From: an uncultured Prevotellaceae bacterium
Lineage (GTDB): Bacteria > Bacteroidota > Bacteroidia > Bacteroidales > Bacteroidaceae
Length of the DNA: 47,052 nucleotides
Assembly (NCBI GenBank): GCA_947174565.1
Contig: CAMWJL010000007.1
Span: 1 to 47,052 of the forward strand
Direction of reading: 5' to 3'
In this document: positions 1 to 47,052 of the stretch, piece by piece
Layout of the letters: each line of letters begins with the position of its first letter
How positions within the stretch are numbered: the first letter of the stretch is position 1
Program-made: the position numbers and the translations under genes
The notes under the pieces: generated by a model
Told to the model about the DNA's origin: nothing
Database searches by the model: none
What the model saw: only the letters and a program-made list of their open reading frames with translations

Positions 1-23
1 CGTCAGATGTGTAGAAGAGACTG
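1..23. other. Probable residual Nextera sequencing adapter at contig edge
   Basis: The first 23 bases agree at 21 positions with the 3' part of the Nextera read-1 transposase adapter, ending in the mosaic end (AGATGTGTATAAGAGACAG). The two differences are at bases 14 and 22. Such a match at the exact edge is very unlikely by chance. The last seven or eight codons of the GH30-like reading frame that runs off this edge are therefore probably not genomic. This is comparison with a remembered adapter sequence; no alignment was run. Confidence 0.85.
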
Positions 24-1233
24 CGGCAATGACGGTGTTGAGTCCCGAGGCTTTAAGGATAGGTGCCAGCACGCGGACAAACTCGATTTGCGACTCGTAG
101 TCGAAGTGGCAACCCTCCTGTGCGCCGTTGGCATACCAGAAGCCCGTGACAGACTCGTTGAACGGTTCAAGTGTCTTGAACTCAATGCCGTACTCGTCCT
201 TGTAGTGCTTGCACACATCAACGAGGTAGTGGGCGAACTCCTCATAATACTCGGGTCGCAGATTGTCCGTGCCGCCATCCACGCTGCCGCTGACACAGCC
301 GCTGTAGGTCATGTAGTAGGGACATGAATTGCTAAACGCCTCAAACACAGCATCGGGTCTCTTCTCCTTGATTTTCAGCATAATCTTGCGCTGGGCCGCA
401 TCGCGCTCCCAGTGATATTCGTCGTCGCTCGAATCCTTGAAGCCTTCCATTTCGGCACGCAGTCCCTTGCCGTATCCCATGTGGTGGAGGTTGCAGTGGC
501 GGTTCTCAGGGTCATCGCCACCGCCGATGTTGTAGCGGAAGTGGCTGTAGTTGAGTCCAGTGGGGCTGACCAGCCATGTGATGATTTCGTCAATCTTCTC
601 GTCCGACCACTTGCCACACTGTCCTGCCCACCAGCACAGCGACACGCCCCAGCCGTCGAAGTGTTGGCGCACCACCAACGGGTTGACCATATAGCGGCTT
701 TCGATGGCAGGCGGTGTGTCGTTCACCTTGCTGCCGAAATACCACTGGTGCTTGATGTCCGAACCGCTCTTGTCCGTGAAGACCTTCGAGTGCCCGTCGT
801 TGCTGTCGGTGCCGAGGTATCTGCCATTGGACTTGCAGCGCAGCTTCACCAACTGCCCCGAAGCCTCCTCGATGGCGAACTTGGCTTCATCGCCCGATGC
901 GTCGCTGATGAACTTGGAGTTCCAAGGGCTGGCAAACGAGAGGAACACAGGCTCGTCCCCTGCCTGAATGTTGTAATAGCCCTCCCCGACGGGAATGAAC
1001 GTCATCTGCTGGGCATCGCTCTTGGTCGATGACTCAATCCATCCACCCCCGTCGGTGCCCATCTCCAAATGGTTGCCACTGCTGTGCATCAAGAACACCT
1101 TGGTGGGTTCTGAAAAACTGGTCTGTCCCCACAGGGTGACGCTCAGCAGGCACGCCGCCAGCATCGTGCCGAGGCGTTGGGCCATGCCCGTGCTTGACTT
1201 CGTTTCTTTGTTTCGGTACTTGATTCTCATCAT
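1..1233 (-). CDS. Secreted GH30-like glycoside hydrolase with N-terminal trefoil-like domain (partial, C-terminus off the left edge)
   Basis: The frame is open from ATG at 1233 to the left edge (about 411 codons). Residues 1-36 form a signal peptide: basic start, hydrophobic stretch ending near TLWGQ. Residues about 40-175 have short repeated beta-type blocks (SGNHLEMGT, SNGRYLGTD, HQWYFGS) like a ricin/fascin-type beta-trefoil. The catalytic barrel then starts at FDGWGVSLCWWAGQ (about 192-205), followed by FRYNIGGGDDPE and EPFNES, whose Glu360 fits the GH30 acid/base. The nucleophile Glu would lie beyond the edge. GH30 members of this type in Bacteroidetes cut beta-linked polysaccharides such as beta-1,6-galactan; the substrate here cannot be told. 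An AGGAAG ribosome site lies just upstream. The ATG at 1230 is an alternative start. No SusC/SusD genes are nearby. The last codons are probably adapter. Confidence 0.85.
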   Translation of the reverse strand, partial: MMRIKYRNKETKSSTGMAQRLGTMLAACLLSVTLWGQTSFSEPTKVFLMHSSGNHLEMGTDGGGWIESSTKSDAQQMTFIPVGEGYYNIQAGDEPVFLSFASPWNSKFISDASGDEAKFAIEEASGQLVKLRCKSNGRYLGTDSNDGHSKVFTDKSGSDIKHQWYFGSKVNDTPPAIESRYMVNPLVVRQHFDGWGVSLCWWAGQCGKWSDEKIDEIITWLVSPTGLNYSHFRYNIGGGDDPENRHCNLHHMGYGKGLRAEMEGFKDSSDDEYHWERDAAQRKIMLKIKEKRPDAVFEAFSNSCPYYMTYSGCVSGSVDGGTDNLRPEYYEEFAHYLVDVCKHYKDEYGIEFKTLEPFNESVTGFWYANGAQEGCHFDYESQIEFVRVLAPILKASGLNTVIAAVSSTHLT

Positions 1234-1306
1234 AAATACTTCCTTTCTTGGATAAATGTGTAAATAATTCTTTTGTCCTCCCCCTCCTCTTGTCCTCATC
1301 ACCATG

Positions 1307-1337
1307 CAAAGATAAGCAGTCTTTGTCAGAATCACAA
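1307..1337 (-). promoter_or_regulatory. Bacteroidetes-type promoter for the GH30-like gene
   Basis: On the minus strand TATCTTTG (1314-1307) matches the -7 consensus TAnnTTTG. TTG at 1337-1335 lies exactly 20 bp upstream. Transcription would begin near 1300, giving a leader of about 65 nt. Confidence 0.7.
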
Positions 1338-1424
1338 GGATTCTTGCAAATTTGTCCTCGGGCAGGAAGGTCAGACAGCGGTCTCAACACGCCTCCGTGT
1401 TCAGTGCGCTTTCACAGCCTCTAA

Positions 1425-1491
1425 ATCGGAGTCCCCGACTCCGACCGACCGATATCCCCGACTCCGATGGGTCGATGTCGGGGACTCCGAT
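1425..1491. repeat. Triple palindromic intergenic element A (23-bp period)
   Basis: The octamer GACTCCGA occurs at 1437, 1460 and 1483, exactly 23 bp apart. Its complement TCGGAGTC is at 1426, so the first unit is a perfect 8-3-8 palindrome. The outer 15-mers ATCGGAGTCCCCGAC (1425-1439) and GTCGGGGACTCCGAT (1477-1491) are perfect inverted repeats. The architecture of three units at 23-bp spacing is the same as at 17457-17521 and 28854-28918, although the sequence differs. Confidence 0.85.
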
Positions 1492-1644
1492 TTTGGGGTA
1501 CTTTCAGAGAGGATTTTTCAGCACCCTCAATTTGCTCATTTCACGCCCCCGTTTCCTCTTGCGGATGCTGCTGCCAACAGGGGCGGTGGATGCACGCTCC
1601 ATGCTTCCCTCCAATCCTGATGCGTCCATTTTGTAGATGGTTTG

Positions 1645-1675
1645 TTGCAAGTGATGCGGAAAAGGGCTAACTTTG
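1645..1675 (+). promoter_or_regulatory. Bacteroidetes-type promoter for the BASS transporter
   Basis: TTG at 1645-1647 is followed after 20 bp by TAACTTTG (1668-1675), a full match to TAnnTTTG. The ATG is at 1686, only 10 bases past the -7 element, so the transcript should have almost no 5' leader. Confidence 0.7.
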
Positions 1676-1685
1676 CAGCCCAGAT

Positions 1686-2534
1686 ATGAATGCGATTTTT
1701 ATAGTCTTGCCAATACTGACGCTGCTGATGTTCGACTTGGGATTGGCACTCAAGCCCCGCGACTTCGCGGTGATTGCAGCGCGTCCCAAGCCCGTGGCGG
1801 TGGGTCTTGTCGGACAGATTGTGTTGCTGCCGCTGATAGCATGGGGAGTGGGGCACTTGTTCCACCTTTCACCATTGTTCATGATAGGCATCATGTTAGT
1901 GGCATGTAGCCCGGGCGGCAGTTCGAGCAATGTGTTCTCCATGTTGGCAAAGGGCGATGTGGCACTCTCTGTCATCCTGACCGCATGCAGCAGCATTATC
2001 ACCTTGTTTACCCTGCCGCTCATCATGGCCTGGGTGACGCAACGGGTGGGAGAAACAGCGCAAATCGAGCTGCCCGTGGGTAACCTGTTAGTGCAGAACA
2101 TACTGCTGATGGCTGTGCCGATAGCCATCGGTCTGCTCATTTCCATCTATAAGCCCCAAGTGGCAGAGAAGATACACGCCGTGCTGCGACGTTTGGCAAT
2201 GCCGGCACTGATGCTGTTAGCCACGGTGTTCTTCATTCAGCATCGGGAGACGATTGTGGCGGAATTTGGAGCATTAGGACTTGCCATGACGGTGCTGATT
2301 GTCGTAGCCGCATCGGGCGGAGCGTTATTGGCTCGGCTGACGCGCCTGACCACACAGGAGAGGCGCACGCTGGTGATAGAAGTGGGCATGCAGAATGCGG
2401 CACAAGCCATCACCATCGCTTGCAGCCCACTCATCTTCGACAACGAAGTCATTGCCATTCCCGCCATCGTTTATGCGCTGCTGATGAATGTCATCCTGCT
2501 GCTGTATGTTGGAGGGGTCTCATTGCGCCGCTGA
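1686..2534 (+). CDS. Bile acid:sodium symporter (BASS) family transporter
   Basis: This 282-residue protein is almost entirely hydrophobic helices, about nine or ten. It starts MNAIFIVLPILTLLMFDLGL and carries the family signature around residues 75-90 (ACSPGGSSSNVFSMLAKGD), the crossover region that binds sodium in BASS proteins. Family members import bile acids, keto acids or other organic anions with Na+ across the inner membrane; the substrate cannot be named here. It is transcribed alone, divergently from the GH30-like gene, and followed by about 100 bp before the restriction genes. The start is set by the promoter ending at 1675, which excludes any upstream start. Confidence 0.88.
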   Translation: MNAIFIVLPILTLLMFDLGLALKPRDFAVIAARPKPVAVGLVGQIVLLPLIAWGVGHLFHLSPLFMIGIMLVACSPGGSSSNVFSMLAKGDVALSVILTACSSIITLFTLPLIMAWVTQRVGETAQIELPVGNLLVQNILLMAVPIAIGLLISIYKPQVAEKIHAVLRRLAMPALMLLATVFFIQHRETIVAEFGALGLAMTVLIVVAASGGALLARLTRLTTQERRTLVIEVGMQNAAQAITIACSPLIFDNEVIAIPAIVYALLMNVILLLYVGGVSLRR

Positions 2535-2612
2535 TTCCATCCCCCATGCTGATATTCCCCATGAATCACAAATTATTCGCTCCTTGTGGATGAATCTTTC
2601 ATGTTTTTGTTG

Positions 2613-2620
2613 TATATTTG
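2613..2620 (+). promoter_or_regulatory. -7 element for the restriction-modification genes
   Basis: TATATTTG matches TAnnTTTG. No convincing TTG lies at the expected distance. It places the transcript start near 2627 and so argues for translation from ATG 2637 rather than from the in-frame ATG at 2586. Confidence 0.5.
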
Positions 2621-2636
2621 TGGTGAAATAGCAATT

Positions 2637-4094
2637 ATGGAATCGACAATAGAGCAATTAGGTTACGACAAAACGAGCATTGCCTCGATATTCGCTTACA
2701 GCCAAAAGCTGATAGGTCACTCGCTGCGTGAACTCGTCAGCGAGGAGGAACAGCAGTCCACCAGTTTGCAAGGACAAGGCAAAGGTGGGCTTGGACAGAT
2801 GATTGAGGAATTGTTTTTTCACTATAAAATCAATTCCGACCCAGGTCCCGACTTTCGTGAAGCTGGTGTGGACTTGAAGGCGACGGGGCTGAAAAAACTT
2901 GTATGTGGTGAACTGCAAATCAAGGAGAGGCTTGTCTGTGACATTATAAACTACGAAAAGATAGTCAATCAATCTTTTGAGCAATCGGATTTCTATCTGA
3001 AATGCAAGATAATGTTGATAGTCTTCTATCTTTATCAGAAAGCGGTGAGCAAGTGGGATTTGCGGTATATCTATACAGTCTTATGGGAAATGCCAGAAAA
3101 GGACTTGCTGATCATACGCCACGACTTTGAAGTAATTGCCAATAAAGTGAGGTGCGGTGAAGCGCATCTATTGTCGGAGGGTGATACAGAATATCTTGCC
3201 GCATGCAGAAAAGGGAATAAGGATACAAAGCCACGCAAGCAACCCAACTCGAAAGTTTTAGCTCCCCAACGAGCGTTTTCTCTGAAACCTGCCTACATGC
3301 GCACGGTTTTGGAATATGTTAAGCAACAGGGCAAGACTGCTGTTTGCAACATGGAGCTGGGACAGTCCATGCAGGGGATTGTGTCTGCCGAGGAATTGAA
3401 AACTCGCTCATTTGAGGACATCATTCTCGACCGATTCAAGCCGTTCTATGGGTTGAGCTATCTTGACATTTGTGCCAAACTTGGTGTCAAGCCGTCTAAA
3501 GCCAAAAACCGCACGGCTATCGTAGCTCATCTGATAGCGGCTAACGGTCTGCAAGGTTTGGCACAAAACAATGTGGATAATGCCGAAGAGTTTCAGAAGT
3601 CGGGTATCCGATTGAAGACGCTTTCGTCGTTCTCCAATGGTCGCGTCAAAGAAGACACGTCCTTTGAAAACATTGATTACGAAGAGATTTATGGGGAGGA
3701 AGAATGGCTTGATTCCCGTTTGTACGAGTTGTTTACAAGTCGTTTCTTGTTCGTTCAGTTTCAGCAGCCCGACGGTCTGTCGCAACAGGAATTTGACCTT
3801 GACCAGTTGCAGCTCAAGCGTGTGTTCTTTTGGACAATGCCATCCGAAGACATCGACACGGCAGAAGAGTATTGGCAGAATATCCGTGAGCACGTACTTC
3901 GTAATGAAATTGACCCGAAGTATTTTTGGAACAAAGGCATGCACCGAAAGTTCCACGTCCGACCCAAAGGGCGCAATGCTGCCGACCTCGCCCACAACCC
4001 GAATGGCGGCATGGCTCGGAAGTATTGCTATTGGTTTAACTCCGAGTACGTTACTAACATCATCAAACAGCAGGAAAAGATTAACAATATATGA
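2637..4094 (+). CDS. Type II restriction endonuclease, Sau3AI/MutH family (probably GATC-specific)
   Basis: The 485-residue length is close to Sau3AI (489). The MutH-type active site is visible: KGGLGQMIEELFF (about 49-61, with a Glu equivalent to MutH Glu56), then Asp72 in GPDFREAGVDLK with Asp79 and Lys81. MutH has Asp-Glu-Lys here, so Glu is replaced by Asp. A second MutH-like half (about 225-485) fits the tandem-fold Sau3AI layout and keeps RPKGRNAADL near the end. The family cuts double-stranded DNA at GATC when the cytosine is unmodified. The stop overlaps the methyltransferase start by 4 nt (ATGA), so the two are translationally coupled with the nuclease first. Specificity is inferred from family and partner, not shown. 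Confidence 0.85.
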   Translation: MESTIEQLGYDKTSIASIFAYSQKLIGHSLRELVSEEEQQSTSLQGQGKGGLGQMIEELFFHYKINSDPGPDFREAGVDLKATGLKKLVCGELQIKERLVCDIINYEKIVNQSFEQSDFYLKCKIMLIVFYLYQKAVSKWDLRYIYTVLWEMPEKDLLIIRHDFEVIANKVRCGEAHLLSEGDTEYLAACRKGNKDTKPRKQPNSKVLAPQRAFSLKPAYMRTVLEYVKQQGKTAVCNMELGQSMQGIVSAEELKTRSFEDIILDRFKPFYGLSYLDICAKLGVKPSKAKNRTAIVAHLIAANGLQGLAQNNVDNAEEFQKSGIRLKTLSSFSNGRVKEDTSFENIDYEEIYGEEEWLDSRLYELFTSRFLFVQFQQPDGLSQQEFDLDQLQLKRVFFWTMPSEDIDTAEEYWQNIREHVLRNEIDPKYFWNKGMHRKFHVRPKGRNAADLAHNPNGGMARKYCYWFNSEYVTNIIKQQEKINNI

Positions 4095-5497
4095 GCGAAA
4101 GTTTCATCACATACGATAAGAATAGCGACCCCGTTAGAGAGGAGGAAGACCAATGGAGGCTGTGTGAACCCATAGCCGATTATTGTCAGCAGACCGTGCC
4201 ACGGTATCAGCAGATGAACCTTTTCCCCACAGAGGGCAAACGGGCAAAGCAGAACGACATTCGAGTGGTTGAACTATTCGCAGGAGTCGGTGGCTTCCGC
4301 ATCGGGTTGGAACGGGCTTCCAAACGCTTTTGTACCGTGTGGAACAATCAATGGGAACCTTCCACCAAGCGACAAGATGCCAGCATTGTCTATTGCCACC
4401 GCTTCGGCTCAGAAGGACATTGCAATGAGGACATTGCCACCGTCTCCACGTCTGAGATACCCGAATGTGATTTGCTCGTTGGGGGATTCCCTTGTCAGGA
4501 TTATTCCGTCGCTACCACGCTTAACCGTTCGGGAGGCATAGAGGGCAAGAAGGGGGTGCTTTGGTGGCAAATCTACAGGATACTCAATGAGTCTGCACAC
4601 AAGCCCGACTACCTTTTCTTCGAGAATGTTGACCGTCTGCTCAAATCGCCTGCCACACAGCGAGGTCGTGACTTTGCTATCATCCTCGCTTCGCTCTCTG
4701 ATTTGGGCTACATCGTCGAATGGCGTGTTGTCAATGCCGCCGATTATGGCATGCCGCAGCGTCGCCGTCGCACCTATATCGTTGGCTATCGCAAAGGTTC
4801 TGCTATCGGCAGGAAGATTGCCGGCGCAGGGGAATGGATTGTCTCACAAGGAGTTGTTGCCGAGGCACTGCCTGTCACCGTAACCTACGAAGACTCATTC
4901 AGGAATTTTACCATCGACGGCGACTTGCCAACCGTCTCAGACAAGTTCAACAAGGACAAAAAGGTCAGTCCTTTTGAGAATGCAGGAATCATTATCGACC
5001 GCAACGTGACGACCATTAACACGACCGCCAATTACGACGGACCACGGTTGACCCTTGGGCAACTCCTTCTTGATGAGCGTGATGTGTTGGAGGATTTCTT
5101 CATCCCTGCCGACGAACTTCCCAAATGGGAATATCTGAAAGGCAGCAAGAAATTGAAACGTGTCAACAAAAAGACGGGCTACGAATACGATTACAGCGAG
5201 GGTGGCATGGCATTTCCCGACTTCCTCGACCGCCCCTCGCGCACCATCATCACGGGGGAAGGTGGTGCAGGTCCTTCTCGCTTCAAGCACATCATTCTTT
5301 GTCCTTCGGGTCGCTACCGCCGTCTCACCCCAATGGAACTGGAACGCCTGAATATGTTCCCTGACAATCACACTTGTGGCGTGAGCGACACTCGTCGTGC
5401 TTTCCTCATGGGCAATGCACTGGTGACGGGCATTGTCGAGAAGATTGGCGCAAGTCTTTTGCAAAAAGCGACAATGACTTCTTTTATGGAATCGTAA
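4091..5497 (+). CDS. DNA (cytosine-5-)-methyltransferase of the Sau3AI-type system
   Basis: All main C5-methyltransferase motifs are present in order in 468 residues: motif I ELFAGVGGFRIG (61-72), motif IV GGFPCQDYS with catalytic Cys135, motif VI ENVDR (178-182), motif VIII MPQRRRRTYIVG (221-232), and motifs IX-X near the C-terminus (RRLTPMELERLNMFPD, then MGNALVTGIVEKI). It transfers a methyl group from S-adenosylmethionine to C5 of cytosine in the site cut by the partner nuclease, protecting the host. Residues 1-55 precede motif I and are not recognised. The start overlaps the nuclease stop. Pairing with a Sau3AI-type nuclease suggests the modified site is GATC at C. Confidence 0.9.
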   Translation: MSESFITYDKNSDPVREEEDQWRLCEPIADYCQQTVPRYQQMNLFPTEGKRAKQNDIRVVELFAGVGGFRIGLERASKRFCTVWNNQWEPSTKRQDASIVYCHRFGSEGHCNEDIATVSTSEIPECDLLVGGFPCQDYSVATTLNRSGGIEGKKGVLWWQIYRILNESAHKPDYLFFENVDRLLKSPATQRGRDFAIILASLSDLGYIVEWRVVNAADYGMPQRRRRTYIVGYRKGSAIGRKIAGAGEWIVSQGVVAEALPVTVTYEDSFRNFTIDGDLPTVSDKFNKDKKVSPFENAGIIIDRNVTTINTTANYDGPRLTLGQLLLDERDVLEDFFIPADELPKWEYLKGSKKLKRVNKKTGYEYDYSEGGMAFPDFLDRPSRTIITGEGGAGPSRFKHIILCPSGRYRRLTPMELERLNMFPDNHTCGVSDTRRAFLMGNALVTGIVEKIGASLLQKATMTSFMES

Positions 5498-5537
5498 CCT
5501 TTTGTATAATAGAGTTTCAGCATCAGTTTGGTCAGTT

Positions 5538-5867
5538 ATGAATGAATATATTTTTTACACATCCGAGGGATATACAGATGCTCCCAATGAAAGTTGTGAG
5601 ATAGAGAATTGCCAACTGCTTGGACGTGCATGTGGACGCAACAAAAGCGAGGCGCAGAAGAATCTTGTGGAAGAAAATCCATGGATTATAGAGGCAGGTT
5701 TTAATTCAGGAGAGTTCTTCGTGGAGCAAGTCTTGACAAAGGAACAACGGGCTAATATCCAGTCATTGATTGACTATCTATGGCAAGATGAGGAGCGGCG
5801 TTATGAGGAGTCGGAGGACAAAAGCAATCAGATCTTCAATGTTCTTCGTGCGCTAAAAGAGATATAG
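5538..5867 (+). CDS. Small acidic protein of unknown function downstream of the R-M genes
   Basis: A 109-residue protein starting MNEYIFYTSEGYTDAPN. I do not recognise the family by name. It has a run resembling small hypothetical proteins of Bacteroidetes (ENCQLLGRACGRNKSEA, then ENPWI) and an acidic, likely helical C-terminus. It begins 40 bp after the methyltransferase and may share its transcript. The in-frame ATG at 5502 would add 12 residues, but the homology-like part starts at 5538. It does not look like the helix-turn-helix controller (C) proteins of some R-M systems. Function unknown; membership of the R-M operon is inferred from spacing only. Confidence 0.6.
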   Translation: MNEYIFYTSEGYTDAPNESCEIENCQLLGRACGRNKSEAQKNLVEENPWIIEAGFNSGEFFVEQVLTKEQRANIQSLIDYLWQDEERRYEESEDKSNQIFNVLRALKEI

Positions 5868-5969
5868 CGCACGATTGGCTGTAAGGACTGAAAGTGCTAT
5901 GTGGTCTTTCATTTTTGTCCGAACATTCTAAAAGCTTTGAAGTTAGACCGACTTTGAGGCTTTTTCTTT

Positions 5970-5999
5970 TTGCTGTTCCGTGGAAATGCCGTACCTTTG
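5970..5999 (+). promoter_or_regulatory. Bacteroidetes-type promoter for the thr operon
   Basis: TTG (5970-5972) and TACCTTTG (5992-5999) are separated by 19 bp. Transcription would start near 6005, leaving about 33 nt before the thrA ATG at 6038. This rules out the longer in-frame start at 5894. No leader peptide or attenuator was seen. Confidence 0.72.
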
Positions 6000-6037
6000 T
6001 GGCTGATTTTGATATTGTACAATATACAGAACGCTCA

Positions 6038-8518
6038 ATGAAAGTGTTAAAGTTTGGCGGAACCTCGGTGGGTTCCGTGGAGAGTATTCTCAACTTGAAA
6101 AAGATTGTGGAGGCTCAGAATGAGCCTGTCGTGGTGGTGGTGTCGGCACTCGGTGGCATCACTGACAAACTGATTGGCACGTCGAAGCTTGCTGTGACAG
6201 GCGATGTGGCGTACTTGACTGCATATAACGAAATGGTGGAGCGTCACCACCAGATGATTGACGCAATTATCACAGACACAGCCAAGAAGAACACATTGCT
6301 GGCTACGGTTGACGACCTGCTGGGACAGTTGAAGAGCATCTATCAGGGGGTGTTTCTGATTGGTGACTTGAGCGAGAAGACGAGCAATGCGATTGTGTCG
6401 TATGGTGAGCGCATCAGCAGCAACATCGTGGCGACGTTGATTGAAGATGCACGGTGGTATAATTCGTTGGAATTTATAAAGACCAAGCAGAAGCAGGGAC
6501 GCAATCTCTTCTCGAACTCTATCAGCATTCCGTTGATTTTGGAGGCTTTTAAGGATTGTCCACGCACGGGGCAATTTGTGGGAGTTGCTGGTGGCTTTAT
6601 CGCAACAGACAGCACGACGGGCGAAGTGACGAATCTCGGTCGTGGTGGCTCTGATTATACAGCGGCTATCTTGGCTGCAGCACTGGATGCGGAGGTGTTG
6701 GAAATTTGGACGGATGTGTCGGGCTTTATGACGGCTGACCCGCGTGTCATCAACACGGCGTATCCTATTGATAAGCTGTCGTATGTGGAAGCAACGGAGT
6801 TGTGCAACTTTGGTGCAAAGGTGGTTTATCCGCCTACGATATATCCCGTGTGCGTCAAGAATATCCCTATTCTGATTAAGAACACGTTCCGTCCAGAGGA
6901 TAAGGGCACTATCATTACCAATTTGGCAGGAGACGATGATAATGGTCGTGCCATCAAGGGCATCTCGTCCATCAACAATACGAGTCTCATCACGGTGAGC
7001 GGCTTGTCGATGGTGGGTGTGATTGGTGTGAACCGCCGCATTTTCACGACATTGGCAGAGAATGGTATTAGCGTGTTTATGGTGAGTCAGGCTTCATCCG
7101 AGAACAGCACGTCTATTGGTGTGACCGACGCTGATGCTGACCGTGCTTGCGAGGTGCTGAACCATGAGTTTGCCAAGGAGATAGAGATGGGCGCGATGTA
7201 CAAGATGAAGTTGGAGCGCGATTTGGCTACGGTTGCCATTGTGGGTGAGAACATGAAGCACACGCCGGGCATTGCGGGCAAGCTGTTTGGCACACTTGGT
7301 CGAAACGGCATCAGCGTGATAGCCTGTGCGCAAGGTGCCAGCGAGACGAACATATCTTTTGTGGTGGAGAGGAATAGCTTGCGCAAGTCGCTGAACGTCA
7401 TTCATGACAGTTTTTTTCTGTCTGAATATCAGGTGCTGAATGTGTTCCTTTGTGGTGTCGGTACTGTGGGTGGAAGTCTGTTGGAACAGATTGCCAGTCA
7501 GCGCGCTAAGCTGATGAAGGAGCGTAACTTGCGAGTGAACGTGGTGGGCATTGCCAGTGGACACAATGCCATGTTTGACCGTAATGGCATCGACTTGTCG
7601 CAGTATGTTGAGGAAGGGAAGTTCTCAATCGCCATGCTTCGCGAAGGGCTGAAAGCTGCCGAAGCCAGCAACATCCAACGATTGAAGGATGAGGTGATTG
7701 GCATGAACATCTTTAACAGCGTGTTTGTGGATTGTACCGCCAGCACCGAGGTGGCTGGTTTGTATGAGGAATTGCTGAGCAACAATATCTCCGTGGTGGC
7801 AGCCAACAAAGTGGCTGCATCGAGTGACTACGATAACTATGCCAAACTCAAGGATATAGCTCGCAAACGTGGTGTGAAGTACCTCTTCGAGACCAATGTG
7901 GGTGCAGGTCTGCCTATCATCAACACCATCAACGACCTTATCAACTCTGGTGACAAGATTTTGAAACTGGAGGCAGTGCTCTCAGGCACACTCAATTTCA
8001 TCTTCAACACCATTTCGGCCGATGTTCCTTTCAGCGAGACCGTGCGTCGTGCCAAGGAAGAGGGTTATAGCGAACCAGACCCACGTATTGACTTGAGCGG
8101 TAAGGACGTGGTTCGCAAACTCGTCATCCTCTCACGTGAGGCTGGCTACAAGCTGAATCAGGAGGATGTGGAGAAGACACTTTTCATTCCCCAGTCGTTC
8201 TTCGAGGGCACATTGGAAGACTTTTGGAAGAACCTTCCAACGCTTGATGCGCAGTTTGAGAAGGAACGTCAGGAGGTGGCGGCTGCCCATGAGCACTGGA
8301 AGTTTGTGGCGAAGCTGGAGAACGGCAAGGGTAGTGTATCTCTGCAAAGGGTAGGGGAACACCATCCGTTCTACGACCTTGAGGGTTCTAACAACATCAT
8401 CCTTATCACCACGGAACGCTATAACCAATACCCCATGCTCATCCAAGGATACGGTGCTGGAGCATCCGTCACGGCAGCTGGTGTATTCGCAGACATCATG
8501 AGTATAGCGAACATCTAA
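6038..8518 (+). CDS. thrA: Bifunctional aspartate kinase / homoserine dehydrogenase
   Basis: An 826-residue fusion, close to E. coli ThrA (820). It starts MKVLKFGGTSVGS, the aspartokinase ATP-binding signature. The kinase spans about 1-295, two ACT regulatory domains about 310-455, and the dehydrogenase follows with the dinucleotide motif CGVGTVGGS near residue 470 and the catalytic-region EAVLSGTLNFIFN near 645. It catalyses the first and third steps from aspartate to homoserine in the cytoplasm. ACT domains usually confer threonine feedback inhibition. It leads the thr operon; its stop overlaps the next ATG by one base (TAATG). The start was chosen because the promoter -7 box lies at 5992-5999 and the family N-terminus begins exactly here. 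Confidence 0.96.
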   Translation: MKVLKFGGTSVGSVESILNLKKIVEAQNEPVVVVVSALGGITDKLIGTSKLAVTGDVAYLTAYNEMVERHHQMIDAIITDTAKKNTLLATVDDLLGQLKSIYQGVFLIGDLSEKTSNAIVSYGERISSNIVATLIEDARWYNSLEFIKTKQKQGRNLFSNSISIPLILEAFKDCPRTGQFVGVAGGFIATDSTTGEVTNLGRGGSDYTAAILAAALDAEVLEIWTDVSGFMTADPRVINTAYPIDKLSYVEATELCNFGAKVVYPPTIYPVCVKNIPILIKNTFRPEDKGTIITNLAGDDDNGRAIKGISSINNTSLITVSGLSMVGVIGVNRRIFTTLAENGISVFMVSQASSENSTSIGVTDADADRACEVLNHEFAKEIEMGAMYKMKLERDLATVAIVGENMKHTPGIAGKLFGTLGRNGISVIACAQGASETNISFVVERNSLRKSLNVIHDSFFLSEYQVLNVFLCGVGTVGGSLLEQIASQRAKLMKERNLRVNVVGIASGHNAMFDRNGIDLSQYVEEGKFSIAMLREGLKAAEASNIQRLKDEVIGMNIFNSVFVDCTASTEVAGLYEELLSNNISVVAANKVAASSDYDNYAKLKDIARKRGVKYLFETNVGAGLPIINTINDLINSGDKILKLEAVLSGTLNFIFNTISADVPFSETVRRAKEEGYSEPDPRIDLSGKDVVRKLVILSREAGYKLNQEDVEKTLFIPQSFFEGTLEDFWKNLPTLDAQFEKERQEVAAAHEHWKFVAKLENGKGSVSLQRVGEHHPFYDLEGSNNIILITTERYNQYPMLIQGYGAGASVTAAGVFADIMSIANI

Positions 8519-9819
8519 TGAAACACATCATCATATTGGGCGACGGCATGGCTGATTGGCCTGTCGAGAAGCTCGGAAACAAGACGTTGCTGCAATATGC
8601 CAACACCCCCTATATGGACATGTTGGCGAAGATGGGGCGTACTGGTATGCTAAAGACGGTACAGGATGGTTTCCACCCAGGTAGTGAAGTGGCGAACTCT
8701 AGCATTCTCGGCTATGACCAGAACGAGGTGTACGAAGGGCGTGGTCCACTGGAGGCTGCCAGCATCGGAGTGGAACTTGCTCCCGACGACATGGCTATCC
8801 GTTGCAACATCATCTGCATCGAAGGCGACCATATCAAGAACCACTCGTGTGGACGCTTGGAGACAGAAGAGGGTGATATATTCATTCAATACCTGCAAGA
8901 GCATTTGGCGAACGACCCCGAGATTGTGGCGAAGTACGGGCATGTCGTTCATTTCTATACAGGCGTGCAGTATCGCCATCTGCTGGTCATCAATGGAGGC
9001 AGCAAGTACGTTCAGTGTACACCGCCGCATGATGTGCCGCTGCAACCTTGGCGTCCATTGTTGGTGAAGCCTGACCTTGAAGGAGAAAGGCAGGCAGGGA
9101 AGACCACTCGTCTGAGTGCGACCGAAACCGCAGAACTACTGAACTTGTTGATTCAGAAGTCGCAGGGATTGTTGGCGCGGCATCCCTACAATGCGCAGCG
9201 CATTGCCGCGGGGAAAGACCCTGCCAACTCCATTTGGCCTTGGGCAGGCGGCTATCGTCCCCACATGGTGCCACTCACGACCACTTTCCCGCAGATTAAG
9301 AAAGGGGCGGTCATCACGGCGGTTGACCTCATCAGAGGCATTGGCTCGTTAGCTGGTTTGAGCGTGATTGACGTGAAGGGGGCTACTGGTCTTTATGATA
9401 CCAACTACGAAGGCAAAGCCCAAGCTGCCATCAACGCTTTGAAGACGGACGACTTTGTTTATATGCACATCGAAGCATCTGACGAGGCTGGGCATGACGG
9501 AGATTTAGATTTGAAGCTGAAAACCATCGAGAACCTCGATAGCCGTGCCGTTAAACCCATCTATGAAGCAGTGAAGGATTGGGGTAAGCCTGGCACACCC
9601 ACAGCCGACATGGAGCCTGTTGCCATTGCGGTATTGCCAGACCACCCAACACCTGTTGCGCATCGTACCCATACGAACGAACCCGTTCCCTTTCTCATCT
9701 ATGCCCCTGGCATTGAGGCTGATGATGTAGAGACTTTTGATGAGGTCGCCTGCAAGGATGGCAGTTACGGACAGTTGGAGAAAGATGAATTTATTAAGGA
9801 ATTTATGAAGATTGGATAG
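8518..9819 (+). CDS. ApgM-like phosphoglycerate mutase family protein, probable homoserine kinase (ThrB2 type)
   Basis: This 433-residue alkaline-phosphatase-superfamily protein has the metal-binding start HIIILGDGMADWP, the Ser-containing segment GSEVANSSILGYD (about 59-71), DEAGHDGD (about 322-329) and the C-terminal metal motif LPDHPTPVAHRTHTNE. It resembles archaeal-type cofactor-independent phosphoglycerate mutase (COG3635). The subgroup found between thrA and thrC has been annotated as a proposed homoserine kinase, and genetic work on Bacteroides and Desulfovibrio homologues supported that role, as far as I recall. Position here, plus the absence of a GHMP-type thrB in the operon, points to homoserine phosphorylation. 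Mutase activity remains possible. Confidence 0.88.
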   Translation: MKHIIILGDGMADWPVEKLGNKTLLQYANTPYMDMLAKMGRTGMLKTVQDGFHPGSEVANSSILGYDQNEVYEGRGPLEAASIGVELAPDDMAIRCNIICIEGDHIKNHSCGRLETEEGDIFIQYLQEHLANDPEIVAKYGHVVHFYTGVQYRHLLVINGGSKYVQCTPPHDVPLQPWRPLLVKPDLEGERQAGKTTRLSATETAELLNLLIQKSQGLLARHPYNAQRIAAGKDPANSIWPWAGGYRPHMVPLTTTFPQIKKGAVITAVDLIRGIGSLAGLSVIDVKGATGLYDTNYEGKAQAAINALKTDDFVYMHIEASDEAGHDGDLDLKLKTIENLDSRAVKPIYEAVKDWGKPGTPTADMEPVAIAVLPDHPTPVAHRTHTNEPVPFLIYAPGIEADDVETFDEVACKDGSYGQLEKDEFIKEFMKIG

Positions 9820-9824
9820 AAGAT

Positions 9825-11126
9825 ATGAAGTATTACAGTACAAACGGACAAGCTCCTATCGCTACGCTGGAGAAAGCGGTGGTGAAGGGGCTTGCAGAGG
9901 ACAAAGGCTTGTATATGCCCGAGCGCATCAAGCCGCTTCCACAAGCGTTTTTTGACAACATAGAGAACCTCTCTTTCCAAGAGATTGCCTACACTGTGGC
10001 TGATGCCTTCTTCGGCGAAGATGTACCAGCCGAGGACTTGAAGCGCATCGTGTATGACACGTTGGCATTCGATTGCCCATGCGTGAAGGTGACAGACACG
10101 ATATATTCGCTCGAACTTTTCCATGGTCCCACATTGGCATTCAAGGATGTAGGCGCAAGGTTCATGGCTCGGTTGTTGCAATACTTCTTGAAGAAAGAAG
10201 GGACTGGACAGGTGAATGTGCTTGTCGCCACTTCGGGCGATACAGGTAGTGCGGTGGCAAATGGCTTCCTCGGTGTCGATGGCATCCATGTGTATGTGCT
10301 TTATCCGAAGAGAAAGGTAAGCCCTATACAGGAATGTCAGTTCACGACGCTGGGTCAGAACATCACGGCTGTTGAGGTCGATGGCGTGTTCGACGACTGC
10401 CAGGCATTGGTGAAGAACGCTTTTATGGACGCTGACCTCAATGCCCACATGAAACTGACTTCTGCCAACTCCATCAACGTGGCGCGTTTCTTGCCCCAAG
10501 CATTCTATTATTTCTATGCTTATGCACAGATGAAGAAGAAAGGTCTTGCTGACCAGCTCGTGGTGTGTGTGCCTTCAGGCAACTTCGGCAACATCTGTTC
10601 GGCTCTCTTTGGCAAGAAGATGGGATTGCCCATCAAGCGTTTCATCGCGGCTAACAACGCCAACGACATCTTCTATAACTATTTGCAGACAGGCAAGTAT
10701 GCGCCTAAAGCCTCCGTACAGACCATTGCCAACGCTATGGATGTGGGTGACCCCAGCAATTTTGCCCGTGTGTATGAACTCTATGGTAAGAGCCATGAAG
10801 CTATCTGCGCCGATATCAGCGGTGCGACCTACAAGGACGAGCAGATAGCCGAGACCATCCGCGAGGTGAAGTCCGAAACAGGGTATGTGTGTGACCCACA
10901 TGGTGCTTGTGGCTATCGTGCCCTGAAGGAAGGGCTGGCAGCAGGAGAAGTCGGCGTGTTCCTCGAGACGGCTCATCCAGCCAAGTTCAAAGACACGGTC
11001 GATGGCATCTTGGGTGGAAGTCTTGAGATTCCAGCTAAACTTCAAGCTTTTATGAAAGGCACTAAGCAAAGCATCCCCATGAGCAAGGACTTTGCAGACT
11101 TTAAGGCATATCTTTTATCTGTATGA
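9825..11126 (+). CDS. thrC: Threonine synthase
   Basis: This 433-residue PLP enzyme begins MKYYSTNGQAPIATLEKAV, typical of the long ThrC class. The cofactor lysine lies in GPTLAFKDVGARF (Lys about 107), with phosphate-binding ATSGDTGSAVANGF (about 131-144) and SANSINVARFLPQ downstream. It converts O-phosphohomoserine to threonine, the last step of the pathway that the two preceding genes supply. It starts 5 bp after the homoserine kinase candidate, and its stop overlaps the next gene by 4 nt (ATGA), so coupling to the downstream HD-domain gene is likely. Confidence 0.96.
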   Translation: MKYYSTNGQAPIATLEKAVVKGLAEDKGLYMPERIKPLPQAFFDNIENLSFQEIAYTVADAFFGEDVPAEDLKRIVYDTLAFDCPCVKVTDTIYSLELFHGPTLAFKDVGARFMARLLQYFLKKEGTGQVNVLVATSGDTGSAVANGFLGVDGIHVYVLYPKRKVSPIQECQFTTLGQNITAVEVDGVFDDCQALVKNAFMDADLNAHMKLTSANSINVARFLPQAFYYFYAYAQMKKKGLADQLVVCVPSGNFGNICSALFGKKMGLPIKRFIAANNANDIFYNYLQTGKYAPKASVQTIANAMDVGDPSNFARVYELYGKSHEAICADISGATYKDEQIAETIREVKSETGYVCDPHGACGYRALKEGLAAGEVGVFLETAHPAKFKDTVDGILGGSLEIPAKLQAFMKGTKQSIPMSKDFADFKAYLLSV

Positions 11127-13189
11127 TATCCATCAAGCAACAACAACGCACCAAGTTGACTCGTTTGTTGATGAAGTTCCTCTTGGTGATTGTCTCGACG
11201 GTTCTGATTGTCTATTTCATGCCGCGAGGCGACGAGTTCGGCTACAAGTACGAGTTGAACAAGCCGTGGAACTATGGCTTGCTGATTGCCAACACCAAGT
11301 TTCCCGTCCTGAAGAATGACTCTACCATTCAGAAGGAACGTGAGGCGACTCAGCGAACCTTCCAGCCTTACTACCACTACGACAAGTTATTGAAGGACAA
11401 CATGGTGAGCCGTCTGTATCTGCATGATGCCGATGCCAAGCACGGGAACGCTGAAGTGTATATGCGCCACATTGCTACGCTGCTCGATACCATCTATCGG
11501 CATGGTGTCATGTCGATAGACGATTATGACCGTCTACAAAACGAGTCTCGCAAACGGATACGTGCGGTGAGCGACAATGTAGCGGTTTCGTTGCGGTTGA
11601 AGGATGTGTTCACCCCAAAGTCTGCCTATGACTATATCATGACGCAGGACACGATGATGTATAGTCGGGAGGTGTTGAAGACGTACAACATGAATGAGTT
11701 GTTGCAACAGAACCTCACTTACGACAAGAATCGTTCGGAGGAAGAGTTGGCGGAGAACCTACAGAACATCTCCTACTACAATGGCTTTGTACAAGCGGGG
11801 CAGAAGATTGTTGACCGTGGCGAGACCGTGACAGACGAGGTTTACGACGTGTTGCGTTCCTACGAGAAAGAATACGAGCGACGCAACATCGCCGAGGTCA
11901 ACATCCCCTACAAGACACTGGGACAGACACTCTATGTGCTGATTGTCTTTATCACTTTGACCTTCTATCTCTCCCTCTTCCGTGCCGACTACTTCGAGAA
12001 TGTCCGCAACGTGACCCTTCTCTTTGTCCTGCCCGTTCTGTTCTGTGTGATAGCCGCCCTCATGGTGTCACACAAGACCCTCAACGTCTTCATGTTACCT
12101 TATTGTATGGTGCCCATCGTGATACGCATCTTCATGGATTCGCGTACCGCCTTCATGTTCCATTGCGGCATGATACTCATCATCTCCCTCTTCCTGACGA
12201 GCAACTACGAGTTCCTCATCCTGCAATTAGTGGTAGGCATGGCAGCCATACAGAGTTTACGCGAACTTTCACAGCGTTCGCAGATTGTTCGTGTCGCTTT
12301 CGTCCTCTTCCTTATCTACGGATTGGTCTATACAGGCTATTCGCTCCATCATGAGAACACCATCAAGATGGATAACTGGATGTATGCGTGCTTTGGGATT
12401 AACTGCATCCTGTTGCTCTTCACCTATCCGCTTCTGTGGATGTTGGAGAAGGTGTTCGGCTTCACCAGCGACGTAACTTTGGTGGAGTTGAGCAGTGTGC
12501 GTAATCCCTTGCTGCAACGCATGACAGAAGTGGCTCCAGGCACATTCCAACACTCCATGCAGGTGGCGAACCTCAGTGCCGAGGTCGCCAACAAGATTGG
12601 AGCCAAAACGCTGCTTGTCCGCACAGGTGCTCTCTACCACGACATCGGAAAGATAGAGCGTTCCGTCTTCTTCACTGAGAACCAGAGCGGTGTCTCACCC
12701 CACAAGCACCTGAGCGCGTTGAAGAGTGCCGAGGTCATCATCGCCCACGTCAAGAACGGTGTGGCATTAGCAGAGAAGTACCACCTTCCAGAGTCCATCA
12801 AGCGTTTCATCACGACCCACCACGGCAGTGGCAAGGCAAAATACTTCTACATCACCTACAAGAATGAACATCCCGACGAAGAAGTGGATGAAGTCGCTTT
12901 CACCTATCCAGGACCGAACCCTGGCACCAAGGAAGAAGCCATCCTCATGATGTGCGACTCTGTTGAGGCCGCTTCACGTTCGTTGCCTGAATACACCGAA
13001 GAGAGCATCAACCGTCTGGTTGACAAGATTATCGACAGCCAAGTGTCAGAAGGCTTCTTCAACGAATGCTCCATCACGTTCAAGGAAATAGCTATGGCAA
13101 AGGCGGTGCTGAAAGACAAGCTCAAGACCATCTACCACACACGCATCTCCTATCCCGAGCTGGCAGAAGCCACGGAGAATGTGTTGTGA
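11123..13189 (+). CDS. 7TM-HD family phosphodiesterase (PgpH/YqfF type)
   Basis: A 688-residue membrane protein. An N-terminal helix (about 13-33) leads to a long extracytoplasmic domain (about 35-265), then about seven hydrophobic helices (268-450), then a cytoplasmic HD hydrolase domain with HSMQVANLS, the metal motif GALYHDIGKIE (about 501-511) and THHGSG. PgpH-type proteins of this layout hydrolyse cyclic di-AMP to pApA. Substrate assignment is from the family, not from the sequence. The start overlaps the thrC stop by 4 nt. A 66-bp gap follows before the SGNH gene, with no terminator. Confidence 0.88.
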   Translation: MISIKQQQRTKLTRLLMKFLLVIVSTVLIVYFMPRGDEFGYKYELNKPWNYGLLIANTKFPVLKNDSTIQKEREATQRTFQPYYHYDKLLKDNMVSRLYLHDADAKHGNAEVYMRHIATLLDTIYRHGVMSIDDYDRLQNESRKRIRAVSDNVAVSLRLKDVFTPKSAYDYIMTQDTMMYSREVLKTYNMNELLQQNLTYDKNRSEEELAENLQNISYYNGFVQAGQKIVDRGETVTDEVYDVLRSYEKEYERRNIAEVNIPYKTLGQTLYVLIVFITLTFYLSLFRADYFENVRNVTLLFVLPVLFCVIAALMVSHKTLNVFMLPYCMVPIVIRIFMDSRTAFMFHCGMILIISLFLTSNYEFLILQLVVGMAAIQSLRELSQRSQIVRVAFVLFLIYGLVYTGYSLHHENTIKMDNWMYACFGINCILLLFTYPLLWMLEKVFGFTSDVTLVELSSVRNPLLQRMTEVAPGTFQHSMQVANLSAEVANKIGAKTLLVRTGALYHDIGKIERSVFFTENQSGVSPHKHLSALKSAEVIIAHVKNGVALAEKYHLPESIKRFITTHHGSGKAKYFYITYKNEHPDEEVDEVAFTYPGPNPGTKEEAILMMCDSVEAASRSLPEYTEESINRLVDKIIDSQVSEGFFNECSITFKEIAMAKAVLKDKLKTIYHTRISYPELAEATENVL

Positions 13190-13255
13190 AAGAGAAGGGG
13201 AGTGAAGCGTGAGAGAGTATAGGTAAAAAGAAACAGGATAAGGTCTTATAAGAAG

Positions 13256-14764
13256 ATGAAGAATAGAAGATGGCAGGCATTCTTGCTCACGCTGCTGGTT
13301 GTGGCAGCGTTGCTGGCACTTTTCTATTTGCCGCGTTTCACGGTGTTAGGTGTTGACACGCGCCGTGTCAACATCTTGAGCGATGTGCAGCATCGCGACA
13401 AAGCAGGAAAGATACTGGTCGAAGTCGTGGCCGACTCGCTTGATGGCTATGTGGAGAAAGGCATCGACTCGGCAGCCATTCGGGTCAAGCAACTGACATT
13501 CGTCGATTCCGTCCCTGTAGGCATGACACCCATTGAGGACTTTGCCGACGTGACAGGCATCCACCGCGAAATGGATTACTTCTATGCCGCTTTGGGCGAG
13601 GCAAACAGCCGTCCCGTTCGGGTGGCATACTTTGGCGACTCCTACATCGAGGGTGACATCCTGACCATCGACCTTCGCGGGCTGCTCCAACAAGAGTTTG
13701 GCGGACGCGGCACAGGCTTTGTGGAGATTGACTGCGTGTCGTCCGATTTCCGTCGTTCCGTCCTCACTCGCCGCAAGGGCTGGAACAGTTACCATGCCAA
13801 CGATCATGGACGTGGCTTCAAGCCTGACATGCAGGGAGTTGCTGGCAGCTACTTCATCCCCTCGGGCACAGCCACTTACGAAATGCGCGGACAGAAGAAT
13901 GCCTACGGACATCTGCTCGACACAGCCGAGGTCGCCACCGTCTTCTTCACGCCAGGCGAAGGACTGAATATCAGCTACACCCTCAACGGCAAGGTGACCG
14001 ACACCCTCTTCTCCAATGGCGAAGAACCTACACTTGCCACCTACGAAGAGCTGGTCAGCGTGATGGACTCCGACTCCGTGGTGCATCAGAAGACAGTGGT
14101 TCGCACGGTCCTGCCCGAACAGCAAGCCCCTGGCTATGTGATGGCAAAGAGCGTGAAAGGGCGCATCGGCAAGTTCTCGATGGACGTGACAGGCGGTCGT
14201 GGCTCACGCTTCTATGGCGTGGCACTCGACGGTCATCGTGGGGTCACGGTTGATAACTTCAGCATGCGCGGCAGTGGCGGACACCATCTGCTCAAGATTC
14301 CCCAAGCCACACTCACCAGCTTCGCTTCCCTGCGTCCCTACGACCTCATCATCCTCCACTTCGGTCTGAATGTCGCCAATGCCAAGCAGAAAGACTACAG
14401 CGCATACACCGACCAGTTGGGCAAGGTCGTGGAACACTTCAAGGCTGCCTATCCCCATGCCAGCGTCCTCGTTGTCAGCATGGGCGACCGCGACACACGC
14501 GGTGCTGACGGGCTGCTCCATACCATGAGCGGCGTGAAAGAACTCGTGTCCTACGAGCGCAAGATGGCAAGCGACCATCATGTGGCGTTCTGGAACCTTT
14601 ACGAAGCCATGGGCGGCGACGGCAGTTTGGCACGCATGACCGAGAAGAAACAAGCCAATCTCGACTATACACACATCAACTTTGCAGGCGGTCGCCTCTT
14701 GGCAGGACTCCTCTTCGATGTGCTCATGAACGGCAAGATGAACTACGACCAACGTGTACGTTAA
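13256..14764 (+). CDS. Membrane-anchored SGNH/GDSL-type hydrolase
   Basis: 502 residues with an N-terminal membrane anchor (about 7-26). The SGNH core shows block I VAYFGDSYIEGD (Ser about 129), a GxN-type block III LILHFGLNVANA (about 361-372) and the DxxH block V YTHINFAGG near 473-481. Between blocks I and III lies a long insertion (about 150-340), probably a beta-sandwich. Periplasmic enzymes of this kind attach or remove acetyl groups on glycans. Its neighbours are a second SGNH protein and an MBOAT acyltransferase, as in PatA/PatB- or AlgI/J/X-like O-acetylation systems, which supports the same envelope task. The target polymer is unknown. Confidence 0.78.
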   Translation: MKNRRWQAFLLTLLVVAALLALFYLPRFTVLGVDTRRVNILSDVQHRDKAGKILVEVVADSLDGYVEKGIDSAAIRVKQLTFVDSVPVGMTPIEDFADVTGIHREMDYFYAALGEANSRPVRVAYFGDSYIEGDILTIDLRGLLQQEFGGRGTGFVEIDCVSSDFRRSVLTRRKGWNSYHANDHGRGFKPDMQGVAGSYFIPSGTATYEMRGQKNAYGHLLDTAEVATVFFTPGEGLNISYTLNGKVTDTLFSNGEEPTLATYEELVSVMDSDSVVHQKTVVRTVLPEQQAPGYVMAKSVKGRIGKFSMDVTGGRGSRFYGVALDGHRGVTVDNFSMRGSGGHHLLKIPQATLTSFASLRPYDLIILHFGLNVANAKQKDYSAYTDQLGKVVEHFKAAYPHASVLVVSMGDRDTRGADGLLHTMSGVKELVSYERKMASDHHVAFWNLYEAMGGDGSLARMTEKKQANLDYTHINFAGGRLLAGLLFDVLMNGKMNYDQRVR

Positions 14765-14768
14765 GACC

Positions 14769-15728
14769 ATGTATCACTCACCATCCACCATCCATCCTTG
14801 GCTGCGCCGAGTTACGGGCATCGCCGTTCCATGTCGGGCGATAGCTTTGTGCTGCGTGGTGTGGTGTGTGTTATGTATGACTCAGGAGGCATCAGCCCAG
14901 TCGTTGTTCACATCCTTTCCTGCCAGTTTCCGCAACACGCGTAATAACGAACTCATGGAGGCTGCCTCTTTAGCCCCCGTGTTCAAGAAGCTCAAACAGG
15001 GTAAGCCCGTCAAGGTCATGCAGATAGGCGACTCCCATGTGCGTGGCAACTACCTGCCTCAGTCCTTGGGTAGCACCTTGCAGAGCTACTTCCCATGGGT
15101 CGAACTTTCCTATTATGGCATCAACGGGGCTTGGGCACGCCGTTTCTACGACTTCGACATGGTGAACCATGTGGCAAGCGAACGCCCCGACCTTGTCATC
15201 ATCTCCTTCGGCACCAACGAAGCCCATGCCGCCAACCTCAACGAGCGCGACCATGCCGAGACCATGCAGACCCTCACTGACCGCATCCGTGAGCGTTGCC
15301 CAGCCGTGTGCTTCCTCTTCACCACGCCGCCTGGCAGCTACATCTCCCAGCGCACAGGCAGTTACACCGTGGGGCGCGGACGCAGACGGCGCACACGCTA
15401 CACCACCACCAAGATTCCTAATCAGAACACCACCCTTGTGGCGCGCAGCATCGTCAACTTCTGCCGCACTCGCCATATAGCGGTGTGGGACATCTTCACC
15501 ATTGCTGGAGGCTCCTCCTCGGCATGCACCAACTGGCACAACGCCGGCATGATGAACACCGATTGTGTACACTATCTGTCCCACGCCTACATCTTGCAAG
15601 GCAAGCTGTTGGGCGAGGCCATCTACAAAGCATATATAGGCACAGCCACCTCGGGCAGCCAGACACGCATGATGCACGGCTCCACTCCCAAGGAACAGCG
15701 GCCTTACAGAACGGTAAAAGGATTTTAA
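14769..15728 (+). CDS. Secreted SGNH hydrolase-like protein
   Basis: 319 residues from ATG 14769, which lies 4 bp after the preceding stop; a GTG at 14754 would overlap it and is less likely. Residues about 20-45 form a signal peptide ending near ASAQS. Block I is VMQIGDSHVRGNY (Ser about 89), block III ISFGTNEAH and block V NTDCVHYLSHAY, so the Ser/Gly/Asn/His set appears intact. It lacks the long central insertion of the upstream paralogue. Probable periplasmic acyl transfer or esterase partner of the following MBOAT protein. The substrate cannot be read from the sequence. Confidence 0.78.
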   Translation: MYHSPSTIHPWLRRVTGIAVPCRAIALCCVVWCVLCMTQEASAQSLFTSFPASFRNTRNNELMEAASLAPVFKKLKQGKPVKVMQIGDSHVRGNYLPQSLGSTLQSYFPWVELSYYGINGAWARRFYDFDMVNHVASERPDLVIISFGTNEAHAANLNERDHAETMQTLTDRIRERCPAVCFLFTTPPGSYISQRTGSYTVGRGRRRRTRYTTTKIPNQNTTLVARSIVNFCRTRHIAVWDIFTIAGGSSSACTNWHNAGMMNTDCVHYLSHAYILQGKLLGEAIYKAYIGTATSGSQTRMMHGSTPKEQRPYRTVKGF

Positions 15729-15768
15729 TCATTAGCGATTCATCATGCTGAATGGTGAATGAAAGAAT

Positions 15769-17340
15769 ATGTTTGACATCGACCTCTCACGTCTTATAGA
15801 ACAGTTGCTCTACCAGCCCGACTCCCCCATGATATTCTCCTCGGGCATCTTCCTGTTCTTGTTCTTAGGATTCACGCTCATCTACAACCAGTTGAGCAAG
15901 GCAGACACCGTGCGCATCCTCTTCGTCACCCTGTTCTCCTACTACTTCTATTATAAGTCCAGCGGCCTCTTCTTTTGGCTCTTGGCACTCGTCACCGTGA
16001 GCGACTACTGCATAGCCCGTGCCATCGGGGGATTGGAACAGCGCAACCGCCTGCTCCGCAAGACCCTTGTCTTCCTCTCCCTCCTTCTTGACCTCGGGCT
16101 ACTCTTCTTCTTCAAATACACCAACTTCCTTGGCGAGACCCTCTGCACCCTGCTCACCGACTGGGGCATCTATGTGCCCTCCGTCATCAGCGGCTCCTAT
16201 CTGCAAGCCGTCGTGTGGCAGCCTCGCGACATCTTCCTGCCCGTCGGCATCTCCTTCTTCACCTTCCAGTCGCTCAGCTACACCATCGACGTCTATCGTG
16301 GCACCATACGCCCCCTCAACAGCCTGCTCGATTACACCTTCTACGTCAGCTTCTTCCCCCAGCTTGTGGCAGGTCCCATCGTCCGTGCGCGCGACTTCAT
16401 TCCGCAGATTCGCCGTCCCCTCTTCGTCTCCAGTCAGATGTTCGGCACCGGCGTCTTCTTCATCATAGCAGGACTCTTCAAGAAAGCCGTCATCTCCGAC
16501 TATATCTCCATCAACTTCGTGGAGCGTGTCTTCGACCAGCCCGACCTTTACAGCGGCCTCGAGAATCTCCTTGCCGTCTATGGCTACACCCTCCAAATCT
16601 ACTGCGACTTCTCGGGCTACTCCGACATGGCGATAGGCATAGCCCTCCTGCTCGGATTCCAGTTCCCCAAGAACTTCGACAGCCCCTACAAGTCCGCCTC
16701 CGTCACCGAGTTTTGGCGTCGCTGGCACATCAGCCTCTCCTCCTGGCTCAAAGACTACCTCTATATCTCCTTAGGCGGCAACCGCCACGGCAAGTTCCGT
16801 CAATACCTCAATCTCCTCATCACCATGCTCCTCGGCGGCCTGTGGCATGGAGCCTCGCTCAACTTCATTCTTTGGGGCGGCCTCCACGGCGTGCTCCTCT
16901 GCCTCGACAAGATGTGGCACACCCTCTGTCCCGTCCTCTGTCCCCTCTCCAGCCTGCCCGACAGGCACAATCCTCAGCCCAAGAAGCGTCCCCTGCGTGG
17001 GCTGGTCGGTGGTCTCATCACCTTCCACCTCATCGCAGCCCTGTGGGTGCTCTTCCGCGCCCCCTCCTTCGCCATCGCCGAGAAAGTCTTCCATCAGATA
17101 TGGTACAAGTTCGAGCCACAGATATTCCTCCAGTGGTGTACCTCCTACAAGGGAGTGGCCTTCCTCATGCTCCTCGGCTACCTGCTCCACTGGCTGCCCG
17201 AATCCCTCTCGCGCATGACCCGTTCCCTCGTCATCCGCCTCCCCCTCCTCATCAAGGCTCTCCTCATCGTAGCCCTCATTTGGTTTGTCATCCAAATCAA
17301 ATCCTCCGATGTCCAGCCCTTCATCTACTTCCAGTTCTGA
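15769..17340 (+). CDS. MBOAT family membrane O-acyltransferase (AlgI/PatA-like)
   Basis: A 523-residue polytopic protein with about 11 hydrophobic helices. Characteristic motifs are SYTIDVYRG, QLVAGPIVRARDFIPQ, IYCDFSGYSDMAIG, FWRRWHISLSSWLKDYLYI and LLGGLWHGASLNFILWGGLHG, which holds the invariant catalytic histidine (about 364). AlgI-type MBOATs move acyl groups, normally acetyl, from a cytoplasmic donor across the inner membrane to a periplasmic SGNH partner. The two preceding genes provide such partners. It is the last gene of the long plus-strand run and is followed by a strong intrinsic terminator at 17411-17436. Confidence 0.9.
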   Translation: MFDIDLSRLIEQLLYQPDSPMIFSSGIFLFLFLGFTLIYNQLSKADTVRILFVTLFSYYFYYKSSGLFFWLLALVTVSDYCIARAIGGLEQRNRLLRKTLVFLSLLLDLGLLFFFKYTNFLGETLCTLLTDWGIYVPSVISGSYLQAVVWQPRDIFLPVGISFFTFQSLSYTIDVYRGTIRPLNSLLDYTFYVSFFPQLVAGPIVRARDFIPQIRRPLFVSSQMFGTGVFFIIAGLFKKAVISDYISINFVERVFDQPDLYSGLENLLAVYGYTLQIYCDFSGYSDMAIGIALLLGFQFPKNFDSPYKSASVTEFWRRWHISLSSWLKDYLYISLGGNRHGKFRQYLNLLITMLLGGLWHGASLNFILWGGLHGVLLCLDKMWHTLCPVLCPLSSLPDRHNPQPKKRPLRGLVGGLITFHLIAALWVLFRAPSFAIAEKVFHQIWYKFEPQIFLQWCTSYKGVAFLMLLGYLLHWLPESLSRMTRSLVIRLPLLIKALLIVALIWFVIQIKSSDVQPFIYFQF

Positions 17341-17410
17341 GGTCATCTAACATCAGCGAGCGGCATGGCGCAAAATGCCCATCCCGCCCTCCTTTTCCTA
17401 CCCATTTCCC

Positions 17411-17436
17411 AAAGCGCACGAAAGTGCGCTTTTTTT
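17411..17436 (+). terminator. Rho-independent terminator after the MBOAT gene
   Basis: A 9-bp perfect stem AAAGCGCAC / GTGCGCTTT closes a GAAA tetraloop and runs into seven T residues. It ends the thr-to-MBOAT transcription unit. Confidence 0.92.
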
Positions 17437-17456
17437 GTCCTTCAACCACCGCAAAA

Positions 17457-17521
17457 GGGGTCTGAGTCACACCCTGTTTGGGGTCTGACTCAGACCTCTC
17501 CAAGGGTGTGACTCAGACCCC
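17457..17521. repeat. Triple palindromic intergenic element B (23-bp period)
   Basis: There are three 18-bp units: GGGGTCTGAGTCACACCC (17457), GGGGTCTGACTCAGACCT (17480) and GGGTGTGACTCAGACCCC (17504). Unit 3 is the exact reverse complement of unit 1; unit 2 contains the perfect palindrome GGTCTGA-C-TCAGACC. The central TGA trinucleotides start at 17463, 17486 and 17509, exactly 23 bp apart. It lies between two terminators in a convergent gap. Confidence 0.9.
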
Positions 17522-17540
17522 ATTTGTGGCACTTATTGGC

Positions 17541-17587
17541 AATAGAAAAAGCTGGGGTATAACTTTAGGTTACTTCCCCAGCTTTGC
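17541..17587 (-). terminator. Terminator after the GH43 gene
   Basis: A 10-bp perfect stem AAAGCTGGGG (17548-17557) / CCCCAGCTTT (17576-17585). On the minus strand it is followed by TTTTTCTATT. It lies 36 bp past the GH43 stop. Confidence 0.82.
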
Positions 17588-17622
17588 TGTTGGTTCGCCA
17601 CGGTATGGCGAATGGATGGCGA

Positions 17623-18957
17623 TTATTGATTAAACTGCCATGAGTCAAAATTCATCTTGGACGTATCGTCCCCGCCAAACACGAAGTACAGGTCGTGGAT
17701 GCCGTCGCGCTTCTTCACCTTGCAACTCTTGTCCGTCCAAGCCTCTCCGCTCTTGCAGTTCAGAACGCCAAGAAGCTCTCCGTTCGGAGCGTCAAGACGA
17801 ATCTCAATCACGGCAGTAGAACCACCGTTCCGAACCTTGGCAGTGAACGATTTTGCGCCATTCTCGAAGTTGACTTCTCGGACTTTGATGTAGTCGCCCT
17901 TGTCAATCTCGTTCACATAGACGCAGTGGATGTTGTCATAGCCGATGTTGATGCCCTCTTCCCATGCAATGGTCTCGGCTTGTTGGCGCACGTATGGATT
18001 GAGCGGATTGACGCTTTTGAGCACACCTCGCTTGTCATGGTGGATGTAGGGAATCTTGCCGTCTTCCTCAAAGTCGAAGGGCACGACGCTGACCGTGCGC
18101 CTGTGGCTATGCGCCTCGGGCAATCCCTCGTCCATGTAGAAGAAATACCACTGCCCCTTGTAGGAAACCATGCCAGTGTGGTTTCCCATGCCACCGTGCT
18201 CGAAAGCCCTCATCACCACGCCGCCGTAAGTCCACGGGCCTAACGGAGCGTCGGCCCAAGCCCAATAGGTATGCTCGGGACAGTGGGCTGCATAGACGAG
18301 GTAGTATTTCCCGTTGTGTTTCGTGAGCCAAGGGGCTTCCTCATAGTCAGAACCGAAAGCCGCTTGGTCTTTGATGTCGAACACGTGTATCTCGCCGTCA
18401 TAGCTTGTCATGTCCTCGTTGAGTTTCACCGCATAGAGGGCGTTGTTGCCCCAGTAGAGATAAGCCTGCCCATCGTCATCGACAAACACCGTGGGGTCGA
18501 TGTCTTCCCAGCCATGACCGCTATAATTCGTGTCGTCGGCATCAATCAGTTGCTTCTTGCCGCCCAAGGGATTGGTGAACGGACCGTAGGGTGAATCGGA
18601 CACCAGCACTGGCACGCCACTTGTCGAGGGATAGAAGTAGTATTTCCCGTTTCGGTAAACCATCTGCGCGGCATTGGCGTTTTCGTTCTCTCCGTACAGG
18701 TGGATGTTGAAGATGGGCGCATGGTGCGTCCAGTTCACCATGTCGGTGGTGGTGAAGCACAGGTAGTCGTGCATGATAAACCGAGTGGGGGGTGCTTCGC
18801 GCTCGTCGTGACCCGTATATAGATACAGGGTGTCACCTACGACAAGCGGAGCTGGGTCGGCGGTAAATTCTGTCTGCGAAATCGGGTTCTGCGAGAATCC
18901 CGACAGGGCGGACGTGAGTCCGAGGCACAGCAATGCGGCTTTCCTTGACATTCTCAT
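17623..18957 (-). CDS. Secreted glycoside hydrolase family 43 enzyme with C-terminal CBM6-like module
   Basis: 444 residues. Signal peptide about 1-22 ends near GFSQN. The five-bladed GH43 domain (about 28-310) shows the three expected acids: Asp in TADPAPLVVGDTLYLYTGHD (about 34), Asp in DIDPTVFVDDDG (about 153) and Glu in SDYEEAPWLTKHNG (about 207). Residues about 320-444 form a beta-sandwich resembling CBM6 (DYIKVREVNFENGAKSF, GSTAVIEIRLDAPNGELLG, HDLYFVF near the end). GH43 enzymes remove alpha-L-arabinofuranosyl or beta-D-xylosyl units from plant polysaccharides; this layout is common in beta-xylosidase/arabinofuranosidase members. It lies 12 bp after the META lipoprotein gene and shares its transcript. 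MRMS could start at either Met. Confidence 0.9.
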   Translation of the reverse strand: MRMSRKAALLCLGLTSALSGFSQNPISQTEFTADPAPLVVGDTLYLYTGHDEREAPPTRFIMHDYLCFTTTDMVNWTHHAPIFNIHLYGENENANAAQMVYRNGKYYFYPSTSGVPVLVSDSPYGPFTNPLGGKKQLIDADDTNYSGHGWEDIDPTVFVDDDGQAYLYWGNNALYAVKLNEDMTSYDGEIHVFDIKDQAAFGSDYEEAPWLTKHNGKYYLVYAAHCPEHTYWAWADAPLGPWTYGGVVMRAFEHGGMGNHTGMVSYKGQWYFFYMDEGLPEAHSHRRTVSVVPFDFEEDGKIPYIHHDKRGVLKSVNPLNPYVRQQAETIAWEEGINIGYDNIHCVYVNEIDKGDYIKVREVNFENGAKSFTAKVRNGGSTAVIEIRLDAPNGELLGVLNCKSGEAWTDKSCKVKKRDGIHDLYFVFGGDDTSKMNFDSWQFNQ

Positions 18958-18969
18958 GGCTGTGTCTTG

Positions 18970-19449
18970 TTATTTCTTTTCCAACGTCATCACCACCTTG
19001 CCTTTGCTGTCATATATCGTGGCTTTGTCAGCATTGACAGTCGCTGACTTGGCATCGTTGATGGCTTGAAGGATGGCACTCTCAGCCTTCATTTCCTCTT
19101 CCGGCCCCATCATCTTGGTGGCACCCACATGACCAAACAGGATGTTTTTGCCGTCAAACACATAGTCGCCGAAAAAGCCGTTGACCACTGCACGACCATT
19201 CGCCCTGCCGTCGGCAGAGAATGTCAGGCTTGCATCGCCCTCATACTTTGTGGTTTTCACATCGTTGGCCTTAGTGATGAGCCACTCTCCTTGCAATGTG
19301 TGAGAAGTGTTTTCTTTTTGCACTTTTTGTACTTTACTTGTGTTATTGCTCTTGCTACTCTCCGATGCAATGATTGAAAAGCATCCTGTTGCCGTCACAC
19401 TCATCAGGGCAATCAATGCCAAAGGTGTCTTGAAATAGTTCTTAATCAT
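18970..19449 (-). CDS. META-domain lipoprotein
   Basis: 159 residues from MIKNYFKTPLALIAL. A lipobox (SVTATGC, Cys about 23) marks it as a lipoprotein. After a Ser/Asn/Lys linker (about 30-50), residues 52-159 match the META/HslJ pattern: LQGEWLITKANDV, LTFSADGRANGRAVVNGFFGDY, ILFGHVGATKMMGPEEEMKAES, and ATIYDSKGKVVMTLE. META domains occur in envelope-stress and protease-associated lipoproteins; their biochemical role is unclear. A longer in-frame start at 19515 lies upstream of the promoter -7 box (19478-19485) and is rejected. It is the first gene of a two-gene unit with GH43. Confidence 0.8.
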   Translation of the reverse strand: MIKNYFKTPLALIALMSVTATGCFSIIASESSKSNNTSKVQKVQKENTSHTLQGEWLITKANDVKTTKYEGDASLTFSADGRANGRAVVNGFFGDYVFDGKNILFGHVGATKMMGPEEEMKAESAILQAINDAKSATVNADKATIYDSKGKVVMTLEKK

Positions 19450-19477
19450 AATCTTGACTTTTATAGTATGATGTTTG

Positions 19478-19511
19478 CAAAGGTACGAAAAAACCAACCA
19501 GCGGTAAACAA
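19478..19511 (-). promoter_or_regulatory. Promoter for the META lipoprotein-GH43 unit
   Basis: Minus strand TACCTTTG (19485-19478) matches TAnnTTTG. TTG at 19511-19509 is 23 bp upstream, slightly longer than the usual 19-21. The leader would be about 22 nt. Confidence 0.6.
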
Positions 19512-19604
19512 TCACTTGTTAATAAAACGTAAATGTTCCCCTTCTTGAGGCTTACACCTTCCTTTTGCCCCTCGGCAGGGGCTGTGTTGGGCAGTGGACA
19601 AGCA

Positions 19605-19644
19605 CAAAAACAGAGCGAGACGAGGCATAAGCCTCGTCTCGCTC
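19605..19644 (-). terminator. Terminator after the acyl-CoA dehydrogenase gene
   Basis: A perfect 14-bp stem GAGCGAGACGAGGC (19613-19626) / GCCTCGTCTCGCTC (19631-19644) with a 4-nt loop. On the minus strand it is followed by TGTTTTTGTGC. It ends the etf unit. Confidence 0.88.
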
Positions 19645-19671
19645 CTATAAATTAGTGTATGAAATTGTCTG

Positions 19672-21381
19672 TTATTCCTGTACGTAGCTGTTCAGTTGCT
19701 CTACGTCCAGCTTATTGATGTAGTTGCTGTGCTTGGCTACCTCGCTTTCGGCGTAGTTCATGAAGACCACGAGCGACTTGCCGAAGAGTTCGGGGGCACG
19801 CTGGGTGTCTTGCAGGAGCAGGTGGCACATGATGACGTAGGCGGTCATCTCGTAGAGCTTGCGAGCGCAAAGGTCGAGGAAGTCTTGATTGCCAGGAGCT
19901 TTTGCCTTCTCGATGCTGTCGGCGAGCAGCTCTGCCATTGCCTTGATGCGTGCTGCGTAGGCGGCATACTCGGCTGCAACGGGTTCTGTCTCGAAGTCCT
20001 TGATGACATTGGCATAGAAGCCCGAAGTGATGTAGCGGATGGCTGCCACCGTCTGAAGCTGTGTGGTGCCTTCGTAGATGGACATGATGCGTGCATCGCG
20101 ATAGACGCGCTGGCACTTGTATTCGAGCATGAAGCCTGAACCGCCGTGTACCTGAATGGAGTCGTAGGCAGATTCGTTGGCAAACTCGGAGTTCATGCCC
20201 TTGGCGAGTGGCGTGAAGGCATCGGCGAGTTTGCTGTACTTCTTGTACTCGTCGCGCTCCTCGGGTGTGAGCTTGCGCTCCTTAGAAATGTCGTCGAGTG
20301 CCTTGTAGAGGTCAACGTAACGTGCTGTCATGTAGAGGAGTGAACGGCCTGCGTCGAGTTTTGCCTTGATGCGGGCAATCATGTCATAGACGGCTGGGAA
20401 GTGGATGATTTCCTTGCCGAACTGCTTGCGGTCGCGGGCATAGTTGATGGCTTCCTCGTAGGCTGCCTGTTCTGCGCCGACTGACTGTGAGGCGATGCCG
20501 AGACGGGCACCATTCATCAGTCCCATCACATACTTGATGAGACCGAGCTTCTCTGAACCGCAGAGTTCTGCCTTAGCATTCTTATATACTAACTCGCAAG
20601 TGGGGCTGCCGTGGATACCAAGCTTGTTCTCGATGCGTCGTACATCTACACCGCCGTTACGCTTGTCATAGATGAACATGGAGAGACCGCGACCGTCGCG
20701 TGTGCCTTCTACTGAACGTGCCAGCACGAGGTGGATGTCTGCATCGCCATTGGTGATGAAACGCTTCACACCGTTCAGTCGCCAACAGTTCTCCTTCTCG
20801 TCGAAGGTGGCTTTGAGCATCACCGACTGGAGGTCAGAGCCTGCATCAGGCTCGGTGAGGTCCATTGACATGGTTTCACCTGCGCAGACGCGTGGGATGT
20901 AACGCTTGCGCTGGTCCTCGTCGCCAAACTCATAGAGGGTTTCGATGCAGTCTTGCAGTGACCAGATGTTCTCGAAGCCAGCGTCGCCCTCGGCGATGAT
21001 TTCGTTGGCTGCGGTATAAACGACGTTGGGCAGGTTGAGACCGCCGTAACGACGGGGCATGGTCATGCCGCAGAGTCCAGCCTTGATGGTGGCATCGAGG
21101 TTCTCGTAGGTCTTGGAGGCGTAGCGCACGCGACCGTTCTCGCAGTGAGGACCTTCGGCGTCCACATCCTCGGAGTTAGGACCGATGATGTTGGCGTTGA
21201 TGTCGCCCGTGATTTCGAGCAAGCTGTCATAGTTCTCCTGTGCGTCCTCGTAATCCTTGGGTGCATAGTCGTACTGACCATAGTCAGCGTAGTTTCTTTC
21301 CTTTAACTCCACGATGCGCTTCATCAAAGGGTGTTCCATGTGAAATTTAATCTCAGGAACGTCTGTATAGGAATTTGCCAT
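19672..21381 (-). CDS. Acyl-CoA dehydrogenase family flavoprotein (long form)
   Basis: 569 residues, about 190 longer than classical short-chain acyl-CoA dehydrogenases. The FAD-binding core is visible: CGMTMPRRYGGLNLPNVVY (about 107-125), SMDLTEPDAGSDLQSV (about 172-187), RLNGVKRFITNGDAD (about 199-213), RDRKQFGKEI (about 317-326) and HGGSGFMLEYKCQRVYRDARI (about 418-438). A C-terminal helical extension (about 460-569) matches the long subfamily. It oxidises an acyl-CoA to enoyl-CoA, or runs in reverse, and passes electrons to ETF; the genes for both ETF subunits lie immediately upstream (8-bp gap). The substrate is not determinable. Confidence 0.92.
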   Translation of the reverse strand: MANSYTDVPEIKFHMEHPLMKRIVELKERNYADYGQYDYAPKDYEDAQENYDSLLEITGDINANIIGPNSEDVDAEGPHCENGRVRYASKTYENLDATIKAGLCGMTMPRRYGGLNLPNVVYTAANEIIAEGDAGFENIWSLQDCIETLYEFGDEDQRKRYIPRVCAGETMSMDLTEPDAGSDLQSVMLKATFDEKENCWRLNGVKRFITNGDADIHLVLARSVEGTRDGRGLSMFIYDKRNGGVDVRRIENKLGIHGSPTCELVYKNAKAELCGSEKLGLIKYVMGLMNGARLGIASQSVGAEQAAYEEAINYARDRKQFGKEIIHFPAVYDMIARIKAKLDAGRSLLYMTARYVDLYKALDDISKERKLTPEERDEYKKYSKLADAFTPLAKGMNSEFANESAYDSIQVHGGSGFMLEYKCQRVYRDARIMSIYEGTTQLQTVAAIRYITSGFYANVIKDFETEPVAAEYAAYAARIKAMAELLADSIEKAKAPGNQDFLDLCARKLYEMTAYVIMCHLLLQDTQRAPELFGKSLVVFMNYAESEVAKHSNYINKLDVEQLNSYVQE

Positions 21382-21389
21382 GGTTTTCT

Positions 21390-22430
21390 TTACTTACTAT
21401 TCTTCTTATAATACTTAATCAGCTTTGGAACAACCTCTTCGATGGTGCCGTTGATGATGTAGTCGGCAATCTGGTTGATGGGTGCCTGTGGGTCGGAGTT
21501 GATGGAGATGATGATGCCTGAATCCTTCATGCCTGCCACGTGCTGGATGGCACCTGAGATGCCGCAAGCGATATAGACCTTAGGACGGACAGTGGTACCT
21601 GTCTGACCAATCTGACGGTCGTGGTCAATCCAGCCAGCATCGACTGCTGCACGGCTGGCACCTACCTCTGCATGGAGTTCCTTGGCAAGCTCGAACAGGA
21701 GCTTAAAGCCTTCTGGACCGCCAACGCCGTAGCCACCTGCCACGACAATGGGAGCACCTTTCAGGTTGTGCTTTGCTGCTTCCACATGGCGGTCAAGCAC
21801 CTTCACCACATAGTCGGTGGTTGGGATGTACTTGGCCACGTCGTGCTTCACCACTTCTGACTGGTAGTTCTCATCAAGGATTTCCTTTTTCATCACGCCG
21901 TCACGAACGGTTGCCATCTGTGGGCGGTGTTCGGGGTTGACGATGGTGGCAATGATAGAGCCGCCGAAGGCCGGACGAATCTGATAGAGCTGATCTTCGT
22001 AGTGCTTCTCGACGAAGTTGCCCTCTGCGTCCTTCACCTTCATGTCGAACGAGCCAATCTCCAACTGGGTACAGTCGGCTGTCAAACCTGAGTGGAGTGC
22101 GGAAGATACGCGTGGACCAAGGTCGCGACCAATGACGGTAGCACCGAGGAGGCAAATCTGTGGCTGCTCCTCTTTGAAGAGGTTGACAACTGCCGAAGTA
22201 TGTGGGAGAGAGGTGTAAGGGAACAGCTTCTCGTCGTCGAAGATGTGTACCTTGTCAACACCGTAGGGGATGACCTGCTTCTCAACACCATCGAGACCTG
22301 CGCCGATGAGTACGGCTTCTAACTGAACACCAAGCTGGTTGGCGAGCTTGCGTCCCTTGGTGCAAAGCTCCAGACTCACATCAGCAACCTTGTTGCCTTC
22401 GAGTTCGCAATATACAAATACGTTGTTCAT
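21390..22430 (-). CDS. etfA: Electron transfer flavoprotein, alpha subunit
   Basis: 346 residues. The N-terminal half (MNNVFVYCELEGNKVADVSLELCT) and the C-terminal FAD-binding domain are typical: APIVVAGGYGVGGPEGFKLL (about 227-246), ASRAAVDAGWIDHDRQIGQTGTTV (about 257-280), VYIACGISGAIQHVAGM (about 285-301) and INSDPQAPI. It binds FAD and forms a heterodimer with EtfB, carrying electrons from the dehydrogenase to a quinone reductase or, in bifurcating complexes, from NADH. Which type this is cannot be told without a structural comparison. Its ATG overlaps the etfB stop by one base. Confidence 0.95.
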   Translation of the reverse strand: MNNVFVYCELEGNKVADVSLELCTKGRKLANQLGVQLEAVLIGAGLDGVEKQVIPYGVDKVHIFDDEKLFPYTSLPHTSAVVNLFKEEQPQICLLGATVIGRDLGPRVSSALHSGLTADCTQLEIGSFDMKVKDAEGNFVEKHYEDQLYQIRPAFGGSIIATIVNPEHRPQMATVRDGVMKKEILDENYQSEVVKHDVAKYIPTTDYVVKVLDRHVEAAKHNLKGAPIVVAGGYGVGGPEGFKLLFELAKELHAEVGASRAAVDAGWIDHDRQIGQTGTTVRPKVYIACGISGAIQHVAGMKDSGIIISINSDPQAPINQIADYIINGTIEEVVPKLIKYYKKNSK

Positions 22431-23239
22431 TATCCGATAGTGTTTGATTCCATGAGTTCAACAATCAGACTCTCCACGTCGGCATCGCTGGCGGTGAGGG
22501 TCTTGTTTTCCTTTGCTTTGAAGACGATGCTCTTCACTGCCTTCACGTTGGTGGGAGAACCAGCCTTACCAATCTGTGCTGGGTCAGCTTCGATGTCAGC
22601 TGCGCCCCAAGTGGTGAACTCGCGGTTCTTGTTGGCCCACACGCGTTTCACGTTGCGAACACGGCAGGGAGCTGCGCTTCCGTTCACGGTCACTACGATG
22701 GGCAGCGGACCTTCTACCGTCTCGACACCGCCGTCGATGTGGCGGCGTGCCACAATCTTCTTTGCCTCTTTGTCGATGGAGATAATCTCTTCGGTGTAAG
22801 TGATTTGGGTGAGACCTAACTTCTCTGCCACCTGTGGACCTACCTGTGCGGTGTCGCCGTCAATAGCCTGACGACCGCAAAGGATGATGTCGTAGTCGCC
22901 CACCTTCTTAATCGCCTGAGCCAGCGTGTAGGAAGTGGCGAGGGTGTCAGCACCGCCCAATGGACGGTCGGAGATGAGGATGCCCTCATCGGCACCGCGA
23001 TAGATACCTTCCTTCAGCACCTCGGCAGCTTTGGGCAGACCCATAGTGAGCATGGTGATGGTGGAACCTGGGTTGGCGTCCTTCAGGCGCAGAGCCTGTT
23101 CAAGGGCGTTCAAGTCTTCGGGGTTGAACACAGCGGGCAGAGCCGCACGGTTCACTGTACCCTCTGGAGTCATCGCGTCAGGACCGACGTTGCGTGTGTC
23201 GGGCACCTGCTTTGCGAGTACAATAATTTTTAAACTCAT
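22430..23239 (-). CDS. etfB: Electron transfer flavoprotein, beta subunit
   Basis: 269 residues. It starts MSLKIIVLAKQVPDTRNVG, shows NPEDLNALEQALRLKD (about 40-55), the AMP/FAD region ADTLATSYTLAQAI and CGRQAIDGDTAQVGPQVAEKLG (about 121-142). It is the partner of EtfA in the ETF heterodimer. First gene of the etfB-etfA-dehydrogenase unit, with a promoter about 110 bp upstream and a terminator that separates it from priA. Confidence 0.95.
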   Translation of the reverse strand: MSLKIIVLAKQVPDTRNVGPDAMTPEGTVNRAALPAVFNPEDLNALEQALRLKDANPGSTITMLTMGLPKAAEVLKEGIYRGADEGILISDRPLGGADTLATSYTLAQAIKKVGDYDIILCGRQAIDGDTAQVGPQVAEKLGLTQITYTEEIISIDKEAKKIVARRHIDGGVETVEGPLPIVVTVNGSAAPCRVRNVKRVWANKNREFTTWGAADIEADPAQIGKAGSPTNVKAVKSIVFKAKENKTLTASDADVESLIVELMESNTIG

Positions 23240-23356
23240 AGTTAATTATAGATTGTTTTAGGTAATGTTGACGAGGTTTTGTAGTCGTATAACCGTTGTA
23301 ATGTGATGCTGTTATGGTGTTAGCGTTATGCCTCAATAACCACATATTATGCGTTG

Positions 23357-23387
23357 CAAATATACAACATTTATTTAAGTTCGACAA
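23357..23387 (-). promoter_or_regulatory. Promoter for the etfBA-dehydrogenase unit
   Basis: Minus strand TATATTTG (23364-23357) is preceded after exactly 20 bp by TTG (23387-23385). The leader would be about 110 nt; I see no strong fold in it. Confidence 0.72.
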
Positions 23388-23430
23388 TGAAAACGAGGAT
23401 ATTTTGTGCTCACAAGGTGGGAATGCCGAC

Positions 23431-23465
23431 AAAAAAGGGCAAAGCCATGATGCTTTGCCCTTTTT
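23431..23465 (-). terminator. Terminator after priA (bidirectional form)
   Basis: A 9-bp perfect stem GGGCAAAGC (23437-23445) / GCTTTGCCC (23452-23460) with a 6-nt loop, flanked by six A on the left and five T on the right. It lies 13 bp after the priA stop and before the etf promoter. Confidence 0.9.
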
Positions 23466-23472
23466 GTTGTGC

Positions 23473-25491
23473 TTATAGCGGGTCAACATCATAGTAGATA
23501 TTGAGGTTCTTGGCGATGGGCATGGCTAACATTTGTTGTTGGATGGTCAAAAGGGAGGTGCGTACCTTGTCGCTGGATGCGTTGAGTTCTATCTTGAGCA
23601 TGATTTTGCGGATGTAGAGCGACTGGATGCGAGCGACGGGTGGACGATCAGGACCTAATACGCGCTCTCCGAACGTCTTGCGCAAGCGTGCTGCCATGTC
23701 GTCGGACAAGTGGTCGAGCAGGTGGTCGTCGCGGTGTCTCAGATAGACGTAAATCAGACGGTAGAAGGGAGGGTAGCGGAAGAGTTGACGCTCTGTCATT
23801 TGGGTGTAAAACATCGTCCAGTAGTCGTTCTGTGTGATTTGTCGGATGATGTCGTTGTCGGCTGAGCGTGTCTGTAAGATGACAAGGCCTGGGGTCTTGT
23901 TGCGCCCTGCACGTCCTGCTACTTGGCTCATTGTCTGGAAGGTACGTTCATAGCTGCGGAAGTCGGGCAGATTGAGCATGGTGTCGGCATCGAGTATGCC
24001 CACAACGGACACGTTGTCGAAGTCGAGACCTTTGGTGACCATCTGTGTACCGATGAGGATGTCTGCTTGATGTTTGGCGAAACCGTCGATGATGCGCTCA
24101 TGTTGTAGACGAGTTTTGGCGGTGTCGAGGTCCATGCGCAGGGTGGTGGCTTCGGGGAAGAGGCGAGTGATTTGCTCTTCAATCTTTTCAGTGCCAGTGC
24201 CGATGTCGATGAACTTCTCGCCTTCGCAAGCAGGGCAACGCTCGGGGATGCGTGTGCTGTAGCCGCAGTAGTGGCAAGTCATGGCGGCACTCTTCTTGTG
24301 CAGGGTGAGGGTCACGTCGCAGTGGGGGCATCGTGGCACCCATCCGCACTGCTTGCATTCGATGAGCGAGGAGAATCCGCGTCGGTTTTGGAAGAGGATG
24401 ACCTGTTCGTGGCGGTCGAGCGCAGCACGCATCACCTCGACGAGGCGAGGCGAAAAGATCCCTTTCATCAGTTTCTTCCGTTTGGCCTCTTTGATGTCCA
24501 CCACCTCTACGGTGGGTAGCTGCATGTTGCGAAAGCGTTGATTGAGTGGCACATAGCCGTAGCGTCCCTTGCGTGCCCAGTGATAAATCTCGAAAGAGGG
24601 AGTGGCAGTGCCGAGCAACGTCTTGGCACCAAACAGGTGTGCCAGCATGATGGCGGCATTGCGGGCGTGGTAGCGCGGTGCTGGCTCTTGTTGCTTGTAG
24701 CTCTGTTCGTGCTCTTCATCAACGATGACAAGCCCGAGATGCTGGAAGGGGAGGAAAATGCTGGAACGCACGCCCAAGATGAGTGGGTAGGGGGTGTTGG
24801 ATGCCTGCCGCTTGTAGATGGCAAGCCTTTGTGCATCAGTGAATTTGGAGTGATAGACACCCATCCGCTCACCGAAGAAGTGGTGGAGGCGTTCGGTGAT
24901 TTGTGTGGTCAGGGCAATCTCGGGCAAGAGATAGAGCACTTGCTTCCCCTGACGGAGATATTGGTCGATGAGGTGGATGTAAATCTCGGTCTTGCCCGAC
25001 GAGGTGACACCGTGCAGGAGGGTGATGTTCTTTGTTTGGAAAGAATGCACCACCTCGTCCATCGCTGTCTGTTGTGCAGGTGAGAGGGGTTGAGGCGCGG
25101 AGGTCACGAATTGTTGCAGTTCTGCGGCTTTCGGACTTCGTGGCTTTCCCGAGGCTTTGAGAGCTTTCTCGTCCGTGGGTTTCATGGCACCAGGAAGTCC
25201 AGCCTTCATCACGTCGCCAAGGGGGCACATGTAGTAGTTGGCAATCCATTGCCAAAAAGCGAACTGCTGTTCGTTTACTGCGGGTTGTTCGTCGAGCACA
25301 TTGATGATGGCTTTTACGTCCACTCCTTGTGGTGCTTTCTCATGGACGGAACTGACGATTCCCGTGTAAATCTTGTTTTTGCCGAGGGGTACAACAACTC
25401 GACAGCCTCGCATCACTCGTGCCTGTAGTTCAGGCGGAACGAGGTATGTGAAGCTGTCGAATGGAATAGGTAGGATGATGTCGGCAAACAT
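23473..25491 (-). CDS. priA: Primosomal protein N' (PriA helicase), short form without a recognisable winged-helix domain
   Basis: 672 residues from ATG 25491. N-terminal 3'-end-binding domain about 1-100 (ADIILPIPFDSFTYLVP to NYYMCPLGDVMKAGLP). Helicase: LSPAQQTAMDEV (about 135), Walker A HGVTSSGKTEIY (about 159-170), DEEH (about 255). Eight zinc-binding cysteines (ECKQCGWVPRCPHCD and CHYCGYSTRIPERCPAC), then LIGTQMVTKGLDFDNVS and QVAGRAGR. The protein reloads replication forks at stalled or D-loop structures. In E. coli about 100 residues, mostly winged helix, separate the first domain from the helicase; here only about 35 do. It starts 13 bp after the beta-barrel gene stop, so the two probably share a transcript. 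Confidence 0.93.
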   Translation of the reverse strand: MFADIILPIPFDSFTYLVPPELQARVMRGCRVVVPLGKNKIYTGIVSSVHEKAPQGVDVKAIINVLDEQPAVNEQQFAFWQWIANYYMCPLGDVMKAGLPGAMKPTDEKALKASGKPRSPKAAELQQFVTSAPQPLSPAQQTAMDEVVHSFQTKNITLLHGVTSSGKTEIYIHLIDQYLRQGKQVLYLLPEIALTTQITERLHHFFGERMGVYHSKFTDAQRLAIYKRQASNTPYPLILGVRSSIFLPFQHLGLVIVDEEHEQSYKQQEPAPRYHARNAAIMLAHLFGAKTLLGTATPSFEIYHWARKGRYGYVPLNQRFRNMQLPTVEVVDIKEAKRKKLMKGIFSPRLVEVMRAALDRHEQVILFQNRRGFSSLIECKQCGWVPRCPHCDVTLTLHKKSAAMTCHYCGYSTRIPERCPACEGEKFIDIGTGTEKIEEQITRLFPEATTLRMDLDTAKTRLQHERIIDGFAKHQADILIGTQMVTKGLDFDNVSVVGILDADTMLNLPDFRSYERTFQTMSQVAGRAGRNKTPGLVILQTRSADNDIIRQITQNDYWTMFYTQMTERQLFRYPPFYRLIYVYLRHRDDHLLDHLSDDMAARLRKTFGERVLGPDRPPVARIQSLYIRKIMLKIELNASSDKVRTSLLTIQQQMLAMPIAKNLNIYYDVDPL

Positions 25492-25504
25492 CAACAGTAG
25501 TGGC

Positions 25505-26128
25505 TTAGAGCAGGTAAGTCAACGAAATCTGATGTACGTTGTTCTTGAGTTTGCCCTTTATTGCATTGCCAGCTGTGTCCAAAACTGTCACCTCACCCGT
25601 GTTACCCAAGCCGATGTTATAGTTGTAACCAACACGGAAGTGTTTCAGCACCGTGGCGCCCAAACCGACGTTCCAGCTGAACACGGACTTTTTCAATGCC
25701 CATCCGTCAGTGTCTCCCCAATCTTTCCAGTTACGGTCGCCGACGTTCCAAGAGAATTGTGGGCCTGTAGCGAGATAAACGCTTGCCAAACTGCTGAAGC
25801 CAATGGTATATTTGGCGTTGATGGGCAGCGAGATGTAGTGAAGCGTTTTGTTATGGCGTTCGCCTTCGTCAGTGAGACCCACGCAACGGTTATCATAAAG
25901 CAGTGATACATCTGCGCCCAGTCCTACGAGTGGAATGGTCACATCGGCAGTCAGACCTGCGAAGAAGCCGTTCCTGTTCTTCTCGTCGATGTTGTCATAA
26001 ACATTTTTAAGGCTGACATTGTTCACGTTAAGACCTGCCTTAACACCGAATTTTACCTGTGCCTGTGAAGGCAGGGCGAATGCAAATGCTGCTACGATGA
26101 CAGCCATGCTCAGAAAATTCTTTCTCAT
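25505..26128 (-). CDS. Small outer-membrane beta-barrel protein (porin-like / OMP_b-brl type)
   Basis: 207 residues from MRKNFLSMAVIVAAFAFALPSQAQ, a clean signal peptide cleaved after SQAQ. The rest is alternating beta-strand pattern beginning VKFGVKAGLNVNNVS, the usual start of Bacteroidetes outer-membrane beta-barrel domains, with YNYNIGLGNTGEV and a terminal strand ending HQISLTYLL, a typical outer-membrane signature. About eight strands are expected. The role is unknown. A longer in-frame start at 26185 would precede or overlap the likely promoter and lacks a signal peptide, so 26128 is chosen. Confidence 0.85.
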   Translation of the reverse strand: MRKNFLSMAVIVAAFAFALPSQAQVKFGVKAGLNVNNVSLKNVYDNIDEKNRNGFFAGLTADVTIPLVGLGADVSLLYDNRCVGLTDEGERHNKTLHYISLPINAKYTIGFSSLASVYLATGPQFSWNVGDRNWKDWGDTDGWALKKSVFSWNVGLGATVLKHFRVGYNYNIGLGNTGEVTVLDTAGNAIKGKLKNNVHQISLTYLL

Positions 26129-26173
26129 ACGCACTGTTGTGTCTTTAAGATGGTTGGTAAATGAATTTGCGTA

Positions 26174-26181
26174 CAAAGTAA
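26174..26181 (-). promoter_or_regulatory. Possible -7 element for the beta-barrel-priA unit
   Basis: Minus strand TTACTTTG differs from TAnnTTTG at one position. No clear TTG lies at the usual distance. It gives a leader of about 40 nt. Confidence 0.35.
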
Positions 26182-26213
26182 GCACTTTTTTTTTGAATAC
26201 GGAAATATTTGTA

Positions 26214-26288
26214 CAAAAAATATAATGCTGTCACAAATACGGTCTTTATTAAAACCACTGTCATACGGAACTGTAGCGATGTCAGCAT
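26214..26288 (-). terminator. Possible terminator after the beta-CASP gene
   Basis: ATGCTGTCA (26225-26233) pairs with TGTCAGCAT (26280-26288) with one mismatch, around a 46-nt loop. The minus strand then reads TATATTTTTTG. The large loop makes this weak. Confidence 0.35.
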
Positions 26289-26310
26289 CTTGCCCACCCA
26301 CTATTTATCA

Positions 26311-27606
26311 TCAAATAAATTCTATGTCGATATTGCTTAACGTATGATTTTTCGTTATAACCTTCTTCTGCAGGTGGGAAGGAATGCCAATAGAAGAAAA
26401 ATCTGTATCTTTCTCCTTATGAATGGGTAGAATGGCAAGCCTTGGATTAACCAATTCGCAAATTCTACATAGTACATCTGTTGTAGCATGTCCGCTTGTA
26501 TGGAGAGACTCTATGGTTGCAAAGCGTTTTTGTAAACGTATATAATCTTCCTTTTTTGTATCCTCCCTATTGATATAACCATCCCACATGGAATAGATGA
26601 GAATCGGTCTTTCTGATGTGGGCAGTATCGAAAAGATTTGGTCTAAAAGCGAGTGGAATTTTTCGCTACTCCGTACAAACATGGTAAAACCGTTGCTAAT
26701 CATCCAGTTCTTTAATTTGATGTTCCTGTCTTCGTACATATATATAGTGCCGAATTTAAAGCAAGTGGATTCTTTTCCCGTTGAAGACCTTTTCTGTCCT
26801 GCTGTTGTTGAAAAAATATCAAGTAGATCTTTTTGATATTTATCTGCTAACAATGGGCGATAGGAAGGCATTTGCCGCGTGGCATTTTTGAAACTGGCAA
26901 GCCGTTCCATATCGGTGGATGAGCAATGGACAAATACATATTTGTGTTCTTTCATAAGCTCGGCTGCTTTTCGTGACAACTCCGCTTCGGTTAGTATAGC
27001 CTCGTTTTTTCGGGCGAGCATGGTTCCTTCGATGATTAACACATCGACTTGTCCAATATATTTTTGAATAGTAGGAAGTAACCCTTTGCTCAAATAGCCA
27101 TGCCTACGGAAATCACCTGTGTGCAGGATGCGTTTCCCTTCCGCTTCTATCAGGAACATATAGGCATCATAAGCCGAATGGCTGACAAAATAGGGAGTCA
27201 CTATGATGTCCCCGAAATGCAGCGTCTGCTTCTCATGAAAAGTGTGCAAGTTAGAAGCGATGTTTAGCGCATGTTGGTATTTCTGTTTACCTGCTTCGTC
27301 TGGCAGGTGAGATAATTGCTCATATTTTCTGCAAACAACTTGTTTCGCCACTTCACCAATGTATTGCGGAATATCATTCGGTACATGATGAAACAGCCCT
27401 ATGTGGTCACCATGGTAATGAGTATAAAGTATGGCAGAACAACCCTTTGTGATTTCTGCAACAGCCAAGTCGTCATCATAGACATCCTTGTTCTTTGTGC
27501 TGTTAGGCAAAATATGCCCCAGGTCTATAATGATATTGTCTTTCGCTGTTGATATGCGAGTAATCTGTCCGCCAATCTGTTCTGCGCGGTGAATCGTTAT
27601 TTGCAT
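26311..27606 (-). CDS. MBL-fold beta-CASP nuclease, RNase J-like
   Basis: 431 residues. Metallo-beta-lactamase motifs: THYHGDHIG (about 62-70), SHSAYDAYMF (142-151) and HTGDFR (162-167). Beta-CASP features follow: IIEGTML (191-197), HTSGHATTD (369-377, motif B type) and LPIHKEKD (393-400, motif C type). Only nucleic-acid-cutting MBL proteins such as RNase J and CPSF73 have this combination. It is shorter than RNase J (about 550) and seems to lack the C-terminal domain. The gene overlaps the upstream PD-(D/E)XK-like gene by 10 nt, and both are AT-richer than their neighbours (near 40% GC on sampled lines, against about 60% in a sampled priA line). A second-function nuclease acquired with its partner is inferred; a housekeeping RNase J role is less likely. 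Confidence 0.85.
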   Translation of the reverse strand: MQITIHRAEQIGGQITRISTAKDNIIIDLGHILPNSTKNKDVYDDDLAVAEITKGCSAILYTHYHGDHIGLFHHVPNDIPQYIGEVAKQVVCRKYEQLSHLPDEAGKQKYQHALNIASNLHTFHEKQTLHFGDIIVTPYFVSHSAYDAYMFLIEAEGKRILHTGDFRRHGYLSKGLLPTIQKYIGQVDVLIIEGTMLARKNEAILTEAELSRKAAELMKEHKYVFVHCSSTDMERLASFKNATRQMPSYRPLLADKYQKDLLDIFSTTAGQKRSSTGKESTCFKFGTIYMYEDRNIKLKNWMISNGFTMFVRSSEKFHSLLDQIFSILPTSERPILIYSMWDGYINREDTKKEDYIRLQKRFATIESLHTSGHATTDVLCRICELVNPRLAILPIHKEKDTDFSSIGIPSHLQKKVITKNHTLSNIDIEFI

Positions 27607-28559
27607 AAGTCGGGATAATCTACAATGAGCGTATCAAAATCTGTTCTTTCTTTCAGGTTTTCCATATAGGTGATTCGTTCTTCTCTCCCTTTTGTGAGTT
27701 TTTCGTAAGTATTTACAATCAGTAGTTCGGGCTTCAGGGAAACCTCTTCAATTTCAGTTTCACCATTCCACAAGTTGGTGCGTTTCTTGATTCGCAATAA
27801 TTTTGAGTAATAGTCTTTCAACTCTTTCGTGTGCTTGTTGATGAATTTACAGTATTCTGTCATTTGCTCAATGATTTCCGGCTCTCCTTCTTTGCTTCTT
27901 AGTCGGGGGTCTGTTATCAGCTTTAATTCAATGAATACCAACTTCTTGTTCTCTCTCAGTTCCACTAAATCGAACCGAATGAGTTCTTTCTCTCCCGTCC
28001 GATAGGCGAACTCTGAATCAATGTAACGATTTGGAAAACATAGTTTCAACTCTCCTTGTACCCATTTTTCACTGGATGTATATACCCCTTTTCGTTGGTT
28101 CGCTTCTTTTTTAGGGGAAAGTTTGTGATACTCTTCGCGGATTTTCCCTTTTATGTCTTCTATGCCATCCTTGCTCAGAAGTTGCTTAATGCAGTCTTGG
28201 TAAGTGGCTGTTTCATCGGATTCACCTAAATATTTTTGATGTGTTTCGGTTGCAATTTCTCCTCCTGTCCATCGAACCAAAGCCACATTGCCGCCGTAAT
28301 AATATACATTGGCATAGTTATCCTTGCGTATTTCCACATATAGTTCCTTGTCATCCAATAGGTTCTTCCACCATTGCGGAGGGTTGTTCTCTAACACTGA
28401 CCATAATAGAAAATCCTCATTTAATGCACCGAAATGTCCATTTGTTTTTTGTTTAAGCATATTCATAATGTTTTCATTTATTTGTGTTTCACTGAGTTTC
28501 TGCTTCGTTGGAGTTATTTTTAACTTCCGAAGTTTTACTCCCTGTTTGTGTGCATCCAT
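27597..28559 (-). CDS. PD-(D/E)XK nuclease-like protein of unknown role
   Basis: 320 residues; I do not recognise the family by name. Residues about 165-240 fit a PD-(D/E)XK fold: VQGELKL, then RFDLVELRENKK (Asp197), VFIELKL (Glu211, Lys213) and a following QMTEYCKFI (Gln232, Tyr236), like the Q-x-x-x-Y element of several nuclease families. The N-terminal half (about 1-150) is charged, with a WW-containing segment (NNPPQWWKNLL) and YYYGGNVALVRW, possibly a recognition domain. It is the first gene of a two-gene unit whose second member is a beta-CASP nuclease. A strong promoter and a 5' hairpin precede it. Low GC suggests horizontal gain. Confidence 0.72.
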   Translation of the reverse strand: MDAHKQGVKLRKLKITPTKQKLSETQINENIMNMLKQKTNGHFGALNEDFLLWSVLENNPPQWWKNLLDDKELYVEIRKDNYANVYYYGGNVALVRWTGGEIATETHQKYLGESDETATYQDCIKQLLSKDGIEDIKGKIREEYHKLSPKKEANQRKGVYTSSEKWVQGELKLCFPNRYIDSEFAYRTGEKELIRFDLVELRENKKLVFIELKLITDPRLRSKEGEPEIIEQMTEYCKFINKHTKELKDYYSKLLRIKKRTNLWNGETEIEEVSLKPELLIVNTYEKLTKGREERITYMENLKERTDFDTLIVDYPDLCK

Positions 28560-28604
28560 AGTGGCTTCAAATTTAGAGGATTGATTACTGTTTTTTCTCC
28601 TGAC

Positions 28605-28657
28605 TATTCCTGAAACGTGTTGGCGAAAGCCGAATAGGTCTCCCCTGTTTCAGAATA
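28605..28657 (-). promoter_or_regulatory. Hairpin at the 5' end of the nuclease/beta-CASP transcript
   Basis: On the minus strand TATTCTGAAAC (28657-28647) pairs with GTTTCAGGAATA (28616-28605), 11 bp with one bulged G. Inside is a small GGC-TTTC-GCC hairpin. The predicted start of transcription (about 28652) falls at the foot of the stem, so the mRNA would begin with this fold. Confidence 0.5.
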
Positions 28658-28688
28658 CAAAGTTAGTAAAAAAGCCTTAACCTGTCAA
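28658..28688 (-). promoter_or_regulatory. Strong promoter for the nuclease/beta-CASP pair
   Basis: Minus strand TTGACA begins at 28688 and TAACTTTG (28665-28658) follows 20 bp after TTG. Both elements match the Bacteroidetes consensus fully. The leader is about 95 nt. Confidence 0.78.
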
Positions 28689-28853
28689 GAACGCGGTGAT
28701 TAAATTTTTCTCGCATACTGCTCATTGGCACTCATTGACCGCTGTTGCCCCCCCCGTCTGTTCGTAGCGAATATCTACGATTTTGTTGCTTGCTTGTGCC
28801 ATGATTGGCATTATTCTTGTGTTTCCTTTTTTTGAATCGAAATGTCCTCAAAA

Positions 28854-28918
28854 GGGGAGTGAGTCACACCCTTTCCGGGGAGTGAGTCACACCCTATTTG
28901 AGGTCTGAGTCACTCCCC
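28854..28918. repeat. Triple palindromic intergenic element C (23-bp period)
   Basis: GGGGAGTGAGTCACACCC occurs identically at 28854-28871 and 28877-28894. A third, inverted variant GAGGTCTGAGTCACTCCCC spans 28900-28918. The central TGAGTCA starts at 28860, 28883 and 28906, exactly 23 bp apart. It shares the TGAGTCACACCC core with element B. Confidence 0.9.
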
Positions 28919-29104
28919 TTTTGAGGTGCTAAAGGGACGTTTTTCGGGTCTTGGAACATCGTATGGCATACATCCGAAACATGGTTCAGATAATGCCTTG
29001 GAGTCTTGTAATCTTTGTCGTGGATACACTTTCTTGCTTTTCGTGTTCGCTCCCCCACCGCAGCGCGTTTCTCTGATTATGTTGATTGTCAGATGATTTA
29101 TGAG

Positions 29105-29126
29105 TTATTTACACCCCTGTTGATAA
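29105..29126. promoter_or_regulatory. Inverted pair of DnaA-box-like 9-mers
   Basis: TTATTTACA (29105-29113) and the complement of TTATCAACA (29118-29126) face each other across 4 bp. Each resembles the DnaA box TTATNCACA with one mismatch. No AT-rich unwinding region or further box cluster is visible, so a replication origin is not supported. Confidence 0.3.
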
Positions 29127-29143
29127 GTTTTTTGAAAAAAAAG

Positions 29144-29168
29144 AGGGAAAGTGTGGGGAATTGTGGGG
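29144..29168 (+). promoter_or_regulatory. MraZ-type operator (three GGG boxes, 10-bp period)
   Basis: AGGGA (29144), TGGGG (29154) and TGGGG (29164) are spaced exactly 10 bp apart with 5-nt gaps. MraZ is known to bind direct TGGGN repeats with 5-nt spacers upstream of mraZ. The boxes end 9 bp before the -7 element at 29178, a suitable place for repression of the whole dcw operon. Confidence 0.75.
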
Positions 29169-29177
29169 GATAATACT

Positions 29178-29185
29178 TATATTTG
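29178..29185 (+). promoter_or_regulatory. -7 element of the dcw operon promoter
   Basis: TATATTTG matches TAnnTTTG. The -33 region overlaps the MraZ boxes and has no good TTG at 19-21 bp. Transcription from near 29191 gives an 87-nt leader, which excludes the in-frame starts upstream of it. Confidence 0.6.
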
Positions 29186-29277
29186 CACATTATTTATTGG
29201 AAGGCGACTTAAAGTGGTTGAGAATCAGTGGGGAAGCAGTGGCGGAAAACCGAAGGATGCCTTTTGACGAAGAAAGT

Positions 29278-29724
29278 ATGATAAGATTCATTGGTGATTA
29301 TCCAGCAAAGACCGATGCCAAGGGCAGGGTTTTCCTGCCAGCGGCGTTTCGGAAGATACTCGAAGCGGAGGGCGAGCGAGGGCTTGTCTTGCGCAACGAT
29401 GTGTTCCAGAAGTGCTTGGTGCTCTATCCCGAATCGGTGTGGAACGCCCAGCTTGATGGTCTTCGTGCCCAAATGAATCAGTGGAACAGCCAGCAGCAAA
29501 TGATGTTGCGCATGTTTGAGGCTGACGCGGAGCCGATAGAGCTGGATGCTCAGGGTCGCCTGTTGCTCTCGAAACGCAAGTTGCAGTATGCTGGAATTGA
29601 GGGTGATGTGCGCTTTTTGGCGATGGTGGACCGCATTGAGATATGGAGCAAGCAGGCACTGGAGGAGGTGATGGCTCAGAGTGGTGGTCTTGGCGAAGCG
29701 ATGGAGGCGTTGTTGGGGCAGTAA
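29278..29724 (+). CDS. mraZ: Transcriptional regulator MraZ
   Basis: 148 residues from MIRFIGDYPAKTDAKGRVFLPAAFRK. Two AbrB/SpoVT-type DNA-binding halves are seen: DAKGRVFLPAAFRK (about 12-25) and DAQGRLLLSKRKLQYAG (about 89-105), each with the DxxGR signature. MraZ forms a ring that binds repeats in its own promoter and represses the dcw operon. Three fitting boxes lie at 29144-29168. Start 29278 is chosen because it matches the family N-terminus and follows AGAAAG; ATG 29257 is possible. Confidence 0.93.
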   Translation: MIRFIGDYPAKTDAKGRVFLPAAFRKILEAEGERGLVLRNDVFQKCLVLYPESVWNAQLDGLRAQMNQWNSQQQMMLRMFEADAEPIELDAQGRLLLSKRKLQYAGIEGDVRFLAMVDRIEIWSKQALEEVMAQSGGLGEAMEALLGQ

Positions 29725-29751
29725 GATGCCTGTGTGAGGAATCCCGAAAGA

Positions 29752-30681
29752 ATGAGGACGATGGCGGAACAAGAGACGATATACCATGTGCCTGTGCTGT
29801 TGAAGGAGAGCGTTGACGGGCTGAACATAGATGCAGGCGGTTGTTATGTGGATGTGACGTTTGGCGGTGGCGGACATAGCCGCGAAGTCCTGTCACGATT
29901 GGGCATGGAGGGGCACCTTTACAGTTTTGACCAAGATGCCGATGCGGAGAAGAATGCGGAGGGATTTGATACGGAGAAGTTTACGTTCGTGAGGAGCAAT
30001 TTCCGATTCTTGAAGAATTTCCTGCGGTATCACGGTGTGGAGCAGATTGATGGGCTGTTGGCAGACTTGGGCGTAAGTTCGCACCACTTTGATGACAGCG
30101 AGCGTGGTTTCTCGTTTCGTTTTGAGGGGATGCTCGACATGCGGATGAACCAGCGGGCGGGTCGTACAGCGGCGGATGTGGTGAACACCTATGAGGAGAA
30201 GCGGTTGGCGGATGTGTTCTATCTGTATGGCGAACTGAAACAGAGTCGGAAGTTGGCGGCTGCCATCGTGAAGGCAAGGCAGAACAAACGGGTGGAGACG
30301 ATTGGCGACTTTTTGGAGATTGTCAAGCCTTTCTTCCGCAACGAACGGGAAAAGAAAGAGTTGGCAAAGGTTTTTCAGGCTTTGCGCATTGAGGTGAACC
30401 ACGAAATGGATGCCTTGCGTGAGATGCTGAATGGGGCGAAGGAATTGCTCAAGCCTGGTGGACGGTTGGTGGTCATCACTTATCACTCGTTGGAAGACCG
30501 CATGGTGAAGAACCTGATGAAGACGGGCAACGTGGAGGGGCAGGAGGACAAGGACTTCTTCGGCAAAGTGAATACACCATTCCGATTGGTGAACCGACAG
30601 GTGATTGTGCCGAGTGACGAAGAGATGCTCAAGAATCCGCGAAGCCGCAGCGCGAAACTGCGCATTGCCGAGAAAATCTGA
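29752..30681 (+). CDS. rsmH: 16S rRNA (cytosine(1402)-N4)-methyltransferase RsmH
   Basis: About 309 residues. YHVPVLLKESVDGL opens the protein, followed by the SAM site YVDVTFGGGGHSREVL, DGLLADLGVSSHHFDDSERGFSF, RFEGMLDMRMNQ, and RLVVITYHSLEDRMVKNLM near 240. It methylates N4 of C1402 in 16S rRNA; the gene (formerly mraW) regularly sits second in dcw clusters. ATG 29752 and ATG 29761 are both possible starts, the second closer to the conserved region. A GTG at 29734 is unlikely. Confidence 0.95.
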   Translation: MRTMAEQETIYHVPVLLKESVDGLNIDAGGCYVDVTFGGGGHSREVLSRLGMEGHLYSFDQDADAEKNAEGFDTEKFTFVRSNFRFLKNFLRYHGVEQIDGLLADLGVSSHHFDDSERGFSFRFEGMLDMRMNQRAGRTAADVVNTYEEKRLADVFYLYGELKQSRKLAAAIVKARQNKRVETIGDFLEIVKPFFRNEREKKELAKVFQALRIEVNHEMDALREMLNGAKELLKPGGRLVVITYHSLEDRMVKNLMKTGNVEGQEDKDFFGKVNTPFRLVNRQVIVPSDEEMLKNPRSRSAKLRIAEKI

Positions 30682-30810
30682 TAGATTTGTGGGAATCGCC
30701 CCCTCTATGATAAGGACAAACAATCCACGCCTTGCAGAGACAGGCGATAAAGTGAGTTACACATTATTATATTTAAGGGACACCCGAAGAGGTGTGAAAG
30801 GAAGGACTTT

Positions 30811-31413
30811 ATGTCGAGAAAAAAAGAAGAGAAAGACGTCATGATGGAAGAGTCGGCGATGATTCCTCCAGAATCTGTTGGGGATGAACCACAAATGAAA
30901 ACGGAGAGGGAGGAGGCGATAGAGGCAATCAAGGCTATCCGAAAGTTTACCAATGAAGATGATGATGAGTTTGGGGAGATATCGGTGAAGTCGATTCTTG
31001 GCGGTGATTTCTTGATGAGTCGCTTCGTCATCCGACAGATTCTATTTATGATGTTCTGTGTGGTGCTGATGATTCTTTATACGGGCAATCGCTATGATAG
31101 TCAGCAGGATGTCATCTTGATTGATAGCTTGCGTGGTCGCTTGCAGGAGGTGAAGTATAACGTGTTGACCCAATCCAGCGAACTGATGAACTTGTCTCGC
31201 CAGTCGAATGTGGAGAAGATGCTGGTGGGCACGCCTGACAGCTTGCTGCATAACTCCATCATTCCGCCTTTCTTGATTAAGGCAGGTGATGACCGACGTT
31301 TGCTTTCGGAGGAAGAGGTGGAAGAAGTGTTGGTTGATTCAACCGAGAAACAGACTGCCCCTCAGCCTGATAGCGGAGACGAAACGGGTGCGGAGGCAAT
31401 AATAACGGAATAG
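30811..31413 (+). CDS. FtsL-like cell division protein (Bacteroidetes type)
   Basis: 200 residues. An acidic cytoplasmic part (about 1-65) leads to one transmembrane helix (about 75-93, RQILFMMFCVVLMILYTG) and a periplasmic part with a short coiled-coil-like stretch (LIDSLRGRLQEVKYNVLTQS) and acidic tail. Sequence similarity to E. coli FtsL is not visible, but size, topology and the slot between rsmH and the PBP gene match the FtsL-like family of Bacteroidetes. It would bridge FtsQ and FtsW/FtsI in the divisome. AAGGAAGG just upstream fixes the start. The acidic cytoplasmic tail is longer than in E. coli FtsL. Confidence 0.82.
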   Translation: MSRKKEEKDVMMEESAMIPPESVGDEPQMKTEREEAIEAIKAIRKFTNEDDDEFGEISVKSILGGDFLMSRFVIRQILFMMFCVVLMILYTGNRYDSQQDVILIDSLRGRLQEVKYNVLTQSSELMNLSRQSNVEKMLVGTPDSLLHNSIIPPFLIKAGDDRRLLSEEEVEEVLVDSTEKQTAPQPDSGDETGAEAIITE

Positions 31414-31415
31414 GA

Positions 31416-33623
31416 ATGAAATTCGACAAGAAATATATTAACACGCGTATCACGTTCATCGTGGTGGTGGCAGTGCTGGTGATGATTGCTATCATCTCCC
31501 GTGCGGTCTATACTGCAACGGTGCAGAACGAGAAGTGGAAGAAGGTCGGTGCTGTGAGCGTGAGTGACACACTGCCCATGCCTGCTGCACGCGGCAACAT
31601 CTTGAGTGCCGACGGTCAGTTGATGGCAAGCAGTTTGCCTGACTACAAGGTGTATGTCGATTTCTTGTCGGGCATTGACCGACTGGACGATTCCATTGCG
31701 TCCAACGGCTCGAAGGTGAGGGTGTATGACCCCAAACAGGTGCATGAGAAGGATTCCCTGTGGGAGACGAACATGGAGGCAATTTGCCGTGGGTTGGCCG
31801 AGATTTGCCCTAACTACACTTATGAGGAGCATTACGAGCACATGATGAAGGGGTTGAGGGGGCACAAGCGTTATTGGGACGTTTCGCCTCGCGTGGTGTT
31901 GAACTTCATTCAGTATAACGAACTGATGAAGTTGCCTGTCTTCAACCTTAAAAGCCGCTATGCCAGCGGTTTGACCGTTGACCCTCGCAACAACCGCAAC
32001 AAGCCTTTCGGTTCGTTGGCACGTCGTACATTGGGCGAAATGTATGGTGCGAAGGACTCTGCACGTTCGGGTTTGGAACTTGCTTACGACTCGCTGCTGC
32101 GTGGCGAGCCAGGCAAGAAGCATAACAAGAAGGTGCTGTCGAAGTACCTTTCCATCATTGACAAAGAACCTGTGGATGGCTACGACCTTGTGAGCACCAT
32201 TGATGTGGGCATGCAGGACATCTGCGAGAGCGCGCTTCGTGAGAAGCTCCACGAGCTGGATGCCTCGATGGGTGTGGTCGTCTTGATGGAGGTGAAGACG
32301 GGCGATGTGAAAGCCATCGTGAACCTGATGCGTTACGAAGATGGTGAATACTATGAGGCGAGAAACTACGCTTTGGCGGCTTTGATGGAGCCTGGCTCTA
32401 CCTTCAAGACGGCATCTATCATGGTGGCGTTGGACGATGGCTATATCACGACCAAGGACATCGTGGATACGGGTGGCGGTATTTGTAACATGTATGGCGC
32501 AAAGATGAAGGATCACAACTGGTACAGAGGCGGTTATGGCGTGATTGATGTGCCGCATACCTTGATGTATTCCAGCAATATCGGCGTGAGCAAGTTGGTG
32601 GATGCTCACTATCACAATCAGCCAGAAAAGTTCGTGGAGGGTTTGCGAAGGATTGGTATCGGCACACCGCTGGGACTTCCGTTCGATGGTGCAGCTAATC
32701 CTGTCATCCGCATGCCTCACAAAGACCACAAGGGGGGGTATCGAATGTCGGACAACTGGTCGGCAACGGCTTTGGCTTGGATGTCAATTGGTTATGAGAC
32801 TCAGATTCCTCCTATCAGCACGGTGAGCTTCTACAACGCCATTGCCAACAATGGCAAGATGATTCGCCCACGTTTTGTGAAGGGTATCTCTAAGGATGGT
32901 GAAATGGTGAAGGAGTTCCCTGTGGAGGTCATCAAGTCGCGCATCTGTAAACAGAGTACGCTGGAGGACATACAGCATATCCTCTACCGAGTGGTGAATG
33001 ACCCCGAGGGGCTTGGTAAGAAGGCTGGCAACCCTTACTTCCATGTGAGTGGAAAGACGGGAACGGCTCAGGTGTCGAACGGTTCTGGCTATAAGGGTGG
33101 GTTGAACGAACACTTGGTGAGTTTCTGTGGTTACTATCCATCAGAAGAACCGAAGTATTCTTGTATCGTAGCGATTCGACACGCTTATGCTGTGGCGAGT
33201 GGTGGCGGACAGGCAGGTGTGGTTTTCTCCAAGATTGCCCAGCGTATCTATTCGAAGAATGTGACGACCGACATTAACTTGGCGAAGGATTCGGCAGCGG
33301 TGCATGTGCCTCATGTGAAGGCTGGCAATGTGCTGGCAGCACAATATGTGTTGAAAGAGTTGGGTCTGAAGACAAATGGTGGTGATGGGTACGAGTGGGG
33401 CACAGCATCGGTGGCACAAGGTGGGGTTGAGTTCCACCCCGTGAATGTAGGTACGGATGTGGTGCCGAATGTGGTAGGCATGGGTGCTCGGGATGCCGTG
33501 TATGCGTTGAACACTCGTGGCATGACGGTGCGGATGAAAGGTTGTGGTAAGGTCATCAGCCAAAGTGTGCCGAGCGGTAGCAAAGTGGTGAAGGGAAGAA
33601 CTGTCATTTTGACACTGAAATAA
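31416..33623 (+). CDS. ftsI: Penicillin-binding protein, septal transpeptidase (FtsI/PBP2b-like) with PASTA domain
   Basis: 735 residues. One N-terminal membrane helix (about 11-30), a dimerisation domain starting at PAARGNILSADGQLMA, and a transpeptidase domain with SxxK in EPGSTFKTAS (Ser about 328), SxN in MYSSNIGVSK and KTGT in VSGKTGTAQVS (Lys about 547). The last about 50 residues are a PASTA domain (VPNVVGMGARDAVYAL to KGRTVILTLK). It cross-links septal peptidoglycan together with FtsW, encoded downstream. The start lies 2 bp after the FtsL-like gene. A 455-codon antisense frame across it is a shadow. Confidence 0.94.
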   Translation: MKFDKKYINTRITFIVVVAVLVMIAIISRAVYTATVQNEKWKKVGAVSVSDTLPMPAARGNILSADGQLMASSLPDYKVYVDFLSGIDRLDDSIASNGSKVRVYDPKQVHEKDSLWETNMEAICRGLAEICPNYTYEEHYEHMMKGLRGHKRYWDVSPRVVLNFIQYNELMKLPVFNLKSRYASGLTVDPRNNRNKPFGSLARRTLGEMYGAKDSARSGLELAYDSLLRGEPGKKHNKKVLSKYLSIIDKEPVDGYDLVSTIDVGMQDICESALREKLHELDASMGVVVLMEVKTGDVKAIVNLMRYEDGEYYEARNYALAALMEPGSTFKTASIMVALDDGYITTKDIVDTGGGICNMYGAKMKDHNWYRGGYGVIDVPHTLMYSSNIGVSKLVDAHYHNQPEKFVEGLRRIGIGTPLGLPFDGAANPVIRMPHKDHKGGYRMSDNWSATALAWMSIGYETQIPPISTVSFYNAIANNGKMIRPRFVKGISKDGEMVKEFPVEVIKSRICKQSTLEDIQHILYRVVNDPEGLGKKAGNPYFHVSGKTGTAQVSNGSGYKGGLNEHLVSFCGYYPSEEPKYSCIVAIRHAYAVASGGGQAGVVFSKIAQRIYSKNVTTDINLAKDSAAVHVPHVKAGNVLAAQYVLKELGLKTNGGDGYEWGTASVAQGGVEFHPVNVGTDVVPNVVGMGARDAVYALNTRGMTVRMKGCGKVISQSVPSGSKVVKGRTVILTLK

Positions 33624-33656
33624 CGTGAAGTTTGACTTCTAATCAATCGTGTGATT

Positions 33657-35102
33657 ATGAAACTGAAAGAACTCGTTGGTAAGCTCAAAGTCCTTGAAGT
33701 GAAGGGGGATATGGAGCGTGGCATTTGTGGTGTACAAATAGATTCTCGTCAAGTGGAGGAGGGACACCTCTTCATGGCTGTGCGTGGCACGGTGGCTGAT
33801 GGTCATAGCTATATTGGCAAGGCTGTGGAGAAGGGTGCTGTGGCTGTGTTGTGTGAGGAGATACCTGCTGAACTGAGTGCTGCTGTGACGTATGTCCGTG
33901 TGGAGAATGTGGAGCAGGTTGTAGGACAGGTGGCTACCACTTTCTATGGTGACCCAACGAGCAAATTGAAACTGGTGGGTGTGACGGGTACGAACGGGAA
34001 GACGACCATTGCGACGGTGCTGTACGAGATGTTCCGCTACATGGGACATAAGGCTGGATTGCTCTCTACGGTGTGCAATTATGTTGATGGTGAGGCAATC
34101 CCCACAGAGCACACGACACCTGACCCCATTACGCTTAACGCCTTATTAGCCAGAATGGTGGAAGCAGGTTGTGAATATGCTTTCATGGAGGTGAGCAGCC
34201 ATAGCATCGTGCAGAATCGTATTGGCGGTTTGACCTTTGCTGGAGGTCTTTTCACGAACATCACGCGTGACCATCTGGATTATCATAAAACTTTTGAGAA
34301 CTACATCAAAGCCAAGAAACTCTTCTTTGACAATCTGTCTGCTGGGGCGTTTGCCATCACGAATGCAGACGACAAGAATGGAATGGTGATGGTGCAGAAT
34401 ACACAGGCAGTGGTGAAGACCTATTCGGTACAGAGTCCTGCTGACTTCAAAGCCAAGATTATTGAGTGCCACTTTGAGGGAATGTATCTGGATGTCAATG
34501 GTAAAGAGGTTGGCGTTCAGTTCATTGGAAAGTTCAATGTGAGCAACCTCCTGGCTGTGTATGGTGCTGCTGTCATGTTGGGGAAGGAAGAACAGGAAGT
34601 GCTGGTGGCATTGAGTGCCATGAAGCCCGTGAATGGACGCTTCGAGGCATTGCGCTCGCCTTTGGGTTATACGGCGATTGTTGACTATGCCCACACGCCT
34701 GATGCTTTGGAGAATGTGCTCAATGCCATTCATGGTGTGTTGGATGGAAAAGGTGAGGTCATAACCATTTGTGGCGCAGGTGGTAATCGCGATAAGGGAA
34801 AGCGTCCGCTGATGGCACGGGAGGCTGTGAAACAAAGCGACCGAGTTATCATCACGAGTGATAATCCGCGTTTTGAAGAACCGCAGGATATCATCAACGA
34901 TATGTTGGCAGGATTGGATGAGGAACAGATGAGGAAGGTGATTGCCATTGTAGATCGTCGTCAAGCCATCAAGACGGCTTGCATGATGGCGAAGAATGGT
35001 GATGTGATTCTTATTGCTGGTAAGGGACATGAGGATTATCAAGATGTGAAGGGTGTGAAGCATCATTTTGATGATAAGGAGGAGGTAAGAGCTTGCTTCT
35101 AA
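33657..35102 (+). CDS. murE: UDP-MurNAc-L-Ala-D-Glu:meso-diaminopimelate ligase
   Basis: 481 residues with the three Mur-ligase domains. ATP site [17 protein letters not shown] (about 108-124), the central [10 protein letters not shown] region, and DNPRFEEP (about 400-407), the DNPR motif that selects meso-diaminopimelate rather than lysine. It adds the third amino acid to the peptidoglycan stem peptide in the cytoplasm. ATG 33657 is preferred over GTG 33651. Confidence 0.96.
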
Positions 35103-35151
35103 TCTGTTATGGTTGGAGGATATTGAATCATACATTTAATAGATATAACGT

Positions 35152-36411
35152 ATGTTGTACAACTTATTTGAGTATTTGGAACAGTTTGACATTCCAGGGG
35201 CGGGCGTGTTTGGTTATGTGTCTTTCCGAGCATTAGCGTCATTGATTTGTTCATTGGTCATCTCGATGGTGGCTGGTGAGTATTTCATCAAATATATGCG
35301 TAGGCGCAAGCATATTGAGGAGGCACGTGATGCTGCGATTGACCCTTATGGTGTACAGAAAAAGGGTGTTCCGTCAATGGGTGGTGTGGTGATTCTTGCG
35401 GCTGTGTTGATTCCTGCCCTTTTGTTCGGAAAGCTCAGCAATGTCTATATGGTATTGTTGATTGCCACGATTGCTTTCTTTGGCATGATAGGCTTCATGG
35501 ATGACAAAATAAAGTTGGGAGGCAACAAGGACGGTATGGCTCCACGATGGAAGATGTTGGCACAGTTGCTATTCGGTGTGGCTGTGGGATTGACGCTGTG
35601 GTTGAGTCCTGATGCAGTGGTGCGTGAGAACGTGGAGCGAGAAATCGGTGACAAGGTGGAAGTGTATCATAAGAGCGAAGCACGTAAGAGTACGGTGACG
35701 ACAGTGCCTTTTGTGAAAAGCAACAATATAGACTATTATGAGGTGTTCAGTTTCGTAAAAGATGGTAAGACGAAACGTGCATGCGGTTGGATTCTTTTTG
35801 TGCTGGTGACGACGTTTGTCATCGCTGCCGTAAGCAATGGTGCTAATTTGAACGATGGCATGGACGGCATGTGTGCTGGTAACTCAGCTATCATCGGTGT
35901 TACTTTGGGAATCTTGGCTTATGTGAGTGGTCACATCCGTTTTGCTGACTATTTGAATGTGATGTATATTCCTGGTTCGGAAGAGATTGTGGTGTTTCTT
36001 GCAGCCTTTGTGGGTGCGCTGGTCGGTTTCCTTTGGTATAATGCCTATCCAGCCAAAGTGTTTATGGGAGATACGGGAAGCCTTGCTATTGGCGGTGTTA
36101 TAGCTGTGACGGCTGTCATTATTCATAAAGAGCTGATGTTGCCGATTCTGTGTGGCATCTTCTTGATGGAGAGTGTGTCGGTGATGCTACAATTGGCTTA
36201 TGCCAAGAGGGGTAACAAGAAAGGTGAGAAATGGCGAGTGTTTAAGCGTGCGCCCTTCCATGACCATTATCGGCATCCGATGGAAGAGGGGGTGAAGTAC
36301 CTCATTAAGAGGCCGCATGGGTTGTTGTTCGAGTCAATGATTACAACGCGCTTTTGGATTGTCACCATCCTGCTGGCCGCCATCACGATTATTACGTTAA
36401 AGATAAGATAA
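35152..36411 (+). CDS. mraY: Phospho-N-acetylmuramoyl-pentapeptide transferase MraY
   Basis: 419 residues, about ten membrane helices. Conserved parts are GVPSMGGVVIL, GFMDDKIKLGG (Asp pair), ANLNDGMDGMCAGN, KVFMGDTGSLAIGG and KRAPFHDHYRHP. It makes lipid I from UDP-MurNAc-pentapeptide and undecaprenyl phosphate. It is about 60 residues longer than E. coli MraY (360). The extra lies around residues 148-215, between the helix ending LTLWLSPDAVV and RACGWILFVL, and is hydrophilic; an insertion of this kind is usual in Bacteroidetes. Confidence 0.95.
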   Translation: MLYNLFEYLEQFDIPGAGVFGYVSFRALASLICSLVISMVAGEYFIKYMRRRKHIEEARDAAIDPYGVQKKGVPSMGGVVILAAVLIPALLFGKLSNVYMVLLIATIAFFGMIGFMDDKIKLGGNKDGMAPRWKMLAQLLFGVAVGLTLWLSPDAVVRENVEREIGDKVEVYHKSEARKSTVTTVPFVKSNNIDYYEVFSFVKDGKTKRACGWILFVLVTTFVIAAVSNGANLNDGMDGMCAGNSAIIGVTLGILAYVSGHIRFADYLNVMYIPGSEEIVVFLAAFVGALVGFLWYNAYPAKVFMGDTGSLAIGGVIAVTAVIIHKELMLPILCGIFLMESVSVMLQLAYAKRGNKKGEKWRVFKRAPFHDHYRHPMEEGVKYLIKRPHGLLFESMITTRFWIVTILLAAITIITLKIR

Positions 36412-36423
36412 ACAAGCAATAAG

Positions 36424-37755
36424 ATGAGAAGAATTGTTATATTGGGTGCAGCTGAAAGTGGGGCTGGGGCTGCTGTGTTGGCAAAGGTCAAAGGGTTTGA
36501 TGTGTTCGTGAGCGACATGTCGAACATCAAAGATAAATACAAGGATTTGCTTAATCGCCACGAGATTGTGTGGGAAGAAGGACATCATACAGATGAGCTG
36601 ATTCTGAATGCTGATGAGGTCATCAAGAGTCCTGGCATCCCAGAGAATGCTCCGATGATTCAGAAATTGAAGGCGAAGAACATTCCCATCATCTCGGAGA
36701 TTGAGTTTGCGGGTCGATATACGAATGCCAAGATGATTTGTATTACAGGAAGTAATGGCAAAACGACGACAACATCGCTCATCTATCATATCTTGAAGCA
36801 TGCAGGTTATGATGTGGGTTTGGCTGGCAATATAGGCAGAAGCCTTGCGTTGCAAGTGGCAGAAGAACCGCATGACTATTATGTGATTGAGTTGAGCAGT
36901 TTTCAGTTAGACAATATGTATGAGTTTAAGGCGGATATTGCTGTGCTGATGAACATAACGCCTGACCATCTTGACCGCTATGACTTCAAGATGCAGAACT
37001 ATGTTGATTCTAAAATGCGCATCATTCAGAATCAGACTCCTCAGGATGCTTTCGTCTTCTGGAACGATGACCCTATTGTGGCAGCAGAACTGAAAAAATA
37101 CGACATTAAAGCAAGGCTTTGTCCGTTCGGTGAGTTCAAGAGTGACAGCGTGATAGGCTATGTGGACGAGGACTCATACATCATCGAAGGGCCTGTTCCT
37201 TTCAATATGGAGCAGGAGGAATTGGCACTACGTGGGAAGCATAATCTCTATAACTCTCTTGCAGCGGGCATTACGGCTGATTTGGCTGGTGTGAGTAACG
37301 AGCAGATTCGTGAGGGTTTGAAGACGTTTGAAGGTGTAGAGCATCGTTTGGAAAAGGTTGGTCGAGTGCGTGGTGTGGAGTTTATTAACGATTCTAAGGC
37401 CACCAATGTTAATGCCTGTTGGTATGCACTGGACAGTATGCGTACACCTGTTGTCCTCATCCTCGGCGGTAAGGACAAGGGCAATGATTATTCGGAGATA
37501 TTCGATTTGGTGAAGGAGAAATGTATTGGTCTTGTCTTTTTGGGAGTGGATAACTCAAAACTGCATGCTGCGTTTGATGGTTTCGGCATTCCTATTGCTG
37601 ATGTGAAGAGCATGAAGGATTGTGTGGATGAGTGTTATAAGATGGCTAAACCTGGTAGTACCGTGCTGTTAAGCCCTTGTTGCGCCAGCTTCGATTTGTT
37701 TAAGAACATGGAAGACCGAGGTGAGCAGTTCAAGGAATGTGTGAGGAATCTGTAA
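36424..37755 (+). CDS. murD: UDP-MurNAc-L-alanine:D-glutamate ligase
   Basis: 443 residues. N-terminal Rossmann-like domain (RRIVILGAAESGAGAAVLA), ATP site CITGSNGKTTTTSLI (about 109-123), NITPDHLDRYDF, GKHNLYNSLAAG, and the C-terminal VILILGGKDKGNDYSEI and LSPCCASFDLFKN. It adds D-glutamate to UDP-MurNAc-L-Ala. It begins 12 bp after mraY and ends 12 bp before ftsW, so it is in the same operon. Confidence 0.96.
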   Translation: MRRIVILGAAESGAGAAVLAKVKGFDVFVSDMSNIKDKYKDLLNRHEIVWEEGHHTDELILNADEVIKSPGIPENAPMIQKLKAKNIPIISEIEFAGRYTNAKMICITGSNGKTTTTSLIYHILKHAGYDVGLAGNIGRSLALQVAEEPHDYYVIELSSFQLDNMYEFKADIAVLMNITPDHLDRYDFKMQNYVDSKMRIIQNQTPQDAFVFWNDDPIVAAELKKYDIKARLCPFGEFKSDSVIGYVDEDSYIIEGPVPFNMEQEELALRGKHNLYNSLAAGITADLAGVSNEQIREGLKTFEGVEHRLEKVGRVRGVEFINDSKATNVNACWYALDSMRTPVVLILGGKDKGNDYSEIFDLVKEKCIGLVFLGVDNSKLHAAFDGFGIPIADVKSMKDCVDECYKMAKPGSTVLLSPCCASFDLFKNMEDRGEQFKECVRNL

Positions 37756-37767
37756 AGAGAAAGTGAT

Positions 37768-39102
37768 ATGGGAACGTTAGTACAAGATTTTTTCGGCGGA
37801 AAGCTCTTCAAGGGCGATAAAGGCGTGTGGATGATATACTTCTTCCTCTGTATGATTTCATTGGTGGAAGTGTATAGTGCATCGAGCCGACTGACGTTCG
37901 AGGGTGGACATCATTGGGGACCTATGGTTAGTCAGGCGGGCTTTCTTTTTGTGGGATTGCTTATCATCCTAATGGTGCATCGTATTCCTTGCAAGTGGTT
38001 TATGTTGTTCCCATTTATCTTGTTACCAGTGGCGGTTCTTCTTCTGCTTTATACGGCAGTGTTGGGTGGTGGTAGTGACATCAATGAAACACACCGATGG
38101 GTACGTTTTGGTTCTATTAGTTTCCAGCCGTCGGAGATTGCAAAAGCAGCTCTTCTGATGACTGCGGCCGTGGTGTTGGCTAAGACACAGACGGAGAAAG
38201 AGGAGTTTGTCAGAGGGAAAAAGCGGAAGGTCGTGGGTGCCATTAAGGGAAAGCGTTATTTGGCTTTTGCCATTGTGGGGGGGGCGACATTGCTGATTTG
38301 TGGCTTGATTTTTTTGGATAATGTCTCAACGGCCTTGATGTTGTTCTTTGTAGTCGTGGTGATGATGTTTCTGGGACAAGTGCCTAAAGATCTTATGCTG
38401 AAAGGATTGCTTTCAATCGTCGGGCTTGGTGTGTTTGTGGTGATGCTTTCTATGGCTATGCCTGATGATACTTTGAAGGATGTTCCTGGTTTTAAGCGTG
38501 TGGTGACGGTGAAACACCGTATCAATCGAATGTTGGGTTCAGAAGTGGAAGAGGAACAAGGGAAAGCCTCAAAAACGAATACTCAGATTTTGTTGAATGA
38601 TAAAAATTCTCAAACCACTTATGCGTTCATCGCTGTAGCGAACTCGAATGTGATTGGATTGGGACCTGGAAATTCTATTCAGCGTGACTTCTTGCAGCAT
38701 GCGGAATCGGACTTTATCTATGCTATCATTGTGGAAGAACTGGGAATCGGTGGTGCGTTGTTTGTTGCTTTCCTCTATTTGGTGTTGCTGATTCGTGTGG
38801 GGCGTATTGCACAGAAGTGTCCGAGTTTCTTCCCAGCCTATTTAGTGTTGGGATTTGGCATTATGATGGTGTTGCAAGCGTTTGTGAATATGAGTGTGGC
38901 TGTTGGTTTGGTGCCTGTGACGGGGCAGACATTGCCACTCATCAGCAAGGGAGGAACATCCATTTTGATAACCAGTTTCTACATCGGAGTCATCTTGAGC
39001 GTGAGTCGGTATGCGGAGAAAAAGGAGAAGAAAGCCCCTCTTGTGGAGGCTGTCCCTAACGGAGAAACCAGCGAGTATTATACGGACGGGGCGATGTCTT
39101 GA
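37768..39102 (+). CDS. ftsW: Septal peptidoglycan glycosyltransferase FtsW (SEDS family)
   Basis: 444 residues with about ten membrane helices. SEDS landmarks include the catalytic-loop region beginning SNVIGLGPGNSIQRDFLQHAESD, then FIYAIIVEELGIGGA and the C-terminal GLVPVTGQTLPLISKGGTS. It polymerises lipid II at the septum with the PBP encoded three genes upstream. It also carries a run of eight G in coding sequence at 38277-38284 within IVGGATLL, a place prone to sequencing or replication slippage. The frame is intact as read. Confidence 0.93.
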   Translation: MGTLVQDFFGGKLFKGDKGVWMIYFFLCMISLVEVYSASSRLTFEGGHHWGPMVSQAGFLFVGLLIILMVHRIPCKWFMLFPFILLPVAVLLLLYTAVLGGGSDINETHRWVRFGSISFQPSEIAKAALLMTAAVVLAKTQTEKEEFVRGKKRKVVGAIKGKRYLAFAIVGGATLLICGLIFLDNVSTALMLFFVVVVMMFLGQVPKDLMLKGLLSIVGLGVFVVMLSMAMPDDTLKDVPGFKRVVTVKHRINRMLGSEVEEEQGKASKTNTQILLNDKNSQTTYAFIAVANSNVIGLGPGNSIQRDFLQHAESDFIYAIIVEELGIGGALFVAFLYLVLLIRVGRIAQKCPSFFPAYLVLGFGIMMVLQAFVNMSVAVGLVPVTGQTLPLISKGGTSILITSFYIGVILSVSRYAEKKEKKAPLVEAVPNGETSEYYTDGAMS

Positions 39103-39188
39103 GGTCAAAAGAAGGATGTTGCGACTTTTTTGAGGACGTGAATCGCTGATTTTGATACGTTTATGATGAAAAATATAGAGATTATTAG

Positions 39189-39196
39189 TATCTTTG
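39189..39196 (+). promoter_or_regulatory. Possible internal -7 element before murG
   Basis: TATCTTTG lies in the 132-bp gap between ftsW and murG, the longest gap after ftsL. No TTG sits at the usual distance. If used it would start transcription about 33 nt before murG. Confidence 0.35.
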
Positions 39197-39234
39197 CCCA
39201 TTAAAATAAATCACACGGAAGTGTGTTACGGAAA

Positions 39235-40371
39235 ATGGAACAAAACAAGCCTTTTAGAGTGATTGTCAGTGGTGGTGGAACTGGTGGGCATATCTTCCCA
39301 GCGGTATCTATCGCCAATGCCATTAAGAAGCAACATCCAGAGGCAGAAATTCTGTTTGTGGGTGCTGAAGGGCGCATGGAAATGCAACGTGTGCCAGCTG
39401 CTGGCTACAAAATCGATGGACTTCCAGTTCGTGGGCTTGTGCGCCCTCTGTGGAGTTACAAGAATATCGGGGTCATGCTTGACTTTTTCAAAAGTAAACG
39501 GATTGTCAAGAAGATTATTCGTGACTTCAAGCCCCATGTGGCTGTGGGTGTAGGTGGCTACGCCTCAGCTCCAACATTGAATGCTGCTTATTCGATGGGT
39601 GTTCCTTGCCTTATTCAAGAACAGAATTCCTATGCAGGTGTGACAAACCGCTCATTAGCCAAGAAGGCAAAAAAAGTGTGTGTGGCTTATAGCGGCATGT
39701 CCCGATTCTTCCCAGCTGACAAGATTATCATTACGGGTAATCCTGTTCGGCAGAATCTTCTTGACACGGAGATTACGAAGGAGGAGGCGCGTATGAGTTT
39801 TGGTCTTGTTCCTGACAAGAAGACGGTGCTGATTGTGGGTGGCAGTTTGGGTGCTCGGACGATGAATGAAAGTGTGCTTTCTCATTTGGAAGGCATCCGT
39901 GAAAGTGGTGTACAGTTTATTTGGCAGACAGGTAAATATTATAGCCAGCACATTGCCGAGGAACTGAGTAAAGTGGAAGCAGTGAAGAACTTGAAGGTGA
40001 TGGATTTTATCAGTAGCATGGATAATGCGTATGCTGCAGCTGACATTGTTGTGAGTCGTGCTGGGGCAAGCTCTATTTCAGAGTTGTGTCTGCTGGGTAA
40101 GCCCTGCATTCTTGTTCCATCGCCTAATGTTGCAGAGGACCATCAAACCAAGAATGCGCAGGCACTCTCGACCAAGGATGCCGCTATTTTTGTGGCAGAT
40201 AAGGATGCTAAGGAGCAGCTGATTATGTTGGCAATTAAAACTGTACAAGATGATGCCCGATTGGCTACACTGAGTGCCAATGTGAAGATGATGGCTTTCT
40301 TCAATTCGGCAGATGTGATAGCCGAAGAGGTGTATAAATTGGCGATTGAATATAGAAATCAAAATAAGTAG
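39235..40371 (+). CDS. murG: UDP-GlcNAc:lipid I N-acetylglucosaminyltransferase MurG
   Basis: 378 residues. GT-B fold with the N-terminal glycine loop VSGGGTGGHIFPA (about 10-22), GVGGYASAPT, LIQEQNSYAGVTNR, and the donor site VSRAGASSISELCLLGKP with PSPNVAEDHQTKNA. It turns lipid I into lipid II on the inner face of the membrane. The ATG at 39235 is used; a GTG at 39223 would add four residues and has no better ribosome site. Confidence 0.96.
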   Translation: MEQNKPFRVIVSGGGTGGHIFPAVSIANAIKKQHPEAEILFVGAEGRMEMQRVPAAGYKIDGLPVRGLVRPLWSYKNIGVMLDFFKSKRIVKKIIRDFKPHVAVGVGGYASAPTLNAAYSMGVPCLIQEQNSYAGVTNRSLAKKAKKVCVAYSGMSRFFPADKIIITGNPVRQNLLDTEITKEEARMSFGLVPDKKTVLIVGGSLGARTMNESVLSHLEGIRESGVQFIWQTGKYYSQHIAEELSKVEAVKNLKVMDFISSMDNAYAAADIVVSRAGASSISELCLLGKPCILVPSPNVAEDHQTKNAQALSTKDAAIFVADKDAKEQLIMLAIKTVQDDARLATLSANVKMMAFFNSADVIAEEVYKLAIEYRNQNK

Positions 40372-40376
40372 AAGTG

Positions 40377-41753
40377 ATGCAGATGAAAGAGATAAAATCC
40401 GTCTATTTTATAGGAGCTGGTGGTATTGGCATGAGTGCCCTTGTCCGTTATTTCCTGACGAAAGGTTATAATGTGGGTGGTTATGACAAGACGCCGAGCG
40501 AGTTGACGGAGAAGTTGATTGAAGAAGGGGCGAAAATCCATTATGAGGAGAACGTGGAGACTATTGATGCTTGTTTTAAGCAGAAAGAGAGCACTTTAGT
40601 GGTCTATACGCCCGCTATTCCTGCTGAACATGTGGAAATGGTGTATTTTCGAGAGAATGGTTTTGAGATACAGAAACGTGCGCAGGTGCTGGGTTGCCTG
40701 ACACAATCTCATAAAGGACTCTGTGTGGCAGGTACGCATGGAAAGACCACTACTTCGACGATGGCTGCCCACTTGCTGCATCAGAGCAAAGTGAATTGCA
40801 ACGCGTTCTTGGGCGGCATTTCAAAGAACTACGGGACGAACTATATTCTTAGCGACAGTGACTATGTAGTGATTGAAGCTGACGAGTTCGATCGTTCTTT
40901 CCATTGGTTACGTCCTTACATGACCGTTATTACGGCAACGGATCCTGACCATCTTGACATCTACGGAACAAAGGAGGCTTATTTGGAGAGTTTCCGCAAA
41001 TATACAACGCTCATTCAACCGGGGGGAGCATTGATTATCCATAAGGGTTTGGAAATGAAGGCAGATGTGCAGGAGGGTGTGAAAGTGTATGAATATTCGC
41101 GTGAAGAAGGTGACTTCCACGCAGAGAATATCCGCATCGGTGGTGGAGAAATCGTGTTTGACTTTGTGCATCCTAATGGTGTGGTGAAAGACGTTCAGTT
41201 GGGTGTGCCCGTGAGCATCAATATCGACAATGGTATTGCTGCAATGGCATTGGCAATGCTGAATGGTGTCAGCGAAGAGGAGTTGCGTGAAGGAATGAAG
41301 AGTTTCCGTGGCGTTGACCGTCGTTTTGACTTCAAGGTGAAGACCGATAAGGTTGTCTTCCTCAGCGACTATGCACACCACCCGAACGAGATAGAGCAGA
41401 GTGTGAAATCGGTGAGAGAACTGTATCAAGATAAGAAGATTGCAGCTATCTTCCAGCCGCATCTCTATACACGTACTCGCGACTTCTACAAAGAATTTGC
41501 CTCAGCACTTTCGCTACTCGATACTGTTTATTTGTGCGACATTTATCCGGCTCGTGAACTTCCTATTCCTGGCGTGACGAGTCAACTTATCTATGATAAT
41601 TTGCGTTCAGGAATAGAGAAGCACTTGATTCACAAGGAAGATATCCTTGATGTAGTGAAGGAAAAGAATTTTGATGTGTTGATGTCGTTAGGAGCAGGCG
41701 ATATAGAGAACTATGTTCCTCAAATAGCGGAGGTTCTTGCTAAGATGGCATAA
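40377..41753 (+). CDS. murC: UDP-N-acetylmuramate:L-alanine ligase
   Basis: About 458 residues. Nucleotide-binding start VYFIGAGGIGMSALVRYF, ATP site CVAGTHGKTTTSTMAAHLL (about 114-132), EADEFDRSFHWLRP, TATDPDHLDIYG, DYAHHPNEIEQSVK and QPHLYTRTRDFYKEFA. It adds L-alanine to UDP-MurNAc, the first amino acid of the stem peptide. ATG 40377 or 40383 is the start; both follow the murG stop within 12 bp. No ddl gene is present between murC and ftsQ. Confidence 0.96.
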   Translation: MQMKEIKSVYFIGAGGIGMSALVRYFLTKGYNVGGYDKTPSELTEKLIEEGAKIHYEENVETIDACFKQKESTLVVYTPAIPAEHVEMVYFRENGFEIQKRAQVLGCLTQSHKGLCVAGTHGKTTTSTMAAHLLHQSKVNCNAFLGGISKNYGTNYILSDSDYVVIEADEFDRSFHWLRPYMTVITATDPDHLDIYGTKEAYLESFRKYTTLIQPGGALIIHKGLEMKADVQEGVKVYEYSREEGDFHAENIRIGGGEIVFDFVHPNGVVKDVQLGVPVSINIDNGIAAMALAMLNGVSEEELREGMKSFRGVDRRFDFKVKTDKVVFLSDYAHHPNEIEQSVKSVRELYQDKKIAAIFQPHLYTRTRDFYKEFASALSLLDTVYLCDIYPARELPIPGVTSQLIYDNLRSGIEKHLIHKEDILDVVKEKNFDVLMSLGAGDIENYVPQIAEVLAKMA

Positions 41754-41773
41754 AATGTGAATCAAGAAGAAGC

Positions 41774-42532
41774 ATGAAAACAAGTAAAGTCATAAAGGTT
41801 ATACTGATGATGCTACTGGCTGTAGGGTTGGTAGTGTATGTGGTTTATGCTTCATTGTTCCTTTCGCAACCAGATGGAAAGGAAAAGTGCCAAGCCGTGG
41901 AACTGATTGTGAAGCAAGGGGCGGAATCTTCGCTCATGGATAAAGAAGAGGTGGAGACGATTCTGAAGAATGCACGTATTTATCCCACGGGCATGTTGAT
42001 GAAAGATGTGAACACAAAGAAGATTGAAGAAACACTGCGGGAAAATGAGTTTATTGCGGAAGTGGAGTGCTACAAATCGGCTGATGGCAAGTTGTGTATC
42101 AGTGTGAAGCTGCGCATCCCTGTCATTTATGTGTCGCCCGATGAACAAGATGGCTATTTCGTTGATGCACAAGGAACTATTATCCCTAACCGTCATTGTG
42201 CGATGGATCTCGTGGTGGCATCGGGTAATATAGACACTCACTATGCGAGCACGAAATTGGCGGAGTTCGGATGCTTTTTGCAGAAGAATGAGTTTTGGAA
42301 TCGCCAGATAGAGCAAATCTATGTGGTGAAGAACAAGAAAGGAGAACGTGTGGTGGAATTGATTCCTCGTGTGGGAAATCAAGTCGTGTATCTTGGCTCT
42401 TTAGACGATTTTCAGGGGAAGTTGCGTAGATTGCGCTTGTTCTACGACAAGGCGATAGATGCCGTGGGTTGGGAGAAGTATGCGAGGGTGAACCTTGAGT
42501 ATGATAACCAAATTATTTGTACCAAGCGATGA
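41774..42532 (+). CDS. ftsQ: Cell division protein FtsQ/DivIB-like
   Basis: 252 residues. Short cytoplasmic tail, one membrane helix (about 9-29, VILMMLLAVGLVVYVVYASLF) and a periplasmic part with a POTRA-like region (ESSLMDKEEVETILKNARIYP) followed by VECYKSADGKLCISVKLRIPV and YFVDAQGTIIP. Similarity is low, as usual for FtsQ, but topology and place between murC and ftsA are decisive. It links the FtsL-like protein to the septal synthase. Confidence 0.88.
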   Translation: MKTSKVIKVILMMLLAVGLVVYVVYASLFLSQPDGKEKCQAVELIVKQGAESSLMDKEEVETILKNARIYPTGMLMKDVNTKKIEETLRENEFIAEVECYKSADGKLCISVKLRIPVIYVSPDEQDGYFVDAQGTIIPNRHCAMDLVVASGNIDTHYASTKLAEFGCFLQKNEFWNRQIEQIYVVKNKKGERVVELIPRVGNQVVYLGSLDDFQGKLRRLRLFYDKAIDAVGWEKYARVNLEYDNQIICTKR

Positions 42533-42589
42533 AGGTTGCCAAGCGAGAGAGGGAGAGAAAAGTTAAACTATAAGAATATACTATAATAT

Positions 42590-44221
42590 ATGAACGTATC
42601 TGATAAAGAATTCATTGTGGCGATAGAACTGGGGTCGTCAAAGATTTCAGGTATCGCAGGTAAGAAAAGAAAGGATGGCACGATGCAGGTTCTTGCCTAT
42701 GCAGAAAAGAATACTGCGGGGTGTGTGAAGCGTGGTGTCGTCTATAACATTGAGAAGGTCTATCAGAGTGTCAATTGGATTATCTCCAAATTGGAATCAA
42801 CACTAAAAGCGAAAATCACTCGTGCTTATGTGGGCATCGGTGGTCAGTCAGTACGCTCTTATAAGTGTGTTGTTCGTCGCAACATGCTCACGCAAAGCTA
42901 CATCACAAACGATGCGATTGACTCCATCCGTCAGGAGAGTTATGAAATCCCCTTCAACGACTATACGGTTCTGGAGAATTATCCTCAGGAGTTTTTGGTT
43001 GATTCCAATGTGATTGCCGACCCTGTCGGAGTCATGGGAACGAACGTTGAAGGCGAGTTTCTGGATATCATAGCGAAGACAAAACTCCGTACAAACATCG
43101 AAACCGTATTTGACAATGTGGGTATTGATATAGCCGAAGAGTTGGTTTCGCCACTTCAGTTGGCGAACGGCGTGTTGACGGATGCCGAGAAGCGTTCAGG
43201 TTGTGCGCTCGTTGATTTGGGTGCCGACACGACAACGCTTGTGGTGTATAAGAATAACATCGTCCGTTATCTTGTAACTATACCTTTAGGCAGTCATAAC
43301 ATCAACAAAGATTTGGCAACACTTCCTGTTGATGAAGCAGAAACAGAAGATTTGAAACTGAAGTATGGCGATGCTTGTCAGGATTTGGACGTTACGGACG
43401 AGAATGAACCTTGGTCCTACACGACTTCAGACGGGCTTCAAATAGAGGTGGCTACTATCAAGAACGTGATAGAGGCACGCATGAGCGAGATTATCGCCAA
43501 CGTCAGCAGCCAAATCGTCAATTCCGACTATAGTGACAAACTGCTTGCAGGTCTGATTCTTACGGGTGGCGGCAGTAACATGAAGAATGTGGTGAAGGCG
43601 TTTGTCAAGAGCACTAAGATTGATAAAGTTCGTATTGCTCATAAGGTGAACTCTCAGGTTGTCAAGACCTCGAATGCAGGTAGCATTAACATTGAAAATG
43701 CTCGTTCGACCACCATTCTCTCCTTGTTGTTGGCAGGGTCTGTTCCTTGTGGTGGTGCAGTTCTCAAGCGCGAACCAGATATGTTTGACCAGCAGGCGAA
43801 AGAAGATGAGCGTCTGCTCCGTCAGAGAGAGGCTGAGGCCGCAGCTGCTGCTGAAGCGCAGGATGCCGTTACCTTTGATAATGTTAAGGCAGGCATTCGT
43901 GCGGCTTACGAGAAAGTTCAGAAGCAGATGACGGAATTGGAAGAACATGGTCGCGACAAGAAGGTGCGCCGCAAAGCCCAAGAACTTGCGCTGTCTGTCT
44001 TGGACGAGGCTGTCGGTGAGAAGTATGCACAGGCAGCACAGGCTTTGGGAGGTAAGGACAAGTTTAAGCAGAGCCTCAAAGAAGGTGCTGATTTAGCTGA
44101 AATCTTACAGAAGTCAGTAGAGGAATTGACTCAGAAAGTGAATAAAGCGAACAAAGAGAACAGTGTTTTTGGGCGTCTTACGAGCCTCATAACAGAGATA
44201 GTTAGCGAAGATAATAACTAA
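42590..44221 (+). CDS. ftsA: Cell division protein FtsA with long C-terminal linker
   Basis: 543 residues, about 120 longer than E. coli FtsA. Actin-fold motifs: phosphate-1 VAIELGSSKISGIAG (about 10-24), phosphate-2 LVDLGADTTTLVVY (about 207-220) and adenosine LILTGGGSNMKNVVKA (about 321-336). From about 400 a charged, alanine- and glutamine-rich helical region follows (RQREAEAAAAAEAQD, then KVQKQMTELEEHG). The last residues, FGRLTSLITEIV, look like the amphipathic membrane-targeting helix. It tethers FtsZ to the membrane. It lies 57 bp after ftsQ and 17 bp before ftsZ. Confidence 0.94.
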   Translation: MNVSDKEFIVAIELGSSKISGIAGKKRKDGTMQVLAYAEKNTAGCVKRGVVYNIEKVYQSVNWIISKLESTLKAKITRAYVGIGGQSVRSYKCVVRRNMLTQSYITNDAIDSIRQESYEIPFNDYTVLENYPQEFLVDSNVIADPVGVMGTNVEGEFLDIIAKTKLRTNIETVFDNVGIDIAEELVSPLQLANGVLTDAEKRSGCALVDLGADTTTLVVYKNNIVRYLVTIPLGSHNINKDLATLPVDEAETEDLKLKYGDACQDLDVTDENEPWSYTTSDGLQIEVATIKNVIEARMSEIIANVSSQIVNSDYSDKLLAGLILTGGGSNMKNVVKAFVKSTKIDKVRIAHKVNSQVVKTSNAGSINIENARSTTILSLLLAGSVPCGGAVLKREPDMFDQQAKEDERLLRQREAEAAAAAEAQDAVTFDNVKAGIRAAYEKVQKQMTELEEHGRDKKVRRKAQELALSVLDEAVGEKYAQAAQALGGKDKFKQSLKEGADLAEILQKSVEELTQKVNKANKENSVFGRLTSLITEIVSEDNN

Positions 44222-44238
44222 GTAACATCAGATTGAAT

Positions 44239-45546
44239 ATGGCAGAAAACGAAGATATCGGTGTTTTCAACTTTGAAAAAGGCACCCCGAGCATCATTAA
44301 GGTGATTGGCGTTGGCGGTGGTGGTAGTAATGCTGTGAACCACATGTATAATGAGGGTATTCACGATGTTACATTCGTTGTTTGTAACACAGACAACAAG
44401 GCTCTGCAGGACTCGCCAGTACCAGAGAAAATCCAGTTGGGCAGTGAAGGGTTAGGTGCAGGTAACCGTCCTGGGCGTGCCCGTCAGGCAACAGAGGAAT
44501 CTATTGAAGAAATCAAGGCCATGCTTTCCGATGGAACCAAGATGGCTTTCATCACGGCTGGTATGGGTGGCGGAACTGGCACTGGTGCTGCTCCGCTGAT
44601 AGCCAAGACTGCGAAAGATATGGGCATTCTCACGGTGGGGATTGTCACGATACCTTTCCGTTGGGAGGGCAATAAGAAGATTGACCAGGCGTTGGATGGC
44701 GTGGAGGAGATGAGCAAGAATGTGGATGCCTTGTTGGTCATCAACAACGAGCGTCTGCGTGAGATTTACCAAGACTTCACGGTCATTAAGGCGTTCGCCA
44801 AGGCAGACGACACGCTGTGCAATGCGGCTCGTTCCATCGCTGAGATTATCACCATGCACGGCATCATCAACCTTGACTTCAACGATGTCAGCACCGTCTT
44901 GAAGGATGGCGGTGTCGCCATCATGAGCACGGGTTATGGCTCTGGCGAAAACCGTGTGACGAAAGGTATCGAGGATGCGCTGAACTCACCATTGCTCAAC
45001 AACAACGACATCTACCGCGCCACCAAGATTCTTTTGCGCATCTCTGTCCCAGACGAGTCAGGAGAAGGCAACAGTGCCTTGATGATGGACGAGATGAACG
45101 AGGTACACGAGTTCATGGACAAAATCATGCGCACCGATGTAGAGACCAAGTGGGGGCTTTCCATCGACCCGACACTCAGCGATCAGGTGAAGATTACGAT
45201 TCTCGCCACAGGCTTTGGTGTGGAGGACATCGACTCCGACGAAATGGGCAATCGCTTGTTGGCTCGCGACAAGGAGCAGCAGCAACTCGATGCCGAGAAG
45301 GCCGAGGATGAAGCCATCAAGGCACTTCGTCGTGCGGCGATATATGGTGGAGACAAGAAGCACGGCTCCATCCGTCGTCCTATTTACAGCTACATCTTCA
45401 AGGAAGAAGACCTTGACAACGAGGACCTCATTAGCATGGTGGAGACCTCGCCTACTTATAAACGCTCGAAAGAAGCTCTTCGTCAGCTCAACGAATATGG
45501 TTCTACTCGTAATCCTGCGGAAACAGGTACGACCATCGTGTTCTGA
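44239..45546 (+). CDS. ftsZ: Cell division GTPase FtsZ
   Basis: 435 residues from ATG 44239. GTP-binding VIGVGGGGSNAVNHM (about 22-36), the tubulin signature GMGGGTGTGAAPLIAK (about 109-124), and the T7 catalytic loop NLDFNDVSTVL (about 212-222). The C-terminal part (RRPIYSYIFKEEDLDNEDLI to NPAETGTTIVF) lacks the E. coli-type DIPAFLR peptide that binds FtsA; this differs from E. coli but as I recall resembles other Bacteroidales FtsZ. It polymerises into the division ring. Last gene of the operon, followed by a terminator at 45578. Confidence 0.97.
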   Translation: MAENEDIGVFNFEKGTPSIIKVIGVGGGGSNAVNHMYNEGIHDVTFVVCNTDNKALQDSPVPEKIQLGSEGLGAGNRPGRARQATEESIEEIKAMLSDGTKMAFITAGMGGGTGTGAAPLIAKTAKDMGILTVGIVTIPFRWEGNKKIDQALDGVEEMSKNVDALLVINNERLREIYQDFTVIKAFAKADDTLCNAARSIAEIITMHGIINLDFNDVSTVLKDGGVAIMSTGYGSGENRVTKGIEDALNSPLLNNNDIYRATKILLRISVPDESGEGNSALMMDEMNEVHEFMDKIMRTDVETKWGLSIDPTLSDQVKITILATGFGVEDIDSDEMGNRLLARDKEQQQLDAEKAEDEAIKALRRAAIYGGDKKHGSIRRPIYSYIFKEEDLDNEDLISMVETSPTYKRSKEALRQLNEYGSTRNPAETGTTIVF

Positions 45547-45577
45547 TGAACGTTCAACGTATTGTCAATAACGAATT

Positions 45578-45618
45578 GCCCCTGAAAAGTTAGATACAAG
45601 ACTTTTTTGGGGCTTTTT
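45578..45618 (+). terminator. Terminator of the dcw operon after ftsZ
   Basis: GCCCCTGAAAAGT (45578-45590) pairs with ACTTTTTTGGGGC (45601-45613) at 11 of 13 positions across a 10-nt loop, followed by TTTTT. The stem with the TTAGATAC loop resembles ends of some IS3-family elements. Confidence 0.85.
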
Positions 45619-45646
45619 ATGAAGTGCCGTTATCCTCACGACACAG

Positions 45647-45682
45647 ATAAAGGGTGAAGCCATCATGAACTTCACCCTTTAT
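45647..45682 (-). terminator. Hairpin after the MaoC-like gene
   Basis: A perfect 13-bp stem ATAAAGGGTGAAG (45647-45659) / CTTCACCCTTTAT (45670-45682) with a 10-nt loop, 27 bp past the stop of the minus-strand gene. Flanking T runs are weak, so it may act in either direction. Confidence 0.6.
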
Positions 45683-45709
45683 TTGTATATTGATGCCGTG
45701 TTGGTACGC

Positions 45710-46174
45710 TTACTCGAAGTAGTACAGGAACGTGGCGAGACCTTCAAGTGCCTGCTTCTTTTGGTTCTCAATCTCCAGTTTGAACTTGATTTGTGCTTTG
45801 CAGATTCCGCGGATGTTGTTGATTTCGTGCAGCGATGCAGTCAGGCGGACACGCTGACCAGCCAACACTGGCTGACCGAACTTCATTTGGTCCATGCCGT
45901 AGTTCACAAGCATCTTCACATTGTTCACTTGAATCAGTTCCTGCCAAAGGTGGGGTAGGAGGGAGAGTGTGAGATAGCCATGCGCAATGGTCGATTTGTA
46001 GGGGCTTTCCACCTTGGCACGCTCGGGATTCACATGAATCCACTGGTGGTCGATGGTGGCATCTGCAAAGAGGTTGATGCGTTCCTGCGAGATTTCAAGC
46101 CATTCGCTTGTGCCAATTACTTCGCCCAAGTGCGAAGCGAACTCGTCGTATGAATTGACTATAAGTTTTCCCAT
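45710..46174 (-). CDS. MaoC-like (R)-specific enoyl-CoA hydratase family protein
   Basis: 154 residues with a single hotdog fold. The hydratase-2 motif is present as FADATIDHQWIHVNPERAK (about 36-54) with the Asp/His pair, followed by SPYKSTIAHGYLTLSLLPHL (about 57-76). Such proteins hydrate trans-2-enoyl-CoA to (R)-3-hydroxyacyl-CoA; small bacterial members often have unknown substrates. It stands alone between the dcw operon (convergent) and rplS (same strand), with its own -7 box at 46202-46209. Confidence 0.88.
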   Translation of the reverse strand: MGKLIVNSYDEFASHLGEVIGTSEWLEISQERINLFADATIDHQWIHVNPERAKVESPYKSTIAHGYLTLSLLPHLWQELIQVNNVKMLVNYGMDQMKFGQPVLAGQRVRLTASLHEINNIRGICKAQIKFKLEIENQKKQALEGLATFLYYFE

Positions 46175-46201
46175 ATCTGTCTTTTAGGTTTGATTGCATT
46201 G

Positions 46202-46209
46202 CAAAGATA
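46202..46209 (-). promoter_or_regulatory. -7 element for the MaoC-like gene
   Basis: Minus strand TATCTTTG matches TAnnTTTG and lies 28 bp before the ATG. No TTG is found at the normal distance. Confidence 0.5.
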
Positions 46210-46293
46210 CAGAAAATATTATGAACGAAGAATCTATTTCCACTGATTTGTAACCTTTCGGACAAAAAACGTGGGCTGCTGCCTGCATTTGGA

Positions 46294-46332
46294 ACAAAAA
46301 ATAAGGAGGAAACTGCATCCAATTCCCTCCTT
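46294..46332 (-). terminator. Terminator after rplS
   Basis: On the minus strand AAGGAGG (46332-46326) pairs with CCTCCTT (46309-46303), followed by ATTTTTTG. It lies about 48 bp after the rplS stop. Confidence 0.75.
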
Positions 46333-46379
46333 GAACCCTTCTTTGTGCCGAGACGTTTCGTCCGAAACCTTGCCAAAGA

Positions 46380-46757
46380 TTAAGCCTCGTTCTTTTTGCC
46401 TGAAAGCTTTTCCTTGATGCGAGCCTTCTTACCAGTGAGCTTGCGCAGATAGTAGAGCTTAGCACGACGCACCTTACCGACCTTGTTCAACTCGATAGCG
46501 TCAATGTTGGGCGAGTTAAGGGGGAAGATACGCTCCACGCCTACGGTGCCAGACATCTTGCGAACGGTGAAACGCTTCTTGTTCTGGTGACCTGCAATCT
46601 TGATGACTACACCACGGTAGAGCTGGATACGCTCCTTAGTACCCTCGACAATCTTGTAGGCTACTGTAACAGTGTCACCTGCCTTGAACTGAGGGAACTG
46701 CTTGGGCTCAGAGGTCTGCATAGCCTCTTCAGCCACTTTAATCAAATCTACTGCCAT
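46380..46757 (-). CDS. rplS: Ribosomal protein L19
   Basis: 125 residues from [13 protein letters not shown]. Conserved L19 pieces: [53 protein letters not shown], and [19 protein letters not shown]. It sits at the interface of the two ribosomal subunits. The C-terminal extension ([15 protein letters not shown]) is short and basic. A longer in-frame start at 46835 is rejected because it falls in the structured leader and the family begins here. It is transcribed alone from a full consensus promoter at 46887-46917. Confidence 0.96.
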
Positions 46758-46880
46758 TTTTGCGTTGATTTTAATAATTAAAGAGTTGCAGCGAAGCATT
46801 CTCCTTTTCAGAATATTGTGACCTTTTTGTCCCAACTCCCTTGGGCTCTCTCCCTATCGGACAGCGGCTCCGCCAAAAAA
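46758..46880 (-). promoter_or_regulatory. Structured leader of rplS mRNA
   Basis: The leader of about 123 nt has at least two short hairpins: CCCAA-GGGAG-TTGGG (46845-46831) and a GCGG/CCGC stem near 46864-46873. L19 mRNA leaders regulate translation in several phyla; no known leader class was recognised here. Beyond the promoter, 46918-47052 shows nothing I can name. Confidence 0.3.
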
Positions 46881-46886
46881 CGGTTG

Positions 46887-46917
46887 CAAAGGTACGAAAA
46901 TTTGTGGACACCACCAA
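46887..46917 (-). promoter_or_regulatory. Promoter for rplS
   Basis: Minus strand TACCTTTG (46894-46887) with TTTGG, TTG at 46917-46915, exactly 20 bp upstream. Both elements match the Bacteroidetes consensus. Confidence 0.75.
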
Positions 46918-47052
46918 ATGAATCGGCATCTTTCCCCGAAAATGTCCATTAGACCAAACCTTTTTAGTGGATAAATACGTATTGATTTAATTCCGCCAAC
47001 GGGTTATTATCTACAATCTATTACTCCAAATGTCGGATGAATCAGTTTTTCT

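What the first reader, a model, noticed from the sequence alone, without database searches (positions are those of the whole stretch)
28854..28918. Element C: three palindromic units with an exact 23-bp period, sharing architecture with two other intergenic loci
The core TGAGTCA starts at 28860, 28883 and 28906. Two units are identical 18-mers and the third is an inverted variant. The same layout (three ~18-19 bp partly palindromic units, exact 23-bp spacing, last copy inverted or partly so) occurs at 1425-1491 and 17457-17521, with different base sequence. Units resemble each other within a locus more than between loci, as if each array is homogenised locally or must keep its geometry while its sequence drifts. 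23 bp is a little over two helical turns. It could be a multimeric protein-binding platform, a non-autonomous repeat family or a structured RNA. I know of no named family with this form.
Basis: partly seen in the sequence, partly recalled or inferred. Interest (0 to 1): 0.78.

Follow-up and report, generated by a model that had tools for sequence, protein, structure and literature searches.

The report
Scrambled triple-palindrome DNA repeats
A short block of three mirror-image DNA units with fixed spacing is scattered between genes across a group of gut bacteria; its pieces keep flipping around while its layout and half-sites stay fixed, and related species carry different letters in the same layout, which suggests that something in the cell reads it.

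Summary
Element C (28846-28926, with terminal inverted repeats) is one of 25 places of its family (type C) in this genome; 17449-17529 is another. 1414-1498 belongs to a larger sister family (type A, at least 102 loci). A sequence-blind detector finds such arrays about once per 11-17 kb in this genus; in other Bacteroidales families it found only five hits, which read as low-complexity repeats.

Spacing is near-exact within a genome but not universal: type C steps are 23 bp here (46 of 49) and 24 bp in several relatives.

In two sister species, 11 of 12 elements of one contig sit at the same sites. Arms hardly change (3 of 384 bases; flanks 9.0%). Central bases flip G/C in 5 of 24 units, and one 29-bp segment is cleanly inverted. 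All 31 three-unit 24-bp elements hold exactly two TC half-sites, in varying order. Between more distant species one site can carry a different family.

Best reading: a REPIN/MITE-like dispersed palindromic family, scrambled by template switching and probably kept as a three-dyad protein-binding platform. No RAYT transposase was detected in the genome, and no binding partner is known. Inversions are well supported; function is inferred.

The parts
28846..28926 (.). Element C, type-C triple-palindrome element, 81 bp, intergenic, about 330 bp upstream of mraZ
28846..28857 (.). Left end of element C (CCTCAAAAGGGG), part of the terminal inverted repeat
   Evidence: inverted repeat I7, 28846-28870 with 28902-28926
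28855..28871 (+). Palindromic unit 1 (core TGAGTCA at 28860)
28878..28894 (+). Palindromic unit 2 (core at 28883)
28901..28917 (-). Palindromic unit 3, inverted variant (core at 28906)
28915..28926 (.). Right end of element C (CCCCTTTTGAGG), part of the terminal inverted repeat
17449..17529 (.). Second type-C element of the window, between convergent genes
17458..17520 (.). Its three palindromic units, 23 bp apart
1414..1498 (+). Type-A triple-palindrome element (GTCCCCGAC cores), 23 bp period
1426..1490 (.). Its three palindromic units (core centres 1435, 1458, 1481)
1303..1413 (+). Degenerate type-A leader module, approximate limits, recognisable in most type-A copies
1499..1520 (+). Type-A tail module (CTTTCnGAGGGG-like), approximate limits

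Best explanation
Element C belongs to a dispersed, mostly intergenic family of triple-palindrome elements that runs through one genus of gut/rumen Bacteroidales. Each element has conserved ends and three imperfect palindromes one fixed step apart (23 bp here). Shown: the family, its near-fixed geometry, its conserved positions in a sister-species pair, the strong conservation of palindrome arms there, and small inversions that permute half-sites and flip cores and spacers. Inferred: the inversions come from DNA polymerase template switching between the short inverted arms during replication. Inferred and less certain: the array is held by selection as six half-sites (three dyads, a little over two helical turns apart) for an unidentified dimeric DNA-binding protein that does not care which way a unit faces. 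Inferred: new families spread by insertion (type A carries a leader and tail) and replace older families in place, so that letters change over a whole genome while layout and sites persist.
For: Family and geometry: 25 type-C places in this genome; type A at 102 forward and 102 reverse places (most listed loci appear on both strands, so at least 102 loci), every listed row spanning 55 bases, 0 control matches; detector 41 hits per 438 kb here, 24 per 400 kb in 14 other genomes of the genus, 5 per 400 kb in four genomes of other families, 0 in 50 kb of E. coli. Positions: on one collinear contig pair, 11 of 12 G010 elements have an element at the same place in G011. Conservation: in the 8 orthologous 24-bp type-C pairs of that contig, arms differ at 3 of 384 bases, spacers 10 of 112, flanks 531 of 5917; arm against flank p = 9e-12, arm against spacer p = 4e-5. 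A second set of 6 pairs, chosen from known hits and sharing one pair with the first, gives 0 of 288 against 538 of 5048. Inversions: the central base differs in 5 of 24 units, always G to C or C to G, against 25 of 2717 flank G/C sites (p = 4e-6); one pair differs at 14 of 82 bases but at 3 after inverting one 29-bp segment, equalled by 0 of 200 random controls; all 15 G010 and 16 G011 three-unit loci hold exactly two TC half-sites, in 7 and 6 arrangements, with 24 bp in 62 of 62 steps; type-A copies show the same kind of permutation. Replacement: at one aligned site G000 has type A without a recognisable leader and G010 has 24-bp type C (site 2; same distance to the next conserved block); upstream of mraZ G000 has type C while G010 and G011 have a TGTNACA array at almost the same distance from the next conserved block. 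Template switching is reported to homogenise inverted-repeat arms and invert the spacer (PMC8604942, abstract read).
Against: No binding protein was found or tested. Arm conservation could come from gene conversion among many copies rather than from selection. Pairs had to be detectable in both genomes, which favours intact copies. The 31 loci include many G010/G011 orthologues and are not independent. Unit number is not absolute: one locus has a single unit in G010 where G011 appears to have three (near a contig end, not aligned), and one type-C locus here has four. A genome can hold several families with different periods, which would need several binders or a tolerant one. Two type-A copies of this genome have no counterpart in G010/G011, so mobility is part of the story. 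At site 3 the two species' elements share a gap but do not align base for base, and the mraZ-site flanks align poorly.
Confidence: 0.5

Rival explanations
1. A purely selfish non-autonomous element (MITE/REPIN-like) moved by an unidentified transposase; arms look conserved because copies are homogenised by gene conversion, with no host function.
For: High copy number, intergenic bias, conserved ends, type A with leader and tail, and a type-A copy in this genome at a place where both sister species lack one (site 1).
Against: On the collinear contig most copies of the sister pair sit at the same site (11 of 12) and cannot be recent jumps, yet their arms are about ten times less diverged than their flanks while the spacers inside the same element are not. 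Conversion confined to one locus should still leave some concerted arm changes; none is seen in those 8 pairs. No PF01797 match in this genome. Conversion among all copies of a genome is not excluded.
Confidence: 0.3
2. RNA-level function: transcribed hairpins acting as two-way terminators or mRNA 3' end protectors.
For: Strong hairpin potential; on the G010 contig 6 of 10 placeable elements lie between convergent genes, against 9 of 35 gaps of 200 bp or more.
Against: No clear orientation bias for type A (relative to the leader: 9 and 4 in tandem pairs, 6 divergent, 5 convergent of 24 placeable; leader orientation was ambiguous for some copies) or in other genus members (8 tandem, 6 divergent, 3 convergent of 17); no Rfam match in the window; only 1 of 15 and 2 of 16 loci have all units matched at the variable pair, although a permutation could give it.
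Confidence: 0.12
3. Programmed inversion by a site-specific recombinase acting on the units.
For: Clean inversions with ends inside palindromes.
Against: Segments of 1, 3 and about 29 bp are shorter than usual invertase substrates (general knowledge); flips occur at every scale and in families with different cores, as expected of template switching. No recombinase was linked to the elements, but none was searched for systematically.
Confidence: 0.05
4. An ordinary tandem minisatellite of the BrickBuilt type.
For: BrickBuilt of Porphyromonas gingivalis also has 23-nt units, intergenic sites, a leader and a tail (PMC4596501, section 5).
Against: BrickBuilt has 1 to 22.8 direct repeats; here the count is three in 31 of 33 type-C clusters of G010/G011 (the other two: a one-unit locus and an isolated weak match), and units occur in both orientations.
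Confidence: 0.03

Closest known systems
REP / BIME / REPIN repeats (with RAYT, TnpA-REP)
   Same: Short imperfect palindromes, dispersed, intergenic, many copies per genome, lineage-specific sequences, units in both orientations (REP features partly from passages of PMC3733652, partly recalled).
   Different: Three units at a strict 23 or 24 bp step with conserved outer ends; no PF01797 (RAYT-type) match in this genome; no GTAG in 33 of 33 23-bp elements of the sample.
BrickBuilt MITE of Porphyromonas gingivalis (PMC4596501)
   Same: 23-nt repeating unit, intergenic, leader and tail modules, Bacteroidales host.
   Different: BrickBuilt has direct repeats in variable number (1 to 22.8) and IS5-like ends; here usually three dyads, inverted units and different ends. 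No sequence comparison was possible because the BrickBuilt repeat itself was not available to me.
CGTC-tagged palindromic repeats (PMC3733652)
   Same: Short palindromic repeats, reported in five phyla including Bacteroidetes, said to lack a dedicated transposase (passages read).
   Different: CGTC end tag; CGTC or GACG occurs anywhere in only 2 of 33 23-bp elements of the sample.
Inverted-repeat template switching (PMC8604942)
   Same: Arm homogenisation and spacer inversion at short inverted repeats (abstract read).
   Different: A mutational process described in yeast, not an element family; here it would act repeatedly on one dispersed bacterial family.

Membership tests
REP/REPIN with RAYT | Dispersed, high-copy, intergenic imperfect palindromes | tested here: met
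REP/REPIN with RAYT | RAYT (Y1 transposase, PF01797) in the genome | tested here: not met
   No match at E<=1e-3 in G000 (assembly 98% complete). Of the 17 type-C-bearing genomes, 11 have none, 5 have weak partial matches, and G020 has one strong near full-length match
REP/REPIN with RAYT | GTAG (or CGTC) tag beside the palindrome | tested here: not met
   GTAG/CTAC in 0 and CGTC/GACG in 2 of 33 23-bp elements of the G000 sample
REP/REPIN with RAYT | Two REPs in inverted orientation form the mobile unit (recalled definition of REPIN) | tested here: not met
   Three units in 31 of 33 type-C clusters of G010/G011 and in 26 of 32 type-A motif clusters here; of the other six, one is the window copy with a mismatched middle unit, one is cut by a contig end and four are isolated single matches
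BrickBuilt MITE | 23-nt direct repeats in variable number | tested here: not met
   against the description in PMC4596501
BrickBuilt MITE | IS5-like terminal inverted repeats (GAGACCTTTGCA type) | tested here: not met
   Ends here are CCTC(A/T)AAA ... TTT(A/T)GAGG; compared by eye with Table 2 of PMC4596501
MITE (general) | Short, non-coding, inverted-repeat ends, many copies | tested here: met
MITE (general) | Target-site duplication / empty site | tested here: inconclusive
   One type-A copy absent from two sister species (site 1), but flanks have diverged and no duplication could be defined
MITE (general) | Mobilising transposase with matching ends | not tested
   No systematic search of transposases with matching ends
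Known structured RNA | Match to an Rfam family | tested here: not met
   0 matches at gathering threshold over the whole window
Multi-dyad protein-binding site | A protein that binds it | not testable with these tools

The most novel reading that the evidence does not exclude
A genome-wide chromosomal system in which some 100-200 fixed intergenic stations carry a three-dyad array read by a rapidly evolving DNA-binding protein. Stations and geometry persist across species while the recognition sequence, and even the step (23 or 24 bp), are replaced over the whole genome in concert, and orientation is continually scrambled without loss.
Probability: 0.25. Interest if true: 0.85.

Novelty: new variant of a known kind. 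Interest (0 to 1): 0.6.

Why it matters
It offers a natural series in which geometry is held constant while sequence turns over, so selection, template-switch mutation and family replacement can be separated. It asks directly whether bacteria carry dispersed binding arrays whose sequence co-evolves with a reader, and it gives an unusually clear record of small inversions in bacterial DNA. If the elements are only selfish, they would still be a high-copy palindromic family in a genome without a detectable RAYT.

Tried and rejected
RAYT partner: PF01797 searched in 61 genomes (own and relatives) and in the 45 genomes of the genus; no match in the own genome. Known RNA: no Rfam match. Orientation-dependent role: no clear bias for type A; a convergent excess on one contig only. 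The first palindrome scan was too strict (four positions at period 23 and three at 21 at its looser threshold) and was replaced by the detector. Composite transposon: two type-C copies 4 kb apart on one contig share a duplicated 220-bp block (93.6% identical); the ORFs between them were only listed, not identified. The two genes beside element C gave an MBL-fold/RNase J-like match and no match, and no PADLOC match. Literature: seven searches showed no title or abstract start that describes this family; the library holds open-licence papers only. Gene-context counts rest on a home-made ORF caller, not on curated annotation.

Full report
What is there. Element C spans 28846-28926. Three imperfect palindromes with TGAGTCA cores lie exactly 23 bp apart, and the ends are inverted repeats CCTCAAAAGGGG/CCCCTTTTGAGG. 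The window holds two more such elements, 17449-17529 and 1414-1498, and a sequence-blind detector finds these three and nothing else in it. Element C lies between mraZ (PF02381) and two genes on the opposite strand.

A family, in fact several. BLAST with element C finds 25 places in the 2.81 Mb genome (extracted). Over 25 loci with two or more TGASTCA cores, 46 of 49 steps are 23 bp and 3 are 24; one locus has four cores and two are cut by contig ends. The 1414-1498 element is another family, type A, with GTC-CCC-GAC cores: 28 loci in a 438-kb sample (the window plus 20 stretches) and at least 102 loci by a strict pattern, every listed row spanning exactly 55 bases (the list was cut short). 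Most type-A copies have a degenerate leader of about 110 bp and a short tail. The genome also holds rarer arrays with 21 and 22 bp steps. Of the 28 type-A loci 24 had a called gene on each side, and none of these lay inside a called gene; elsewhere 1 of 12 (G010 contig) and 3 of 21 (other genus members) fell inside a called ORF, by a simple ORF caller.

Distribution. In 400 kb from 14 other genomes of the genus the detector finds 24 hits, 17 at 23 bp; a few of other periods are simple or coding repeats. In 400 kb from four genomes of other families of the order it finds 5 hits that read as low-complexity repeats, and in 50 kb of E. coli none. Three shuffles of each set gave 0 (own genome), 0 (genus), 1 (other families) and 0 (E. 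coli). Cores differ strikingly between genomes, while the frame CCTC(A/T)AAA - three units - TTT(A/T)GAGG largely stays. The type-C core pattern is present in 17 of 45 genus genomes, own included. In the listed rows G043 is at 23 bp throughout and G007 with one exception; G022, G031, G014, G036 and G013 are at 24 bp with few exceptions. The list was truncated and shows no rows for the other ten.

Orthologous sites. On a collinear contig pair (about 179 kb aligned) 11 of 12 G010 elements have a G011 counterpart; the twelfth lies in an unaligned gap. Of 15 G011 detections, 11 are matched, one is a second array beside a matched site and three are unmatched: two beyond the aligned part, and one whose G010 counterpart scored below the threshold. 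In the eight 24-bp type-C pairs, arms differ at 3 of 384 bases, spacers at 10 of 112, ends at 18 of 160 and flanks at 531 of 5917. The flank alignment of one pair in each set is poor (151 of 744 and 204 of 809). Pairs had to be detectable in both genomes, which favours intact copies, but only one element lacked a partner. A second, hit-selected set of six pairs (one shared with the first) gives 0 of 288 against 538 of 5048.

Inversions. The central base differs in 5 of 24 units, always G to C or C to G, against 25 of 2717 G/C flank sites. In one pair a 29-bp middle segment is inverted: 14 mismatches fall to 3, equalled by 0 of 200 random-substitution controls. All 15 and 16 three-unit type-C loci of G010 and G011 hold exactly two TC half-sites in 7 and 6 orders, with 24 bp in 62 of 62 steps; one further cluster in each genome had a single unit or unit-like match. 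Many loci of the two genomes are orthologous, so these are not 31 independent cases. Type-A copies show the same permutation of half-sites, cores and spacers, and some appear inverted as a whole against their leader (leader orientation is ambiguous in several rows).

Turnover. For G010/G011 elements that fall between blocks aligned to the G000 sample I read six sites, and all six have a G000 element in the same gap (three of them and one spanning alignment recovered by script). The G010/G011 stretches had mostly been picked for type-C hits; the G000 sample had not been picked for elements. At site 2 the alignment places leaderless type A on 24-bp type C. At sites 5, 6 and 7, 23-bp and 24-bp type C correspond. 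Upstream of mraZ (site 4) type C corresponds to a TGTNACA array. Site 3 is only a gap-level match. The reverse also occurs: two type-A copies of G000 have no counterpart. Upstream of mraZ in further relatives the same interval carries yet other cores in some and no array in others.

Interpretation. Template switching between short inverted repeats would give both arm homogenisation and spacer inversion (PMC8604942, abstract). It does not by itself explain why arms of fixed copies diverge so little: conversion within a locus would still let concerted changes accumulate, and none is seen in the eight pairs. Conversion among all copies of the genome could lower short-term divergence and is not excluded. 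I therefore favour selection on the arms, read as dyads by a protein that is indifferent to orientation, at moderate confidence. An RNA hairpin is less likely because arms within units are often mismatched at the variable pair and clear orientation bias is absent for type A. A pure transposon is possible, and mobility of type A is likely, but no RAYT was found in this genome.

Known kinds. The nearest are REP/REPIN repeats (recalled, and from passages of PMC3733652; the REPIN papers were seen only as a listing) and BrickBuilt of P. gingivalis (PMC4596501: outline, first part, sections 5 and 8 and part 1 of section 7; PMC5771137 passages). Neither membership test is passed. No description of this family was seen in the listings of seven searches of an open-licence library.

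Noticed in passing
L063:13181-13242, L069:5659-5721, L071:42-106 and 17550-17614, L075:64-126: AT-rich arrays of about four TTCATAAnTTATGAA units at 21 bp, five loci in the 438-kb sample, all outside called genes; another array family with its own period.
   Followed up: partly
L060:12719-12788, L077:5265-5335, L064 near 6477: Arrays at 22 bp with AGTACT- or AGTCCT-type hairpins; the first two are one family.
   Followed up: partly
L124:2640-2900, L118:5690, L126:5484, L115:5566: 22-bp arrays upstream of mraZ in more distant Prevotella-like MAGs, not of the triple form.
   Followed up: no
window 26221-29103: Two genes (MBL-fold/RNase J-like 26311-27606 and an unknown 27597-28559) lie in an interval that is only about 0.3 kb in two sister species; weak coding signal, no PADLOC match.
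   Followed up: partly
G000:C2:1-55, C155:13-65, C168 end; G007:C28:25-77; G043:C104:3-55: Several contigs begin or end in an element, so these repeats may break assemblies.
   Followed up: no
L209:2417 and L201:3628 (G010) against L068:1509-1584 (G000): Two G010 elements on different contigs correspond to one G000 element, each matching one flank, as if a rearrangement had occurred at the element.
   Followed up: no
L041, contig C33 near 6898 and 10878: A 220-bp block holding a type-C element and a promoter-like stretch is duplicated 4 kb apart; the copies differ in a core flip and in a spacer.
   Followed up: partly
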